NCBI RefSeq assembly: GCF_011602485.2
Contig: NZ_CP050022.2
Span: 5,476,001-5,540,000, forward strand
Reading direction: 5' to 3'
Length of the DNA: 64,000 nucleotides
Origin: Bradyrhizobium sp. 1(2017)
GTDB lineage: Bacteria; Pseudomonadota; Alphaproteobacteria; Rhizobiales; Xanthobacteraceae
Shown here: positions 1 to 64,000 of the stretch, piece after piece
How positions within the stretch are numbered: position 1 is the first letter of the stretch
Layout: each line of letters opens with the position of its first letter
The notes under the pieces: model-generated
Database searches by the model: none
What the model saw: the letters and a program-made list of their open reading frames with translations, nothing else
What the model was told of the DNA's origin: nothing
Program-made: the position numbers and the translations under genes

Positions 1-23
1 AACGGTCGCATCGAGACCTACTA

Positions 24-890
24 CTACCGCCTAGGCGCTGCTGCCGGCTTCGGCGGCTCGGGCGGCGGGGCTGCTTGCGATGAATTGCTGGCGCCGAACA
101 GCACGCGGGTCGGGTTGCGGTCGAAATTGTTCACGGCGCGGCTGATGTCGCCGAGGGTGCGGCGGCCGTCGGCCATCAGCGCGCCGGAGCGCTTGTCGAA
201 ATCGTCGGCGAGCTCGCGGATCGACTTCACCGCCTGGAACAGCTCGCCGCCGTCCTTGCCACCGGCGAGCGTATTGAGGCCGAGCATGAGATTGTCGGCC
301 TTGAGCATGACGCCGTCGACCTTGGCCATCACCCCGTCGATCTTCTCGGCGTTGCGCGCGAGCGAATTGGTGAAGGTCTCGAGGTTCTTCAGCGAGTTCT
401 TCACCGATTCCTGATTGTCGGCGACGATCTTGTTGATGTTCTGCAGCGTGCCGCGGATCGCCTCGGTGACGTCCTGGAGCTTGTTGGGATCGGCCGTCAG
501 CGTCGGAATGCCGTCCTGATCGAGCGGCGGCGGGGCCGCCGCCTCGTCGCCGCCCTTGAGCGAGATTGCGGCAACGCCGGTGAGGCCCTGGAACTCGAGG
601 CCGACCAGCGTGTCCTTGCGGATCGGGGCGTTGTTCTCGATCATGGCGAGTGCGACAACCCGCCGCGGGTTGTCCAGCTTCACCGAGACCACCTCGCCCA
701 CCCTGATACCGTTGAAGTTGACGCTGCCGCCGTTGCGCAGGCCCGCCGCCGGGCCCTCGAACACGACGCGCAGGGGGCTGCGCTGCTTGGTGGTGTGCAG
801 CGACTGAAACCACAGCACGAAGCCGATCGCGGCGGCGATCACCGCCAGCGTGAACGAACCGATCAACACGTAATTTGCCCGCGTTTCCAT
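24..890 (-). CDS. MlaD-family (MCE domain) lipid-binding protein
   Basis: 288 aa. One N-terminal membrane anchor (about residues 7-29) is followed by an MCE/MlaD domain (about 38-115). The rest is a long helical region of the kind seen in single-MCE solvent-resistance ABC systems, and the tail is Pro/Ala-rich. The role is substrate-binding subunit of an inner-membrane complex moving phospholipids or similar lipids between the two membranes. It is the last gene of a minus-strand operon, 16 bp after mlaF. Family assignment is firm; the transported lipid cannot be read from sequence. No MlaC-type periplasmic carrier follows before the window edge (positions 1-23 hold only the end of this stretch). 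Confidence 0.92.
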   Translation of the reverse strand: METRANYVLIGSFTLAVIAAAIGFVLWFQSLHTTKQRSPLRVVFEGPAAGLRNGGSVNFNGIRVGEVVSVKLDNPRRVVALAMIENNAPIRKDTLVGLEFQGLTGVAAISLKGGDEAAAPPPLDQDGIPTLTADPNKLQDVTEAIRGTLQNINKIVADNQESVKNSLKNLETFTNSLARNAEKIDGVMAKVDGVMLKADNLMLGLNTLAGGKDGGELFQAVKSIRELADDFDKRSGALMADGRRTLGDISRAVNNFDRNPTRVLFGASNSSQAAPPPEPPKPAAAPRR

Positions 891-906
891 CAGGTGCTCC
901 GGCTAC

Positions 907-1695
907 TCAACCCATTACCGCGCGGGCGCGCTTGCCATGGAAATATTGCCTCAGCCAGGGATGCTGCGAGGCCTGCATGTCGGCGATCGACCCTGCCGCA
1001 ATGATCTTACCGTTCCCTAAAACGGCGATGCGGTCACATGCTGTGTAAAGGCTGTCGAGATCGTGGGTTACCATGAAAACGGTCAGCCCCAAAGTGCGCT
1101 GCAGCGTCCTGACCAGCTCGTCGAAATCGCCGGCGCCGATCGGGTCGAGGCCCGAGGTCGGCTCGTCCAGGAACACCAGGTCCGGATCGAGCGACAGCGC
1201 GCGCGCGAGCGCCACGCGCTTGATCATGCCGCCCGAAAGCTCCGAGGGAAAACGCTCGGCGACCTCGGGTTTGAGGCCGACCATGGTCAGCTTGGCCATG
1301 GTGATCTCGTCCATCAGCCGCTGCGAGACGCGCAAATATTCGCGCATCGGAAACTGGATGTTCTGCCGCACCGTGAGCGAGGAGAACAGCGCGCCCTGCT
1401 GGAACAACACGCCCCAGCGCCGCTCGACGTTGCGGCGCTGCGCCGTGCTGGAAGAATCGAGATCGACGCCGAACACCTCGATGGAGCCCGCGACCTTCGG
1501 AACGAGGCCGATGATGGTGCGCGTCAGCACCGACTTGCCCGCGCCCGAGGGCCCGACGAAGCCGAGGATCTCGCCGCGCTTGACGTCGAGGTTGAGGCCG
1601 TCGAGCACGCGCGTTGCGCCGAACTGCACGGTGATGTCGCGGACGCGGATGATGGGATCCTGAATTTCGCTTTGAGCTTCTTTTGCCATCGTCAC
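907..1695 (-). CDS. ABC transporter ATP-binding protein, MlaF type
   Basis: 262 aa ATPase energising the Mla-type lipid transporter. Walker A GPSGAGKS lies at residues 48-55, the signature LSGGM and Walker B LVFLDEP lie mid-protein, and the switch histidine is in MVTHDLD. The signature has Met where most ABC ATPases have Gln, which is usual in MlaF-like proteins. The ATG overlaps the mlaE stop by 4 bp, indicating translational coupling. An alternative ATG two codons later is possible. Confidence 0.94.
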   Translation of the reverse strand: MTMAKEAQSEIQDPIIRVRDITVQFGATRVLDGLNLDVKRGEILGFVGPSGAGKSVLTRTIIGLVPKVAGSIEVFGVDLDSSSTAQRRNVERRWGVLFQQGALFSSLTVRQNIQFPMREYLRVSQRLMDEITMAKLTMVGLKPEVAERFPSELSGGMIKRVALARALSLDPDLVFLDEPTSGLDPIGAGDFDELVRTLQRTLGLTVFMVTHDLDSLYTACDRIAVLGNGKIIAAGSIADMQASQHPWLRQYFHGKRARAVMG

Positions 1696-2825
1696 ATCCC
1701 GATCGCGGCGAAGAAGATGGCGAACACGCCGTCCATCACGATGACGAAGAAGATGCCCTTCACGACCGAGGCCGTGGTGTGCTGTCCGAGCGATTCCGCG
1801 CTGCCTTGAACGGCGAGCCCCTCGACGCAGGCGACGATGCCGATGACGGCGGCCATCACCGGCGCCTTGACGATACCGACGATGAAATGATCGATCGAAA
1901 TGGCGTCGCGCAGCCGCAGCAGGAAGGCCTCCGGCTGGACGCCGCCATAGAGCCAGGCGACCAGACCGCCGCCATAGAGCGCGGCCATCGCACCGAGGAA
2001 GGCGAGGATCGGCAGCGCCAGCACCAGCGCCATCATACGCGGCAGCACCAGCACCTCGATCGGATCGAACCCCATGGTGCGCAGCGCGTCGATCTCCTCG
2101 CGCATCTTCATCGAGCCGAGTTCGGCGGTATAGGCGCTGCCCGAACGGCCCGCGACCATGATGGCGACCAGGAGCACGCCGATCTCGCGCAGCACCAGGA
2201 CGCCGAGCATGTCGACGACGAAGATGTCGGCGCCGAACCTGCGGAAATGGAAGATGCCCTGCTGGGCGATGATGCAGCCGATCAGGAAGGTGATCAGCAC
2301 GATGATCGGCACCGCGCGCCAGCAGACCTGCTCCATGTGGTGCACGGTCGAGGTCAGGCGGAACGAGCGCGGATGGATCAGGACGCGAAAGCCCGCTGCG
2401 AGCACCGCGCCGAGCATGTCGACGAGGCCCGCGACCGTGCCGGCAACGCCGGCCACGGCCCGGCCGATCTGCTCCAGCATGCCGGTGATGGTGATGGGGC
2501 TGCGGTCGATCACGGGCGTCGCCCGCACCCGCCGCACCTCGTCCACCAGGCTCGAATAATTGGCCGAGAGGCCCGCGATCTGCGGCTCGACCGAGCCGCT
2601 GGTCAGGCTACGCCGCAGCCGCTCGATCAGCCAGGCGCCGAACGTGTCGAGCTTGGCGACCTCGGAGACGTCGATGAAGATGCTCTGGGGGCTGCCGGCG
2701 AGCTTCTCGGCATCGGCCACGATCCGCTCCAAAACCGGCGCGAAGCTCGCGGTCCAGGTTCCGGTGGCGCACAGTGCCAGCGCGTTGCCCTTGGCAATCC
2801 GCTCCAGCTTCGGATCGCCGGTCAA
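1692..2825 (-). CDS. MlaE-family permease with N-terminal STAS domain
   Basis: 377 aa. Residues about 1-115 form a STAS/MlaB-like domain, with the segment IDVSEVAKLDTFGAW typical of that fold. Residues about 140-377 are the MlaE permease with several membrane helices and the conserved stretch around MRAREEIDALRTMG-like residues (seen here as MKMREEIDALRTMGFDP). The permease thus carries its MlaB partner as a fusion. The start is TTG, chosen because GGGAG sits about 8 bases upstream and no ATG fits. First gene of the operon mlaE-mlaF-mlaD; divergent from the dipeptide epimerase across about 143 bp. Confidence 0.9.
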   Translation of the reverse strand: MTGDPKLERIAKGNALALCATGTWTASFAPVLERIVADAEKLAGSPQSIFIDVSEVAKLDTFGAWLIERLRRSLTSGSVEPQIAGLSANYSSLVDEVRRVRATPVIDRSPITITGMLEQIGRAVAGVAGTVAGLVDMLGAVLAAGFRVLIHPRSFRLTSTVHHMEQVCWRAVPIIVLITFLIGCIIAQQGIFHFRRFGADIFVVDMLGVLVLREIGVLLVAIMVAGRSGSAYTAELGSMKMREEIDALRTMGFDPIEVLVLPRMMALVLALPILAFLGAMAALYGGGLVAWLYGGVQPEAFLLRLRDAISIDHFIVGIVKAPVMAAVIGIVACVEGLAVQGSAESLGQHTTASVVKGIFFVIVMDGVFAIFFAAIGM

Positions 2826-2968
2826 GATGTCCGCTCCCGTGCCGAAGCGCAGGAAACGGATGGAATCGGATGGTTGCGCACGCGCCCTTACCTAGAGAAG
2901 GTATCCCCAACTGGCCATTGTTAGTTGCTAGAGGTAACCAGCAGGTTCAGATTTCGCCAGAGTTCAAA

Positions 2969-3964
2969 ATGACTTCCACGAAACTTGTGTCCCTGGCGGC
3001 GCGAATCGAGCGCTTCCCGATCGCCGGCAGCTTCACCATCAGCCGGGGCGCCAAGACCGAGGCCGCGACTGTCGTGGCGGAGGTCAGCCGGGACGGCCTG
3101 ACCGGACGCGGCGAGTGCGTACCCTATCCGCGCTATGGGGAGACGCCCGAGGCGGCGCTGGCCGCTATAAACGCCATGCAGGAGGCCGTGACGGGTGGGC
3201 TGACGCGAGCCGCCCTCCAGGCCGCCATGCCGCCCGGTGCGGCCCGTAACGCGCTGGATTGCGCCCTGATCGACCTCGAGGCCAAGGCGGCCGGGTTGCG
3301 CGCCTGGAACCTGCTGGACCGATCGGCCCCGGGGGAGCGCACCACGGCGTACACGATTTCGTTAGGTACCCCCGCGGTCATGGCCGCGGCGACCGCCAAG
3401 GAAGCGCACCGGCCGCTGCTCAAGATCAAGCTCGGCGGCGACGGCGATCCCCAGCGGATCGCGGCGGTGCGCGAGGCTGCCCCGGAATCCGAGCTGATCG
3501 TCGATGCCAACGAGGCGTGGACCGAGGCCAATCTCGAGCACAATCTCGCCGCCTGCGCCGAGGCCGGCGTCACGCTGGTCGAGCAGCCGCTGCCCTCAGG
3601 CAAGGACGAGGCACTGGCGCGGATCAGGCGCCCGCTCGCGGTCTGCGCCGACGAGAGCGTGCATGACCGTTCCTCGCTCGCGCCGCTCCGCGCGCGCTAC
3701 GACGCCGTGAACATCAAGCTCGACAAGACCGGCGGCCTCACCGAGGCGCTGGCCATGGCCGATGCGGCCCAGGCGCTCGGCTTCGAGATCATGATCGGCT
3801 GCATGGTCGCGACCTCGCTGTCGATGGCGCCGGCGATGCTGGTGACGCCGCAGGCGCGCTTCGTCGACCTCGACGGTCCCCTGCTGCTCGCGCGCGACCG
3901 CGATCACGGGCTGCGTTATGACGGCAGCCTGGTCTATCCGCCGGACGCTTCGCTCTGGGGCTGA
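2969..3964 (+). CDS. dipeptide (L-Ala-D/L-Glu type) epimerase, enolase superfamily
   Basis: 331 aa. It is a member of the muconate-lactonizing-enzyme branch of the enolase superfamily, related to L-Ala-D/L-Glu epimerase (YcjG), which helps recycle murein peptides. Visible active-site elements are a KxK pair in LLKIKLGG, metal ligands in VDANEAW, EQPLP and CADES, and a second catalytic Lys in NIKLDKTGG. I chose ATG 2969, where the recognisable domain begins; the frame stays open upstream but that stretch lies antisense to the mlaE start. The 3' end overlaps the convergent MFS gene by 31 bp. Exact dipeptide specificity is not readable. Confidence 0.88.
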   Translation: MTSTKLVSLAARIERFPIAGSFTISRGAKTEAATVVAEVSRDGLTGRGECVPYPRYGETPEAALAAINAMQEAVTGGLTRAALQAAMPPGAARNALDCALIDLEAKAAGLRAWNLLDRSAPGERTTAYTISLGTPAVMAAATAKEAHRPLLKIKLGGDGDPQRIAAVREAAPESELIVDANEAWTEANLEHNLAACAEAGVTLVEQPLPSGKDEALARIRRPLAVCADESVHDRSSLAPLRARYDAVNIKLDKTGGLTEALAMADAAQALGFEIMIGCMVATSLSMAPAMLVTPQARFVDLDGPLLLARDRDHGLRYDGSLVYPPDASLWG

Positions 3965-5130
3965 GCCTTGAGCCGGTGCCGCGACGACCAGATCAGAAGC
4001 GCGCCCGCTGCAGCCATCGCCGCCATCACGTAGTACAGGCCATCGCCGATCCGGGCGTAGATCGCGCCTGACGCGATCGAGGTCGCAGCGCCCAATAGTC
4101 CGCTGCACGCGGCGTAATAGCCCTGCCCCCGTGCGATCTGGTGCGAGGGCACGCGCTGCACCAGAAGATTCATGGTGCCGAGGATGGTCATGCCGAAGGA
4201 AAGGCCATGGCCGAGCTGCACGACCGCGAGCAGCGCCAGCGGCGGCTCGCTCGCGGTGACGACCCAGCGCACCACGGCGCTCAGCCCGCCGATCGCGATC
4301 ATCGTGGACGGATGCAGCGAGAAGCGCGGCGACAGCGCGAACACGACGATCTCGGCGATGACGCCGAGCGTCCAGAGCCCCGCGATCGTCAGCCCGCTGA
4401 TGCCATGGAGCTGCCAGTTGATGGCGGAGAAGGTGTAATAGGCGACGTGGCTGCCCTGGATCAGCGCGGCCGAGGCGATGATCGCCCAGAAGCCGGCATC
4501 GCGCAGCAGCGCCTTGCCGGCATGCGTCTCGGCGCTTCTGCGCCTGACATCGTCGAGCGGCTGGAGCAGCAGGCTGGCAGCGACCGCGACGACGGCCCAT
4601 GCGACGATGACCCAGATCAGATCGCGCGGCGCAATGACATCGACGAGATAGCCGCAGGCGAGCGAGCCGGCGGCAAAGGCCGCCGAGCCCCACAGCCGCA
4701 ACGGTCCGTAATCGAGCCCGTAGCGCGCAACGCCGCGCAGCGCATAGGCGTCGGTGAGCGGGGTCGTCGGCGTCCACATCATGCAGGTCAGCGCATAGAT
4801 CAGGAACAGCGCCAGCGGCTGCTGCTGCAAGCCGACGGCCGCAAAGCCGATCGCCGTCGCCAGCACCGACACCATCATGGCGCCGCGAATGGCCTGTCGC
4901 TTTTCGGCAAAGGCGGTCACCTGCGGCAGCGTGGTGAAGCGCGTGATCGCCGGCAACGCGTTGATCAGCCCGATCCACGCCGCGTCGATGCCGATCGCCT
5001 TCAGCCAGAGCGGAAAGAACGGCAGATGCGTGCCCGCGACCGCGAAGACGGCCGAATAGAACACGGCGAGGCTGACGGCGAATCGCCGCTTCTTCGCTGC
5101 TGCGATGGGGATTTGTGATTCGCCTGCCAT
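3934..5130 (-). CDS. MFS transporter (HcaT/MFS_1-like)
   Basis: 398 aa with about 12 hydrophobic helices. It starts at MAGESQIP, just before a short basic cytoplasmic stretch (KKRR) and the first helix. The layout resembles the HcaT/nucleoside-permease-like MFS_1 group (GTHLPFFPLWL in helix 1, conserved PAITRF). The open frame continues far upstream across the neighbouring plus-strand gene, but that part is its antisense shadow. No strong ribosome-binding site precedes the ATG. The substrate is unknown. The end overlaps the epimerase gene tail-to-tail. Confidence 0.85.
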   Translation of the reverse strand: MAGESQIPIAAAKKRRFAVSLAVFYSAVFAVAGTHLPFFPLWLKAIGIDAAWIGLINALPAITRFTTLPQVTAFAEKRQAIRGAMMVSVLATAIGFAAVGLQQQPLALFLIYALTCMMWTPTTPLTDAYALRGVARYGLDYGPLRLWGSAAFAAGSLACGYLVDVIAPRDLIWVIVAWAVVAVAASLLLQPLDDVRRRSAETHAGKALLRDAGFWAIIASAALIQGSHVAYYTFSAINWQLHGISGLTIAGLWTLGVIAEIVVFALSPRFSLHPSTMIAIGGLSAVVRWVVTASEPPLALLAVVQLGHGLSFGMTILGTMNLLVQRVPSHQIARGQGYYAACSGLLGAATSIASGAIYARIGDGLYYVMAAMAAAGALLIWSSRHRLKAQPQSEASGG

Positions 5131-5166
5131 CAAACCAATTGCGATTCGGTCGATATCGTGGTGATC

Positions 5167-5177
5167 GTTACAGTAAC
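5167..5177. promoter_or_regulatory. palindrome in divergent promoter region
   Basis: GTTACAGTAAC, an 11-base palindrome in the 75 bp between the divergent MFS and hypothetical genes. Position and symmetry fit a repressor site, but no regulator is adjacent and no -35/-10 pair is assigned. Confidence 0.2.
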
Positions 5178-5205
5178 GCGCTCTGATTTGCGCGACGAGA
5201 TTGTC

Positions 5206-6630
5206 ATGGCCAACGAAGCATTCGCCCTCTCGCCCATGTCTGCCCGCGCGGCCGAGCCGAACGAGCAGGATTACGACGCGATCCGCGAAGCCTTCATGGA
5301 GACCGCGCGCGGCCGCTGGTTCCTCGGCGAATATGCCAAGCGCAACCGCAACGCCGACACGCGCATGGTGCTCGACGCGGTCGCGAAAATCGAAGAAACC
5401 CTTGCGGCACAGCGACAACCCGTCGTCGAGGACCGCCTCCCCGAGGCGCTGGTAGAGATCCGGCGCGCCATCCGCGAGGCCGAGACGATCGCGATCGCGG
5501 CGTTCGATCCCGCGGCGATCGAGGCGAGCCTCGCGCCGATCCCGCGCGGCGTGCGCATCATCAAGGAGATCTCCTGGCGCTGGCGCGAGATCGGCGCCGA
5601 CGGGCGAATCTGCGACCTCATTGATTCGCAGCTGGCTTCGATCGAAGCCGCCTGCGGACAGATTTCGACCGTCGACCCTCGCGTCGAGCTCAAGGCCGCC
5701 TTCGATCTGCTGAGGGATCGGGTCGAGCAGCTCGACGGCGACGCAACGCCGCAGGCCGCGTCCGACGCGCCGGCTCCGAGGCAAGAGGCACCGTCGACGG
5801 CGGACGTGCTGCCTGCGGAGGTTGCAGCTGCGGAGGCCGGGCTTGGCGCGATGGCGAGCGAAGCCCCCGTGGCTTTCACGGAGACGTCGCCGGACAGCGC
5901 CGCAGTTCCCGAGATTGACGCGGCTGGCGTCCCCGATGCGTTCGCCGCTGCCGAGCAGGCCATGGACGCCGCCGTCGCGCCGGACATCGCGGCCGGAAGC
6001 CAGGCCGCTACTGAAAATACCGCGCGCGACAATGCCACGGGTGAAGACGTCGCGCTCGAAGCGCCGCTCGCTGAGCCCGAGCCGGCCGCCTTCGCCGAAG
6101 TGACCGACGAGGTCTCGCTCGACGCCGCCGCGGAAGCCGAAGACGAAGCCATCCTCGATGCGATCGCGCTGGAGATGGCCGCGCCCGATCCGGAGTTCGA
6201 CGAGATCATCGAGCCGGTGGAGATGGAAGCGGTCGCCCCGGGACCGATGGCCGCGGAGATCGCAGCTCCCGTTGCAGCGGAGCCGCCGCAGCCGATCGCA
6301 GCTCGGCCGGTCGCCGCAGCGGTCGCAGACGAGCCCGCCGCGGACGCGCCGATCGCGATGGACTCGCTCGCGCGCCTCACCGATGCCATCGCGGAGGCCG
6401 CTGCCGAGGTGATGGAGCAGCAGGCGCCGGCCATGGCCGCGACGGCAGCGCTCGGAGCCGCGCCGAGCGCGACTCTGCCGATGCCTTCGCCCCTGTCCTC
6501 GCCCGAACCCTCGCTCGGCGCCACCATCCTCGCCAGCGGCATTTTGCAAAGGCCGCGCGCGGCGGCCAACGACCCGCTCGCACCGATCCGCCGCATGACC
6601 CAGGCCGAGAAGATCGCGTTCTTCTCGTAA
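5206..6630 (+). CDS. conserved Ala/Glu/Pro-rich hypothetical protein
   Basis: 474 aa from MANEAFALSP. Residues about 20-190 look folded: an N-terminal block containing DYDAIREAFMETARGRWFLGEYAKRN-like sequence (given here only in part: ARGRWFLGEYAKRN) and a helical second part ending near LLRDRVEQLDGD. Residues about 200-440 are low-complexity Ala/Glu/Pro. A short conserved-looking tail ends PIRRMTQAEKIAFFS. No signal peptide or membrane helix. The N-terminal block resembles hypothetical proteins of Bradyrhizobium and relatives that I know only as unnamed. The disordered middle suggests a scaffold or linker. Function unknown. Confidence 0.8.
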   Translation: MANEAFALSPMSARAAEPNEQDYDAIREAFMETARGRWFLGEYAKRNRNADTRMVLDAVAKIEETLAAQRQPVVEDRLPEALVEIRRAIREAETIAIAAFDPAAIEASLAPIPRGVRIIKEISWRWREIGADGRICDLIDSQLASIEAACGQISTVDPRVELKAAFDLLRDRVEQLDGDATPQAASDAPAPRQEAPSTADVLPAEVAAAEAGLGAMASEAPVAFTETSPDSAAVPEIDAAGVPDAFAAAEQAMDAAVAPDIAAGSQAATENTARDNATGEDVALEAPLAEPEPAAFAEVTDEVSLDAAAEAEDEAILDAIALEMAAPDPEFDEIIEPVEMEAVAPGPMAAEIAAPVAAEPPQPIAARPVAAAVADEPAADAPIAMDSLARLTDAIAEAAAEVMEQQAPAMAATAALGAAPSATLPMPSPLSSPEPSLGATILASGILQRPRAAANDPLAPIRRMTQAEKIAFFS

Positions 6631-6656
6631 GGCGGGCGCTGCGTACTCGCTCTCGC

Positions 6657-6687
6657 GTCCCGGACAAGCGAAGCGCAGATCCGGGAC
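6657..6687. repeat. short palindromic intergenic repeat
   Basis: Arms GTCCCGGA (6657-6664) and TCCGGGAC (6680-6687) enclose CAAGCGAAGCGCAGA. It lies just after the preceding stop codon and could work as a terminator. The sequence is of a kind seen repeatedly between Bradyrhizobium genes. Confidence 0.5.
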
Positions 6688-6777
6688 CCAGGAGCCACAA
6701 CCTCATTCGCAACATGGGCCCAGCGCAGGGCTGCGTCCGAGGCACGAGGGCGAGATGCGGCGCGCGCTCGCTCCACG

Positions 6778-6858
6778 TCGTCATTGCGAGCGTAGCGAGG
6801 CAATCCAGAGTGTCTCCGCGGTGACATTCTAGATCGCTTCGCTATGCTCGCAAGGACG
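6778..6858. repeat. imperfect REP-like inverted repeat
   Basis: A roughly 80-bp imperfect palindrome. The left arm is about 6778-6809 (contains CATTGCGAGCGTAGCG) and the right arm about 6828-6858 (contains CGCTTCGCTATGCTCGCAA), with a short TGTCTCCGCGG centre. The sequence is of the common Bradyrhizobium intergenic repeat type. The rest of 6631-6886 contains no gene. Confidence 0.6.
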
Positions 6859-6886
6859 GCCCCTCGTGCATCGGACTTCGCGAACC

Positions 6887-7235
6887 ATGTCCCCCACCGA
6901 AGACACCCTCACCCTCTGGCGTCCCGTCGGCCCGAAGGAGCTGGATCGAGCGGTCGGGCATGCGCGCGTTTCCGCCGCGCCTGCCGGACCAGCCGATCTT
7001 CTATCCGGTGCTGACCGAGGACTACGCCGTCAAGATCGCACGCGACTGGAATGTCCCGGCGAGCGGTTCGGGCTTCGTCACACGCTTTGCGGTCAAGCGC
7101 AGCTTCATCGGAAAATACGACGTGCAGGAGGCCGGCGGACGCTCACATCTGGAGTACTGGATTCCGGCCGAAGACCTCGATGCCTTCAACGCCGCAATCG
7201 TCGGCTTGATCGAGGTGGTCCGCAGCTTCCCGTAA
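6887..7235 (+). pseudogene. frameshifted crystallin-J1-like hypothetical protein
   Basis: Two frames together give one protein. Frame one from ATG 6887 reads MSPTEDTLTLWRPVGPKELD. The other frame, joined near 6945, reads ERSGMRAFPPRLPDQPIF and continues to the stop at 7235. Proteins annotated as ADP-ribosylation/crystallin J1 in related bacteria run LWRPVGxxELxLIxxSGMRAFPPRLP without a break (from memory). The junction reads CTGGATCGAG; loss of 5 bases between two GATC copies would explain it. A shorter product could still start at ATG 6960 (91 aa). No ADP-ribosyl hydrolase motif is visible, and the family name is a database legacy. Confidence 0.6.
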
Positions 7236-7265
7236 CCGCGCGAATGATCGCGGACTGAGCTTGCT

Positions 7266-7537
7266 CTAGTCGTCCAGCTTTTCAGACGTAACCAAACCGG
7301 TCCTGGGATCGGCGCGAAACTCCATCTTCCTCCCGTTGTTGAGGCCTTCTCCCTCCCAGTGACCCATCATCAGCCTCAAGCTTTCTCACTTCGGTTCGGT
7401 GTCGCCCGATCGCGTGAGCTTTGCCCTGACTTGCTCATTGGCATCCAGTCTGAGCGCGGCTGATCCGCTCTCGCTCCGGCCGATGCTGCAGTCAGTGCGC
7501 CAAGAACCACTGCGATTATCAGGGTGGCGGAGTGAGT
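7266..7537 (-). pseudogene. decayed PepSY-like exported protein
   Basis: Reading the minus strand across frames gives a signal-peptide-like start LIIAVVLGALTAASAGA, then DQPRSDWMPM. A frame change gives EQVRAKLTRSGDTEPK, another gives VRKLEADDG, and another gives HWEGEGLNNGRKMEFRADPRTGLVTSEKLDD before TAG at 7266. This is the order of a small periplasmic PepSY-domain protein (secretion signal, then the E-x-D-x-G-x-W-E-V-E-x-x-x-x-x-G-x-x motif area). At least three indels interrupt it and no ATG is left at the expected start. No intact product is possible. Confidence 0.6.
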
Positions 7538-7593
7538 TTATTCTGGCTGAGAATCAAGCAGTTCGATTCGCGACAGGAAAGGCCGGAAGAATC

Positions 7594-7995
7594 ATGACTC
7601 GTGCGATCTTTGGTGCGATTTTGCTGCTGGCAGCAAACGGCTCGGCTGTAGCGGGCAGCGAAGTTGGGGATCCCCGTTTCTACGATAGCTTGCGAAGGCT
7701 TGATCCGATGACACGGCTCGACCAGATTTGCGACTACGAAGCCATGCTTCGCATCGATCGAGATCCAAATCCCTATCATCCGGATCGCGCCAAGGCGGAA
7801 GTTCTTTCAACGCCTCGCCGGACCGCCGATATGGTTGCGACCGATGGTGGCGCGTTCCGAAGCGACGGGCGTTGGTACGCGCTGTCTTACACCTGCAAGA
7901 CAAGTCCCGATCATCTCAGAGTGACCCACTTCAGCTACCAGATCGGCAAGCTGATTCCGTCGTCTGAGTGGTCCAAATACGGTCTGTGGCGCTAG
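7594..7995 (+). CDS. DUF930 domain exported protein
   Basis: 133 aa. Signal peptide about residues 1-20 (TRAIFGAILLLAANGSAVAG), then a DUF930 domain with RRLDPMTRLDQICDYEAM, a central FRSDGRWYALSYTCK segment and a C-terminal FSYQIGKLIPSSEW. The two cysteines (in ICDYE and YTCK) are typical of the family and may form a disulphide. ATG 7594 is chosen because it starts the signal peptide and follows AGGAAAGGCCGG; the longer frame upstream lies antisense to the PepSY relic. Function unknown. Confidence 0.85.
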   Translation: MTRAIFGAILLLAANGSAVAGSEVGDPRFYDSLRRLDPMTRLDQICDYEAMLRIDRDPNPYHPDRAKAEVLSTPRRTADMVATDGGAFRSDGRWYALSYTCKTSPDHLRVTHFSYQIGKLIPSSEWSKYGLWR

Positions 7996-8015
7996 ACGGG
8001 TACGTTCCAAAGCAA

Positions 8016-8039
8016 CTCGATCCGCGACACCGGATCGAG
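8016..8039. terminator. hairpin between convergent genes
   Basis: Perfect 9-bp stem CTCGATCCG / CGGATCGAG with a 6-base loop, placed between the convergent DUF930 gene and the minus-strand gene at 8092. No clear T-run on either side, so termination is inferred from position. Confidence 0.45.
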
Positions 8040-8091
8040 AAGGTTCAATGCGATGATCGAGCTATGCTCGCTTATCGCACGAAACCACCCA

Positions 8092-8451
8092 TCACCCGCA
8101 ATTCCACACCGCCCCGATCGGCGTCCGCGTCCAGCACGGGCCGAAGCTGCCGCCATTGTAGCGGCCGCCGCCGAAGCCGGGACGGCCGAAATAGCGCCAC
8201 TCGCCATTCCAACGGTAATACTGGGGAACTGGGTCGATGTACCAATGGCGGCGGTCGTTTCGCGCAAGACGCCGCATCGCGTCCTTCTGCTTGTAGAGCG
8301 GAATGCTGTTGCTCAGCGGCTGCCGATAGCCCGGCAGGAAGCCGTAGCCTTTCCACACCGGCTTCGGACGCTTCTGAACGGGCTCGGCGGGCGCGACTGC
8401 GGGCAGCAGAGACAGAAAGACAGCAACGAATAGACACATAAGGCGGGACAT
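8092..8451 (-). CDS. small exported hypothetical protein, aromatic/Gly-rich tail
   Basis: 119 aa from MSRLMCLFVAV, a clear signal peptide (cleavage likely after PAVAPAEP). The mature part has WKGYGFLPGYRQPLS and RHWYIDPVPQYYRW and ends in a Gly/Arg/Trp/Tyr-rich segment GRPGFGGGRYNGGSFGP with C-terminal cysteines. A longer in-frame start 36 bases upstream exists, but it would put residues ahead of the signal peptide. Resembles unnamed rhizobial exported proteins; function unknown. Confidence 0.75.
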   Translation of the reverse strand: MSRLMCLFVAVFLSLLPAVAPAEPVQKRPKPVWKGYGFLPGYRQPLSNSIPLYKQKDAMRRLARNDRRHWYIDPVPQYYRWNGEWRYFGRPGFGGGRYNGGSFGPCWTRTPIGAVWNCG

Positions 8452-8726
8452 GGATCGACCATAGACAGGCGGATGCGAGAAGGCCACTCAAATCCGAGTG
8501 CGGGGCTTTTCGCCGCCTCGATCAATATTTCGCACACGCAGCCACGCCGGCTTTCGCGGAATCATTATGCTTGGCTCGCGGCGATCGTGCGGCTGGACCG
8601 ATCCTGACGACGTCCCCGGCTGATCACGCCCATCCGAAACGCGGGGAAGCCCGACCATCGCGCAATAATTGATCCGACCTATCAGCACTCCGTTGCTGTA
8701 CTGTCGCCCTGTCGGAAGGAGCGCGC

Positions 8727-10415
8727 ATGTCCACGGCGATCTCGACACTCGGCGGGGTGGGTCTCTTCCTGCTCGGCATGACCGTGATGACGGAGGGCCT
8801 GAAGACGCTGGCCGGCTCTGCGCTACGCACGGTGCTCGGCAAGGCTGCGTCGACGCCGCTGCTTGGCTCGTTTTGGGGGGGCGTGGTCACGCTGCTGGTG
8901 CAGTCCTCCAGCGCAACGACCATGACAACGATCGGTCTCGTCAGTGCCGGCCTCTTGACCTTCCAGCAAGGGTTGAGCCTCGTCTTCGGCGCGAATATCG
9001 GCACCACCGGGACCGGCTGGCTGGTCGCGCTGATCGGCGTCCGCGTCTCGCTCACGGCCGCGGCGCTGCCGATGATCTTCGTCGGCGCGTTGACCAAGCT
9101 TCTCGGCAAGGGACGAATCTCCGGGGTCGGCGCCGCGCTCGCCGGCTTCGGACTTGTGCTGTTCGGCTTGACGACCCTGCAGCAGGGCATGAGCGGGCTG
9201 GCTGAACGATTGCACCCGGCGGACCTGCCCACGGTCCTCGGCAGTCCCGGGGTGTCGTGGTTGTCGGGGCTCTTCGGCGTGCTGGCGCTGGTCGTGATCG
9301 GATTGGTCATGACCGCGCTGATGCAATCGTCGACGGCCGCGATCGCGGTGACCCTGTCCGCCTATTTCGCAGGTGCGGTCGGGTTGGACCAAGCCTGCGC
9401 CCTGATCATCGGCCAGAACATCGGAACAGCGACGAGTTCCGCCCTGGCCGCGATCGGCGCGAGCCCGACCGCGAAGCGGCTGGCCGTCGCCTACGTTCTT
9501 TTCAAGCTGATTGCCGCACTCATCGCGCTGGTGGCTTTTCCCGTCGTAACGCCCTTGCTGCTGCGCGCCTCGGACACGATCGACGGCGTCACGCTGCTGG
9601 CCGGCTACCACACCGCCTTCAACGTCGTCGGCGTCGCGGTCCTGCTGCCGTTGATCAACCCGTTCACGCGATTGGTCGAACGGATTCTGCCCGAGCGCGG
9701 CTCGGCGCTGACGCGATGTCTCGATCCTTCGGCGCTGGCGACCCCGATCGTGGCGGTGGAGGCGGTACGGCGCACGATCGCGCGCGTGCTCTTGACGGTG
9801 TGCGGTTCGGTCGAAGCGAAACTGGCCGGCGACGCTGGATCGATACGCCTGGGAAAGGACGCTGTATCCGTAAAGGAGGCGGCCGATGCCGTGCACCAAG
9901 CACAAATATTCCTCTCGGATGTAGCTGGACCGCCTGACACCGACGACGAGCAACAGCGTCTGACGAGCACGCTGCACGCCCTCGACCACGCGTCCCGGCT
10001 GACGGACCTCGCAGGTGGAGGAAGCAATTTCGCTACGGTGGCAGGCGGACCGGAGGACATCCGCGCCGCAGAGCTATGTGCCGAAGTCATGCGAAGCGCG
10101 GCCGCGATTGCGCGCGGCGTGGCGGCGCCGCCCCGCGTCGACGGATCGCCGCACTCCGTACCCGCCTTGCGTGCCGGCGACGCCATGGCCGGTCCGCGCG
10201 CCGACCCAACCGACGAGGCGATCGCAGAGCTCGAGCGTTGTACGACACAGCTCGCCGAAATGCTGCGCACCCATCGCAGTGCGACGCTCGGTGCGGTGGC
10301 CAATGGTACCCTGACCGCCGACACTGCCCTGCTTCGTGTCGAGGCGGTGCGAAACCTCGAAGCTCTGTCGCAGCACGCCTGGCGCTCGGCGGCTCATCTG
10401 GTGGGACGGGGCTAG
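8727..10415 (+). CDS. Na/phosphate cotransporter family protein (NptA/PhoU-like tail)
   Basis: 562 aa. Two inverted Na_Pi_cotrans repeats (about residues 10-150 and 180-320) each contain the family's signature, QSSSATT and QSSTAAI, which line the substrate site. GANIGT and GQNIGT loops accompany them. After residue about 340 is a soluble helical PhoU-like region. Predicted role: sodium-coupled phosphate uptake or export at the inner membrane. A good ribosome site (GGAAGGAG) precedes ATG 8727. The C-terminal domain diverges more than the membrane part. Confidence 0.9.
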   Translation: MSTAISTLGGVGLFLLGMTVMTEGLKTLAGSALRTVLGKAASTPLLGSFWGGVVTLLVQSSSATTMTTIGLVSAGLLTFQQGLSLVFGANIGTTGTGWLVALIGVRVSLTAAALPMIFVGALTKLLGKGRISGVGAALAGFGLVLFGLTTLQQGMSGLAERLHPADLPTVLGSPGVSWLSGLFGVLALVVIGLVMTALMQSSTAAIAVTLSAYFAGAVGLDQACALIIGQNIGTATSSALAAIGASPTAKRLAVAYVLFKLIAALIALVAFPVVTPLLLRASDTIDGVTLLAGYHTAFNVVGVAVLLPLINPFTRLVERILPERGSALTRCLDPSALATPIVAVEAVRRTIARVLLTVCGSVEAKLAGDAGSIRLGKDAVSVKEAADAVHQAQIFLSDVAGPPDTDDEQQRLTSTLHALDHASRLTDLAGGGSNFATVAGGPEDIRAAELCAEVMRSAAAIARGVAAPPRVDGSPHSVPALRAGDAMAGPRADPTDEAIAELERCTTQLAEMLRTHRSATLGAVANGTLTADTALLRVEAVRNLEALSQHAWRSAAHLVGRG

Positions 10416-10479
10416 CGCGGAGATATGTTCAAACAGCAGCCTAAAGCGCGATCACCGTTCGCCCCATTCTCATCGCGAT

Positions 10480-10920
10480 TCAGATCACACCCTTCCTGAT
10501 CAGGAAGCACCCATAACCCCTGCTGTCGCCGACCTGCACGACGCCAAAGCCCGCTGCCGCCGCGCGATAAAAATCCGGCCGCGAGAGTTTTCCGGGCGCG
10601 ACCGGTTGACCGACGGCGCGTTCGATCTCCACGAGCACCGCGCGCTGCACGTCAGGCACGCGGTCGGGATCGTCGACCGGCATCATCACGCGCACCGGAT
10701 CGGGATCGAAATCGTCGAGCGGATAGAGCGTCATGATGGCGCGGACCGCCGTCTCCATGGTCATGCCCGGCAGGTGGATCAGGCGCTGCGACGAGGTCGT
10801 GGCCGCAATGCGGGTCGCCGGGTGGTTAGCATCGACGACCACGAGGTCGTCGCCGTGCCCCATGGAGGCAAGCAGCCAGAGCAGGTCGGGCGTGAGGATC
10901 GGATCGATCGATTTCAGCAT
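10480..10920 (-). CDS. RbsD/FucU family mutarotase
   Basis: 146 aa. FucU-like layout: N-terminal LTPDLLWLLASMGHGDDLVVVDANHPA with the catalytic His of the GHGD motif, and a C-terminal FYRAAAAGFGVVQVGDSRGYGCFLIRKGV. This family interconverts alpha and beta anomers of fucose or ribose before catabolism. No fucose or ribose transporter, kinase or isomerase is nearby, so the sugar is uncertain. Convergent with the Na/Pi cotransporter. Confidence 0.88.
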   Translation of the reverse strand: MLKSIDPILTPDLLWLLASMGHGDDLVVVDANHPATRIAATTSSQRLIHLPGMTMETAVRAIMTLYPLDDFDPDPVRVMMPVDDPDRVPDVQRAVLVEIERAVGQPVAPGKLSRPDFYRAAAAGFGVVQVGDSRGYGCFLIRKGVI

Positions 10921-10968
10921 GTGACGGACTATCCTCCCAATCGATCATTCACCATAGCAGGTTCCCAG

Positions 10969-10984
10969 CGTGATTCAGATCACG
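10969..10984. promoter_or_regulatory. CRP/FNR-family-like palindrome
   Basis: CGTGATTCAGATCACG, with half-sites GTGA and TCAC separated by 6, matches the core of CRP-type sites and is one base per half from a FixK site. It lies between the divergent fucU-like gene (start 10920) and the caspase-like gene (start 11086), about 50 and 100 bases from each. Regulator and target are inferred only. Confidence 0.35.
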
Positions 10985-11085
10985 TCCGCCGCCATGGTGA
11001 CGGGGATCACGGACCCCAGGCTCGAACGCGGTCAGGCTTGCCCGCAACCAATCTCGCATCGAGATGAGTGCCAAAGGAGCACGCC

Positions 11086-12870
11086 ATGTTCCGCCTAAAG
11101 CCTTTCCTGATGACGGCCAGCCTGCTGGGAAGCCTGTTCGGCTTCACCTGCGGGCCCGTTTCCGCGCAAGTCGCCCCGGTTCAGCCGGCCCCCACCGCGC
11201 TGCAGGGCCCGGAGCAGCGCGTCGCGCTGGTGATCGGCAATGCGAACTACAAGAACGCGCCGCAGCTCGCGAATCCCGACGATGACGCGCAGTCGATGGC
11301 GCAGTTCCTGAACTCTGCCGGCTTCGAGGTGGTCTCGGCAACCGATCTGACCCAGAACGACATGCTTCGCGTCGTCCAGGACTTTTCCGCCAAGGTCGCT
11401 TCGCGCGGTCCGAACACGGTGGCGATGGTCTATTACGCCGGTCACGGCGTGCAGCTCGCCGGTGAGAATTATCTCGTTCCCGTCGACGCCAAGGTCTCGA
11501 GCCCGACCGAGCTCGTCAACAATTCGGTGCGTCTGGTCGACGTGATGTCGACGCTGGAGACGATCCCGAGCCGCATGCGCATCGTCATCCTCGATGCCTG
11601 CCGCAACAACCCGTTCCCGGAGGTCAACGACGCCGGCCGGGGCTTGGCCATCGTCGATGCGCCGAACGGCTCGATCGTCGGCTACTCGACCGCGCCGGGC
11701 GCCGAGGCGCTCGACGGCACGGGCGGTCACAGCCCCTACACGCAGGCGTTCCTGAACGTCGCGCGCGAGCCCAACGTGCCGATCGAGCAGCTGTTCAAGC
11801 GCGTGCGGCTCCAGGTGAACCAGACCACCAGCGGCGCGCAGATCCCGTGGGAGAGTTCGTCGCTGACCTCCGACTTCACCTTCTTCGGCGACACCGCAAT
11901 TGCCGCCAACCGCGCGCCGGTGAATACGCCCGTCGTGCAGATGGCCTCCAACCTGCCAAGCCGCTCGACCCGGCAAGCCTATGACTATGTCGTGTCCGAG
12001 GGCCGGCCGGAGTACTATCAGGAGTTCATCCGGATGTACCCGCACGACCCGCTGTGCGACCATATCCGCTGGCTGCTCAACAACCTCCTGCTCACGCAGG
12101 CCTGGCACAAGGCGGTGCTCGCGAACTCCCCGCTCGGCTACAAGAGCTTCTATGACAGTTATGGCAACAGCCCCTATGCGCAAATGGCGCTGAAGCTGCA
12201 GGCGCAGCCGAAGCAGATCCCGTTGCTGCAGGCGACCAAGTTCCTGGCGCCCCAGAACATCGCTCCGACGCTCAAGATCGGCAATCTCGGCCAGCCCAAA
12301 TACATGCCGCTGATGCCGCAGGGCAATGGCGGTGCGCAGATGGGCGGCAACCTGCCGGTCCTGCAGAAGCCGCTCGACGGCAAGCTCGGCAATGGCGGCC
12401 AGATCGTCAATCTGCCGGGCGGCAACAACCAGCCAAACGGCACGCCGTCGCAGGCCCCGGGCAAGATCGTCACCCTGCCGGCGCCGACCAACGCGACCAA
12501 GACCAACGGCGGCATTGGCAAGATCGTCACCTTGCCGGCGACCAACACCCCGAATGGCAGCAATGCCAACGGCAAGCCGGGCAAGATCGTGAGCATGCCC
12601 GTGAATGTCGGCAAGGGTGGCTCGAACATCGAGTCGAAGCCGGTCAACGTTCAGACGCAGAACCGCCCGATCCGCATCAACAACGGTGTGAAGATCACGA
12701 ACAATCCGGCGACCAGGGTGCAGGTGCAGAACAACGTGCAGAACCATCGCCCGCAGGTCAACACGATGCCGAGCCGCATGGTCAGCAGCAACAACAACTT
12801 CCGGCAGTCGATGAACCAGGCGCCGAGCATGAATGGCGGCGGCAACCGTCGCGGCGGCTTCATGCGCTGA
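11086..12870 (+). CDS. secreted caspase-like (peptidase C14 / metacaspase-type) protein
   Basis: 594 aa. Signal peptide (about 1-27, ending FTCGPVSAQ), then a caspase p20-like domain (about 43-260). The catalytic His is in YYAGHG and the catalytic Cys in ILDACRNNP; RVALVIGNANYKN is the first strand. After about residue 300 is a helical segment (DYVVSEGRPEYYQEFIRMYP), then a low-complexity Gly/Asn/Lys/Pro tail with four spaced copies of G[KQ]IV[NTS][LM]P. ATG 11086 is preferred over the upstream GTG because AAAGGAG sits 7 bases ahead of it and it begins the signal peptide. Probable periplasmic or exported cysteine protease; substrate unknown. Confidence 0.85.
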   Translation: MFRLKPFLMTASLLGSLFGFTCGPVSAQVAPVQPAPTALQGPEQRVALVIGNANYKNAPQLANPDDDAQSMAQFLNSAGFEVVSATDLTQNDMLRVVQDFSAKVASRGPNTVAMVYYAGHGVQLAGENYLVPVDAKVSSPTELVNNSVRLVDVMSTLETIPSRMRIVILDACRNNPFPEVNDAGRGLAIVDAPNGSIVGYSTAPGAEALDGTGGHSPYTQAFLNVAREPNVPIEQLFKRVRLQVNQTTSGAQIPWESSSLTSDFTFFGDTAIAANRAPVNTPVVQMASNLPSRSTRQAYDYVVSEGRPEYYQEFIRMYPHDPLCDHIRWLLNNLLLTQAWHKAVLANSPLGYKSFYDSYGNSPYAQMALKLQAQPKQIPLLQATKFLAPQNIAPTLKIGNLGQPKYMPLMPQGNGGAQMGGNLPVLQKPLDGKLGNGGQIVNLPGGNNQPNGTPSQAPGKIVTLPAPTNATKTNGGIGKIVTLPATNTPNGSNANGKPGKIVSMPVNVGKGGSNIESKPVNVQTQNRPIRINNGVKITNNPATRVQVQNNVQNHRPQVNTMPSRMVSSNNNFRQSMNQAPSMNGGGNRRGGFMR

Positions 12871-12893
12871 TTGCGCAAGGCGCGCACGACAAA

Positions 12894-12919
12894 GGGGCGG
12901 AACAGCGATGCTCCGCCCC
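12894..12919 (+). terminator. terminator after caspase-like gene
   Basis: Stem GGGGCGGA / TCCGCCCC around a 10-base loop, 24 bp after the stop codon, followed by GTCTTCGTCTC. Position and GC-rich stem fit an intrinsic terminator with a weak T tract. Confidence 0.65.
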
Positions 12920-12944
12920 GTCTTCGTCTCAGCTCCTAACGGGT

Positions 12945-13047
12945 TCATTCCGGGATGCGCCGAGAGGCGCAGACCCGGAAATCCATTATGCGGCAGCGTC
13001 GGTGGGAAGATGGAGTCCGGGCTCTCGCTTCGCGAGCCCCGGAATGA
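12945..13047. repeat. Bradyrhizobium-type intergenic palindrome
   Basis: Outer arms TCATTCCGG (12945-12953) and CCGGAATGA (13039-13047) enclose an inner hairpin GGGCTC...GAGCCC (about 13019-13039). It ends 4 bp before the stop of the convergent dehydratase gene, so it may also act as its terminator. Confidence 0.55.
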
Positions 13048-13050
13048 CGA

Positions 13051-14034
13051 CTAAGCCACCAGCTCGGCGAACAGATCCGCGTCGACATTGCCGCCGGAGA
13101 GCACGATGACGACGTTCCTGCCGGCGACGTCGAGGCGTCCGGCGAGCAGCGCGGCAAGGCCGACCGCACCGCCGGGCTCCACAACGAGCTTGAGCTCGCG
13201 ATAGGCAAAGGCGACGGCCGCGCCGACTTCCTTGTCCGATGCGGTCACGCCGCGCGCGAGCAGCTTGCTGTTGATCGCGAACGTCATCTCGCCGGGCATC
13301 AGGGCCATCAGCGCGTCGCAGATGGTGCGGCCCGCCGGCGGATGCGGCTCACGGTGGCCTGCGGTCAGCGAAATGCCGTGATCGTCGAACGCCTCGGGCT
13401 CGGCCACCACGATTTGTGCCTGCGGATAACGTGCCTTCACGGCGGTGGCGACACCCGCGATCAGGCCGCCGCCCGAGGCCGGCGCCACCACGATGTCGGG
13501 GGCAAGGCCGAGGCCCGCCATGTCCTCCGCGATCTCGCGGCCGGCCGTGCCCTGCCCCGCGATCACGAAGGGATCGTCATACGGCTTGACCAGCGTCGCG
13601 CCGCGCTTCTCGGCGATGCCGCGCGAAATCGCCTCGCGGTCGTCGCGGTCCCGATCGTACAGCACGACCTCGGCGCCATAGGATTTGGTGCGCTCGCGCT
13701 TCGACAGCGGCGCATCCGCCGGCATCACGATGGTCGCCTGCATGTCCAGGATCTTTGCCGCGGCCGCCACGCCCTGGGCATGATTGCCCGAGGAGAACGC
13801 GACGACGCCGCCGGCCCGCTTGTCCTGCGGGATCGAGAACACCTTGTTGAAGGCGCCGCGGAACTTGAAGGAGCCGGTGCGCTGGAGCATCTCCGGCTTC
13901 AGAAAGACCTTCGCCCCGACACGCTCGTTGAGCACGGGAAAGGACAACAGCGGGGTGCGGATGGCGTAAGGCGCGATCACCCGCGCCGCGGCATCGATGT
14001 CGGCAGGGCCGACCGGGAGGAGCTGTTCGGACAT
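13051..14034 (-). CDS. threonine/serine dehydratase family PLP enzyme
   Basis: 327 aa fold-type II PLP enzyme. The PLP lysine is in GSFKFRGA, FSSGNHAQG binds the carboxylate, and the phosphate-binding loop is SGGGLIAG. The C-terminal LSGGNVD is usual for threonine dehydratase/serine racemase. There is no C-terminal ACT-like regulatory domain, so it resembles the short catabolic TdcB/serine racemase class rather than biosynthetic IlvA. Predicted reaction: L-Thr (or L-Ser) to a 2-oxoacid plus ammonia. It stands alone between convergent and codirectional neighbours. The substrate (Thr, Ser, or 3-hydroxyaspartate) is undecided. Confidence 0.88.
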   Translation of the reverse strand: MSEQLLPVGPADIDAAARVIAPYAIRTPLLSFPVLNERVGAKVFLKPEMLQRTGSFKFRGAFNKVFSIPQDKRAGGVVAFSSGNHAQGVAAAAKILDMQATIVMPADAPLSKRERTKSYGAEVVLYDRDRDDREAISRGIAEKRGATLVKPYDDPFVIAGQGTAGREIAEDMAGLGLAPDIVVAPASGGGLIAGVATAVKARYPQAQIVVAEPEAFDDHGISLTAGHREPHPPAGRTICDALMALMPGEMTFAINSKLLARGVTASDKEVGAAVAFAYRELKLVVEPGGAVGLAALLAGRLDVAGRNVVIVLSGGNVDADLFAELVA

Positions 14035-14098
14035 GGCGCAATGTTATCGCGGCCAATGAGGGCCGGGCAAGACACCTCCGCGAGAGGTTTCTTCCCGA

Positions 14099-15142
14099 TC
14101 AGGCCACAAAGCGCGGCTGTTCCCCGCCGTGTCGGCCGGGCAGCACCGCGCCGGCCGCCTGGATGCTGTCGATAAAGACCCGGGCCGAGGCTTCCCAGGT
14201 GTAATTGGCGGCGAAGGCCACGCAGTCCTGACGGGAAATGTCGAGCGCGGCAAGGCAGGCGTTGCGGAGATCGTGATCGAGGGCGCCGACCGGTGCTTGG
14301 CCGATCACGTCGCGAGGCCCCTTCACCGGGAAGGCGGCGACCGGCAGGCCGCTCGCGAGCGCCTCCAGCAGCACGAGGCCGAACGTGTCTGTCTTGCTCG
14401 GGAACACGAAGACGTCGGCCGCGGCATAGATTTCCGCCAGCGCCTCGCCGTGCTTCTCGCCGAGGAAAATCGCCTCGGGATAGGCCTCTTCGAGCGCGGC
14501 ACGCGCCGGTCCGTCGCCGACGATCACCTTGGTGCCGGGCAGATCGAGGTCGAGGAACGCCTCGAGGTTCTTCTCCACGGCGACGCGGCCGACCGACAGG
14601 AACACCGGCGCCGGCAGGCAGAGATCGATGGGGCGCGGATGGAACAGCTGGGTGTCGACACCGCGCGGCCACAGCACGACATTGTCGAAACCGCGCTCGG
14701 TCAGCTCGCGGGCGAGCGCGGGGGTCGCCGCCATCACGGCGCGGCTGGGGCTGTGGAAACGGCGCAGCGCCCGCCAGATCAGCGAGCCCGGCACCGGCAC
14801 CCGGGCGCGGACATATTCGGGAAAGCGGGTATGGAAGCTGGTCGTGAAGGGCAGCTTGCGCTGGCGGCAGTAGCGGCGGACCATCAGGCCGATCGGCCCT
14901 TCCGTCGCAATGTGGATGCTGTCCGGGCGCGCTTCTTCGATCAGCCTCGCGATCCGCGCCGGGCGCGGCATGGCGAGACGCACGTCGCGGTAGCTCGGCA
15001 TGGCGAAGGTGCGAAACGATTGCGGCGTCAGGAACGTGAACTCGACGCCGAGGCTCTTGCCGGCGTCGGCGAGCTTGGTCAGCGTCCGAACCACACCGTT
15101 GACTTGCGGGTGCCAGGCGTCGGTCGCGACCAGAATGCGCAT
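14099..15142 (-). CDS. GT4-family glycosyltransferase
   Basis: 347 aa GT-B glycosyltransferase. N-terminal ILVATDAWHPQVNGVVRTL, acceptor-side FTTSFHTRFPEY, nucleotide-binding FLSVGRVAVEKN and the E-x7-E element FPSKTDTFGLVLLEALA. It resembles the GDP-mannose/UDP-sugar-dependent MgtA/PimB-like group that glycosylates membrane lipids. It starts at ATG 15142 (a TTG one codon upstream is less likely), 13 bp after the phosphoesterase gene, so the two probably form one transcript. Donor and acceptor are not known. Confidence 0.85.
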   Translation of the reverse strand: MRILVATDAWHPQVNGVVRTLTKLADAGKSLGVEFTFLTPQSFRTFAMPSYRDVRLAMPRPARIARLIEEARPDSIHIATEGPIGLMVRRYCRQRKLPFTTSFHTRFPEYVRARVPVPGSLIWRALRRFHSPSRAVMAATPALARELTERGFDNVVLWPRGVDTQLFHPRPIDLCLPAPVFLSVGRVAVEKNLEAFLDLDLPGTKVIVGDGPARAALEEAYPEAIFLGEKHGEALAEIYAAADVFVFPSKTDTFGLVLLEALASGLPVAAFPVKGPRDVIGQAPVGALDHDLRNACLAALDISRQDCVAFAANYTWEASARVFIDSIQAAGAVLPGRHGGEQPRFVA

Positions 15143-15155
15143 CAAGTGGCCCTTG

Positions 15156-15968
15156 TCATGCAGCTCTGGCTGCGACCTGAGGGACTTGTGCCGGCTTCTG
15201 CGACTGATCCGCCCAGGTGATGATCTCGAAATGGCCGTCGTCGTGCTCGACCAGCGCGGTGCAGCTCTCGACCCAGTCGCCGCAGTTCATGTAGCGGATA
15301 CCGCCCTCGTCGCGGATGACGGCGTAATGGATGTGGCCGCAGATCACGCCGTCGGCGTCGTGGCGTCGTGCCTCGGCAGCGAGCGCCTGCTCGAACGCAC
15401 CGATATAGTTGACGGCGTTCTTGACCTTCTGCTTGGCCCATTGCGACAGCGACCAATAGGGCACGCCGAACAGGCGGCGGAAGAAGTTGACGAAGCGATT
15501 CATCTGGATCGCGAAGTCGTAGGCCTTGTCGCCGAGATGGGCGAGCCAGCGGGCGTTCTGCACCACGAGGTCGAAGATGTCGCCGTGGATGACGAGATAG
15601 CGCTTGCCGTCGACGCCGGTATGGACGGTGTTCTCGACGACGTCGATGCCGCCGAAATGAGTGCCGTAATAGTTGCGCAGGAACTCGTCGTGATTGCCGG
15701 GAATGTAGATGACCTTGGCGCCCTTGCGCGCCTTGCGCAGCAGCTTCTGGACGAGGTCGTTGTGCGATTGCGGCCAGTGCCAGCTCGATTTCAGCGCCCA
15801 GCCGTCCACGATGTCGCCGACGAGATAGATGGTGTCTGCATCGTGGTAGCGCAGGAAGTCGAGCAGAAGATCGGCTTGAGAACCGCGGGCTCCGAGATGA
15901 ACGTCGGAGATGAACAACGTGCGAAAGCGCCGCTCCGGGCTCTCGTCACTCACATCGTAACTTCCCAT
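15156..15968 (-). CDS. UDP-2,3-diacylglucosamine diphosphatase-like metallophosphoesterase
   Basis: 270 aa calcineurin-like phosphoesterase. Metal-binding motifs in order: SDVHLGARGSQ, GDIVDGW, GNHDEF, HGDIFD and GHIHY. The layout matches the LpxH-like family that hydrolyses UDP-2,3-diacylglucosamine in lipid A synthesis, but proteins of this subgroup sitting beside a GT4 gene may act in other lipid pathways. First gene of a two-gene minus-strand unit with the glycosyltransferase. Cytoplasmic or membrane-peripheral; no signal peptide. Confidence 0.82.
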   Translation of the reverse strand: MGSYDVSDESPERRFRTLFISDVHLGARGSQADLLLDFLRYHDADTIYLVGDIVDGWALKSSWHWPQSHNDLVQKLLRKARKGAKVIYIPGNHDEFLRNYYGTHFGGIDVVENTVHTGVDGKRYLVIHGDIFDLVVQNARWLAHLGDKAYDFAIQMNRFVNFFRRLFGVPYWSLSQWAKQKVKNAVNYIGAFEQALAAEARRHDADGVICGHIHYAVIRDEGGIRYMNCGDWVESCTALVEHDDGHFEIITWADQSQKPAQVPQVAARAA

Positions 15969-16154
15969 GCGCCAGCCTGTAACAATGTCCCGTGACAGGG
16001 GGATGACCGATTGAACCCTTGAGGCACCCTCAGATACGAATCAAACCTCGCCTCGCCCTGCCCGCGAATATCAGTCGCATGCGACAATCAGGCGACATGG
16101 CGCCGCAGGGAGTGCCGTAAGAACCCCACCTCCCTTTGAGGGCGGTGGCCATCC

Positions 16155-16955
16155 TCAATAAAATCTGTGGAGATGATGGATCGGCCCGTGGCCGTGACCG
16201 ACGCTGAAACGGTCAGCGGCACCGATCGCCGCGCTGATCCAGGCCTTGGCATGGCGCACGGCCTGCTCGAGGTTCTCGCCCTTGGCCAACCCCGCCGCGA
16301 CCGCCGACGACAGCGAGCAGCCGGTGCCATGGGTATTCGCGGTGGCGATGCGGGGCGCAGCGAGCGCGATGGTGTTGTCGGCGTCGACCAGATAGTCGAC
16401 GCTCTCGGCGCCCACCCCGTGCCCGCCCTTCACCAGGACGGCACGGCAGCCCAGCGCCAGCAGGCGGCGTCCCTGGCTTTCGATCGCGGCCTCGCTGGCC
16501 GCGACCGGCTCGTCGAGCAGCGCGGCGGCCTCGGGCAGGTTCGGCGTGATCACCGACGCCAGCGGGATCAGCCTCGTGCGGAGGGCCTCGACGGCCTCGG
16601 CGGCCAGCAGCCGGTCGCCTGATGTCGCCACCATCACGGGATCGAGCACCACGTGACGGGGCGCCCAGCGCGACAGCGCGGCCGCGATGGCTTCGATGCT
16701 CGCGACCTGCGCCACCATGCCGATCTTCACGGCGCCGACATCGAGATCGGAAAACACCGCGTCGATCTGCGCGGTGACGAACTCCGCCGGCACCGCGTGA
16801 ATGCCCGTGACGCCGCGCGTGTTCTGCGCCGTCAGCGCCGTGATCGCGGAGGCGCCATAGACGCCGAGCGCGGCAAACGTCTTCAGGTCCGCCTGGATGC
16901 CGGCGCCGCCGCTGGAATCGGAGCCGGCGATGGTGAGTGCGACCGGGGTCGTCAT
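16155..16955 (-). CDS. thiD: hydroxymethylpyrimidine/phosphomethylpyrimidine kinase
   Basis: 266 aa from [21 protein letters not shown]. The [18 protein letters not shown] segment, [14 protein letters not shown] and the C-terminal GTGCSLSSA anion hole identify ThiD. It phosphorylates HMP and HMP-P in thiamine synthesis. An in-frame ATG 12 bases upstream (16967) is an alternative start. It is alone here, with no other thi gene and no TPP riboswitch recognised upstream. Confidence 0.92.
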
Positions 16956-17246
16956 CGCGGAACGCATTTGCTTGAGGACAAGGTCATGACCTGTCCTAGC
17001 GCGACCGTGGAACCCCAGCAAGCGTGAGGGGGCGCAGCAACGATGATTCGCGGCAGCAGCTGCGTCTGCGACCCGCGCGGCATGGCCCGCGCAATCGTAC
17101 GGCCTTGAAAAATCGAGCCTCGCCATAGCCTTGCCAGCCTGCCCTTGGCCTCCACAGCGATGAGTGAGACGTTAGGTGGTGAAATCGTCCAGCGACGCCA
17201 ATTGCGCGAGCCGCCCCCCGGCTCGCACGTTTTCCCGGGTGGAATT

Positions 17247-19226
17247 ATGTGGGCCTTTCTTGAACGTCTCCTCGACTCCTCGATGCTGTCGCCGCACGGC
17301 ATCTGCCTGTTGTGGGAACCCGAGCTGATCTGGCTCCATGTCGTTGCCGACACCTGCATCGCGGCCGCCTATTTTTCGATCCCGTTTGCCCTCGCGATCC
17401 TCGTTACCAAGCGGCGTGACCTCAAATTCGGCTGGGTGTATTGGGCGTTCGCGATCTTCATCATGGCGTGCGGCCTGACCCACGTGCTGTCGATCTACAC
17501 GCTATGGGTCCCGATCTACGGCATCGAGGGCATCGTCAAGGCGGCCACGGCGGTCGCGTCCGTCTTCACCGCCGCTGCGCTCTGGCCGCTGCTGCCGAAG
17601 ATTCTGACGATCCCTTCTCCGTTCGAGCTTCGGCAGGTCCAGGCCGCGCTCGAGGAAGAGGAGATCAAGAGCCGCGACGCGACGCTGCTGCTGCAGCAGG
17701 TCGGCGAGGCCCAGCGCGCGATGCGCGACAGCGTGGCGCGTCTCACCGCGATCGTCGAGACCGCAGTGGACGGCGTCATCCTGTTCGACGCGCAGGACCG
17801 CATCCTGCTGTTCAATCCCGCCTGCGAGCGCCTGTTCGGCTATCGGGCAAACGAGGTCATGGGCCGGAACGTCGGCATGCTGATGCCCGAGCCGGCCGCC
17901 GGGTCCGACAATCCCGCGCGGCATTTTGCGACCGGCGGCGAGGCAGTCGGCCAGCACAGGGATGGATCGACCTTTCCGATGGACCTGTCGGTGGGCAAGG
18001 CGCGGCAGGACGGCGAGCTGATCTTCGTCGGCATCATCCACGACCTGACCGCACGCAAGCTGACCGAGCAGCAGCTGCAGCAGGCGCAGAAGATGGAAAC
18101 GGTCGGCCAGCTCTCCGGCGGCATCGCCCACGATTTCAACAATCTGTTGACCGTCATCATCGGCAACGCCGAGCATCTCAGCGAGCAGCTCAAGGTCAGG
18201 CCCGACCTCAAGCGGTTTGCCGACGACATCTGCCAGTCGGGCGAACGGGGCGCCGAGCTGACGCAGCGACTGCTCGCCTTCAGCCGCCGCCAATTGCTCC
18301 AGCCGCAGATGATCGATTGCCGCGGCCTGCTCGATTCCATGTTCAAGCTGCTCAAGCGCACCTTGCGCGAAGACATCGAGATCAGGACGAGCTCCGGTCC
18401 CGGCACGATCATGGCATTTGCCGATCGCGCCCAGCTCGAATCCGCCGTGCTCAATCTCGCGCTCAACGCGCAGGACGCCATGCCCGCAGGAGGGCATTTG
18501 ACGCTGAGCACGGAGCTGACCGCGATCGACGACGACTATCGCGCCCTGCACCCCGAGGTTGCATCCGGCGCCTACGCATTGATCTCGGTCACCGACGACG
18601 GCGAAGGCATGACGGTCGACGTCATCGCACGCGCCTTCGAGCCGTTCTTCACCACCAAGGAGGTCGGCAAGGGCTCGGGCCTCGGCCTTAGCATGGTCTA
18701 TGGCTTTGCCAAGCAGTCAGGCGGCCATGTCTCGATCTACAGTGAGCCGGGCCTCGGCACGACGGTCCGGATCTACCTGCCGCACGCCGCCGCGGGGGAA
18801 TCGCAGGCCGACCTTGCGGAAGGCGAGGACACAGCGCCGCGCGGATACGAGACGATCCTGATCGCCGAGGACGATCCCTTCGTTCGCTCCTCCGTCATTC
18901 GCAGGGTGGAAGCGCTCGGATATCGCGTCGTTGCGGCAGTCAACGGCAAGGAGGCGTTACAGCAGCTGCGCACCGACCCCGGCATCGACATGCTGTTCAC
19001 CGACATCGTGATGCCCGGGGGCATGAGCGGCTGGGAGCTTGCCGATCAGGCGCGGCGGATTCGCCCGGGCCTGCCCGTCCTGTTCACCTCCGGCTATGCG
19101 CTGGAGACCCTGGTCGAGCAGGGCCGCGCGCATGCGCAAGCGATCGTGCTGACCAAGCCCTACCGCAAGGCCGAGCTCGCGCAGCGGCTTCGGGACGCAT
19201 TCGCCGCGGCGGCCCTCGCCTCCTGA
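17247..19226 (+). CDS. hybrid histidine kinase with ETR1-like ethylene-binding membrane domain
   Basis: 659 aa. Residues about 28-120 form three membrane helices matching the ethylene-binding domain of plant ETR1. D35, Y42, P46, I72, C75 and H79 keep the same spacing as ETR1 D25, Y32, P36, I62, C65 and H69, where Cys and His hold Cu(I). Then come a PAS domain (about 162-272), HisKA with phospho-His H295 (GGIAHDFNN), HATPase (about 395-512: NLALNAQDA, DDGEGM, GLGLSMVYG) and a receiver domain (about 535-655) with phospho-Asp D586 and K637. ATG 17247 starts the domain; the earlier open codons lack features. Probably senses ethylene and signals by phosphorelay; no separate response regulator is adjacent. 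Confidence 0.9.
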   Translation: MWAFLERLLDSSMLSPHGICLLWEPELIWLHVVADTCIAAAYFSIPFALAILVTKRRDLKFGWVYWAFAIFIMACGLTHVLSIYTLWVPIYGIEGIVKAATAVASVFTAAALWPLLPKILTIPSPFELRQVQAALEEEEIKSRDATLLLQQVGEAQRAMRDSVARLTAIVETAVDGVILFDAQDRILLFNPACERLFGYRANEVMGRNVGMLMPEPAAGSDNPARHFATGGEAVGQHRDGSTFPMDLSVGKARQDGELIFVGIIHDLTARKLTEQQLQQAQKMETVGQLSGGIAHDFNNLLTVIIGNAEHLSEQLKVRPDLKRFADDICQSGERGAELTQRLLAFSRRQLLQPQMIDCRGLLDSMFKLLKRTLREDIEIRTSSGPGTIMAFADRAQLESAVLNLALNAQDAMPAGGHLTLSTELTAIDDDYRALHPEVASGAYALISVTDDGEGMTVDVIARAFEPFFTTKEVGKGSGLGLSMVYGFAKQSGGHVSIYSEPGLGTTVRIYLPHAAAGESQADLAEGEDTAPRGYETILIAEDDPFVRSSVIRRVEALGYRVVAAVNGKEALQQLRTDPGIDMLFTDIVMPGGMSGWELADQARRIRPGLPVLFTSGYALETLVEQGRAHAQAIVLTKPYRKAELAQRLRDAFAAAALAS

Positions 19227-19330
19227 GCGCTGGACCTGCGCCTGGCGGCTTGTGCAGGCGGCCGCCCGCTTGCTAAATCCGGGCGGGTTTGGCCTATTAG
19301 CCGGCCAGATATGCTTTCGGAGTGACCGCG

Positions 19331-19576
19331 ATGGTTCCCTTTTTCGTCCAGATCAAATGCAAGCTCGGCCAGTCCTATGTCGTCGCCAACGCGCTCGCCG
19401 AAGCCGAGATCGCCTCCGAGATCTACTCCACGGCCGGCCAATACGACCTCCTGGTGAAGTTCTACGTCGACAAGGACACCGACATCGGTCACTTCGTCAA
19501 CGAGAAGGTGCAGGTGCTGCCGGGCATCCAGGATACCCTCACAATCATCACCTTCAAGGCGTTCGGCACCGGCTAA
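19331..19576 (+). CDS. stand-alone Lrp/AsnC ligand-binding (RAM) domain protein
   Basis: 81 aa: MVPFFVQIKCKLGQSYVVAN then SEIYSTAGQYDLLVKFY and LPGIQDTLTIITFKAF. This is the C-terminal effector-binding (RAM) half of Lrp/AsnC regulators without the DNA-binding half. Such stand-alone domains oligomerise and bind amino acids. ATG 19331 is taken over a GTG three codons upstream. It lies 104 bp after the kinase gene and may share its transcript, but a functional link is not shown. Confidence 0.85.
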   Translation: MVPFFVQIKCKLGQSYVVANALAEAEIASEIYSTAGQYDLLVKFYVDKDTDIGHFVNEKVQVLPGIQDTLTIITFKAFGTG

Positions 19577-20002
19577 GGTGTGCAATCACAGAGAGCCGAA
19601 TGGGAAGTCCGCTTCCGAGACAGCACAGCGGACCAATTGCACTCAAAGCGAGCTCTTCGGATTCTTACAATCGCAGACATCATCCAGCAGGTGACGCCCT
19701 CTCCCGCTGGCAAGGCTCAACGCGCTGCATGGATGACGGTCGCGTCGAACTCCACGACAAATGCGGTCGAGCGATCAATCCGCGGCATCAACCCGCTTGC
19801 CCATCTCAGCCAAGTTCAGTCAAAAAACGAATGGTCTCCAAGTGGTTGGGACCATTGCATGGTAGCCCGGGCGCTCCGCGGAGGAACAATTCGGCGGCCC
19901 GATCGCGTGCACTTATGCCGCGCTCAAAATGTGAAATAGTTCATTGAACCGACCACCCTGGAATGCTCTTTTCGCATAGATCGTGAGCGCGGGGGGCGGG
20001 CA
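19577..20002. other. 426-bp gap without recognised gene
   Basis: Contains a weak hairpin GTCCGCT / AGCGGAC (19607-19633) just after the AsnC-type gene, possibly its terminator. The remainder shows no family I recognise on either strand, and the reading frames in it look non-coding. It marks the left edge of a compositionally different segment. Confidence 0.4.
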
Positions 20003-21034
20003 ATGCCCAAAGGACCGCTTGTTTCGATAGCAGTTGCTGTCTGGGTGCTTTGCACAGGCGGCCTAGCATGGGCGGTTCGCCCAGCACCGATAGACCCCGC
20101 AGCCATCCTCCGTACCCAGGTCGACAAGATTGGTCCGGGTTCAGTTGGCCTAGATCCTTCGGAAATGAGGGTCGGCTATCGCGAGCCATTAGCCGTCCCG
20201 CCACTCCAACGTCGTGGCGTGGCTCAAACTGAACAGATCGAGGCTGGCAGCTTCATGCGGGCTCGCCCATTCGGCGAAGGATTCACGGCAACATCGGGTC
20301 GCGATGACCGGCAAGCCGAGCGGCTTTATGCCGAGCTTCCAGCGAAGTCGGGCGAGCAGACCGGTGCACCGCGCGACAAAATGTATCTCTTCGTTTCGCG
20401 AGTTCTGGGCAGCACGGAGGATGTGTGGGAGGCAATCTTCGCGTCCGATCGCCTAACTTATCGGCCACCCCGTCTCGTCCTGTACACAAGCGCCACCAAC
20501 GCAGCCTGCGGCTTGGCCGAGAAAATCATGGGACCATTCTATTGTCCTGATGATCAGAAAGTCTACCTCGACCTTTCGTTCTTCCAGGAGATGCAGACTG
20601 AACTTCGCGCCTGCGATTCGAGCGGCGCCGACTGTCAACTTCCTCAGGCCTATGTGATAGCCCACGAAATCGGACACCACGTTCAGAACTTGCTGGGAAT
20701 TCTTCCAAGGGTGCGCGAGCTTCAAGCGAGCATGGAAACGGAGGCGGAGAGAAACCGCCTGCAAGTACTTCTCGAGCTGCAGGCCGATTGTCTCGCCGGC
20801 ATCTGGGCGCGCAAAATTAAAGAGAAAGCGAAGATCACCGCGAGCGACATAGCAGCGGCGATTCGAACGACAGAAGCCCTAGGCAATGATACGTTGCAAA
20901 AACGTGCCTTGGGGTACGTCATGCCTGACTCGTTCACTCATGGCAGCGCTGCGCAGCGCCGTCATTGGTTCGATGTCGGTTACACAACTGGATTGGTGAA
21001 GAGCTGCAACACCTTTGCTGGAGCACGGCAATGA
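20003..21034 (+). CDS. neutral zinc metallopeptidase, YpfJ-like
   Basis: 343 aa. Signal peptide or anchor at about 7-24. The Zn_peptidase (PF04228-type) core runs from about residue 115: TNAACGLAEKIMGPFYCPDDQKVYLDLSFF-type features (AACG, FYCP, VYLDLSFF) and the zinc motif HEIGHH. A downstream ELQADCLAG supplies the third ligand (Glu), and SFTHGSAAQRRHWFDVGY closes the domain. The first 110 residues are longer and unlike those of common YpfJ proteins. A G-rich ribosome site precedes ATG 20003. Likely periplasmic; physiological substrate unknown. Confidence 0.85.
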   Translation: MPKGPLVSIAVAVWVLCTGGLAWAVRPAPIDPAAILRTQVDKIGPGSVGLDPSEMRVGYREPLAVPPLQRRGVAQTEQIEAGSFMRARPFGEGFTATSGRDDRQAERLYAELPAKSGEQTGAPRDKMYLFVSRVLGSTEDVWEAIFASDRLTYRPPRLVLYTSATNAACGLAEKIMGPFYCPDDQKVYLDLSFFQEMQTELRACDSSGADCQLPQAYVIAHEIGHHVQNLLGILPRVRELQASMETEAERNRLQVLLELQADCLAGIWARKIKEKAKITASDIAAAIRTTEALGNDTLQKRALGYVMPDSFTHGSAAQRRHWFDVGYTTGLVKSCNTFAGARQ

Positions 21035-21187
21035 GGCCCGGGCTTCCCAACCCTCAACAGTCGATGTCCGACGACTGCATGCTACCGAGCTGGACCGCTG
21101 GCGCTACGGAAGCCGCCGCTGGACCAGGAGAAACTCTGCGACGAACGCCTGCCCGATCTCTTGCATATTCAGTTTGAGGGGAGTGCC

Positions 21188-22819
21188 GTGCCTCAGCATT
21201 GGTCGAAATACCTGGCTGTTTGGTCAATTGCTTTCGCAGCGAGCTTCGGGAGCAGCCACGCGCAACCGATCATCGCCGAGCGAGACGTCCTTCAGATTTG
21301 CGAGGCGTTCTCGAGGAAAGCCCCGGAGCAAATGCCGACAATTGTCCGGCCGGACGCTGCCAGGAATTTCGTTGGAAGATACGCGCGCTTTTCGGACCGG
21401 CTACGAGGCTGCCTATCGGCATCGGAGCGCGAGCGCGAACCAAATAGCGTGACTTTCTTGATTCAGAACACTCAGTACGAGAGTTACTGGAGGTTCTTCA
21501 CTGACTCCAACTCGGTTCAACGGATTTCCATCGAGAGGTTCAGGCCCGTCACGCTGGCGGATGATGAGCCATGGCGCGCGCCTTTTTCTGCGGCGTTAGC
21601 CCCGATCAGGCCGACGATTAAAACCGGCGGCATCAAAGTCGACCCGGACATCCGAGGCGGCGCGATTCAGAAAGGGGATCAAAAAACAGCGAATGAGGCT
21701 AAAGATACGGACAAATCCTCGGAGAACCCAGCGCAAGACTCCAGAACCGACACACGCATAGTCGAGTTTTTCTATGCAACGAACCGCAAAGAGTCGGATA
21801 CTCCCCCCGATGTCGAAGGCAATCCCCAGCCCGCACTCACAAGCGATGGACCTCCTGTCTACAGCTTAAACGGTTGGACTGCTGTCGGCGGCTATACAGG
21901 CGAGCGCAACCCTGATCTGAGCGTCGGGATCGTTCGCGTCCGGGTGCCTGAGGGACACCACATCGGAAACCTGGAATTGCCCCCGAGCCTTAAGCTCTTC
22001 GGATTCAAGTTGAGAAGAGACACAACTGACCCAACCAAGCACTTTACGATTCGGAGCATCGAGAAAACAGACGAAGCGAAATGGATAAAGACGCTGGCAT
22101 CAACAAAGAAGAAAAAGGCTCTCGTGTTTATCCATGGCTTCAACACCAAATTCCGCGACGCCGTCTTCCGGGCAGCGCAGATAACTTGGGACCTTCAGTT
22201 CAGAGGCACCACAATCCTATTCTCGTGGCCGTCTCGCGGAGACATCGCGGACTATCTCTATGACAAGGAAAGCGCGTTGGGTTCGCGCACGGCCTTTCTT
22301 CGCGTCATCGACGATCTTTACAAAGCCGGATATGACGACATCGATGTGATAGCTCACAGTATCGGGAACTTGATCGCAGTCGAGGCGCTATCAAACAGCG
22401 CCGCGACACGATCACCCAAAGCCATTGCGCAGTTGATCATGGTCGCGCCCGATGTGGACCGAGACATGTTCGTTCAAGGCATTTCCGGCGCTGCAAAGGT
22501 CACCAAGGGGCTCACACTTTACGCCTCCAAGAACGACAGGGCCTTGCAGCTATCGAAGCGTATTGCCGGGGGTGTCCCGCGCGCAGGGGACGTACCTGAA
22601 GCCGGTCCGGTCGTTTTGCCGGGACTTTGGACGATTGATGTCAGTCTCATTGGAGATGAATTGTTCGGGTTAAATCATAACACGTTCGCCACTACGCGAA
22701 ATGTGCTCAACGATCTTGCGATACTCCTTATGGAAGGCAAGCCTCCACCACGGCTAATTGAAGTCCGGGGCTTCCCTGAGCCTCCCCAGAAAGCCGCGTA
22801 CTTCCGCTACATACCCTAG
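21188..22819 (+). CDS. exported alpha/beta hydrolase, DUF900 type
   Basis: 543 aa from GTG 21188, preceded by GAGGGGAG 3 bases upstream. The N-terminus YLAVWSIAFAASFGSSHAQ is a signal peptide. Residues about 25-190 are of unknown fold with a charged linker. The DUF900 hydrolase domain (about 195-530) starts FFYATNRK and carries the oxyanion-hole motif FIHGFN and nucleophile Ser in DVIAHSIGN. A region with VAPDVDRDMF probably supplies the Asp and LNHNTFA the His. Downstream of the metallopeptidase on the same strand (about 150 bp gap). Substrate unknown. Confidence 0.82.
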   Translation: MPQHWSKYLAVWSIAFAASFGSSHAQPIIAERDVLQICEAFSRKAPEQMPTIVRPDAARNFVGRYARFSDRLRGCLSASEREREPNSVTFLIQNTQYESYWRFFTDSNSVQRISIERFRPVTLADDEPWRAPFSAALAPIRPTIKTGGIKVDPDIRGGAIQKGDQKTANEAKDTDKSSENPAQDSRTDTRIVEFFYATNRKESDTPPDVEGNPQPALTSDGPPVYSLNGWTAVGGYTGERNPDLSVGIVRVRVPEGHHIGNLELPPSLKLFGFKLRRDTTDPTKHFTIRSIEKTDEAKWIKTLASTKKKKALVFIHGFNTKFRDAVFRAAQITWDLQFRGTTILFSWPSRGDIADYLYDKESALGSRTAFLRVIDDLYKAGYDDIDVIAHSIGNLIAVEALSNSAATRSPKAIAQLIMVAPDVDRDMFVQGISGAAKVTKGLTLYASKNDRALQLSKRIAGGVPRAGDVPEAGPVVLPGLWTIDVSLIGDELFGLNHNTFATTRNVLNDLAILLMEGKPPPRLIEVRGFPEPPQKAAYFRYIP

Positions 22820-22820
22820 A

Positions 22821-23750
22821 CTAGCTCCCCTGCTTGCGCTTCGGCGGCGTCGGCCCATCCACCGGCGGCAGCGATTTGAGATAGTCCGCCATCGCTGCGA
22901 GATCTGAGTCCGGCAAGAGCGACGTGTTCTTGATCACGCGCGTCATCGCGCCGCCGACGCTGTCGCCATCGGGCAATTCGCCGGTCTTGAGGAAATAGGC
23001 GATATCCTTCGCGCTCCAGTCGCCGAGGCGTTTCTGGGTGATGTTGGGCACCCAGCCCTCGCCTTCCGGATTGGGGCCGCCGGCAAAGCGCTCGCCGGAG
23101 ATGATGCCGCCGAGCGCATTGCGCGGGCTGTGGCACTCGGCGCAATGGCCGAAGCTGTTCACGAGATAGGCGCCGCGCTTCCATTCCGCCGACTTCGCGC
23201 CGTCGGCGACGACGACGGGCTTGCCGTCCATGAACAGAAATTTCCAGATGCCGATGTTGCGCCTTACGTCGAACGGGAAGCTGACGTCGTGGTCACGCAC
23301 TTTTCCTGCAACGGCCGGCAGCGTTTTCAGATAGGCAAAGAGATCGAGCACGTCCTCGCGCCTGGCGCGCTGATAGGAGGTGTAGGGAAACGCCGGAAAG
23401 TAGTGCTGCCCGGACGGCGAGACCCCATGCATCACCGCATTGACGAAATCGGCGTCGGTCCATTTGCCGATGCCGTCGGCCGGATCGGGCGAGATGTTCG
23501 GCGCGTAGAACGTTCCGAATGGCGATTTGATCGCGACGCCGCCGCCCAGCTTCAGACGATCGGGCTGATTGGGAACCGCATGGCAGGACGCACAGCCGCC
23601 GGCGTTGAACATCACCTCGCCATTGGCAATGTCAGGCGCACGGGGCGGCGCGGTGCTCGCAGCCGCCACCACCGGCGCGCTGAGCCACCAATAGACGCCG
23701 GCAGCGGCGATCGCGACGAGCAGCGCCACGAAAATTGTTCGTTGCAACAT
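22821..23750 (-). CDS. membrane-anchored diheme c-type cytochrome
   Basis: 309 aa. N-terminal anchor (about 5-25) and two haem-binding motifs, CASCH near residue 53 and CAECH near residue 203. Axial Met candidates follow in each domain. The domain order and the segment PNISPDPADGIGKWTDADF match cytochrome subunits of membrane dehydrogenases (alcohol/gluconate type), although no dehydrogenase gene is beside it. Periplasmic electron carrier. It ends 1 bp from the convergent hydrolase gene. Confidence 0.9.
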   Translation of the reverse strand: MLQRTIFVALLVAIAAAGVYWWLSAPVVAAASTAPPRAPDIANGEVMFNAGGCASCHAVPNQPDRLKLGGGVAIKSPFGTFYAPNISPDPADGIGKWTDADFVNAVMHGVSPSGQHYFPAFPYTSYQRARREDVLDLFAYLKTLPAVAGKVRDHDVSFPFDVRRNIGIWKFLFMDGKPVVVADGAKSAEWKRGAYLVNSFGHCAECHSPRNALGGIISGERFAGGPNPEGEGWVPNITQKRLGDWSAKDIAYFLKTGELPDGDSVGGAMTRVIKNTSLLPDSDLAAMADYLKSLPPVDGPTPPKRKQGS

Positions 23751-23903
23751 GCTGATCCCATTTCTCGTGCGGCCAACCTATGACCGATCCGCGTGCGGCT
23801 CCAGCCACGAAGAATTTAGCCCGCCCTGGCCGGAAACGGGAATAAACTGAAATGCGGACTGTTGGAAGTTTATAGTCCGAAGGGGTTCAGCAGGGAGTAC
23901 GTC

Positions 23904-24320
23904 ATGAACAAGACCGTCATCGCCGTTTTGGCGCTGGGAGCCGTCGCATTTGCAGGCCCGGCCAGCGCCGAAAAGCTGAAAGCAACGCTCGACGGCAAGT
24001 CCGAGGTGCCGGCGACGACCACCAGCGGCACCGGAACGGCCGATCTCAACTACGATGCCGCCAGCAAGAAATTGTCCTGGACCGTCACCTATTCGGGCCT
24101 CTCCGGCCCTGCCACCGCCGCGCATTTCCACGGGCCCGCCGAGGCGGGCAAGAACGCCGGCGTTGCCGTCGCGATCCCGAATGCAGCCGCGAGCCCCGTC
24201 AAGGGCGAAGCGACGCTCACCGACGCGCAGGCCGCCGATCTGCTCGGCGGCAAGTACTACATCAACATCCACACGGCGGCGAACCCGGGCGGCGAGATCC
24301 GCGGCCAGGTGATGAAGTAG
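23904..24320 (+). CDS. CHRD domain exported protein
   Basis: 138 aa. Signal peptide (about 1-22, ending AGPASAE), then a CHRD domain: SEVPATTTSGTGTAD, LSWTVTYSGLSGPATAAHFHGP and YYINIHTAANPGGEIRGQV. CHRD domains occur in chordin and in bacterial exported proteins of unknown role. CAGGGAG lies about 8 bases ahead of ATG 23904. Transcribed alone. Confidence 0.9.
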   Translation: MNKTVIAVLALGAVAFAGPASAEKLKATLDGKSEVPATTTSGTGTADLNYDAASKKLSWTVTYSGLSGPATAAHFHGPAEAGKNAGVAVAIPNAAASPVKGEATLTDAQAADLLGGKYYINIHTAANPGGEIRGQVMK

Positions 24321-24344
24321 GCTGAAACGCCGCTTCGTCGCGGA

Positions 24345-24379
24345 AAGGCCGGACGCCCCGTTGGGAGCGGCCAGCCTTT
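24345..24379. terminator. possible terminator between convergent genes
   Basis: Imperfect hairpin with arms AAAGGCCGG-type and GGCCAGCCTTT, between the CHRD gene and the convergent TPR gene. Stem mismatches make the call tentative. Confidence 0.35.
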
Positions 24380-24412
24380 TCGATTCCACACGCCGCGAGC
24401 TGGCGCGCGCGT

Positions 24413-25981
24413 TCATTCCGGCATGCCGGCAACCCGGAGCGCTTGAGCCAGCTTTTCGACGTCTTCCGGTCGGCGGTATCGCCACGCGTACGCATCGATA
24501 CGTTTATTGGGAAATAGTTGCATCGCACGGTCGCAAATCCGCCGAGCTTCCCCAACCCGGTTTAACGCCGCATGGCACGCTGCCAGAATGAATAGCGCGG
24601 GCGGAAAGTTCGGCATCAACCTGATCGCCGCTGCCGCGCAAGCCAAGGCGTCATCGTTACGGTCAGCAAAAAAATGAGCGAAGGCCAAGCCCGTCTGGGC
24701 GTTGGCGCTTCCATGCGGATGAAGCGGATTCAAACGCAATGCGGTGCTGAATTGCTCGATTGCGGCGTCACCACGACCAAGCCAAAGTTGGCTCCACCCG
24801 TACCAATGTCGTGCGACAACGAGATTGGGATCCAGCTTTATCGCGCGCACGAGAAGAGCATCGCCTTCCTCGACTTCGCCTGCCACCAGGCAGAGCGCGT
24901 GTCCGGCCATCGCAAGAACCGACGGATCATTCGGGTCAAGCTCGACCGCCCGCCTCGCCAGCCGCTGGGCTTCGCCGCATTCGCGGGCCGTATCAGTGAC
25001 CCAGTCGAAAACGTTCCTCAGGACATGACAACGGGCGCCGAGCGCATATGCGCGCGCAAATTCTGGATCGATGTCTCGGGCCGTCTTTGCGAGCTCCATA
25101 GCCTCGACGCTCGCCTCCTCCGTGAATCTGAAGAAGGCGGCGAACGCCCGGAGATAATAGTCGTAGGCCTGTAGGTTGTCTGTGGGTTTGCGCTGGGCAC
25201 GCTCGATTTCGGCGCGTTCCAGTCGCGGGGAGATCGCGCCGATGACGCTGCTCGTCAGCCGATCCTGCAGGTCGAAAATATCTTCGGTCTCACTGTCAAA
25301 CCGGTCTGTCCAGAGATTCAGGCCGGTCGCCGCGTCGATCAACTGACCGCCGATCCGGACTCGATTGCCGGCCTTGCGCACGCTGCCTTCGAGCACGTAG
25401 CGAACGCCCAGTTCCTGACCGATCTGTTTGACGTCGATCGCCCTGCCCTTGTAAGCCAGAGTCGAATGTCGTGCGATGACGAACAGAGACTTCGACCGCG
25501 ACAGTCCCAAAATGATGTCCTCGACCATACCGTCGGCAAAATAGTCCTGCTCCGGATCCGGGCTCAGATTGACGAATGGAAGGACCGCGATCGAGGGCTT
25601 GTCGGGAAGCGAGAGCGCAGGTTTCGGCCTCTCGGCTCCGCCGTCGGCGACCGCTGTGCCCTCGGCGGCAAGGGTTTCCCGCACCGTACCGACGAAGCGG
25701 AAGCCTCTGCGTGGTAGTGTTCTTATCAGCCGCTGCTCTTCGCCGGAATCCCCGATCGCGCATCGCGCACCGTTGAGGCGGGTCGTCAGCGCAGCATCGG
25801 ACACACAGCGCCCCTGCCAAATGGCATCGATGAGTTCATCCTTGCCTACAACGCGCTCCCGGTTGCGGATCAGGTAATCGAGCAGATCGAACACCTGTGG
25901 CGCAACCGAGATCCGATCCGCGCCGCGATGCAGCTCTCGCCGACCGGCGTCGAATGCATACTCCTCAAAGAGATAGCGCAA
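24413..25981 (-). CDS. winged-helix / TolB-like / TPR regulator (adenylate-cyclase-like, no cyclase domain)
   Basis: 522 aa from TTG 25981 (LRYLFEEYAFDAGRREL). Residues about 1-100 are an OmpR/CadC-type winged helix (APQVFDLLDYLIRNRERVVGKDELIDAIW, in part APQVFDLLDYLI). Residues about 135-260 are the FlgO/TolB-like region with PSIAVLPFVNLSPDPEQDYFADG (core: AVLPFVNLSPDPEQDYFADG), and about 290-500 are TPR repeats. Related proteins begin MRYLFEDY, so a TTG in place of ATG is likely. The frame upstream of 25981 opposes the DUF1127 gene and is not counted. Such proteins are often annotated adenylate cyclase, but no cyclase domain is present. Presumably a DNA-binding sensor. Confidence 0.8.
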   Translation of the reverse strand: MRYLFEEYAFDAGRRELHRGADRISVAPQVFDLLDYLIRNRERVVGKDELIDAIWQGRCVSDAALTTRLNGARCAIGDSGEEQRLIRTLPRRGFRFVGTVRETLAAEGTAVADGGAERPKPALSLPDKPSIAVLPFVNLSPDPEQDYFADGMVEDIILGLSRSKSLFVIARHSTLAYKGRAIDVKQIGQELGVRYVLEGSVRKAGNRVRIGGQLIDAATGLNLWTDRFDSETEDIFDLQDRLTSSVIGAISPRLERAEIERAQRKPTDNLQAYDYYLRAFAAFFRFTEEASVEAMELAKTARDIDPEFARAYALGARCHVLRNVFDWVTDTARECGEAQRLARRAVELDPNDPSVLAMAGHALCLVAGEVEEGDALLVRAIKLDPNLVVARHWYGWSQLWLGRGDAAIEQFSTALRLNPLHPHGSANAQTGLAFAHFFADRNDDALACAAAAIRLMPNFPPALFILAACHAALNRVGEARRICDRAMQLFPNKRIDAYAWRYRRPEDVEKLAQALRVAGMPE

Positions 25982-26152
25982 GGTGCGAATCCCTGGAGTG
26001 AGCCCTCCGGGGGCGACCCCGGGTGGGCGTTTTGGCCCGCTGGACGTCGCAAGAATAAGCCGCCGGTACGGAAAAAGTAAGCCGCTGGTCAAGCACGCGT
26101 GTCGGTCTTCGGGCACCTTCTCGGGCTGGAAAACTCCCTTGGAGGCGCTGCA

Positions 26153-26404
26153 ATGACCATGATCCAAGGTACAATGTGGCCGGAGCGGACGTCCGTATCG
26201 ACCCGGCGTGTCCACAGCCTGATCCGGAAGTATTGGGATGCCTTTCTGGCACATCGCGATCGCCGGAATTTGCGCGGCACGTTGTCCGGTTTGAGTGACC
26301 GCGAACTGATGGACATCGGCACGACGCGCGGCGAGATTGATTACGTTGTTTCCAACTGCGATATCGACCCACGAGACATCGTGAGCCATTCGCGCGCCGC
26401 GTAA
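26153..26404 (+). CDS. DUF1127 protein
   Basis: 83 aa: a helical N-terminal region, then RNLRGTLSGLSDRELMDIGTTRGEI-type DUF1127 motif (core LSDRELMDIGTTRGEI) and a short acidic tail. Small DUF1127 proteins are Arg-rich, RNA-binding or regulatory in other alphaproteobacteria. GGAGGCGCTGCA precedes the ATG. Divergent from the TPR regulator across about 171 bp. Confidence 0.85.
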   Translation: MTMIQGTMWPERTSVSTRRVHSLIRKYWDAFLAHRDRRNLRGTLSGLSDRELMDIGTTRGEIDYVVSNCDIDPRDIVSHSRAA

Positions 26405-26505
26405 GTGGGAGCCAAACGACCTGCCAGGAGATACCAGCCCGACCGACGGCCTGGCACGACCTCGTTGCGTTGTAGGCTCGCTTCGGCAATGTCGGGGCTA
26501 CGCCT

Positions 26506-27789
26506 TCAAGCCGCGTTCAGCGCCTGCGCGAGGTCCGCGATCAGGTCCGACGGATTCTCGATACCGATCGACAGCCGGATCGTGGAATCGAGCACGCCGA
26601 TCTTCTGGCGGATCGCGGCGGGAACGCCGGAATGGGTCATGGTCGCCGGCAGGCTGGCCAGCGATTCCGTGCCGCCGAGGCTGACCGCGAGCTTGAAGAT
26701 CTGGAGCGCATTGAGAAATCTGACGGCCGCGTCCTTGCCGCCGACGATGTCGAACGAAAAGGTGGAGCCGGCCCCCAGGCACTGCTGCGCGAACACGCGT
26801 CCGGCGGGCGAGCTTTCCTCGTGGTGGCCGAGATAGTGGACCTTCGCCACCTTGGCGTGATCGCGCAGATAGTCCGCAACGAGACGCGCATTCGCGTCGG
26901 CCTTTTCCATGCGCAGGCTGAGCGTCTCCAGCGACCGGTTGATCATCCAGCACGAGTGCGGATCGAGCTGGGTGCCGATGGCGCCGCGCAGCGCCTTGAT
27001 GCCTTTCATGAGCGCCTTCGAGCCGAGGGCGGCACCCGCAATCAGGTCGGAATGACCGCCGACATATTTCGTGAGCGAGTACAGGGAAATATCCGCGCCG
27101 TGCTCGATCGGCCGCTGAAACACCGGTCCGAGCAGCGTATTGTCGCAGGCGATGATCGGCGGGTCGCCTTGCGCCTTTCCGATCGCCTCGGCGACACGGC
27201 GCATCATCGCCACATCGACCAGCCCGTTGGTCGGATTGGCGGGGGTTTCGATCAGGATCATCGAAACCCGCCCCTTACCCATGGCGTCCTCCGCGGCCTG
27301 CTTGACTGCCGCCTCGTCGATGCCGTCGGCGAAACCGACGGCGCCGATCGACAGACGCGCAAGCGTGTTCGTCAGCAGGGTTTCGGTCCCGCCGTAAAGC
27401 GGCTGGGAATGCAGGATGACGTCGCCGGGGCGGACGAAAGCCAGGATCGTGGTTGCGATGGCCGCCATGCCGGATGAGAACAGCGCGCAGCTCTCGGTGC
27501 GTTCGTAGATCGCGAGCCTGTCCTCGACGATTTCGCTGTTGGGGTGATTGAAGCGCGAATAGACTAGGCCCGCGCCCATGCCTTCCGGCGGCTCGCGCCG
27601 GCCCGCGACGAAGTCGAAGAAGTCCTGGCCGTCATCGGCGGTCTTGAACACGAAGGTCGAGGTCAGGAACACCGGCGGCTTGATGGCGCCTTCCGACAGT
27701 TGCGGATCATAGCCATAGGTCAGCATCAGGGTTTCCGGATGCAGCATGTGGTTGCCGATGTGGGTCTTCGACGGGAACGGTTTTGCCAT
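26506..27789 (-). CDS. cystathionine gamma-synthase/methionine gamma-lyase family PLP enzyme
   Basis: 427 aa, Cys/Met metabolism PLP family. Pyridoxal lysine is in [11 protein letters not shown], with the SSGMAAI and [12 protein letters not shown] elements and a C-terminal [17 protein letters not shown]. The insert [27 protein letters not shown] near the N-terminus is typical of the subgroup annotated cystathionine gamma-synthase family in rhizobia. Transsulphuration or gamma-elimination is expected, but the natural substrate is unresolved. Alone in its strand context. Confidence 0.88.
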
Positions 27790-27994
27790 GGCCTGTCTCG
27801 CTGTTGATTCGCTCGCGGCGCTTTGATCTTTCGCGATGATGAAGCAATCTGAAGCGTAGGCGCTGGTTCCGACAGCTCACGTCAGCGCCGCGGCAACGAC
27901 AGCAAAGATAGCCACTCCGCCTGCGAAACGTCAGACCCTGCGCACGGAATTCCCCGTTGACCTGCGGGCCGGCATCGACTGATCATGAGTCGTC

Positions 27995-28071
27995 GCCCGG
28001 ATGAGCGAAGCACATCCGGCTCAATCCATCGGCTCGCTGGTCTCCCCGGATATCGCTTCGCTCATCCGGGC
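27995..28071. repeat. REP-like palindrome
   Basis: Perfect 16-bp arms GCCCGGATGAGCGAAG (27995-28010) and CTTCGCTCATCCGGGC (28056-28071) with a 45-base centre. A common Bradyrhizobium intergenic repeat type. It lies in the 355-bp gap 27790-28144, which otherwise contains only the hairpin at 28089. Confidence 0.7.
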
Positions 28072-28088
28072 CAGGATCTGAGGCAACA

Positions 28089-28120
28089 GGAAGGGCGGCT
28101 GCTTCCGCAACCGCCCTTCC
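28089..28120 (-). terminator. terminator after cytochrome c556
   Basis: Stem GGAAGGGCGG / CCGCCCTTCC (28089-28098 and 28111-28120) with inner TGC/GCA pairing and loop TTCC, 24 bp past the stop codon of the minus-strand cytochrome gene. Confidence 0.6.
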
Positions 28121-28144
28121 TGGATTCGAGGTCGCCCGACTTCC

Positions 28145-28591
28145 TCAGCCGTTCTTGATGCGATAGGTCTCGTGGCAGGCGCCGCATTCCTTGCCGATGG
28201 CGGGCAGGTTCGCCTTGAGCGAGTCGAGATCCTTGACCTTGCTCTTGGCTTCGCCGACGACCTTGGCAAAGCTCGCGATCTTGGCATCGAAGCCGGCCTT
28301 GTCCTCCCAGACTTTCGGCGAGGCGCTGTAATCGCCGTCGAGCTTCACGCCCTTGGCGCTGGCCGGAAACAGGTTCGGCAGTTTCTTGGCGGTATCCTCG
28401 AATTGCGCCAGTGCGCTGTTCACCGTGGCCTGGTCGTAGGGCTTCTCGCCCTTGACGATCGCGGACATCGCGCCGGCGTTCCTGCCGTTGCCCTTCATCA
28501 GGGTCTGAACCTCCTTGACGGAGTCCTGCTGCGCCCAAACGGCCCCCATACCAAGCAGGAGCGTGCCTCCGACGATCAACACTCGCTTCAT
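28145..28591 (-). CDS. cytochrome c prime / c556 family
   Basis: 148 aa. Signal peptide (about 1-20, ending GAVWAQ). The four-helix cytochrome c' fold ends with the haem motif CGACH close to the C-terminus, as the family requires, followed by ETYRIKNG. The N-terminal helix has a Met in the axial region (LMKGNGRNAGAM). Periplasmic; family roles include electron transfer and NO binding. Next to the CoxL-like gene, 158 bp away with a strong hairpin between. Confidence 0.9.
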   Translation of the reverse strand: MKRVLIVGGTLLLGMGAVWAQQDSVKEVQTLMKGNGRNAGAMSAIVKGEKPYDQATVNSALAQFEDTAKKLPNLFPASAKGVKLDGDYSASPKVWEDKAGFDAKIASFAKVVGEAKSKVKDLDSLKANLPAIGKECGACHETYRIKNG

Positions 28592-28666
28592 CGCAAAATC
28601 CCTTTTCCTGAGCAGGATCGTGCCGACCCCTCAATGGGCGAACACCACCTGGCAGAGTTCATTCCA

Positions 28667-28700
28667 TCCAAAGCGCGACGACAGATCGTCGCGCTTTGGA
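28667..28700. terminator. perfect 15-bp hairpin between CoxL-like and cytochrome genes
   Basis: TCCAAAGCGCGACGA (28667-28681) and its exact reverse complement (28686-28700) with loop CAGA, 49 bp past the CoxL-like stop. It probably ends that transcript, or it is a repeat element; no T-run follows. Confidence 0.55.
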
Positions 28701-28748
28701 TTGTTGGCTGAGCAGGGTGTTCCGCACACGCTCCGCGTTGCTTGGGAA

Positions 28749-31058
28749 TCACAGGCTGTGGCGCCGGTGGTGCTCGTTGATCGCGATCCACACCCGCTCC
28801 GGGGTTGCCGGCATGTCGATGTGGTCGATCTTGTATTCGCGCCAGAGGGCATCGACGATGGCGTTGACGATGGCCGGACAGGAGCCGATGGCGCCGGCCT
28901 CGCCCGCCCCCTTCACGCCGAGCGGATTGGTTTTGCAGGGAACGTTGTTGGTCTCGAACACGAAGGCCGGCCCGTCCGCCGCGCGCGGCAGCGCGTAGTC
29001 CATGAACGTCGCGGTGATGAGCTGGCCGTCGCCGGCGCCATAAACCACCTGCTCCATCAGCGCCTGACCGATGCCCTGCATGGCGCCGCCATGCACCTGG
29101 CCGGCCAGCAGCAGCGGATTGAGCGTCTTGCCGAAATCGTCGACGATCACGTAGTTGACGATCTTGATGATGCCGGTGGCCGGATCGATCTCGACCTCCG
29201 CCAGATGCGTGCCGTTCGGATAGGTGCCGTCGGCACTGGCGAAGGTCGCGCTGCCGTTCAGCTTCGACGGATCGGCGCCGGGCCGCTTGGCGAGGTCGGC
29301 GAAGGAGATCGAGCGGTCGGTGCCGGCGATCCGGATCACGCCGTCGGTGATCTCGAGGTCGCCCGCGCTCGCCTCCAGCGCCTGCGCCGCGAATTCCTTC
29401 AGCTTCTTGCCGAGATCGCCCGCAGCACGCTCCACGCAGACGCCGCCGGTGGGAATCGAGGCCGAGCCGCCGGTGCCGAGGCCCGTCGCGATCTCGTCGG
29501 TGTCGCCCTGGCGGATATGCACGCGCTCCGGCGGCAGGCCGAACTGCTCGGCGACGATCTGAGCATAGGCGGTCTGGTGGCCCTGCCCGCTCGATTGCGT
29601 GCCGATCAGCACGGTGACATCGCCACTGGGATCGAGCCGGACATTGGCCGTCTCCTCGCCCATCACGCCGCAGATTTCGACATAACTCGCAAGACCGATG
29701 CCGCGGATCAGGCCGTTCTTCTTGGCCGCCTTGGCGCGCTTTCCAAACTCCTTCCACTCCGCGATCTCCATCGCGCGCTTGAGATGCGCGGCGAAGTCGC
29801 CGGAATCATAGACCTTGCCCGTGGCGGTCTTGTACGGCAGCGCCTTCGGCGGGATGAAATTCTTGCGACGGATCGCATCCGGCGTCGTGTCGAGCTTTCG
29901 CGCGCAGGCATCGACGAGACGTTCGATGACGTAGGCCGCCTCCGGCCGCCCGGCGCCGCGATAGGCATCGACCGGCACGCTGTGCGTGAAGATGGTGCGC
30001 ACCCGGCAGTGGAAGGCCTGGATGTCGTAGAGGCCCGGCAGCATGCCGGCGCCGCCATGCGGGATGTAGGGACCGAAGGTCGACAGATACGCGCCCATGT
30101 CGCCCATCAGGTCGCAGTCCATCGCGAGGAACTTGCCGTCCTCGGCGAGCGCCATCTTCGCGGTGGTGACGTTGTCGCGGCCCTGCGCATCGCCCATGAA
30201 ATGCTCGGTGCGGTCTGCCGCCCACTTCACCGCCTTCTTCAGCTGCCGCGCCGCGACCGCCATCAGGGCGTATTCGCGATACGGAAACAGCTTCGTGCCG
30301 AAGCCGCCGCCGACATCGGGGCAGATCACGCGCATCTTGTCGGTGGGGATGTTGAGCACGTTCTGGCAGAGGATGTCGCGCAGGCGATGGCTGCCCTGGC
30401 TGCCGATCGTCAGCGTCAGATGGTCGCGCTTGGCATCGTATTCGCAGACCGCCGCGCGCGTCTCCATGAAGCTCGCGACCACGCGCGGATTGACGATGGA
30501 GATTTCGGCCACCGCATGCGCCTTGGCGAAGGCCGCCTCGGTTGCCGCCTTGTCGCCGATCGAGACGTCGAACAGCACGTTGCCGGCCTTGTCCGGCCAG
30601 ACCTGCGGTGCGCCGTTCTTCACGGCATTGACGACGCCGGTCACCGCCGGCAGCGGGCTCCATTTGACGTCGATCGCCTCGATCGCGTCGCGGGCCTGGT
30701 CGATGGTGTCCGCGACCACGAAGGCGATGGAATCGCCGACATGGCGCACCTCGTCCTTGGCCAGGATCGGGTAAGGCGGGCCGGTGAAGGGATCGGTCTC
30801 GAGATTGAACAGACAGGGCAGATTGCCGAGATCCTTGACGTCGTCGGCGGTCAGGATCAGCGCCACGCCCGGCAGGCCGCGGGCCCGGCTGACATCGATG
30901 GTGTATTTGGCATGCGCATGCGGCGAGCGCAGCATCAAGCAGCGAAGCGCGGCCTGCGGCGCGTAATCGTCGGTATAGCGGCCCTTGCCGCGGATGAGCG
31001 CGTCATCCTCCTTGCGCAACACGCTTTGGCCAACGCCGAACTTGATGGGAGCCGCCAT
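28749..31058 (-). CDS. molybdopterin-binding subunit of xanthine dehydrogenase/CODH family (CoxL-like form II)
   Basis: 769 aa from MAAPIKFGVGQ. Large-subunit signatures of the molybdenum hydroxylases are present: GKGRYTDD at the start, GGGFGTK, VDAYRGAGRPEAAY, SSGQGHQTAYAQIV and the active-site glutamate in GVKGAGEAGAIG. The AYRGAGR loop differs from the AYRCSFR of genuine CO dehydrogenase, placing it in the so-called form II group, whose substrates are mostly unknown. No FAD or 2Fe-2S subunit gene lies on either side. The start follows GGGAAAAG. Confidence 0.88.
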   Translation of the reverse strand: MAAPIKFGVGQSVLRKEDDALIRGKGRYTDDYAPQAALRCLMLRSPHAHAKYTIDVSRARGLPGVALILTADDVKDLGNLPCLFNLETDPFTGPPYPILAKDEVRHVGDSIAFVVADTIDQARDAIEAIDVKWSPLPAVTGVVNAVKNGAPQVWPDKAGNVLFDVSIGDKAATEAAFAKAHAVAEISIVNPRVVASFMETRAAVCEYDAKRDHLTLTIGSQGSHRLRDILCQNVLNIPTDKMRVICPDVGGGFGTKLFPYREYALMAVAARQLKKAVKWAADRTEHFMGDAQGRDNVTTAKMALAEDGKFLAMDCDLMGDMGAYLSTFGPYIPHGGAGMLPGLYDIQAFHCRVRTIFTHSVPVDAYRGAGRPEAAYVIERLVDACARKLDTTPDAIRRKNFIPPKALPYKTATGKVYDSGDFAAHLKRAMEIAEWKEFGKRAKAAKKNGLIRGIGLASYVEICGVMGEETANVRLDPSGDVTVLIGTQSSGQGHQTAYAQIVAEQFGLPPERVHIRQGDTDEIATGLGTGGSASIPTGGVCVERAAGDLGKKLKEFAAQALEASAGDLEITDGVIRIAGTDRSISFADLAKRPGADPSKLNGSATFASADGTYPNGTHLAEVEIDPATGIIKIVNYVIVDDFGKTLNPLLLAGQVHGGAMQGIGQALMEQVVYGAGDGQLITATFMDYALPRAADGPAFVFETNNVPCKTNPLGVKGAGEAGAIGSCPAIVNAIVDALWREYKIDHIDMPATPERVWIAINEHHRRHSL

Positions 31059-31644
31059 TTTCTTTTCCCGTCCTATGGTTGTTTTGCGGACCATATTGCC
31101 GTGGAAAAAGTGGCAAGGCAAACGGGATTAGCCATGCACATTGGCTACAGGCCGGGAAAAGCCCCGCTGGATCGGTCATGGCAATGCCGCAGATTGCGCC
31201 GGCCTGCGGGGATCTCCGGAGCCCTGTGTCCGTTCCATCAGGTCCCGTAGAATGCCACTCTCTCTGCTGCAGGGCAGCGCTATGACGACCCGGCGTTTAT
31301 CCTTGTCGAGATGCCGATCTTCGCGAAGCTCAGATCCGAGCTCGTCGACAAAGAATGCAATCGCCTCGTCATGGTCTCGGACGACCGACCGCGGTGAGGC
31401 TTAGAGGTTGACGCATGCAAGGTCTGCCAGATCGTTTTCCGCCGACGAGCAATTGGTCGGCCACCAATTGATGCATTCGGCTCCGCGGCGCTTGCACCCA
31501 AACGCCGTGCTCATAGCGTATCCCCGGCGAGCTAACGCTCCGCCGAGTATTCCGACGTCTTTGCCACTTTTTGGAGACTTGTGGCGCGGACCTTGTTCGG
31601 CGACACTGATCGGATTTCAGATGTTTGTTTGAAAGGGTACCCTC
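31059..31644. other. 586-bp gap with at most one small candidate gene
   Basis: Nothing with family resemblance was found apart from the Cys-rich ORF at 31401-31514. A fragment near 31282-31398 reads FILVEMPIFAKLRSELVDKE in one plus frame without a start codon, faintly toxin-like but too weak to call. Confidence 0.3.
31401..31514 (-). CDS. candidate 37-aa cysteine-rich small protein
   Basis: ATG to TAA with five Cys and three Trp-Trp/Tyr-like aromatic positions (MSTAFGCKRRGAECINWWP...). A GGGGA sits about 8 bases upstream. Length is too short for confident coding evidence; the amino-acid pattern (spaced Cys) is what attracts attention. Function unknown. Confidence 0.22.
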   Translation of the reverse strand: MSTAFGCKRRGAECINWWPTNCSSAENDLADLACVNL

Positions 31645-31794
31645 ATGCCCGAAACATTGGAAAGCCTGCTATGGTGTGCCGCGCTGGCGACGTGGTTGAT
31701 GCTCTTCTTCGGAATCGCAATTGAGCGCGTGAAGCCTCTCTCAAAATTCCTCGGCCATTTGCTCGAGGTTGCGTTCAAGCTCAAGGCGAAGTGA
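31645..31794 (+). CDS. small 49-aa hydrophobic protein
   Basis: ATG to TGA. One membrane-spanning stretch (about residues 9-27, LWCAALATWLMLFFGIAI) is followed by a basic amphipathic tail ending FKLKAK. GAAAGGG lies about 9 bases before the ATG. Coding potential rests on composition and spacing; no family recognised. Confidence 0.42.
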   Translation: MPETLESLLWCAALATWLMLFFGIAIERVKPLSKFLGHLLEVAFKLKAK

Positions 31795-31980
31795 CGCGAT
31801 GAGGCGTCAAGCCAGCGGCTTCGCAGCAGCCAAGCTGCGGAGCCGTGCGTCGGGCTGTTGACGCCAAAGCGAACGGACAAGGCGCGCCATCATGCGGCAG
31901 CTCTCGCTCGCAACGACGAGAAAGGGCGACGGCGTGTTGGGCTGCCACGCTGAGCGCAGCGGCCGAAACGGGCGACGCTG

Positions 31981-32436
31981 CTAGCCTATTAGTCTTCGAT
32001 CGAGGGAGAACCGGCCGCCTCCGGTGGCGAGGATCAACAGCGCCCCGCCCATGATCGAGATGTTCTTCAAAAAATGGTTGTACTGCCCAATCTGCTGCGA
32101 ACCGGCGGGATATTCCCAGTAACGATGTGCGATGGCAGTGGCCGACAATACAAAAAGAAAAGTCAAAATCGCGCAGTAGCGCGTTCCAATGCCGAGGATC
32201 AAGCCGACCGACAGCAGGACTTCCAGCGCGACGGTCAACATCGTGAACAGGTAGGGGACTGGCAGGTTGAGCGACCGAAAATAGCCCACCGAGCCACTGA
32301 AATTAAGAAGTGCTCCGTATGCGCTTCCAACGAAGACCCATGCAAGCAGGATGCGGCCGATCAGGATCAACAGGTCTGCATTGCTGGTGGCGAATTGGTC
32401 TACCCGAGATGTTTGCCAAGGAGCGCGGAATGGCAT
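31981..32436 (-). CDS. DoxX-family membrane protein
   Basis: 151 aa from MPFRAPWQTSRV. Four hydrophobic helices with the DoxX pattern (ILIGRILLAWVFVGSAYGAL; later KNISIMGGALLILATGGGRFSLD). The family includes quinone-linked and detoxification-associated proteins with no single role. The upstream open codons are not needed. Convergent neighbours give no functional clue. Confidence 0.85.
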   Translation of the reverse strand: MPFRAPWQTSRVDQFATSNADLLILIGRILLAWVFVGSAYGALLNFSGSVGYFRSLNLPVPYLFTMLTVALEVLLSVGLILGIGTRYCAILTFLFVLSATAIAHRYWEYPAGSQQIGQYNHFLKNISIMGGALLILATGGGRFSLDRRLIG

Positions 32437-32587
32437 GGCCACTGCCTCTTCGCCTTGTTGTCCGTGGGACGACACCTGAATTTTGGATGATCGTATCACG
32501 ATCGGCGAACGGCACGAAGGGCTGCGGCATGATGCGCGTAGAATGCTTGATCCCTCGCAGGTCCGACAAGGTCTCGAGCCGCCGCCC

Positions 32588-34117
32588 CTACCCGCGCACC
32601 AGCGAGACCAGCCAGGCCCGACCGAACAGCGTCAGGATCGCGAGCGCATAAATGATCGTGCCACCGAGGGCCAGCAGCGCCAGCGTCACTTCGTCCCGGA
32701 AGGCGTGCATGGAGGCAAGAGCGGCCGGGCTGAAGCGCGCGATCAGCCAGAAGGCGGCGGCCAGGACCAGTCCGGTCAACAGGAATTTGGCGAGCGACAA
32801 CAGCCAGGCGCGGTCGAGCACGAGAAAGCCTCGGCGCACGGCGAAGAACAGCACCAGCAAGAGATTGGTCCAGACGCCGACGGCGGTTGCCAGCGCGAGG
32901 CCGATCTGGGCAAGCGATCCCATCAAGGCGACCTTCAGCGCGACGTTGACGGCGATGCCGGTCAGCGACGCCCGAACCGGCGTCGCCGTATCCTTCCGCG
33001 CATAGAAGGTCGCGACCGCGCTGCGGATCAGCACGAAGGGGATCAGGCCGATGGCATAGGCCGCGAGCGTGGCGCCGGCGGCGGCGGCATCGGCTTTCGA
33101 GAACGCGCCGCGGGCGAACAGCGCGCGCATGATCGCGTCGGGCACGGTGATGAATGCAGCGACGAAGGGCACCGAGAACAACAGCGTGAAATCGAACGCG
33201 CGGCGCTGCGCCCTCATCGCACCGTCGTGGTCGTTGGCCGTGATCCGCCGCGACATCTCCGGCAGCAGCACCGTGCCGATCGCAATCCCGATGACGCCAA
33301 TCGGAAGCTGGTTGAGGCGGTCGGCGTAATAGAGCGCCGAGAGCGCGCCGGCGGGCAGGAAGGTCGCGATGATGGTGTCCGCGAACAGCGCGACCTGCGT
33401 GCCCATCGAGCCCAGCGTCGCGGGGCCGAGCGCCTTGAAGAAGCCGCGGACGTCTTCATCCAGCTTCAACGGCGCAAAGCGCGGCAGGCCGCCATGGCGG
33501 GCGAGATCGCCGGCGAGCAGGAAGTATTGCAGGAAGCCGGAGATGAGGACGCCCCAGGCTGCGGCGTGGCCCGCGGTCGGAAACCAGACGGCCACCGCCA
33601 ACGTCATCATCATCGCGACGTTGAGGAAGATCGAGGCGGCGGCGGCGCTGGCAAAGCGCTGCATCACGTTGAGCATGCCGCCATAGAGCGTGACGAGCGT
33701 GATCAAGAGCAGATAGGGAAAGGTGATCCGGGTCAGCTCGATCGCGAGCTTGCGCTGCTCGGCATCCTCACTAAAGCCGGGCGCCAGAATGCTCATGGCC
33801 TGCGGCATGAACAGCCAGGCAACGATCAGCAGCACCACTTGCGAGGCCAGCAGCAGCGTGAAGATGCGGTCGGCGAACAGGCGTGCGGCCGCCCCGCCCT
33901 TCTCGCCGTGGACATGCGCATAGGCCGGCACCCAGGCCGCGTTGAAGGCCCCCTCGGCGAAGATCGCGCGGAAATGGTTGGGCAGCCGCAGCGCCACGAA
34001 AAAAGCGTCGGCCACCGGGCCGGCACCAAGGATTGCCGCGAGCATGATGTCGCGGGCAAACCCCGTCACCCGCGAGAGCAGCGTATATCCGCCAACCGTG
34101 AAGATGCGTCCGAGCAT
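32588..34117 (-). CDS. murJ: lipid II flippase MurJ
   Basis: 509 aa, about 14 hydrophobic helices, MviN/MurJ fold. N-terminal GGYTLLSRVTGFARDIMLAAILGAG (core: LLSRVTGFARDIMLAA) with the essential Arg in the RDxxxA region, and LRLPNHFRAIFAEGAFN. It flips lipid-linked peptidoglycan precursor across the inner membrane. It starts 2.4 kb before the ManC region on the same strand and is probably transcribed alone; a large palindrome lies upstream. Confidence 0.93.
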   Translation of the reverse strand: MLGRIFTVGGYTLLSRVTGFARDIMLAAILGAGPVADAFFVALRLPNHFRAIFAEGAFNAAWVPAYAHVHGEKGGAAARLFADRIFTLLLASQVVLLIVAWLFMPQAMSILAPGFSEDAEQRKLAIELTRITFPYLLLITLVTLYGGMLNVMQRFASAAAASIFLNVAMMMTLAVAVWFPTAGHAAAWGVLISGFLQYFLLAGDLARHGGLPRFAPLKLDEDVRGFFKALGPATLGSMGTQVALFADTIIATFLPAGALSALYYADRLNQLPIGVIGIAIGTVLLPEMSRRITANDHDGAMRAQRRAFDFTLLFSVPFVAAFITVPDAIMRALFARGAFSKADAAAAGATLAAYAIGLIPFVLIRSAVATFYARKDTATPVRASLTGIAVNVALKVALMGSLAQIGLALATAVGVWTNLLLVLFFAVRRGFLVLDRAWLLSLAKFLLTGLVLAAAFWLIARFSPAALASMHAFRDEVTLALLALGGTIIYALAILTLFGRAWLVSLVRG

Positions 34118-34214
34118 GCGTCTGTTTTAGAGACTTATAAGCCTAACGATAAGGCTTTGAAGTTTGACGTGATCAAAAAAGACGGGCGCTCGGCTTGCGA
34201 TGCGCATTACTGTG

Positions 34215-34360
34215 CCCTCTCCCCTTGTGGGAGAGGGCAGCGCCGCAGGTCGATACAAATTCAATAGGGTGAGGGGTCTCTCCCGGCACTTTCCGCGCGG
34301 AGAGAGACCCCTCACCCGGCTTCGCTTCGCGAAGCCACCCTCTCCCACAAGGGGAGAGGG
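34215..34360. repeat. 146-bp nested palindrome
   Basis: Outer arms 34215-34237 and 34338-34360 are exact 23-bp reverse complements (CCCTCTCCCCTTGTGGGAGA at left start). Inner arms 34267-34282 (GGGTGAGGGGTCTCTC) and 34302-34317 are exact 16-bp reverse complements. The RNA could form a long cruciform or hairpin. This repeat type is common between Bradyrhizobium genes. It sits upstream of murJ and downstream of the DegT gene. Confidence 0.8.
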
Positions 34361-34382
34361 AAAGAGCAGCAAAATGCCGAAA

Positions 34383-35534
34383 TCAGGCCGAAATCGCGCC
34401 GCGCACGGCGGCGATGATTCGCTCCTGGTCGGCTTCCGTCAGGTAGGCGTGCATTGGCAGGCTGATGACGTCCTGCGACAGGCTCTCGCAAGCAGGCAGG
34501 CCGCCTTCTGCGACCGGATACTGCCTGTAGGCGGTCTGCTGATGCATCGACTTGCCGTAATAGATCGCGGTCGGCACGCCCTGGGCCTTCAGCGCGGCGG
34601 CAAAGCCGTCGCGGTTGGTGCCCTCAGGCAGACGGATGGTGTACTGCGCCCAGACCGAGGTGTTGCCGGGGCTGAGACGCGGCACGGTGACCACATTTCC
34701 GAGCCCGCGCGCATAGCGCTCCGCGACCCTGTTACGGGCGGCGATCTCGTCGTCGAAGATCTTCAGCTTCTCGATCAGGACCGCGGCCTGCATGGTGTCG
34801 AGCCGGCCAGTGAGGCCAAGGCGGACATTGTCGTATTTGTCGACGCCCTGCCCGTGCACGCGGATGCTGCGCAAGGTGACCGCAAGCTCGTCGTCATCGG
34901 TGAAGATCGCGCCGCCGTCGCCGAAGCAGCCGAGCGGTTTTGCCGGGAAGAAGCTGGTCGCGGTGGCGAGCCCGAAGGTGCCGAGCTTGCGGCCCTTGTA
35001 GCTCGCGCCAAACCCCTGCGCGGCGTCGTCGAGCACGAACAGGCCCTCGGCCTGGGCAATCTCGGCGATGGCGTCGTGATCGGCGGGCTGGCCAAACAGA
35101 TCGACCGGAATCACCGCAACCGGCTTCAGCCCCGCCTTGCGGGCGCTCGCGATGCCGCGCCTGAGCGACTCCGGGCTCATGTTGAAGGTCGTCTCGTCGA
35201 CGTCGACATAAACCGGCGTCGCGCCGGTCCGCGCCACCGGCGAGGCGGTCGCGATGAAGGTGAAGGACGGACACAGCACGGCATCGCCGGGGCCGACGTT
35301 CTTCGCCATCATCACCATCAGGATCGCATCGGTCCCGCTGGCGCAGCCGATCACGTGCTTGGCGCCGGAATAGGCCGCGAGCTGCTTCTCCAGCTCGGCG
35401 ACCTCGGGGCCGTTGACGAACTGGCAATGATCGAGCACGCGCTTGACCGCAGCATCGAGCGAGGCGCCGAGACGGCGGCGCTGCGAGGCGACGTCGATGA
35501 AGGGAATGGGTTCGGAACGCAGATGCTGGTTCAT
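34383..35534 (-). CDS. DegT/DnrJ/EryC1/StrS sugar aminotransferase
   Basis: 383 aa, fold-type I PLP sugar aminotransferase. SGAKHVIGCASGTDAI, the DDAAQGFG Asp region, and the pyridoxal Lys in SFFPAKPLGCFGDGG. It transaminates a nucleotide-linked keto sugar. The next upstream gene on the same strand is a Gfo/Idh dehydrogenase of the WlbA/WbpB type, together suggesting synthesis of a 3-amino (or 2,3-diamino) sugar, as in WbpB-WbpE systems. An alternative ATG lies 36 bases upstream (35570); neither start has a strong ribosome site. Likely serves the O-antigen locus. Confidence 0.88.
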   Translation of the reverse strand: MNQHLRSEPIPFIDVASQRRRLGASLDAAVKRVLDHCQFVNGPEVAELEKQLAAYSGAKHVIGCASGTDAILMVMMAKNVGPGDAVLCPSFTFIATASPVARTGATPVYVDVDETTFNMSPESLRRGIASARKAGLKPVAVIPVDLFGQPADHDAIAEIAQAEGLFVLDDAAQGFGASYKGRKLGTFGLATATSFFPAKPLGCFGDGGAIFTDDDELAVTLRSIRVHGQGVDKYDNVRLGLTGRLDTMQAAVLIEKLKIFDDEIAARNRVAERYARGLGNVVTVPRLSPGNTSVWAQYTIRLPEGTNRDGFAAALKAQGVPTAIYYGKSMHQQTAYRQYPVAEGGLPACESLSQDVISLPMHAYLTEADQERIIAAVRGAISA

Positions 35535-35580
35535 GGTCTGGTTCTTGGCGCCTTCTTGCGTGGTCGACATGAAAAGGGGA

Positions 35581-36585
35581 TCAGCCGGCGATGCGGCGCG
35601 GGCCCTTGCGGGCAACCGACGTCGCCGCGGGCCGCGACGGCGTTTCCAGGCACCGGGTGGCGATCTCGAGGCTGGCGACGCCCTCGTCGCCGGTGACCGC
35701 CGGCGTCTCACCGTTGCGCACCGCCTTCAGGAACGCGAGCAGCTCGGCGCGGAGCGGCTCGTCATGGCCGACCGGCAGATGTCGCATCGAATAGCTGCCG
35801 TCGGGCTTGAAGCCGAAGCATTCGGTGACCTGGCGCGTCAGCAGATCGCCCATCACGTATTTGTCGCGCGTCGCGACTGTGACGCTGCGGGCCTTGAACG
35901 GCGTCAGCCAGTTGGTGTTGATGTGGGCGAGCACGCCGTTGGCGGTGCGGAACTGCAACAGCGCGATGTCCTCGCGCTCGGCGACCGCACTCGACAATTG
36001 CGGCTGCACCTCGACGATGTCGGATTCGGTGAACCAGCGGATCAGGTCGATGTCGTGCACGGCGAGGTCGATGACGACGCCGACATTGGACATGCGCGGC
36101 GGGAACGGGCCGACGCGCGTGATCGCGATGGAGAGAATGTCCTCGCCCGCGATCGCCTGCTTGACGGCGGCGACCGCCGGATTGAAGCGTTCGACATGGC
36201 CGATCATCAGCGTGACGCCGACCTTCTGCGCGGCGGCGACGATCTCGCGGCCCTCTTCGACCGTGGACGCGATCGGCTTCTCGACCAGCACATGGATTTT
36301 CCTGGCGATGCAGGCGAGCGCGATCTCGTGATGCAGATGGGTGGGCGCCGCGATAGTGACGGCATCGACGCCTTCGGCGAGGAGCTGGTCGAGCGTCTCG
36401 AAGCCCGGGCAGCCCGCAAGCTCGGTGGTGCGCGTCCGGTGCGCCGGCGAGGGATCGACAATGCCGACCAGGCTGACGCCGGGTAGGCCCGCGAGCACAC
36501 GCGCATGGTTGCTGCCCATCACGCCCGCGCCAATGACGCCGACGCGCAGGCCGGCCTTTGCCGACGCAAATCCTTTGGAACTCAT
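35581..36585 (-). CDS. Gfo/Idh/MocA dehydrogenase, WlbA/WbpB-like
   Basis: 334 aa from MSSKGFASAKAG. Rossmann motif VGVIGAGVMGSNHA, catalytic EKPIA, and IDLAVHDIDLIRWF at the domain junction. Related enzymes oxidise UDP-GlcNAc(3NAc)A-type or UDP-GlcNAc sugars at C3 before transamination by a DegT enzyme. That pairing is seen here (46 bp between genes or less). Likely part of amino-sugar synthesis for surface polysaccharide; exact sugar not determined. Confidence 0.87.
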   Translation of the reverse strand: MSSKGFASAKAGLRVGVIGAGVMGSNHARVLAGLPGVSLVGIVDPSPAHRTRTTELAGCPGFETLDQLLAEGVDAVTIAAPTHLHHEIALACIARKIHVLVEKPIASTVEEGREIVAAAQKVGVTLMIGHVERFNPAVAAVKQAIAGEDILSIAITRVGPFPPRMSNVGVVIDLAVHDIDLIRWFTESDIVEVQPQLSSAVAEREDIALLQFRTANGVLAHINTNWLTPFKARSVTVATRDKYVMGDLLTRQVTECFGFKPDGSYSMRHLPVGHDEPLRAELLAFLKAVRNGETPAVTGDEGVASLEIATRCLETPSRPAATSVARKGPRRIAG

Positions 36586-36768
36586 CTGATGGAACCCCGA
36601 TTCAATCCAAATCCCCGGCGCCGCTTCTAGCACGGGCGCCACATTTGTGGCGAATGCCCCGCTATCGGTCCGGACACGATTTGATTCAAAAAGTTACACG
36701 TTCCCCGGGCCTTAAGCCGGAAAGATACCGCTCTTCCGGCCCGGGTCGCGTGATTCGGAGCTTGCTGG

Positions 36769-38181
36769 TTACGACCTTTGGTAGTCGTCTTCAATCCGGA
36801 TGATGTCGTCTTCCCCGAGATAACTTCCAGTCTGGACCTCGATCAGCTCCAGCATGATTTTCCCGGGATTCTCCATCCGGTGGACGGCGCCCATCGGGAT
36901 GTAGATCGACTCGTTCTCGTGCACCGCCTTGACGGTGTCGTTGACGGTCACCTGGGCCGTACCTCGCACCACGATCCAGTGCTCGGCCCGATGGTGATGC
37001 TTTTGCAGCGACAGCCGGCCGCCCGGCTTCACCACGATGCGCTTGACCTGGTGGCGCTCGCCATTGTCGACGGACTGATAGCTGCCCCAGGGGCGGTGCA
37101 CCTTGAGATGCTCCTCGGTGACCTTCGGCGCGACCGCCTTCAGCTTGGTCACGAGACGCTTCAGCCCGTTGGCATCCTTCTGGCGCGAGACCAGCACCGC
37201 ATCCGCGGTCGCGACCACGACGAGATCGTCGACGCCTTCGAGCGCGACCAGCGCGGAATCGGTGGTGACGTTGCAGTTGCGGGAATCCTCGAACACCGCG
37301 GTGCCGTGTGCCGCGTTGCCTTGCGCGTCCTTCTCCGACAACTCCCACACTGCGAGCCAGGAGCCGACGTCGGACCAGCCGCACGACACCGGCACCACGG
37401 CGGCACGCGAGGTCTTCTCCATCACGGCATAGTCGATCGAGATCGCCTTCGCCGCGCCGAAGGCCTGCGGCTCGAGCGTGACGAAGCCGAGATCGCGGCC
37501 GGCATTGTTGACCGCATTGGCGATCGCCTCCACGCTGGCCGCATCGACCCTGCGGTATTCGTCGAGCAGGACCGCGGCCGGAAACATGAAGTTGCCGCTG
37601 TTCCAGAGATAGCCCGAATTGACGTAGTCGGACGCCTTCACCGCGTCCGGCTTCTCGACGAAGCGCGCGACCGCGTGCACCTCGCCGGTGATCGCCTCGC
37701 CCGGGTTGATATAGCCATATTCGGTCGCCGGCCGCTCCGGCTTGACGCCGAAGGTGACGATGCGTCCGGCATTCGCGGCCGCGAGGCCCTCGCGGCATGC
37801 GGCGACGAAGGCGGCATTGTCCCGCACCACGTGGTCGGCGGCGAGCGCGAGCACGATCGCCTCATTGGCGCGGTTTTGCGCGAACACCGCGCCGGCGGCA
37901 ATCGCAGGCCCGGAATCGCGCCGCATCGGCTCGAGGATCACGTCGGCCTCGATGCCGATCTCGGCGAGCTGCTCCAGCACCATGAAGCGATAGGACGCGT
38001 TGGTGATAACGATCGGCCGGTCGAACAGCTGCGGATCGGAGACGCGCAGCAGCGTGTCCTGGAAAGTCGAGCGGGTGCCGAACAGCGGCAGGAATTGCTT
38101 GGGGCGCACCTCGCGGGAGGCCGGCCACAGGCGCGTGCCGGCACCGCCGCACATGATCAGTGGGATTATGCGTTTGTCCAT
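36769..38181 (-). CDS. manC: mannose-1-phosphate guanylyltransferase / mannose-6-phosphate isomerase
   Basis: 470 aa. Nucleotidyltransferase domain (about 1-290) with MCGGAGTRLWPASR and RPKQFLPLFG; C-terminal type II phosphomannose isomerase cupin (about 350-470) with RPWGSYQSVD, PGGRLSLQKHHHRAEHW and IPMGAVHRMENPG. It makes GDP-mannose for polysaccharide. The upstream epimerase gene ends 7 bp away, so both are coupled. Start at MDKRII (an ATG two codons earlier is possible). Confidence 0.94.
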   Translation of the reverse strand: MDKRIIPLIMCGGAGTRLWPASREVRPKQFLPLFGTRSTFQDTLLRVSDPQLFDRPIVITNASYRFMVLEQLAEIGIEADVILEPMRRDSGPAIAAGAVFAQNRANEAIVLALAADHVVRDNAAFVAACREGLAAANAGRIVTFGVKPERPATEYGYINPGEAITGEVHAVARFVEKPDAVKASDYVNSGYLWNSGNFMFPAAVLLDEYRRVDAASVEAIANAVNNAGRDLGFVTLEPQAFGAAKAISIDYAVMEKTSRAAVVPVSCGWSDVGSWLAVWELSEKDAQGNAAHGTAVFEDSRNCNVTTDSALVALEGVDDLVVVATADAVLVSRQKDANGLKRLVTKLKAVAPKVTEEHLKVHRPWGSYQSVDNGERHQVKRIVVKPGGRLSLQKHHHRAEHWIVVRGTAQVTVNDTVKAVHENESIYIPMGAVHRMENPGKIMLELIEVQTGSYLGEDDIIRIEDDYQRS

Positions 38182-38188
38182 CGTCATC

Positions 38189-39178
38189 TCAAACCTTGAA
38201 GTAGTCCCGATACCAGGTGACAAATTTATGGACCCCGTGCTCGATCGGCGTTGACGGCGCAAAGCCGGTATCGCGCATCAGGTCCTCGACATCCGCGAAC
38301 GTTTCCAACACGTCTCCCGGCTGCATCGGCAGCAATTCTTTGATCGCCGTCCGGCCCAGCTCCCGTTCCAGAAGACCGACGACATGCATCAGTTCCTCCG
38401 GACGGTGATTGCCGACATTGTAGATCTTTGACGGCGCATTTGCGGCAGCCGGATCGTCCGCGGGCACACGATCGATCAGCCGGGATACTACATGGGTCAC
38501 GTCATCAACATAAGTGAAGTCGCGACGCATCCTTCCATGGTTAAAGAGCCGGATTGGCCTCCCTGCCAAAATGGCATCTACAAAGAGAAACATGGCCATA
38601 TCAGGCCGTCCCCACGGCCCGTAAATGGTAAAGAAGCGCAGGCCCGTGACCGGCAGCTGGTAGAGATGGCTGTAGGACTGCGCCATCAATTCGTTCGCCT
38701 TCTTGGTCGCGGCGTAGAGGCTCACCGGGTGATCGGTGCGGTCCGCAACCGCAAATGGCAGTTTTGTGTTGGCGCCGTAAACGGACGATGACGAGGCGTA
38801 GACGAGGTGACGACAGCCATTGTTGCGGCAGCCCTCGAGCACGTTGAGAAAGCCCCGGAGATTGGAATCGGCATAGGCGTGCGGCTGCTCGATCGAATAG
38901 CGCACGCCGGCCTGGGCCGCGAAATGCACGACCTCTGCAAAACGATGTTGCGCAAACAGCGCCGCGATCGTCCCGCGATCGGCGAGATCGGCCTCGACGA
39001 AGGAGAAGCGGCGTTCGTTCCGCAGCAGCGCAAGGCGCGCCCGCTTCAGCGCCGGATCGTAATAGGTGTTGAGATTGTCGAGCCCGACGACGGTCCGGCC
39101 TTCGCCCAGGAGCTGCCGGGCGACGTGGAAGCCGATGAAGCCGGCAGCGCCCGTGACCAAAATCGCCTGATCCGTCAT
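38189..39178 (-). CDS. UDP-glucuronate 4-epimerase-like NDP-sugar epimerase
   Basis: 329 aa short-chain sugar epimerase. TGAAGFIGFHVA nucleotide-binding loop, YAATKKANE catalytic Tyr/Lys (YxxxK), and AAQAGVRYSIEQPHAY, diagnostic of the UDP-glucuronate epimerase (LspL/Cap1J) subgroup. It would form UDP-galacturonate, a common sugar of rhizobial LPS cores. It shares a transcript with manC and is divergent from the flippase-like gene. Confidence 0.88.
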   Translation of the reverse strand: MTDQAILVTGAAGFIGFHVARQLLGEGRTVVGLDNLNTYYDPALKRARLALLRNERRFSFVEADLADRGTIAALFAQHRFAEVVHFAAQAGVRYSIEQPHAYADSNLRGFLNVLEGCRNNGCRHLVYASSSSVYGANTKLPFAVADRTDHPVSLYAATKKANELMAQSYSHLYQLPVTGLRFFTIYGPWGRPDMAMFLFVDAILAGRPIRLFNHGRMRRDFTYVDDVTHVVSRLIDRVPADDPAAANAPSKIYNVGNHRPEELMHVVGLLERELGRTAIKELLPMQPGDVLETFADVEDLMRDTGFAPSTPIEHGVHKFVTWYRDYFKV

Positions 39179-39391
39179 CCTGTTCCCAAGGGATACTGAG
39201 CCCGCAGCGCCTGTTTAGCCGCGGCCCGGAGGGGGTCGCAATAGCCCGCCTCGCCTTTCATGACGGCCGGCATAAATGCCTTCATAACCGCTATTGCAAG
39301 ATCGGCGCCAAAACCATACCAAAGCGGCCGAATTCGGCGCCTCGCGTCGGGTTGCCTCCCAATCTTCGCAAACCCTGTTGATGCGGGCGAG

Positions 39392-40351
39392 ATGCGCCGA
39401 ATCCTGCTTTCTGCGGCCAAGATCCTGATTTCCGCGGCGCTGCTCTATCTGGCGCTGCGCAAGGTGGACCTGTCCGAACTGTTTTCGCGCTTCACGGTGA
39501 CCAGCCTGGTCTGGATCGGCGTGGCGATCGCGGTCACGTTCCTGCAGATCTTCGTCGGCGTGCTGCGCTGGCGGGAGATTAGCGCCGAATGCGGCGCGCC
39601 GCTCGAGCTCGCCCGCGCCATGCGCTACAACGTGATCGGCGCCTTCTTCAACCAGACGCTGCCGTCCGCGATCGGCGGCGATGCGGTCCGGCTGTGGCTG
39701 GTCGCGCGCGCCGGCGCCGGCTGGCGCGCCGCCACCTATTCGATCTTCGTCGATCGCGCCATCGGCCTGATCGCGCTCGCGATCCTCATCGTCGCCAGCC
39801 TGCCGTGGAGCTACACGCTCATCACCGATCCGCACGGGCGTTCGGCGCTGCTGCTCATCGATCTCTTGGCGCTCGCCGGCGGCCTCGGCTTCCTGATCTT
39901 CGGCGCCCTGAAATGGCGCTGGCTGAAAACCTGGTGGGCAACGCATCACATTCATGCGTGCGCGGTGATCGCCAATCGCGTGATCTTCAGCCCCACCCGC
40001 GGGCCGATCATCGCGGTCCTGTCGATCCTGGTCCACGTGCTGGCCGTCGTCATCGCCTGGTGCGTCGTGCAGGCGATTGCGGCCCCGGTCGGCTTCAGCG
40101 ACGTCTTCCTGCTCGTCCCGCCCGTGATGCTGATCACCTTGATGCCGATCTCGATCGCCGGCTGGGGCGTGCGTGAAGCCACGATGAGCCTTGCATTCGG
40201 TTTCGCCGGGCTCGCCGCCAACGAGGGCGTCAACGTCTCGCTGCTGTTCGGCGCCGTGTTCTTCATCGTCGGCGCGATCGGCGGGCTCGTATGGATCCTC
40301 AGCGCGGAGAAAGCCGCGCAAGGATCGGCCCCGATCGGGGTGCCGGAGTGA
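39392..40351 (+). CDS. LPG-synthase-TM/flippase-like membrane protein
   Basis: 319 aa with about 8 hydrophobic helices (lysylphosphatidylglycerol synthase TM-region family). Features: GVLRWREI, FFNQTLPSAIGGDAVRLW and SIAGWGVREATM. Members move or use lipid-linked sugars or act beside glycosyltransferases. It begins at ATG 39392. Its TGA overlaps the GTG start of the WecA-like gene by 4 bp, coupling the two. Confidence 0.85.
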   Translation: MRRILLSAAKILISAALLYLALRKVDLSELFSRFTVTSLVWIGVAIAVTFLQIFVGVLRWREISAECGAPLELARAMRYNVIGAFFNQTLPSAIGGDAVRLWLVARAGAGWRAATYSIFVDRAIGLIALAILIVASLPWSYTLITDPHGRSALLLIDLLALAGGLGFLIFGALKWRWLKTWWATHHIHACAVIANRVIFSPTRGPIIAVLSILVHVLAVVIAWCVVQAIAAPVGFSDVFLLVPPVMLITLMPISIAGWGVREATMSLAFGFAGLAANEGVNVSLLFGAVFFIVGAIGGLVWILSAEKAAQGSAPIGVPE

Positions 40352-41382
40352 CGACGCTGGTCGCAGGTCCGGACCTTGCGGCCGGACTGGTGCTGTTTCT
40401 GCTTGCGCCGGCCGTGCTGGCCGCATTGATCTCCGCCTGCATCACCCGGCTGAGCATGCCGCTGCTGCAGCGTTATGCGCTGGCGCGGCCGAATGCGCGG
40501 TCCTCGCATCGCATCCCGACGCCGCAGGGCGCCGGGATCGCCGTCGTCGCAGCGACGCTGCTGGTCGCTGCGCCCTGGGCTGCCTGGACCCATGGCGCGA
40601 TTCCCCTGGCCCTGATCGGCTCCGCCATGCTGATCGCGCTGGTCGGGCTTGTCGACGACATCAGGCCTCTGCCGGTCAGCGTACGGCTGTTGCTGCAGGC
40701 CGCGGCCGTGACCACCATCGTCCATGCGGCACCGGAGACGCTGCGGATCGTGCCCGCGCTGCCGCTTGCCCTGGAACGCGTCCTCATCGTCATCGCCGGC
40801 GTCTGGTTCGTGAACCTCGTCAATTTCATGGACGGGCTCGACCTGATGACGGTGTCCGAAGTGGTGCCGACGACCGCCGCGCTCGGGCTGCTCGGATGGT
40901 TCGGCGACCTCTCCCCGTCCGCCAGCCTGCTCGCGGCCGCCCTGTGCGGCGCCATGCTCGGCTTTGCGCCGTTCAACAAGCCGGTCGCACGCGTGTTCCT
41001 CGGCGATGTCGGCAGCCTGCCGATCGGCCTTCTGCTCGGCTGGTGCCTGCTCGATCTCGCCTGGCACGGGCAAGCCGCCGCGGCGCTGCTGCTCCCGGGC
41101 TATTACCTCGCGGATGCCACCATCACGCTGTTTCGCCGTATCCTGCGCCGCGAACAGTTCTGGTCGGCGCATCGCTCGCATTTCTATCAGCGTGCGACCG
41201 ACAACGGCTTCACGGTCGCGCAGGTGATCGGCGAAGTATTCGTGCTCAATCTCGTGCTGGCATTGCTTGCCGTCGTCACCGTTCGCGCCGGTTCGACGGC
41301 GGCCGCGATCGCCTGTCTGCTCGCGGGCGCGATCGCGATCGCATTCGTGCTGCGGCGCTTCTCGCGCCCTCAAGTGTCCTGA
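40348..41382 (+). CDS. WecA/WreU-like polyprenyl-phosphate sugar-1-phosphate transferase
   Basis: 344 aa, about 10 helices, MraY/WecA family. NARSSHRIPTPQGAG, the catalytic VGLVDDIRPLP and VNLVNFMDGLDLM, and a cytoplasmic RVFLGDVGSLPIG and HRSHFYQRA. It would transfer a sugar-1-phosphate to undecaprenyl phosphate to start O-antigen. Next to 4,6-dehydratase and 4-reductase genes, it matches the rhizobial WreU role (QuiNAc-1-P). GTG start overlaps the preceding stop. The 3' end overlaps the convergent epimerase gene by 13 bp. Confidence 0.88.
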   Translation: MTTLVAGPDLAAGLVLFLLAPAVLAALISACITRLSMPLLQRYALARPNARSSHRIPTPQGAGIAVVAATLLVAAPWAAWTHGAIPLALIGSAMLIALVGLVDDIRPLPVSVRLLLQAAAVTTIVHAAPETLRIVPALPLALERVLIVIAGVWFVNLVNFMDGLDLMTVSEVVPTTAALGLLGWFGDLSPSASLLAAALCGAMLGFAPFNKPVARVFLGDVGSLPIGLLLGWCLLDLAWHGQAAAALLLPGYYLADATITLFRRILRREQFWSAHRSHFYQRATDNGFTVAQVIGEVFVLNLVLALLAVVTVRAGSTAAAIACLLAGAIAIAFVLRRFSRPQVS

Positions 41383-42317
41383 GACGACAGCGCGAGGTGC
41401 AAACCCTCGTCGAGCGAGACCAGCGGCTGCCAGCCGGTCGCGAGCGCCTTCGAGATGTTGAGCTCGAGCGAGCCGATCAGGCTGTCTCGCGTGTTCTGGC
41501 GGCCGATCATCTTGAGAACCGCACCGAGCAGGGCCGGCGGCACGGCGAACAGGCGCGGGTGCTTGCCGGACGCCTTCGCCAAATGCGCGATGAATTCGGC
41601 GGTCGAGACCTGTTCCCTGTCGGCCACCAGGAATATCTCGAAATTGCTCACCGGGTCGGGACGGCCAAGCCGGTGCAGGATGAACGACGACAGGTTCTGC
41701 ACGGCGAGAAAAGCGCGGTGATTGCGGATCGCCCCGAAGGGCAACGGCAGCCCGAGGTCCACTGCGCGCGTCAGCAGCGCGAAATTGCCCTTGGCGCCCG
41801 CACCGTAGATTAGCGGCGGCCTGATCACCGAAATATTCATGTCGTTGTCACGCGCCAGCGTCTTCAGGCCGGCCTCGGCCTCGGCCTTCGACAAGCCGTA
41901 GAGACCGCGCGGCGTCAGGACGTCGTCTTCGCTGAACGGCGCGCGCCGGTCATTGCTGCGTCCATGCACGAGGACGGTGCTGACGAAGATGAACTGGCGC
42001 ACGCCGGCCGCCACCGCACAGCGTGCCAGATGCAGCGTGCCTGCGATGTTGACGTCGCGGTAGATCTGATCCGCATTCTTCTCGCGCGTGTGATGCACAC
42101 GCGCGGCAAGATGGACGACGGCGTCGGCGCCCTCGAGCGCAGCTTGCCAGCCCGTCTCCGGGCCGATCGATCCGACCACGACCTCGTCGTCGATCCCTTT
42201 CGGGCTGCGGACTGCACGGCGAACCGACCAGCCCGCGCGTGCCAGGGCCGGCGTGAGATGGCGGCCGACGAAGCCGCTCGCTCCCGTCACCAGGACGACT
42301 GGTTTCTTCTCGCTCAT
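41370..42317 (-). CDS. NDP-sugar 4-reductase/epimerase, WreQ/WbpV-like
   Basis: 315 aa extended SDR. TGASGFVGRHLTPAL loop, ARVHHTREK after the Rossmann core and the YGLSKAEAE catalytic Tyr/Lys. The family reduces the 4-keto group of UDP-4-keto-QuiNAc to UDP-QuiNAc (WreQ of Rhizobium etli, WbpV of Pseudomonas). It overlaps the end of the next upstream glycosyltransferase gene by 4 bp (ATGA) and would act after the 4,6-dehydratase encoded two genes upstream. Confidence 0.85.
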   Translation of the reverse strand: MSEKKPVVLVTGASGFVGRHLTPALARAGWSVRRAVRSPKGIDDEVVVGSIGPETGWQAALEGADAVVHLAARVHHTREKNADQIYRDVNIAGTLHLARCAVAAGVRQFIFVSTVLVHGRSNDRRAPFSEDDVLTPRGLYGLSKAEAEAGLKTLARDNDMNISVIRPPLIYGAGAKGNFALLTRAVDLGLPLPFGAIRNHRAFLAVQNLSSFILHRLGRPDPVSNFEIFLVADREQVSTAEFIAHLAKASGKHPRLFAVPPALLGAVLKMIGRQNTRDSLIGSLELNISKALATGWQPLVSLDEGLHLALSSQDT

Positions 42318-43534
42318 CGTTGCTCCGCAAGGTCAGGGTTGCGCAACAATTCCTCGATCAGGCCGGCATAGGCGTCCATTGCGACGGTCCGGTCGAAGCG
42401 CGATGCCGCCTTCACCGCCCGCTCCGCCATGGCGCCGTCATCGGAACGGGACGCCGCGCGGATCGCGTCGGTGAGCCGATCGGCGCGGCCCGGCGTCACG
42501 ACCCAGCCGAGCCCGTTCTCGACCACGGTCAACGCGGCCTCGGCCTCCGGCTCGGACACCAGCACCACGGGACGGCCGACCGCCAGCAGATTATAGAACC
42601 GGCTCGGCACCGACACCCCCGCAACGTCCTTCCGGTACGGAATGATCCAGAGATTGGCGGACGCCAGAAACGCCTCGAGCTCGGAATCGGCGACGCGCGT
42701 CACGAAGGAGACATTGGGCAGGTTCGCCTCGGCCTGCAACTGCTTCAGCCGCTCGAAGCCGATGCCCCAGCCGGACAGCAGGAAGTGAATGTCCGTATCG
42801 TCCTTCAAGAGGCGCGCGGCCTCGAACACGATCTCGGGATCGTGGGTGAAGCCGAGATTGCCTGATAGCCCGACGATGAAGCGCGCGGCGAGACCTTTGC
42901 GGAACGGATTGTCCTGCGACAAAGGACGCGGCCCGGGCACGAGCGTCGCCCAGTTCGGGATGAAGCGGATCTTGTTGCGCCTCATGCCGGAATAGCTCAG
43001 CAGCGGACGCTCGGCATCGCGGCCGATGGTGATGACGACATTGAGCGCACGGAACATGAGGCTATTGAGCACGCGCATCGTCCGCGTCACGAGCGAGCCG
43101 GGCTTCAGGAGCCCCGCCATCACCAGCACGTCGGGGAAGAGGTCGTGCATGATCAGCGCCGACCGCGCCCCCTTCAGCCTTGCCGCCGCCGCGACCGCGT
43201 AAGGCAGCATGAAAGGCGCGGTGACGGTGAGCACGACGTCGCCCCGCTTCAGCTCGCGGATCAGCGCCAGGAACGTGCGGCCTGCAAACAGCAGTTCGGA
43301 CACGCCGCGCCGCACCAGCGCCGCCTTGCCCGCCATGCGGTTCTTGACCATGACGACGCGCGGCTTGCCCGGGCCGGCCTGCGAGGCCGGTAACGCGCCC
43401 GGCGAGCCCGACAGCACGACGACCTCGTGGTCTTCGGCGAGACGACCGGCGATCTCCGCCATGATCGACGCCGTCGTGCTCGCGTCGGGCGGGTAATGCT
43501 GGCTCGCGACGACGATCTTGCCTTGAGGTTGCAT
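42314..43534 (-). CDS. GT4 glycosyltransferase, WbuB-like
   Basis: 406 aa from MQPQGKIVVASQHYPPD. GT-B fold; acceptor half with ALIMHDLFPDVLVMAG, donor half with VGLSGNLGFTHDP, SGWGIGFERL and PYRKDVAGVSVPSRFYNLLAVGRPV. Similar to WbuB/FnlB-region transferases that add N-acetyl-fucosamine or related 6-deoxy-amino sugars early in O-unit assembly. Starts 2 bp after the 4,6-dehydratase stop and ends overlapping the 4-reductase start, so the three are translationally coupled. Confidence 0.87.
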   Translation of the reverse strand: MQPQGKIVVASQHYPPDASTTASIMAEIAGRLAEDHEVVVLSGSPGALPASQAGPGKPRVVMVKNRMAGKAALVRRGVSELLFAGRTFLALIRELKRGDVVLTVTAPFMLPYAVAAAARLKGARSALIMHDLFPDVLVMAGLLKPGSLVTRTMRVLNSLMFRALNVVITIGRDAERPLLSYSGMRRNKIRFIPNWATLVPGPRPLSQDNPFRKGLAARFIVGLSGNLGFTHDPEIVFEAARLLKDDTDIHFLLSGWGIGFERLKQLQAEANLPNVSFVTRVADSELEAFLASANLWIIPYRKDVAGVSVPSRFYNLLAVGRPVVLVSEPEAEAALTVVENGLGWVVTPGRADRLTDAIRAASRSDDGAMAERAVKAASRFDRTVAMDAYAGLIEELLRNPDLAEQR

Positions 43535-43536
43535 GG

Positions 43537-45444
43537 TCAGGCCGCGGTCGACCCGAATTCGGGAACTGCATCCTTCAGGATGGTCCTGATGGTGGCGCGG
43601 TCGTCGCGCGCGATCGCCTGCTCGAGCGCGGCAATCCATTTGCGCAGCGTCTGCATCGGCGGCTCGTTCGGCTGCGCGGCCATGATGCCGGCGACGCCGA
43701 TCTCCCGGGTCGGCTCCTCGGAGGCGAACAGGATCTCGTGCAGGCGCTCGCCCGGCCGCATGCCCGTGAACACGATCTCGATGTCGTAGCCCGGCTGCAG
43801 GCCGGACAGGCGGATCATGCGTTCGGCAAGATCGACGATCTTCACCGGCTGGCCCATGTTGAGCACGTAGACCGAGACGTCCGAACGCTGCGTTCCGAGC
43901 GCGTGCGTGGCCGCCGTGATGACGAGATCGCAGGCTTCGCGAATGGTCATGAAATAGCGGACCATGTCCGGATGCGTCACCGTCACCGGTCCGCCGGCCT
44001 CGATCTGGGCCTTGAACTTCGGCACCACCGAGCCGTTCGAGGCCAGCACATTGCCGAACCGGACCGAGATCAGCCGCATCGGCGGCTTGGCGCCGTGCCC
44101 CGCGGCGGCGAGGTCGTGATCCAGCGCCTGGCAGTACATCTCCGCGAAGCGCTTGGTCAGGCCCAGCATCGACACCGGCTCGATCGCCTTGTCGGTCGAG
44201 ATCATCACCATGGCCTCGGCGCCGGCGGCGAGCGCTGCGTCCGCAACGTTGATGGAGCCGAAGATGTTGGTCTTGACGCCCTCGCTCCAGTCGCGCTCGA
44301 GGATCGGCACGTGCTTGAGCGCCGCGGCATGGAACACGATGTCCGGCTTAAACTCGGCCATCAGGCGCATGATGCGCTCGCGGTCACGGATGTCGGCGAT
44401 CCGCCCCTCGATCGCGGCCGTGGTGCCGGCGAGCGTCTCGGTGACCGCATAGAGCGCCGGCTCGGAATTTTCCACGATCAAGAGACGCGCGGCGCCAAAG
44501 GCGACGACACGCTCGCAGATCTCCGACCCGATCGAGCCGCCGCCGCCGGTGACGATCACCGCCTTGCCCCTGATCAGGGCTTCGAGGCGCGCATAGTCGA
44601 TGGTCTCGCTGGGCCGCAGCAGGAGGTCCTCGACCGCGACGGCGGTGAGGCGCGGCGTGTCCCCGCTCTCGAGCGAAGGCATGCGGTTGACGATGACGCC
44701 GAGCTTTCGTGCCCGCATTAGGACCGATTCCGGATGCGCCTCCGGCTCGAACGCCGACGGCGTCATCACGATCCGCGCGATCGGCTTGTTGCGCTTGGCG
44801 AAGTCCGCGATGACGTCCTCGACATCGTCGATGCCGCCCAGCACCGGCACGTTGCGAATGAACTGGCCGCGGTCGGAGCTCGATGGCGACAGCACGCCGA
44901 CCGGCCAGATGCGCTTGATCGCTCCGCTCTCGATCCCGCGCAACAGCACTTCCGCATCGGCGGCACGGCCGATCAGCAGCGTCGGGGCGGCATCATCGGT
45001 CCTCGCATGACGCCGCACCCGGGTATAGCGGAAATAGCGGTACGCCATGCGCGATGCGCTGAGGAAGGAGACCTCGAGGAACCAGTAGAGGATGATCGTC
45101 ACCTTGCCGAGGAAGAAGGCACCGCGGACGTTGGGGGCGACGAAGATGTAGTCGAGGACGAGAAGGGCGACCGTCAGCACGGTAGCGACGCGGATGATGT
45201 TCAGCGCGTCCGGCAGCGAGATGAAGCGCCATTTCGTGGTGGTCAGGTTGAAGACGAAGAACACGACCACGCTGAAGGCGAGGAAATAGGGCAGGATCTG
45301 GATCAGCAGCGGCAGGCGATCGTAGAAGCCGTCGCCGCCCTCGAATCGCAGATAGAAGGCGACGAACAGCGCCGCCGTGGTCGCCAGCAGGTCGTGGAGC
45401 GCGATCAGGAAATTGCGCAAGGTGAGATGCGAAAGACGCGTCAT
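43537..45444 (-). CDS. UDP-GlcNAc 4,6-dehydratase, WbpM/WreV-like (CapD family)
   Basis: 635 aa. Residues about 1-130 carry four membrane helices, about 150-280 a CoA-binding-like domain, and about 295-590 a large SDR. The SDR has VTGGGGSIGSE and the altered catalytic motif around PVSMLGLTKRFAE, where Met replaces Tyr, as in WbpM/FlaA1. It converts UDP-GlcNAc to the 4-keto-6-deoxy sugar that the WreQ-like enzyme then reduces. The first helices anchor it in the inner membrane. Confidence 0.92.
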   Translation of the reverse strand: MTRLSHLTLRNFLIALHDLLATTAALFVAFYLRFEGGDGFYDRLPLLIQILPYFLAFSVVVFFVFNLTTTKWRFISLPDALNIIRVATVLTVALLVLDYIFVAPNVRGAFFLGKVTIILYWFLEVSFLSASRMAYRYFRYTRVRRHARTDDAAPTLLIGRAADAEVLLRGIESGAIKRIWPVGVLSPSSSDRGQFIRNVPVLGGIDDVEDVIADFAKRNKPIARIVMTPSAFEPEAHPESVLMRARKLGVIVNRMPSLESGDTPRLTAVAVEDLLLRPSETIDYARLEALIRGKAVIVTGGGGSIGSEICERVVAFGAARLLIVENSEPALYAVTETLAGTTAAIEGRIADIRDRERIMRLMAEFKPDIVFHAAALKHVPILERDWSEGVKTNIFGSINVADAALAAGAEAMVMISTDKAIEPVSMLGLTKRFAEMYCQALDHDLAAAGHGAKPPMRLISVRFGNVLASNGSVVPKFKAQIEAGGPVTVTHPDMVRYFMTIREACDLVITAATHALGTQRSDVSVYVLNMGQPVKIVDLAERMIRLSGLQPGYDIEIVFTGMRPGERLHEILFASEEPTREIGVAGIMAAQPNEPPMQTLRKWIAALEQAIARDDRATIRTILKDAVPEFGSTAA

Positions 45445-45544
45445 CCGCCGACCGATGAAATCCCGTTAGGTGCAACCTGACCGGCTGATAGCCCATCTCG
45501 GCAAGACATGCCAGCTTGCCAGTCGAGGCAGCCGCGCCGGCCGT

Positions 45545-46831
45545 TCAGGAACCAGCTTCCCCCGCCTTGTCCTCGGCCCGTCGTGCCCGGATCACCATGC
45601 CGCCGGCAACGCCGACGCCGATGACGTACATCCAGCCCTCGTGAAAGTCGAACAAATGGGAGTTGAACAGCGAGGTGAAGACGTTCTGCACCACCACCAG
45701 GAGCCCGATCCAGTCGGCAAGCCCGTCGCCGCGAAACAACAGCAGATGCAGGATCCAGATCGCGTAGAGGATTGCGATGCCGATGACGCCCCATTGCACG
45801 GCGACGTTCAGCGTCTGGTTGTGCGGATTGCCGATCACCTCGGCGGACGCCTGGTATCGCCCGCTGGGCGTCGCGACGCGCTCGAACAATCCGCGGGTCG
45901 AGCCCGTGCCGTGCCCGACGATCGGCGCCTCCGCGAAGAAGCCGAGCGATTTCCGCCAGAATTCGAGCCGCAGGCCCAGCGAGGTCGGCTCCCCCTTTTC
46001 CGCATAGCGGGTGTAGTCGTCGGTAAATTTCTCGGCGGTCTGACGCAAATGCGGCGAGGTCTGCCAGGCGAGAACGGCGCCGGCAAGCAGGGCGGCGGCG
46101 ACGATCGCGATGCTGCGCCACCTCAGATGAAGCAGCGCGAACACGCCGAACATGATCGGAATGGTGACGAGCGCCGTGCGCGACACCACCACGAAGGCCA
46201 TGTTGACGAAGAAGCTGAGCGCCAGCGCCGTGAGCAGCCCGGCGAGCCAGTAGCGCTTTTCGCGCAGCAGCGTCACGATCGGATAGGCGAGCGCGACCGC
46301 GCAGAGCGTGAATTCCTGGCTCTGGTCGATGTAGTTCTTGACGAAGATGCCGCGTTCGGGCGGATCGGTCTTGAGCGCGAGGTTGGGATAGAAGGCGACC
46401 AGCCACGACATCACCGACAACAGCGCGCAGGACACCAGGAAGGCGACGAACACCCAATGCCCGCGTTGCGAGCGCTCGAAATGGTAGAGCAGGATGGGCA
46501 GCACGAGCAGCTTGACGGTCGGATTGACCGCATAGAGGCGCGCGCCCCAGGACGCGTCGGACCATAGCGTGCCGACCAGCGCGAGAACGACCAGTGCGAT
46601 CGGCGCAATGCAAATCGGACGCTTCAGGAATTGCAGGAACGCGCGGACGTCGAGAAACGGCACCATGCAGAGCAGCATCAGTGCGTTGAAGATCCCCGCG
46701 AGCGACGTCGACCATGGCAGCGAAGCCGCGGTCAGGACCGCCAGGATGTCCACGGTCTCGCGCCAGGCTGCCGGGCTGCGCAGGCGCCGTCCGAGCATCT
46801 GGCCGGCCGTCCCGCGGGCGAGCGCCGTCAC
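45545..46831 (-). CDS. O-antigen ligase/polymerase family (Wzy_C) membrane protein
   Basis: 428 aa from GTG 46831, whose first codon overlaps the hldE stop (GTGA). About 11 helices and a large periplasmic loop with [24 protein letters not shown] and [10 protein letters not shown] (conserved Arg and His of WaaL-type ligases). It would join O-chains to the lipid A-core or polymerise O-units. An ATG at 46798 is an alternative start. Translation looks coupled to hldE. Confidence 0.85.
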
Positions 46832-48312
46832 GTGCCCCCTCCCCGTGCGCGATGCACCAGCGCCGTGGTGCTGAAGCCCTGGAGGATGTCCACCAGCACG
46901 ACGGTCCCGCCCGCGGCCTCGACGACCTCGTGACCGACGACCTGCTCGCGGGTGTAGTCGCCGCCCTTCACCAGCACGCCGGGCTTGATCCTGGTGATCA
47001 GCTCGATCGGCGTGTCCTCCTCGAAGATGACGACGAGATCGACCGCCTCCAGCGCAGCCAGCACCTCGGCACGCGCGCGCTCGTCCTGGACCGGCCGATC
47101 GGCGCCCTTCAGCCGTCGGACCGAGGCGTCGCTGTTGAGACCCACGATCAGGCGGTCGCAGGCGGCACGTGCTGCGGTGAGCACCTTGACGTGGCCGGGA
47201 TGGAGGATGTCGAAGCAGCCATTGGTGAAGCCGACGCGCTGGCCCTGCCTCCTCCATTCGGCGAGCTGCGCGTCCAGTGCGCCCGGATCGAGCACGATCT
47301 TCTCCTCGGCGGCGCGATAGGCATGCGGCAGGATCTTTCGGCGCAGCTCGGCCGCGCTGACACTGGCGGTGCCCTGCTTGCCGACGGCGACGGCAGCGGC
47401 GGCATTGGCCATGCGCAGCGCCGTGTCCCAATCGGCGCCCGCCGCGAGCGCCACCGCGAGCGCGGCGGCGACGGTGTCGCCGGCGCCGGAGACGTCGCGC
47501 ACCTTCACCGGGAATGCCGGAACATGGACCGCCTCGCCGCTACGCGGCACCAGCGTCATGCCGTGCTCGCCGAGCGTGACCAGGATCGCCTCGCAATCGG
47601 CGAGCCGCATCACGTCCTCGCTGGCGGCGACGATGCTCGGCGTGGTGTCGGCGCGGCTGCGCGTGGCTTCCGAGAATTCCTTGCGGTTGGGCGTGAGCAG
47701 CGTCGCGCCGCGATAGATCGCCCAGTTGAGGCTCTTGGGATCGACGATGACGGGCTTGCCGAGCTTTCGCGCCGCGTCGATGGTGTGGCGGATCACGCGC
47801 GCGGTCAAAACACCCTTGGCGTAGTCGGACAGCAGCACGATGTCGGCGCGCGCGAGCTGCGGCAGGATCGCCTCGATCAGCTTCGTCTCGATCGTATCGG
47901 AAGCCGGCAGCGCCTGCTCCCAATCGGCACGCAGCAGGTGCGTGGAAAAATGCTCGGAGACGAAGCGGACTTTTCGCGTGGTCGGACGCGACGGGTCGCA
48001 CACCAGAACGCTGTCGATGCCGGCGTGCACCGCCAGCGCCGAGGCGAGCCGCCTGCCCGGATCGTCCTCGCCGATGAGGCCGACGAAGATGCAGCGCGCG
48101 CCGAGGGCGGCGACGTTGCGCGCGACGTTGCCGGCGCCCCCGATATGGATCTCGCTGCGCTGGGCCGAGATCACCGGCGCGGGCGCTTCCGGCGAGATCC
48201 GCGACACTTCGCCATAGACGAACTCGTCCAGCATGATGTCGCCGATGCACAGCACAGTGCGGCCTGAGATGGCTTGTGCGAGGGCATCGAAGTCGAGGAT
48301 GGGTGTCGGCAT
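46828..48312 (-). CDS. hldE: bifunctional heptose-7-phosphate kinase / heptose-1-phosphate adenylyltransferase
   Basis: 494 aa. N-terminal ribokinase-like domain (about 1-325) with [18 protein letters not shown] and [15 protein letters not shown] (catalytic Asp); C-terminal nucleotidyltransferase domain (about 345-494) with [14 protein letters not shown]. It catalyses two steps of ADP-heptose synthesis for the LPS core. It follows hldD by 12 bp and precedes the ligase with a 4-bp overlap. Confidence 0.94.
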
Positions 48313-48324
48313 GGTCGAGAGGCC

Positions 48325-49305
48325 TCAGCGGAAGCGGTCGGGCCGGTCGAGATAATCGCCGACATAGGCCTTCACCGCGTCCTCGAGCGTCGTGAAGCCG
48401 CCGTTATAGCCGGCGCGATGGAGGCGATCGACCTTGCTCTGGGTGAAGTATTGATAGCTGTCGCGGATGCTCTCGGGCATGTCGATGTATTCGATGTTGG
48501 GCTTTTTGCCGAGCGCGGCATAGGCCGCCAGCATCAGGTCCCTGAAGCTGCGCGCCTTGCCGGTCCCGACATTGAACAGGCCGGACACCGACGGCGTCGC
48601 GAGCAGCCACATGACGACGCGCACGACGTCGTCGACATAGATGAAATCGCGGCGCTGGTCGCCGTGCTCGATGCCGTCGCGATGCGACTTGAACAGCTGC
48701 ACGACGCGGCCCGCCCTGACGTCGTCGAAGCGGCGCGCCAGCACGCTCATCATCGAGCCCTTGTGGTACTCGTTGGGACCGAACACGTTGAAGAATTTCA
48801 GCCCGGCCCATTGCGGCGGCAGCCGATCGCCATTCGCGACGCGCTCGGCAACGGCGAGATCGAACAAATGCTTGCTCCAGCCGTAGAGATTCATCGGCCG
48901 CAGCTTCTTCAGCGCCGGCAGCGAAGCGTCGTCGTCAAAGCCGTCAGCGCCGTCGCCATAGGTCGCCGCCGACGAGGCATAGATGAAAGGCACCGCATTC
49001 GCCGTGCACCAGTCCAGCAGGCGCATCGACAGGCGGAAATTGGTCTCGATCACGAGATCGCCGTCGGTCGCGGTGGTCTCGGAGATCGCCCCGAGATGGA
49101 TCACGGCATCGAGCTTGCGGCCCTTCAGCCAGTCCAGCAGCTCGGCCGGGGGGACGATATCCACAACTTGTCGCTTGGCGAGGTTGCGCCATTTGCCCTC
49201 GGTCCCGAGCAGGTCGCAGACGACGACGTCGCTGCGGCCGGCCTCATTGAGCGCGGCGACGACATTCGATCCGATAAAACCGGCCCCACCGGTCACCAGC
49301 AACAT
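48325..49305 (-). CDS. hldD: ADP-L-glycero-D-manno-heptose 6-epimerase
   Basis: 326 aa. TGGAGFIGSNVVAAL NADP loop, YGWSKHLFD catalytic Tyr/Lys, FFNVFGPNEYHKGSMMSV and RDFIYVDD, all typical of HldD/RfaD. It begins at MLLVTGG; the longer open frame upstream is not part of the family. It is divergent from waaF, 160 bp away. Together with hldE it supplies ADP-heptose. Confidence 0.94.
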   Translation of the reverse strand: MLLVTGGAGFIGSNVVAALNEAGRSDVVVCDLLGTEGKWRNLAKRQVVDIVPPAELLDWLKGRKLDAVIHLGAISETTATDGDLVIETNFRLSMRLLDWCTANAVPFIYASSAATYGDGADGFDDDASLPALKKLRPMNLYGWSKHLFDLAVAERVANGDRLPPQWAGLKFFNVFGPNEYHKGSMMSVLARRFDDVRAGRVVQLFKSHRDGIEHGDQRRDFIYVDDVVRVVMWLLATPSVSGLFNVGTGKARSFRDLMLAAYAALGKKPNIEYIDMPESIRDSYQYFTQSKVDRLHRAGYNGGFTTLEDAVKAYVGDYLDRPDRFR

Positions 49306-49465
49306 TCCGAAATCCCTGCCCAAATTTTTGCGGCCCGATACCTGCCGTAGCGCATCGTCCGCCAAAGTGTAAGCGTTTTGGGACCGGCACTCTCCCGGCT
49401 TTACCTGCCGGTCCGGAGCAGGTAACCGAACCGCCACATCACATTGCCCGCTGAACCTTCAAAAA

Positions 49466-50542
49466 ATGAATATAGATTCACAATTTAGTGGAGATCCAGA
49501 CCGGGACGACACGCGCCCGATCCTGATCATTCCCTACATGTGGATCGGCGACTTCGTCCGGAATCACACCGTGGTGCGGGTCCTGAAGGCGCGTTGGCCG
49601 AACCGGCCGGTCGATCTCCTGACGACGTCGCTGTGCGCCCCGCTGGTCGATTACATGCCCGGCGTGCGCGAGGGCATCATCTGGGACTTGCCGCGTGGCC
49701 GCCTCGCCATGAGCCGCCAGTTCAGCCTGGCCAAGCTCTTGCGCGAGCGGAACTACGGCACCGCCCTGGTGCTGCCCCGGACCTGGAAGGCAGCTATCGC
49801 GCCCGCGCTGGCCGGCATCCCCGAACGGATCGGCTTCGTCGGCGAGTTCCGGTTCGGACTGCTCAATCGCTGGCGCTGGGGCGAAAAGAAGTTGCCCCGC
49901 TTCATCGACAAGAACGCCGCCCTCGCCCAGCCCGACGGCGCGCCCCTGCCGCCGGAATGGCCGGTGCCTCAGCTCCGCGTCCCCAGCGAGGACATCGTCC
50001 GCTGGCGACAGGCCAATGGGCTCAGCGCCGGCGCAGCCGTGGCGCTGGCCCCCGGCTCGGTCGGCGTCTCCAAGCGCTGGACGTACTACCCTGAAGCTGC
50101 CCGGCTGCTGGTCGAGCGCGGGCTGGAAGTCTGGGTGGTCGGCGGCCCCGCCGAAAAGGGCCTCGCCCAGGAGATCGTCGCAGCGGGCGGACGAGGGACC
50201 GCTGGCGGCCCAGGCGTCCGCGATCTCACCGGCAACGATTTGCGCAACGGCGTGCTCGCCATGGCCGCGGCCGGCGTCGCCATCTCCAACGATTCCGGCC
50301 TGATGCATATCGCCGCCGCCCTGGGCACGCCCACCATGGGCATCTTCGGCCCGACCAGCCCCTATCTGTGGGCCCCTCTCAACGGCCTCGCCGCGACCGT
50401 GGTGCTGGAAAAGGGCGTCCTCGCCTGCCAGCCCTGCCAAAGCACGATCTGCAAGATGAACGACCACCGCTGCATGCGGGATATCTCAGCCGAGGAGGTT
50501 GTGGGGATTGCGCAGCGCGTGCTCGGAGCGCGAACCCATTAG
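49466..50542 (+). CDS. waaF: ADP-heptose:LPS heptosyltransferase II
   Basis: 358 aa GT9 heptosyltransferase. IIPYMWIGDFVRNHTVVRVLKARWP (core: IPYMWIGDFV), LAPGSVGVSKRW, ISNDSGLMHIAAALGTPTMGIFGPTSP and ACQPCQSTICKMNDHRC near the end, as in WaaF. It adds heptose to the inner core. Divergent from hldD. WaaF rather than WaaC is favoured by the C-terminal Cys pattern. Confidence 0.88.
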   Translation: MNIDSQFSGDPDRDDTRPILIIPYMWIGDFVRNHTVVRVLKARWPNRPVDLLTTSLCAPLVDYMPGVREGIIWDLPRGRLAMSRQFSLAKLLRERNYGTALVLPRTWKAAIAPALAGIPERIGFVGEFRFGLLNRWRWGEKKLPRFIDKNAALAQPDGAPLPPEWPVPQLRVPSEDIVRWRQANGLSAGAAVALAPGSVGVSKRWTYYPEAARLLVERGLEVWVVGGPAEKGLAQEIVAAGGRGTAGGPGVRDLTGNDLRNGVLAMAAAGVAISNDSGLMHIAAALGTPTMGIFGPTSPYLWAPLNGLAATVVLEKGVLACQPCQSTICKMNDHRCMRDISAEEVVGIAQRVLGARTH

Positions 50543-50575
50543 CACCATAGGGACGCGCCCTAGTGACGCCGACGT

Positions 50576-53500
50576 CTAATTGGCCGCCGGAGGATGCGGT
50601 GCCTGACGGGATTTGCCGAAGCGATTCTTCGCCGCCTCGCGCCATCGCTGGAAGGTCACGTACAGCAACGGCACCAGGAAAACGCCGATCGAGCTTGCCG
50701 CAAGCATTCCGCCGAACACCGCGGTGCCGACCGCGCGGCGGCTCAATTCGGCAGCTCCAGTTGCGACAACCAGGGGCACCAAACCGAGAATGAATGCGAT
50801 CGATGTCATCATCACGGCGCGGAATCGCATTTGCGATGCCAGCACCGCCGCATCTTCCACCGATCGGCCGGCCTCGCGCTGCTCCTTCGCGAACTCCACG
50901 ATCAGGATCCCGTTCTTCGCAGCGAGCGCGATCAACACGACGAGCCCGATCTGGCCGTAGAGATCGAGATTCAGCCCTGAGATCTTGATCGCCACATAGG
51001 AGCCGAGGACGCCCACGACAACGGCCAGCAAGACGGGGACGGGAATCGTCCAACTCTCATAGAGCGCCACCAGGAAGAGATACGCGAACAGCACCGCCAG
51101 GGCGAGGATGATTCCGGTTTGGCCCGACGCCGCCTGCTCCTGATAGGCGGTGCCGGTCCATTCGAACGAATAGCCCGCCGGCAACGTGGCCTTTGAGATC
51201 TCCGTCATCGCGGCAATCGCCGTGCCTGAGGAAACACCGGCGGCAGGCCCACCGTTGATGGTGACGGAGCGGTAGTTATTGTAGCGCGTGATCACCTGCG
51301 GCCCGGTCACGATCCTGATGTTCGCGATGGAGCGAATTGGCACCATTTCGCCGGTGCTGTTGCGAACGTAGATTTGCCAGATGTCCGAAACGTCACCGCG
51401 ATTGGCCGCTTCGCCCTGCACATTGACCTGCCAGGTGCGGCCGAACAGGTTGAAGTTGTTGACATAGAAACCGCCGAGGGTCGCCTGCAACGCCGTGAAC
51501 ACGTCGCTCATGTTGAGGCCAAGGGCCTGGGCCTTGGCGCGGTCGATATCAAGATAGATCGAGGGATTGGTCGCGGTGTAGGTCGAGAACACGCGCGTCA
51601 GCCGCGGATCGCGGTTCGCCGCGCTGATCAAGCCACTCACCACGCTGCCGACGGCCGCGGGATCCTGTCCCTCGAGCGCCTCGAGTTGATATTCGAACCC
51701 GCCGGAGGTCGATAGACCGATAATCGGCGGCAGGTTGAATGGCAAAATGCTGGCCTCGCGGATTTGCGCCCCCGCGGCGAACACCCGCCGGATCGTCGCC
51801 TGCACCGAGTCTGCGGCCGCCTTGCGATCCTCGAACGGCTTCATTCGCACGACGATGAACGCCGAATTCGGCTGATTGCCGCCATCGAGCAGCGAGAAGC
51901 CGATGATCGAGAGCACGTGGTCGATTGCGGGAATTTGCTTGAGAAATGTCTCGACCTGCTTGGTCACTTCACTGGTACGCGCGACCGACGCGGCGTCGGG
52001 CAACTGGACTGAGATGAAGAACGCGCCTTGATCCTCCTCGGGCAGGAACCCGGTCGGCGTGATGCGCGACACCCCGAAAACTCCGCCTGCGAACACCAGC
52101 ACCGCGGCAAGCGACAACAGCGCCATGCGCAGCAGGCGGCGCACGATGCCGGCGTAGCCGTCGCGAACCCAATCGATCCCGCCGAGCACGCGCGCCATGA
52201 TGCCGTGCCGCGGCCCGCTGTGGCGCAGGAACACCGCACAGAGCGCCGGCGACAACGTCAGCGCGTTCAGCGCCGAGATCACCATCGCCGCACTGATCGT
52301 GACCGCGAACTGGCGAAACAACGTGCCCGAGATTCCCGGGATGAACGCGATCGGCACGAACACCGACAATAGCACCAGCGTGATCGCAATGATTGGCGCA
52401 GTGATCTGCGTCATCGCTTTCTTGGTCGCCTCGGCGGGCGAAATATCCGGCTCCTCCTCCATCACGCGTTCGACATTCTCGACAACGACGATCGCATCAT
52501 CGACCACGATGCCGATCGCGAGCACCATCGCGAGCAGAGAGACCGTGTTGGCCGAATAGCCGAGCGCCAGGAGGACCGCGAAGGCGCCGATCAGGCTGAC
52601 GGGAACCGCGACCGCCGGAATGATGGTCGCGCGCAAATTGCCGAGGAACAGGAAAACCACGAGCACGACGAGCAGAAAAGCCTCGCCCAGCGTCTTGAGC
52701 ACTTCCTTGATCGTATCCGTGACGAAGGTCGTCGAATCATATTGGACGAGGTAGGACAGTCCGGGCGGAAACCGCTCCGACAATCTGGCGAGCGTCGCCT
52801 GCACGGCTTTCGCCGTCGTCACCGCATTTGCGCCAGGGGCAAGATAGATACCCATGGGTACGCCGGCCTGCCCATCGATCCGGGACTCGCTATCCATGTT
52901 TTGTGCGCCGATCTCGACGCGGGCGACGTCCTTGATCCGCAAGACCGAGCCGTCCGGGTTCGCGCGCAGCAATATGTCGCCAAACTGCGTCGAGGTGGTC
53001 AATCGCCCCTGCGTCTGCACGTTGAACTGGAACTGCTGGTCGTCACTGATCGGACGGGCCCCGATGCGGCCGACCGGCGCCTGCACGCTCTGTGCGCGGA
53101 TCGCCGCGATCACATCCGACGGCGCCAGATTGAGGCTGGTCAGGCGCTGCGTATCGAACCAGATGCGCATGGAGTAGTTCAGCTTGGCGAACAGCGTCGC
53201 CTGGCCGACGCCGGCCGTGCGGGAAATCGCATCGAGAACGTTGATAATGGCGTAGTTGGTGATGAACAGCGGGTCCTGCTCAGCGTTCTTGCTGTACAGC
53301 ACGATAAATTGCAGCACCGCCGAGGAGCGTTTCTGCACCGTCAGACCTTGCGCCTGCACCTCCGTTGGCAGTTGCGCAAGAGCGCTCTGCACGCGGTTGT
53401 TGACATTCACCGTGTTGATGTCGGGATCGGTGCCAAGCGCAAACGAGACGGTCAGCGTGTAGGTGCCGTCATTGCCGCTGGTCGACTTCATGTAGAGCAT

Positions 53501-53725
53501 CTTGTCGACGCCAACGACCTGGGCCTCGAGCGGTTGGGCGACGCTCGATTCCACCACCTCGGCGGACGCGCCGGGAAAGTTGGCGCTGACGGTGACCTGC
53601 GGCGGCACGATGTCCGGGAACTGAGCCACCGGAATCTGAAAAAGCGCAAGCGCACCCGCGATCGTGATGACAAGGGCGATCACAATGGCAAGGCGTGGGC
53701 GATCTACGAAGACCGACGAAATCAT
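50576..53725 (-). CDS. RND multidrug efflux permease (HAE1 family)
   Basis: 1049 aa, full AcrB/MexF-length pump with 12 helices and two large periplasmic loops. Proton-relay Asp pair in [16 protein letters not shown] (helix 4) and the paired Lys in [16 protein letters not shown] (helix 10). Start ATG overlaps the adaptor stop by 4 bp (ATGA). Substrates cannot be predicted. No outer-membrane factor gene follows, so it probably uses a TolC-type channel encoded elsewhere. Confidence 0.94.
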
Positions 53726-54975
53726 GGATTTGTGCCCGTCGGTTTCGGCCCGATCCCGACGCTGCTTTTCTGGCTGCTGCCGCTATCCACACTCGCATTC
53801 ATGCTCGACTGCAGCAGCTTGCTCGCGGATCCCGGCGCAACCGGCCGGCCAGCCTGCACCCGTTGCAAGCCCTCGACGATCACCTTTTCACCTGCCGAAA
53901 GCCCACTCGTCACGGATGCGATCGTCGCTGTTGATTGCCCGAGCTGAATTCGCCGCTGCTCGGCTTTGTTGTCGTCGCCGAGGACAAAAACATACTCACC
54001 CTGCTGATCCGAAAGCACGGCCGAGCGCGGGATCGCCACGACATCGACCGGCTGCACGCCTTCGAGCAGCACGGTGACGAACTCACCGTCGGTAAGCTCG
54101 CGCACGACGACGCGGTCGCCCGACAGATGCGGCAAGGGCGGATTGGGAATCGTGCCCCGCAGCGAGATCGTGTCGGTGCTCTGCGCGATCGTGTTATTGA
54201 CAAAATTGAGCTTTCCGACCTGATCATACAGACGGCCGTCCGTTAGCCGAACGCGAATGACGACCGCGTTGAAGCCGCCCCGCGGGGCGTAGCGTTCGCG
54301 CAGATCCAGCGCTTCGCGGACCGACACCGGAAACGTGACATACATAGGGTCCTGACTGACGATGGTCGTGAGCACACCAGAACTCGGGCTGACCACGTTG
54401 CCGTCAGTGACTGCGGTGCGTCCAATCATGCCGTCGATCGGCGAGCGAATTTCGGTGTAGTCGAGATTGATCTTTGACAGATCGACCTGCGCCTGCGCCG
54501 CCTGCACTTGCGCTTCCAGGCTCTGCTGGTTCGCGACCGCAGCATCATAGGTGGATTGTTGGCCGGCAGGTCCGCCCAGGAGCGTCCTCGCCCGATCGGT
54601 TGTCAGCTTGGCGTTGACCAGAGTTGCCTGCAACTGCGCGACCTGCGCCTGCTTCGACTTCAGGTCGGCCTCGAAGGGACCGCGTTCGAGCGTGTAGAGG
54701 AGATCGCCGGTCTTGACCTCGGCGCCTTCCACAAAATGGCGCTGCTCCAGAAAGGCGGTGACGCGGGCGACGACGCTGACGCGATTGGTCGCTTCGATAC
54801 GTCCCAGAAACTCGCTGGATTGAATGACGGGCCGCTTCACCGCTTCCATCACGCCGACGGCCGGAGGCCCTGCTTGCCCGACCTGCGCGTCGGCGCTTGC
54901 GATCGTCCCAAAACCGATGACCGCCAAGATCACGGCACCTATCAGCGCGCGGCTCACTGCTCTTTCAAGCTGCAT
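53722..54975 (-). CDS. RND efflux periplasmic adaptor (membrane fusion protein)
   Basis: 417 aa from [15 protein letters not shown], with a signal/anchor sequence at about 5-30. Lipoyl halves around [25 protein letters not shown], a long alpha-hairpin with coiled-coil heptads ([19 protein letters not shown]...), the second lipoyl half [18 protein letters not shown], then beta-barrel and membrane-proximal domains. Links the pump to an outer-membrane channel. GGAAGG lies about 15 bases upstream. First gene of the two-gene unit; no regulator gene adjacent. Confidence 0.9.
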
Positions 54976-55261
54976 GTTCGTGTACGCCTTCCACTTTTCG
55001 AGTCTCGATCTGCGGTCGCGGCGGTAGAGCGCAATCATATCCATAGCAGGACCGTAGCAAGACGTCGACGACCGGCCATTCGCCGCACGCAGGAACCAGG
55101 CTCCGGTCAGGTCCAGGACCAACCGGATGTTCCATTCCCTGCTGATGGTGCGGATCATGTCCAGCGTCGTCGGACGGACGCGCGGACGAGGACGTGAGTG
55201 CGCAAGTCAAAAATGTTTCTGCAGCCCCGCTGCTATTTCAGAACTACGTTCGCTGTGTAAA
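54976..55261. other. gap upstream of efflux operon
   Basis: Promoter region of the adaptor gene by position. The minus frame stays open here (including an ATG at 55044), but the deduced residues resemble no family. No TetR/LysR operator palindrome was recognised. Confidence 0.3.
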
Positions 55262-55288
55262 GGGCCGGCCGGGCTACGGGCCGGCCCA
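55262..55288 (-). terminator. GC-rich hairpin after sulfatase relic
   Basis: GGGCCGGCC ... GGCCGGCCC stem around an 8-base loop (55264-55287 core), 23 bp beyond the relic's stop codon in its reading direction. Probably the terminator of the ancestral sulfatase gene. Confidence 0.55.
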
Positions 55289-55310
55289 TCATGACGATCA
55301 TCAACACAGC

Positions 55311-55800
55311 TTATTTCGCCATCGCTGTCCTTGCCGCCTCGATTTTCGCCTTCACGGCATCGAGGTTGAAGCTCGCGCCCTTCTGCATCGGCGGAAACGC
55401 TATCGCGGTCATGGCCAGCTTCTCGACCTCCTGCTGAACGAACACGAAGCGCCAGAATTCATACTTGAACCAATCGAAATATTGCTGCGCGCCATATCAG
55501 GTGCCGTTATCGGGCCAGCCCGTTCGCTCGAACGGATCAAGGCGAAGGTTGGTCAAATAGGGCACGTCAACCTTGGCTTTTTCACCAAGCCATCCGCCGG
55601 GCTGGTCGATGAAACGATATTTGTAGTCGTCGATGCGAACGGCGCCGAGCTCGCTCTCACCGAAGTACCAGATTTCGTGCCGCTTCGACGGCCCCTTGCC
55701 GGTGAGAACTGCCGCCCAACAACAGATCGCAGCGTTTCAATCCAGCGCCGGTTGGCCGTGAATTGGTCTCGGGCTTCGCCGGAATCCTATCGTTACTCAT
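55311..55800 (-). pseudogene. sulfatase relic (internal deletion and in-frame stop)
   Basis: From ATG 55800 (AGGAAGGA upstream) the minus strand reads MSNDRIPAKPETNSRPTGAG then KRCDLLLGGSS, an arylsulfatase-like N-terminus with a Tat-type signal remnant. Near 55708 it jumps, out of frame, to the C-terminal part of a sulfatase: HEIWYFGESELGAVRIDDYK, VDVPYLTNLRLDPFERTG, FDWFKYEFWRFVFVQQEVEK, ending at TAA 55311. An in-frame TGA at 55497-55499 (reading direction) interrupts this part after WPDNGT. The middle, holding the catalytic formylglycine site, is missing. No function is possible. Confidence 0.78.
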
Positions 55801-55989
55801 GACATGATCCTTCCTGGCATGCACCTGAGCCGACATGGCTTGCGGAGGTCCCGACCGAGCATCGCGTGCGGCCGGACGATGGCAGCGGCTATGATCGAAA
55901 GAGCAAAGATGCCAGCCGCCTCGAGCACCTTGCGCACAACGGCCTATCTGGAGGCTCAAGTGCGTAGAGGCAGAGAGGCAAATTCAGGA

Positions 55990-56003
55990 TTGATCCAGAT
56001 CAA
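55990..56003. promoter_or_regulatory. perfect FixK/FNR-type box
   Basis: TTGATCCAGATCAA, a perfect 14-bp palindrome of the TTGA-N6-TCAA type bound by FixK2/FNR proteins, which act under low oxygen. Its centre lies about 94 bp before the ATG of the small exported gene at 56091, and about 196 bp before the sulfatase relic's start on the other strand. The sequence match is exact; the regulation is inferred. Confidence 0.55.
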
Positions 56004-56090
56004 GAGAACACAGGCAGCGGCGCATAGTCCTGACGATGACAACCGGATGCCCGTCAGTCAGCACCATTGCCCCTTTTGTCGGAGAGTTTC

Positions 56091-56489
56091 ATGAGGATCT
56101 TCAATCCCTTGGTGACGGCAATACTTCTCGTGACGCAATCAGCCTCGGTACAGGCTGCGGATTTGAATGGGGCCTGGTCGGTCGACGCCTCGGCCTGTGG
56201 CCAGATCTTCACCAGAGAAAACAACATCCTCGCTTTCAAGAAGGATGCCGATCTTCACGCGGGCGGTTTAATCGTCCAGGGAAGGCAAGTAACCGGTACA
56301 TTTGAAAAATGTACCGTCAGATCATTGCGCGATGACGGACCGACTATGCGATTGACCGCATCGTGTTCGGATGGCGTCTCGATTTCAGACGTGACATTCG
56401 ACGTGACGTTCTCCGGAGAGAACAATATCACGCTCAGCTCCAAGGCGCCGGTGCCGGTTCAAATGCCGTATGTGCGCTGCCCAATGTGA
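56091..56489 (+). CDS. small exported protein of unknown function
   Basis: 132 aa. Signal peptide about 1-22 (PLVTAILLVTQSASVQAAD); the mature part begins LNGAWSVDASACGQIF and ends in a Cys-containing QMPYVRCPM. Four cysteines could form two disulphides. The fold looks lipocalin/beta-rich but no family is recognised. A FixK-type box lies upstream, so expression may rise in low oxygen. ATG 56091 follows GGAGAG. Confidence 0.7.
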   Translation: MRIFNPLVTAILLVTQSASVQAADLNGAWSVDASACGQIFTRENNILAFKKDADLHAGGLIVQGRQVTGTFEKCTVRSLRDDGPTMRLTASCSDGVSISDVTFDVTFSGENNITLSSKAPVPVQMPYVRCPM

Positions 56490-56742
56490 CGTCGACCGCG
56501 GCAGCTTGAAAAAGCTGGATCTACGATCGCTCGGGCGCCGCCTGTACGCTCCATGAGCTGAGATCCGTCGAAGCTGCACTGACGATAACATCATGCCGGT
56601 GTTTTGCCCGACGAGTCAAATCGACTTCGCAAAATCAGCATTCCACCACATCCATCGGCAACCCATTGATTTCATTGGCACCGCCTACTGTGCATGGGGT
56701 TGTTTTCGCAGTATTTTGTTTGCGGTCCCTGAAAGTGCCGCT

Positions 56743-57816
56743 TTAGAGCAGCGGCCGGTAGACCTCGCCGATCCGCGCCGCCTCGGCATCGAGGCTGAAT
56801 TTCTCGAGCACCCGCGCCCGCCCCCGCTCGCCCATTGCCGTCGCCACAGCGACGTCGCGCATCAGCGGCTCCAGCGCTGCTGCAAGCGTGTCGGCATCCC
56901 CGGTCGGGATCAGCACGCCGGTGAGGCCGTCCTCCACCACCAGTTCGGCAGCTCCAGCGCGCGCAGCAACCAGCGCGTTGCCGGCCGCCATCGCCTCGAT
57001 CAGCGTCAGGCCAAAACCTTCGTTGCGTGAGGTGAAGGCATAGATCGTCAGCCGCTGATACCAGCGCTGCACCTCCTCGATCGGCAACTCGCCGGTGATG
57101 ACGACGCGCGATTGCAGGCCGGCGGCCTCGATGCGCTGCTTCAGGTCGCTCGCAAACGGGGTTTGCTCGGGCGTGACCTGGCCGACGATCACAGCGGTGA
57201 AATCGGGATGGCGCGGCAGCAGGCGGCACATCGCATCGACGAACACATCGGTACCCTTCTGCGCGCGCACGCGGCCGAAGCAGCCGATCGCGTAGCGGCC
57301 CGGCAGCGCAGCTTCCGCGAACGCAGCAGCGCGATCTGCCGGCGGTGCGTAGACGTCGGTATCGACGCCATGCGGGATCACCGTCGCCTTCACTTTCAGG
57401 AACGATGCCGAGACGTCACTGGTTGCGATGATCGCATCCATGCGCCGGATCAGCCAGCGCGTGATCCAGCTGTGATGACGCTGCGCCGCCGAAGTGAACA
57501 CGAGTTTCAGCGGCCAGCCGAGTGCGCGCAACGCGACGCCGGCGATCATCTCGTTGTTGCGCCGGGCATGCCAGATCAGCGGCGCCTTGCGGCGCCACAA
57601 TTTCAGGAAATCCGCCACGCCGAGGCGTGCAATCCCCTCCGGCGCATCCGAGCCGAACCAGGCGGCGCGGTACAGCCTTGCCAGGTGCGGCGCCACCATC
57701 CGGTTGGTCGCGGTGACCCCGGAATAGCGCCTGTGCAGATTTGGCACGATCACATCGAGATCGCCGGGGAAATTTGCCACGTCACGCTCCGTTTCGCAAA
57801 GTCCTATACGCAACAT
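56743..57816 (-). CDS. GT4 glycosyltransferase (LpcC-like core mannosyltransferase)
   Basis: 357 aa from MLRIGLCETERD. LPNLHRRYSGVTATNR (seen as VPNLHRRYSGVTATN) at the acceptor side; nucleotide-binding YAIGCFGRVRAQKGTD; donor motif TSRNEGFGLTLIEAMAAGNALV. Close in pattern to LpcC-type transferases that add mannose to Kdo in rhizobial LPS core. Divergent from galE across 89 bp. Acceptor assignment is by resemblance only. Confidence 0.85.
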   Translation of the reverse strand: MLRIGLCETERDVANFPGDLDVIVPNLHRRYSGVTATNRMVAPHLARLYRAAWFGSDAPEGIARLGVADFLKLWRRKAPLIWHARRNNEMIAGVALRALGWPLKLVFTSAAQRHHSWITRWLIRRMDAIIATSDVSASFLKVKATVIPHGVDTDVYAPPADRAAAFAEAALPGRYAIGCFGRVRAQKGTDVFVDAMCRLLPRHPDFTAVIVGQVTPEQTPFASDLKQRIEAAGLQSRVVITGELPIEEVQRWYQRLTIYAFTSRNEGFGLTLIEAMAAGNALVAARAGAAELVVEDGLTGVLIPTGDADTLAAALEPLMRDVAVATAMGERGRARVLEKFSLDAEAARIGEVYRPLL

Positions 57817-57905
57817 TAAGCATAGTGACCAGTTCAGCGGCGCCGATACCCCCTCTTCACCACGCAAGCGTTAGCCTTGCGCGTTGATCGAAGACGGGTG
57901 AGATC

Positions 57906-58919
57906 ATGACTGTGCTAGTCACCGGCGGGGCCGGCTATATCGGAAGTCACACGGTCCTGGCGCTGGCGGAAGCCGGCGAGGACGTTGTCGTGATCGACGA
58001 TCTCTCCACAGGTTTCTCCACCTATCTGCCGGAAGGCGTGCCGCTGTTCATCGGGGACGCCGGCGACGAGAATCTGCTCGAGGGCGTGATCGCACAGCAC
58101 GACATCGAGAGCATCATCCATTTCGCGGGCTCGGTCGTCGTTCCGGATTCGATGCGCGATCCGCTCGGCTACTACCGCAACAACTTCATGACCGCGCGCA
58201 ATCTGCTCAACGTCGCGGTCAAGCGCGGCATTGGCCGCTTCATCTTCTCCTCGACCGCCGCCGTCTACGGCAATCCGGACCAGGTGCCGGTGCCCGAGCA
58301 CGCGCCGACGCGGCCGCTGTCGCCTTACGGCTCGTCGAAGCTGATGACCGAGATCATGCTGCACGACGTCGCCGCCGCCTACGGCATGCAATACGTGACC
58401 TTGCGCTATTTCAACGTCGCGGGTGCCGATCCGCAGGCGCGCATCGGGCTAGCCACCGTCGGCGCCACGCATCTGCTCAAGATCGCGGTGGAAGCCGCCA
58501 CCGGCCAGCGCGCCAAGATCGACGTGTTCGGCACCGACTATCCGACCCCGGACGGAAGCTGCATCCGCGACTTCATCCACGTCACCGACCTGTCGCAGGC
58601 GCATCGCTCGGCGCTGGCCTATTTGCGCAATGGCGGTGCCTCGACGACGCTCAATTGCGGCTATGGCCGTGGCTATTCGGTGCTGGAGACGATCGACGCG
58701 GTGCGGCGAGTCTCGGGCCGCAGCTTCGCCGTGCAGTACGCCCCGCGACGGCCCGGCGACATCATGACCATGGTCGCCGATACCAGCCGCATCCGCGGCC
58801 TGCTCGACTGGCGGCCGCAATACGAGGACCTCGAGACCATTGCGGCCCATGCCCTGGCCTGGGAGGACAAGCTGTTCCGCGAGCGCCATGGCGAGCTCCG
58901 CCATGCCGTCTCGGCCTAG
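57906..58919 (+). CDS. galE: UDP-glucose 4-epimerase
   Basis: 337 aa. TGGAGYIGSHTVLAL loop, FSSTAAVYGNPDQVPV, PYGSSKLMTE with catalytic Tyr and Lys, and RDFIHVTDLSQAH are characteristic of GalE. It interconverts UDP-glucose and UDP-galactose for polysaccharides. First gene of a strand run galE - MsbA-like exporter - FAH protein; the exporter starts 118 bp later. Confidence 0.92.
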   Translation: MTVLVTGGAGYIGSHTVLALAEAGEDVVVIDDLSTGFSTYLPEGVPLFIGDAGDENLLEGVIAQHDIESIIHFAGSVVVPDSMRDPLGYYRNNFMTARNLLNVAVKRGIGRFIFSSTAAVYGNPDQVPVPEHAPTRPLSPYGSSKLMTEIMLHDVAAAYGMQYVTLRYFNVAGADPQARIGLATVGATHLLKIAVEAATGQRAKIDVFGTDYPTPDGSCIRDFIHVTDLSQAHRSALAYLRNGGASTTLNCGYGRGYSVLETIDAVRRVSGRSFAVQYAPRRPGDIMTMVADTSRIRGLLDWRPQYEDLETIAAHALAWEDKLFRERHGELRHAVSA

Positions 58920-59037
58920 AATCCTCCCCTGCGCAAGCCCTTAATTGGACTTGAAAAGCTTGGCTTTAGCGGGCACAGAGGCCCATCGATCCCTGACGCG
59001 CGGGCAGGCCTTGCCCTGCCCCGTCAATGGACTGCGG

Positions 59038-60840
59038 ATGGCCCAGTTTCCAAAGAAAATCACCGACGATCCCTATGCGGCAGCGGTCCTGATTCGCCGC
59101 CTGGTCATGGAACAGGGGGTCGTCTACTGGCGGCGCTACCTCGTCGCCTTTGCGCTGATGGCGCTCGCCGCCGGCTCGACCGCAGGCGCGACCTATGTGC
59201 TCGGCCAGGTCATCAACCAGGCCTATGTCGACAAGAACATCCCGGGCATCGCGATGTTCTCAGGCATCACGGTGATTCTGCTCTTCATCAAGGGCGTGGC
59301 GACCTACGGCCACATGGTGATCCTGACCAAGATCTCCAACGCCATCCTCGCCACCAACCAGCGCCAGCTGTTCGCCAAGCTCATGCGCGAGAGTGTCGGC
59401 TTCTTCTCCGAACGGCATTCGTCGGAATTCCTGGCGCGGCTGACGGCCGGCGCCAAATCCATCACCGACGTCCTCAACATGCTGGTCAACGCCATCGGGC
59501 GCGACCTGTTGATGCTGCTCGCCATGATCGGCGTGATGGTGTGGCAGGACCCGCTGATGTCGTTCATCGGCCTCGTCGCGGTGCCGCCCGCGATGCTGGT
59601 GCTGCGCAAGCTGGTCAAGCGCATCAAGGGCCTCGCCTACAACCAGTTCACCGGCACCGCGGACATCATGGAGACGATGCAGGAATCGCTGCAAGGCATC
59701 CGCACGGTCAAGGCGTTCACGCTCGAAGGCACCATGCAGAGCCGCATCGACGAGAATATCGCGATCGTCGAGCGCAACGCCAACAAGATGGCGCGGGTCG
59801 CCAACCGCTCCAACCCGCTGATGGAGATGCTCGGCGGCTTCGCGGTCGCCGGCTGCCTGATGTACGGCGGCTACGCCGTGGTCGCGCTCAACGCCACGCC
59901 CGGCGCGTTCTTCTCGTTCATGACGGCCTTCCTGATGGCGACCGAGCCGGCCAAGCGGCTGGCCCGGCTCAACATCGACCTCAACAGCCAGCTCGTCGGC
60001 GCGCGGATGCTGCTCGAGATCATCGACAGCCCGGCGAGCGAGTATTCCGACGACGACAAGCCGGCGCTGAAGCTCTCCGCCGCCCGGATCGAGCTGCGCG
60101 ACGTCAGCTTCTCCTATCGCGCCAATGAGACCGTGCTCAACCGCATGAGCTTCGTTGCCGAGCCCGGCAAGGTCACCGCGCTGGTCGGCCCGTCCGGCGG
60201 CGGCAAGTCCACCGTGCTGGCGCTGCTCTTGCGCTTCTACGAGGTGACGCAAGGCGACATCGTGATCGACGGCCAGTCGATCACCGCGGTCTCGCGCAAA
60301 TCGCTCCGGGCGCAGACCGCCTATGTCGGCCAGGACGTCTATCTGTTCCGCGACACCATCCGCAACAACATCGCCTTCGGCCGGCCGGGCGCGAGCGAGG
60401 ACGAGATCGTCGAGGCCGCGAAGGCGGCGTGCGCGCATGATTTCATCATGGGCTTCCCGCTCGGCTACGACACGCCGGTCGGCGAGCACGGCACGCAGCT
60501 GTCCGGCGGACAGCGCCAGCGCATCGCCGTGGCGCGCGCGCTGATCAAGAACGCGCCGATCATCCTCCTGGACGAAGCCACCGCCGCGCTCGATTCCGAA
60601 TCCGAGCGGCAGGTGCAGGAGGCGATCGAGCATCTCTGCCGGAACCGCACCACCATCGTGATCGCGCATCGCCTGCACACGATCATGCACGCAGACAGCA
60701 TCCTGGTGGTCGAGGGCGGCGAGATCGTCGAGCAGGGCCGGCACGACGAGCTGCTCCGCCGCGGCGGCCGCTACGCCTCGTTCTTCCGTCTGCAACACCA
60801 TCATTCGGGCGCTCTGGCGCCGATCAGCGCAACCGCATAG
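59038..60840 (+). CDS. ABC exporter of the MsbA type (fused permease and ATPase)
   Basis: 600 aa from MAQFPKKITDD. Six helices (about residues 25-300), then ATPase with Walker A GPSGGGKS, LSGGQRQRIAVARAL, Walker B IILLDEATAALD and the His in IAHRLHTI. Homodimeric exporter of lipid A-core or related lipids. An earlier ATG at 58945 is possible but lacks domain support. Adjacent galE and core-type GT support an LPS role, though the substrate is inferred. Confidence 0.88.
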   Translation: MAQFPKKITDDPYAAAVLIRRLVMEQGVVYWRRYLVAFALMALAAGSTAGATYVLGQVINQAYVDKNIPGIAMFSGITVILLFIKGVATYGHMVILTKISNAILATNQRQLFAKLMRESVGFFSERHSSEFLARLTAGAKSITDVLNMLVNAIGRDLLMLLAMIGVMVWQDPLMSFIGLVAVPPAMLVLRKLVKRIKGLAYNQFTGTADIMETMQESLQGIRTVKAFTLEGTMQSRIDENIAIVERNANKMARVANRSNPLMEMLGGFAVAGCLMYGGYAVVALNATPGAFFSFMTAFLMATEPAKRLARLNIDLNSQLVGARMLLEIIDSPASEYSDDDKPALKLSAARIELRDVSFSYRANETVLNRMSFVAEPGKVTALVGPSGGGKSTVLALLLRFYEVTQGDIVIDGQSITAVSRKSLRAQTAYVGQDVYLFRDTIRNNIAFGRPGASEDEIVEAAKAACAHDFIMGFPLGYDTPVGEHGTQLSGGQRQRIAVARALIKNAPIILLDEATAALDSESERQVQEAIEHLCRNRTTIVIAHRLHTIMHADSILVVEGGEIVEQGRHDELLRRGGRYASFFRLQHHHSGALAPISATA

Positions 60841-60878
60841 AGTTCGTTCCACCCCACCAAGAGCAGCGAGACCGCTTC

Positions 60879-61580
60879 ATGAACGCCGCCTCCTACGTCA
60901 TCCCGCTTCCGCCCCAGGCTTCGCTTCCCGTCGTCGGCGAGAGCGGCCGTTACCCCGTGCGCCGGATCTGGTGCGTCGGCCGCAACTATCTCGAGCACAT
61001 CCGGGAGATGGGCAATGACGAGCGCGCCCCGCCGTTCTTCTTCGCCAAGCACGCCGACATGCTGGTGCCCGACGGCGCCACCATCCCCTATCCGCCGCTG
61101 ACCAAGGACCTGCATCACGAGGTCGAGCTGATCGTCGCGATGAAGAGCGGCGGCCTCAACATTCCCGCCGACAAGGCGCTCGATCACGTCTACGGCTACG
61201 CCGTCGGTATCGACCTCACCCGCCGCGATCTCCAGATCGCCTCGCGCAAGAAGGAGCGCCCGTGGGAGATCGGCAAGTCATTCGACGGCTCCGCGCCCTG
61301 CTCCGCGATTCAGCCGGCTTCGAAGATCGGCCATCCTGCCAAGGGCAAGATCTGGCTCACCGTCAACGGCAAGGAAGCGCAGAAGGGTGACCTCACCGAG
61401 CTGATCTGGAACGTGCCTGAGATCATCTGGCAGCTCTCGCAGCAGGTGAAGCTCGCCGCCGGCGACATCATCATGACGGGCACGCCGGCCGGCGTGTCGC
61501 AGCTCCAGCCCGACGACAAGCTCGAATGTGGCGTCGATGGCGTCGGTACGCTGAAGGTGAGCATCGGTCAGCCGGAATAG
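60879..61580 (+). CDS. fumarylacetoacetate hydrolase family protein (fumarylpyruvate hydrolase-like)
   Basis: 233 aa single-domain FAH fold. NYLEH near the start, metal-binding E-x-E in HHEVELIV, DLTRRDLQ, and GDIIMTGTPAGV near the end. Related short proteins hydrolyse fumarylpyruvate or acylpyruvates in aromatic degradation. 38 bp after the exporter gene; functional connection doubtful. A strong terminator follows. Confidence 0.87.
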   Translation: MNAASYVIPLPPQASLPVVGESGRYPVRRIWCVGRNYLEHIREMGNDERAPPFFFAKHADMLVPDGATIPYPPLTKDLHHEVELIVAMKSGGLNIPADKALDHVYGYAVGIDLTRRDLQIASRKKERPWEIGKSFDGSAPCSAIQPASKIGHPAKGKIWLTVNGKEAQKGDLTELIWNVPEIIWQLSQQVKLAAGDIIMTGTPAGVSQLQPDDKLECGVDGVGTLKVSIGQPE

Positions 61581-61602
61581 GTTGAGAGACACCCCGAAAT
61601 CG

Positions 61603-61630
61603 AAAGGCCCCGGACACGTCCGGGGCCTTT
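61603..61630. terminator. bidirectional terminator
   Basis: Perfect stem AAAGGCCCCGGA / TCCGGGGCCTTT with a CACG loop, between the convergent FAH and NTF2-like genes; A-run and T-run on the two sides let it serve both strands. Confidence 0.85.
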
Positions 61631-61637
61631 TGCATTT

Positions 61638-62096
61638 CTACCAAGCCTTCACCGGCCGATTGGCGTGGCTCGCCTGCGGCACGCCGCGATTGAGCGACAT
61701 GTGCGAATGCACGCACAGCCAACCATCGCCATTTCTTGAGAACACCATCGTCGCCCGGCCGGGGCGCGGAAACGCGCTGCCGTCGGGATGATAGCCCGTG
61801 CTCGTCCACGGCGCGATCACCGTTGCCATGGAGCCATCCGCGGGCGCCAGGACCGAGACCTGCTCAAGCACGAAACGGAAGTCGCTCGTCTTCGGCCAGA
61901 CGTTGTCCCATTGCGTCGAGACCCATTGATCGAGGCCGGGGATGACATCGTTATGGGTGCCGAAGGCCAGCACGTCGGGATGGAAGAGCGGCCGCGCAGA
62001 AGCGTAGTCGACCTCGCGGACATAGCCCGCGAAGGTTTCAAGCCATTGGCGGAAGAACTGCACGATCTCCGTGCTCGCAAGTGGCAACGGGGTCAT
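61638..62096 (-). CDS. NTF2-like/SnoaL-type protein
   Basis: 152 aa from MTPLPLASTEIV, chosen because GGAG lies 6 bases before ATG 62096 (an upstream ATG at 62108 lacks this). Cone-like alpha/beta fold of the NTF2/SnoaL superfamily: helical N-terminus, DYASARPLFHPDVLAFGTH, VWPKTSDFRFVLEQV and a C-terminal sheet with ATMVFSRNGDGWLCVHSHMS. Members bind small molecules or have isomerase/hydrolase roles. No partner nearby; function unknown. Confidence 0.8.
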   Translation of the reverse strand: MTPLPLASTEIVQFFRQWLETFAGYVREVDYASARPLFHPDVLAFGTHNDVIPGLDQWVSTQWDNVWPKTSDFRFVLEQVSVLAPADGSMATVIAPWTSTGYHPDGSAFPRPGRATMVFSRNGDGWLCVHSHMSLNRGVPQASHANRPVKAW

Positions 62097-62229
62097 TGCC
62101 GGCTCCATGTTTGGCCGCTAAATCCCAGCTATCTTGTTGCCATGGACCGAACAGTACAGCAAGATTTGCAGGTTCGGACCGAAAGGTCCCGCCACAGAGA
62201 TTGCATCAGAAAACGAGAGGATGTCTCGG

Positions 62230-63042
62230 ATGTCGAACACGATGACGGAGCTCGAAGGGTTGCTGATGCAGCGCTCGCTGACCGACCCGCAGCTTGTGGC
62301 CGCAGCGGAGAAGGCTTCGGACTTCCGCATCCTGCCCGACGCCACCGTGATCAAGATCGGCGGGCAGAGCATGATCGATCGCGGCCGCGCTGCGGTCTAT
62401 CCGGTCGTCGAGGAGATCGTCGCCGCGCGCAAGGCGCACAAGCTGCTGATCGGGACTGGCGCCGGCACTCGGGCGCGGCATCTGTATTCGATCGCAGCCG
62501 GGCTTCGCCTGCCGGCCGGCGTGCTGTCGCAGCTTGGTGCCTCGGTTGCCGATCAGAACGCCGCGATGCTCGGGCAGCTGCTTGCCAAGCACGGCATCTC
62601 CGCCGTCTCCAGCGCCGGGCTCTCGTCGGTACCGTTGTTCCTCGCCGAGGTGAATGCGGTGATCTTCAGCGGCATGCCGCCCTATAGTCTGTGGATGCGG
62701 CCCGCGGCCGAGGGCGTGATCCCGCCCTACCGCACCGATGCCGGATGCTTCCTCGTCGCCGAGCAGTTCGGCTGCAAGGCGATGATCTATGTGAAGGACG
62801 AGAACGGTCTCTACACGGCGAACCCGAAGACGTCGAAGAACGCCACCTTCATTCCGAAAATCTCGGTGGCGGAGATGAAGGCCAAGGGCCTGCAGGACTC
62901 CATCCTGGAATTCCCGGTGCTCGATCTGCTCACCGCCTCGCGCCACGTCCGCGAGGTGCAGATCATCAACGGCCTCGTCCCCGGCAACCTCACCCGCGCG
63001 CTGGCGGGCGAGCATGTCGGCACCATCATCACCGCGAGCTGA
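62230..63042 (+). CDS. mosB: molybdenum storage protein beta subunit
   Basis: 270 aa, the same length as the Azotobacter vinelandii beta subunit. Amino-acid-kinase fold: [73 protein letters not shown] and [20 protein letters not shown]. The MosA/MosB heterohexamer stores molybdenum as polyoxomolybdate and binds ATP. Start ATG 62230 is chosen with GAGAGG 9 bases ahead; ATG at 62221 is less well spaced. It is followed by mosA 14 bp later. Confidence 0.94.
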
Positions 63043-63056
63043 AGGGGCACACCGTC

Positions 63057-63884
63057 ATGGCTGACACCAACCAGATCAAGCACGTCGCATCGCCGCTCGC
63101 GCGCCAGACCTTGCTCGACAGCGACCTCACCCGTCCCGTTGCCGGCAACAGCCCGATCAGGCTGCTGCCCTGGCTCCAGGTGATCAAGATCGGCGGCCGT
63201 ATCATGGACCGCGGTCACGAAGCGATCATCCCGCTCGTCAACGAGTTGCGGTCCCTCCTGCCAGAGCATCGCTTGCTCATCCTGACCGGCGCCGGCATCC
63301 GCGCACGCCACCTCTACAGCGTGGGTCTCGACCTCGGCCTTCCCGTTGGATCACTCGCGCCGCTCGCGGCCAGCGAAGCCGGCCAGAACGGCCACATCCT
63401 TGCAAGCCTGCTCGCGCCCGAGGGCGTCTCCTACATTGAGCATCCTACCGTCGCGAGCCAGCTCGCGATTCATCTCAGTGCGGCCCGCGCGGTGGTCGGC
63501 AGCGCCTTCCCGCCCTACCACCATCATGAGTTCCCGACCTCGCGCATCCCGCTGCATCGGGCCGATACTGGCGCCTTCCTGCTCGCCGACGCGCTCGGCG
63601 CCGCCGGCCTCACGATCGTGGAGGATGTCGACGGCGTCTACAGCACCGACCCGAATGGCGCCGATGGCAAAAAAGCCGAGCTGCTCAAGGAAACCAGCTT
63701 CGCCGAGCTCGCAAAGCTCAAGGGCACGCTACCGTTCGATCCCGCGCTGCTGGAGGTGATGGCGAACGCACGGCACATTGCGCGCGTGCAGGTGGTGAAC
63801 GGCCTCGTGCCGGGCCGGATCAGCGCGGCGCTGCGCGGCCAGCATGTGGGGTCGATCATCAACACCGGCGCCAAGGCGGTGTGA
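63057..63884 (+). CDS. mosA: molybdenum storage protein alpha subunit
   Basis: 275 aa. Same fold as Mos[56 protein letters not shown] (His-rich cluster seen in MosA), [17 protein letters not shown] and [22 protein letters not shown]. Together with MosB it would form the storage complex, a Mo reserve for nitrogenase and other Mo enzymes. GAAGGGG lies about 9 bases before the ATG. A terminator follows. Confidence 0.94.
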
Positions 63885-63909
63885 GGCCCGCGGCAGGGTC
63901 ATGAAAAAG

Positions 63910-63937
63910 AAAACCCCGGAGCACGCTCCGGGGTTTT
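63910..63937 (+). terminator. terminator after mosA
   Basis: AAACCCCGGA / TCCGGGGTTT stem with a 6-base loop and a T-run (TTTT) on the downstream side, 25 bp after the mosA stop. Confidence 0.8.
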
Positions 63938-63940
63938 GGA

Positions 63941-63973
63941 AGGGCGGATTAGCGAAGCGTAATCGGCCAACGC
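63941..63973. repeat. partial intergenic repeat
   Basis: Sequence AGGGCGGATTAGCGAAGCGTAATCGGCC has the shape of the Bradyrhizobium GGCGGATTA-type palindrome, with imperfect arms (GGATTA / TAATCG). It stops near the window end. Confidence 0.4.
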
Positions 63974-64000
63974 ATCGCGCCACAACATACGGCGGCAAAT

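Follow-up and report, generated by a model that had tools for sequence, protein, structure and literature searches.

Does Bradyrhizobium sp. 1(2017) possess a receptor for ethylene, and if so, is that receptor connected to nodulation? The question was raised by one gene in the window, the 64,000-nucleotide stretch of contig NZ_CP050022.2 that was analysed here. The initial annotation described the product of this gene as an ethylene-receptor-like hybrid histidine kinase, which might tune symbiosis in a plant-associated bacterium.

Domain organization and the putative ethylene pocket

The gene is one uninterrupted reading frame (17247..19226, + strand), which starts with ATG and encodes a 659-residue protein. 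From the N- to the C-terminus, the protein contains one ethylene-binding domain (EBD; PF25487, residues 26–121, 17322..17609, +), one PAS domain (residues 165–266, 17739..18044, +), one HisKA and HATPase pair (residues 287–513, 18105..18785, +) and one fused receiver domain (residues 537–648, 18855..19190, +). The ETR1_N match is far beyond chance; with a score of 124.5 bits (cut-off 27, E = 2.2e-36), it pairs residues 26–121 with positions 1–96 of the 97-position profile. The PAS, HisKA (residues 287–349), HATPase_c (residues 393–513) and Response_reg (residues 537–648) matches all pass the Pfam cut-offs, so the predicted PAS-HisKA-HATPase-REC order of the remainder holds domain by domain. 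The kinase and receiver motifs are intact. His295 in AHDFNN is the phospho-acceptor of HisKA, and Asp586 in FTDIVMP is that of the receiver; together with HisKA, HATPase and the receiver, they make the protein a hybrid histidine kinase. The HisKA and HATPase pair also carries N-box-like and G-box-like motifs. A promoter and terminator scan of 16950–19500 detected neither element.

The initial annotation had placed D35, Y42, P46, I72, C75 and H79 in register with the copper and ethylene pocket of Arabidopsis ETR1, and the translation has all six at those positions. Y32 of ETR1, the counterpart of Y42, is counted here as a binding residue, as in that annotation. Two residues that had gone unnamed, I45 (ETR1 I35) and K98 (ETR1 K91), are also present and complete the known set. 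In the ETR1 modelling study, seven residues are treated as essential for binding, with C65, H69, I35, P36, I62 and D25 among those named (PMC6586836). All seven are kept in the 659-residue kinase; D25, C65, H69 and K91 were mapped through AzoEtr1 of Azospirillum, whose D35, C75, H79 and K98 are aligned with them in the AzoEtr1 study (PMC11819568).

Conservation among relatives was analysed after rows shorter than 90 residues and identical rows had been dropped, which left 149 rows after the length filter and 136 distinct ones. Within 106 distinct canonical rows, which were chosen by C75 and H79 and include the 659-residue kinase, D35, Y42, I45, P46 and I72 all fall among the 19 of the 94 remaining columns with at least 95% conservation (p = 0.0002, kinship ignored). 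In a separate alignment of 131 domain rows from 128 loci, from which the own-genome loci L001, L073 and L084–L088 were omitted and to which L135 contributed no domain, position 75 is Cys in 126 rows and position 35 is Asp in 125, and position 79 is His in 120 and Arg in 10.

To place these residues, residues 1–160 were modelled as a monomer with AlphaFold2, using 35 input sequences (the 659-residue kinase and 34 rows from the 71 loci described below). Confidence in the resulting model is low (mean pLDDT 69.7, pTM 0.41), and the model does not test the copper site; because the C65/H69 copper sites lie in the dimer interface in the published ETR1 model (PMC6586836), no monomer model can test the pocket. 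Helices are predicted, with moderate confidence and with packing that is not to be trusted, at residues 25–55, 63–87 and 91–121. D35, Y42, I45 and P46 are located on helix 1, I72, C75 and H79 on helix 2, and K98 on helix 3. The model supports three helices bearing these residues and nothing finer. C75 and H79 would face the same side in any case, since they lie at i and i+4 on a single helix. A PDB sequence search with residues 1–166 found no solved relative, the three matches (E 0.8–0.99) being unrelated.

With this family match and residue register, the protein almost certainly belongs to the ETR1/AzoEtr1/SynEtr1 family of ethylene receptors. Together with the AzoEtr1 comparison given below, they uphold the description as ethylene-receptor-like, and ethylene binding by the 659-residue kinase is predicted as likely.

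Gene neighbourhood and relatives

The own genome holds a single ETR1_N match. Within the genus, 101/146 genomes carry the domain; among genomes drawn across the phylum it occurs in 29/398, in 28 of them over the cut-off. A scan of genome contigs, from which records of the own genome may be missing, yielded 71 loci, and 65 of these have Bradyrhizobium in the record title. Judged by similarity to the domains of the 659-residue kinase, 54 of the 71 (L002–L053, L067, L070) share its EBD-PAS-HK-REC architecture. Others are EBD-HK-REC, with no match to its PAS domain, and in a few the frame is short or the gene is divided between two frames. Split EBD kinase genes were seen at L069:1553-3504 and L079, by decay or sequencing error.

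Upstream, the gene has a divergent neighbour, thiD (phosphomethylpyrimidine kinase; 16155..16970, − strand). In the fetched flanks, thiD precedes the receptor gene in 53 of the 54 loci of the same architecture (L051 is the exception, and the distance is ∼1.8 kb in L052) and in 0 of the 17 other loci, some of which have short flanks. In part of Bradyrhizobium, the receptor gene is thus syntenic next to thiD. Downstream, a Zn metallopeptidase gene and then a DUF900 hydrolase gene (19227–22820) separate the kinase from a cytochrome c gene. Tblastn searches with the metallopeptidase and hydrolase gave no match in the fetched flanks of the 71 loci; in these relatives the cytochrome gene often lies ∼0.3–0.8 kb past the kinase and is more than 4 kb away in 11 loci. 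The 19227–22820 segment is a variable insertion spot. Repeats in 19100–23000 are just short imperfect pairs, 74–82% alike, and a tRNA scan of the whole window found none, so this is no tRNA-associated island. On a Novosphingobium plasmid typed as conjugative, an EBD kinase without PAS match (L091:4986-6462) is accompanied by a separate response-regulator gene and lies near cas9 and cas1 genes; the receptor can therefore travel on plasmids.

Altered receptors were found in relatives, outside the window. The genus search gave 31 low-scoring ETR1_N matches (43–91 bits, fragments excluded), all of which were aligned. At position 79, the copper-ligand His is replaced by Arg in 29 of them (L095, L097–L099, L101, L102, L107, L108, L131, L132, L152–L170) and by Cys in L100, and it is kept in L096. 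C75 is kept in 26 of the 29 R79 rows, in which Y42F, I45T and P46A are usual; 23 of the 31 domains read D-F-T-A-F-(V or A)-C-R-K at positions 35, 42, 45, 46, 71, 72, 75, 79 and 98. The domain precedes both HK and receiver matches in 27 of the 31, in frames of 533–601 residues; the exceptions are the short frames L096, L107 and L108 and L168, which has no receiver match. Two of these proteins were checked by Pfam, and ETR1_N, HisKA, HATPase and receiver were all over the cut-off. When the 136 distinct rows were placed in an EBD tree, all 28 distinct sequences with R79 clustered with the single C79 row at local support 1.0, a grouping that involves long branches and one method. The 31 domains come from 28 of the 146 genomes, of which 11 also have a canonical match and 17 do not; for the R79 forms, which leave out L096 (G131, H79), the corresponding numbers are 27, 10 and 17.

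Four of the 71 loci (L064:5887-7065, L065:5923-7071, L066:5881-7068 and L071:5983-7074) encode EBD-HisKA-receiver proteins in frames of 364–396 residues, with just a short HK match ahead of the receiver; these frames are too short to accommodate an ATPase domain. L065, the one of the four that was run against Pfam, gave HisKA and receiver matches and no HATPase. Such proteins would depend on another kinase acting in trans or serve as phosphotransfer elements.

The Arg79 kinases and the ATPase-less proteins are more surprising than the 659-residue kinase itself. One tentative reading, to which we give somewhat less than even weight, is that Bradyrhizobium diversified its ethylene receptor in parallel with plants, into the canonical hybrid, Arg-for-His paralogues and ATPase-less forms. 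Under this reading, the Arg79 group is proposed to be a receptor with a lost or changed ligand, the ATPase-less forms would depend on a partner kinase, and the 10/146 genomes that carry both canonical and altered receptors could have signalling sets mixed from the two. The His-to-Arg paralogues also offer a natural test of the residues needed by the copper site.

Ligand, signalling output and the symbiosis question

We consider it probable, as an overall explanation, that the gene encodes an ethylene-binding sensor kinase of the ETR1/AzoEtr1/SynEtr1 type with a fused receiver. The three membrane helices of each subunit probably place a single Cu(I) between C75 and H79, close to where the subunits of the dimer meet, and would bind ethylene, by analogy with the proven relative AzoEtr1. 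The signal would then pass via helix 3 (K98), the linker and the PAS domain to the HisKA/HATPase pair, and His295 is expected to donate its phosphate to Asp586 of the receiver. Because no response-regulator gene adjoins, the onward signal would have to run in trans, by way of a histidine phosphotransferase or the regulator of another kinase; alternatively, the fused receiver may serve as an internal gate.

The ligand in Bradyrhizobium could be other than ethylene. The site is of the Cu(I)-thiolate/imidazole type, and it might be kept for sensing copper itself, another small alkene or CO instead of plant ethylene; the lack of nodC and nifH matches over the cut-off in the own genome, the spread of the family over 29 of the 398 genomes sampled across the phylum, and plasmid matches in isolates from lake and activated sludge would all fit such a role. 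However, all seven ETR1 binding residues are kept, including the hydrophobic I45, P46 and I72, and the EBD is 56% identical over positions 16–121 (49% over 147 residues by tblastn) to that of AzoEtr1 from strain Sp7, a domain with high affinity for ethylene: according to PMC11819568, the first 130 residues of AzoEtr1 bind 14C-ethylene saturably. A different ligand is unlikely on this evidence, and ethylene is the ligand that we favour.

The claim that the kinase has no adjacent output partner holds as far as separate genes go, as no response-regulator gene adjoins, but a receiver is fused in cis. When ORFs of at least 80 residues in the fetched flanks were scanned for extra receivers (phmmer, E < 1e-3), L051 was the one locus, of the 54 with this architecture, to have an ORF similar to the receiver of the 659-residue kinase. 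A receiver ORF lies 3′ of the kinase in Azospirillum brasilense (L089) and Novosphingobium ES2-1 (L091), and the fused receiver takes its anatomical place. Elsewhere in the own genome, 14 places resemble nearly the whole core of the HK-REC half with scores of at least 131 bits, the best being 51% identical. Since this half belongs to a common hybrid family of the own genome, the EBD appears to be mounted on a local chassis. The same half scores 338 and 312 bits against the NCBIfam CckA models, and the genome encodes a ChpT-like protein (128.9 bits), both of which would suit a kinase that feeds the ChpT phosphotransferase like CckA and links ethylene to cell-cycle or motility control. The score is far below the cut-off of 1000, for which reason CckA identity was rejected, and the 14 other matches to the core argue that the resemblance reflects a common chassis and no specific link; an output through ChpT is thus very improbable. 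Six of the 14 paralogue loci were run on NCBIfam (E 1e-150) and gave one hit, PRK13557, under the cut-off.

The proposed tuning of symbiosis is not supported, either in the own genome or across the genus. A rhizobial symbiosis regulator that senses ethylene of the host in the course of nodulation might be expected from the occurrence of the gene in Bradyrhizobium and from the ACC deaminase gene (acdS) of the own genome, which scores 590.8 bits, over the cut-off, and makes contact with plant ethylene physiology plausible. The enzyme says little by itself, because acdS is over the cut-off in 127/146 genus genomes. Against such a regulator, neither nifH (best score 24.6 bits) nor nodC is over the cut-off in the own genome. 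NodC is over the cut-off in 82/146 genus genomes. Counting as canonical any receptor of ∼125 bits or more, whatever the state of its kinase part, and as non-canonical the genomes with broken copies only (G070, G094), we found canonical receptors in 82/146 genomes. NodC occurs in 46/82 genomes with and 36/64 without a canonical receptor (Fisher odds ratio 0.99, p = 1, phylogeny ignored), and in 29/51 versus 53/95 genomes when only frames of at least 640 residues are counted. These counts give no sign that the canonical receptor and nodC are linked, and a tie of the gene to nodulation is not supported; a role in reading host ethylene during nodulation is highly improbable. Occurrence with and without nodulation genes suggests that the kinase has a general role in soil or rhizosphere and not one in nodulation. 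An influence on attachment or on metabolism, of the sort seen in Azospirillum, is conceivable, at a little under even chances.

Comparison with known ethylene receptors

Bacterial ethylene receptors are already known, and the Bradyrhizobium kinase adds an example, not a new kind. Ethylene sensing is known in cyanobacteria, and the first proteobacterial case concerned one species (PMC11819568); a syntenic Bradyrhizobium receptor would add a major group of bacteria from soil and roots. Literature searches turned up no ethylene- or copper-binding measurement for a Bradyrhizobium member. Like the present protein, Synechocystis SynEtr1 (Slr1212) is a bacterial EBD histidine kinase; different from it, SynEtr1 doubles as a light receptor and has a separate response regulator (PMC11819568).

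AzoEtr1 of A. brasilense is a proven ethylene receptor, and its D35A and C75A mutants do not complement, a result to which the authors attach two-plasmid caveats (PMC11819568). Its D35, C75, H79 and K98 carry the same numbers as in the 659-residue kinase, the EBD-PAS-HisKA-HATPase order is the same (Sp7 record), and the Sp7 copy (L094) scores 132 bits for ETR1_N in Pfam. However, AzoEtr1 (525 residues) has no receiver, and a separate 135-residue response-regulator gene follows it. The kinase half is also distant: the frame-broken MTCC4038 copy (L089) has an HK score of 81 bits, compared to 410–498 in the 54 loci built like the 659-residue kinase.

Like Arabidopsis ETR1, the 659-residue kinase combines an EBD, a kinase and a fused receiver, and all seven binding residues are in register, with D25, C65 and H69 placed through AzoEtr1. 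Where the present protein has its PAS domain, a GAF domain follows the membrane part of ETR1 (PMC6586836), and signalling by plant receptors is mostly independent of histidine kinase activity (PMC11819568). The fused receiver sets the Bradyrhizobium kinase apart from the proteobacterial AzoEtr1 and recalls the plant receptor ETR1.
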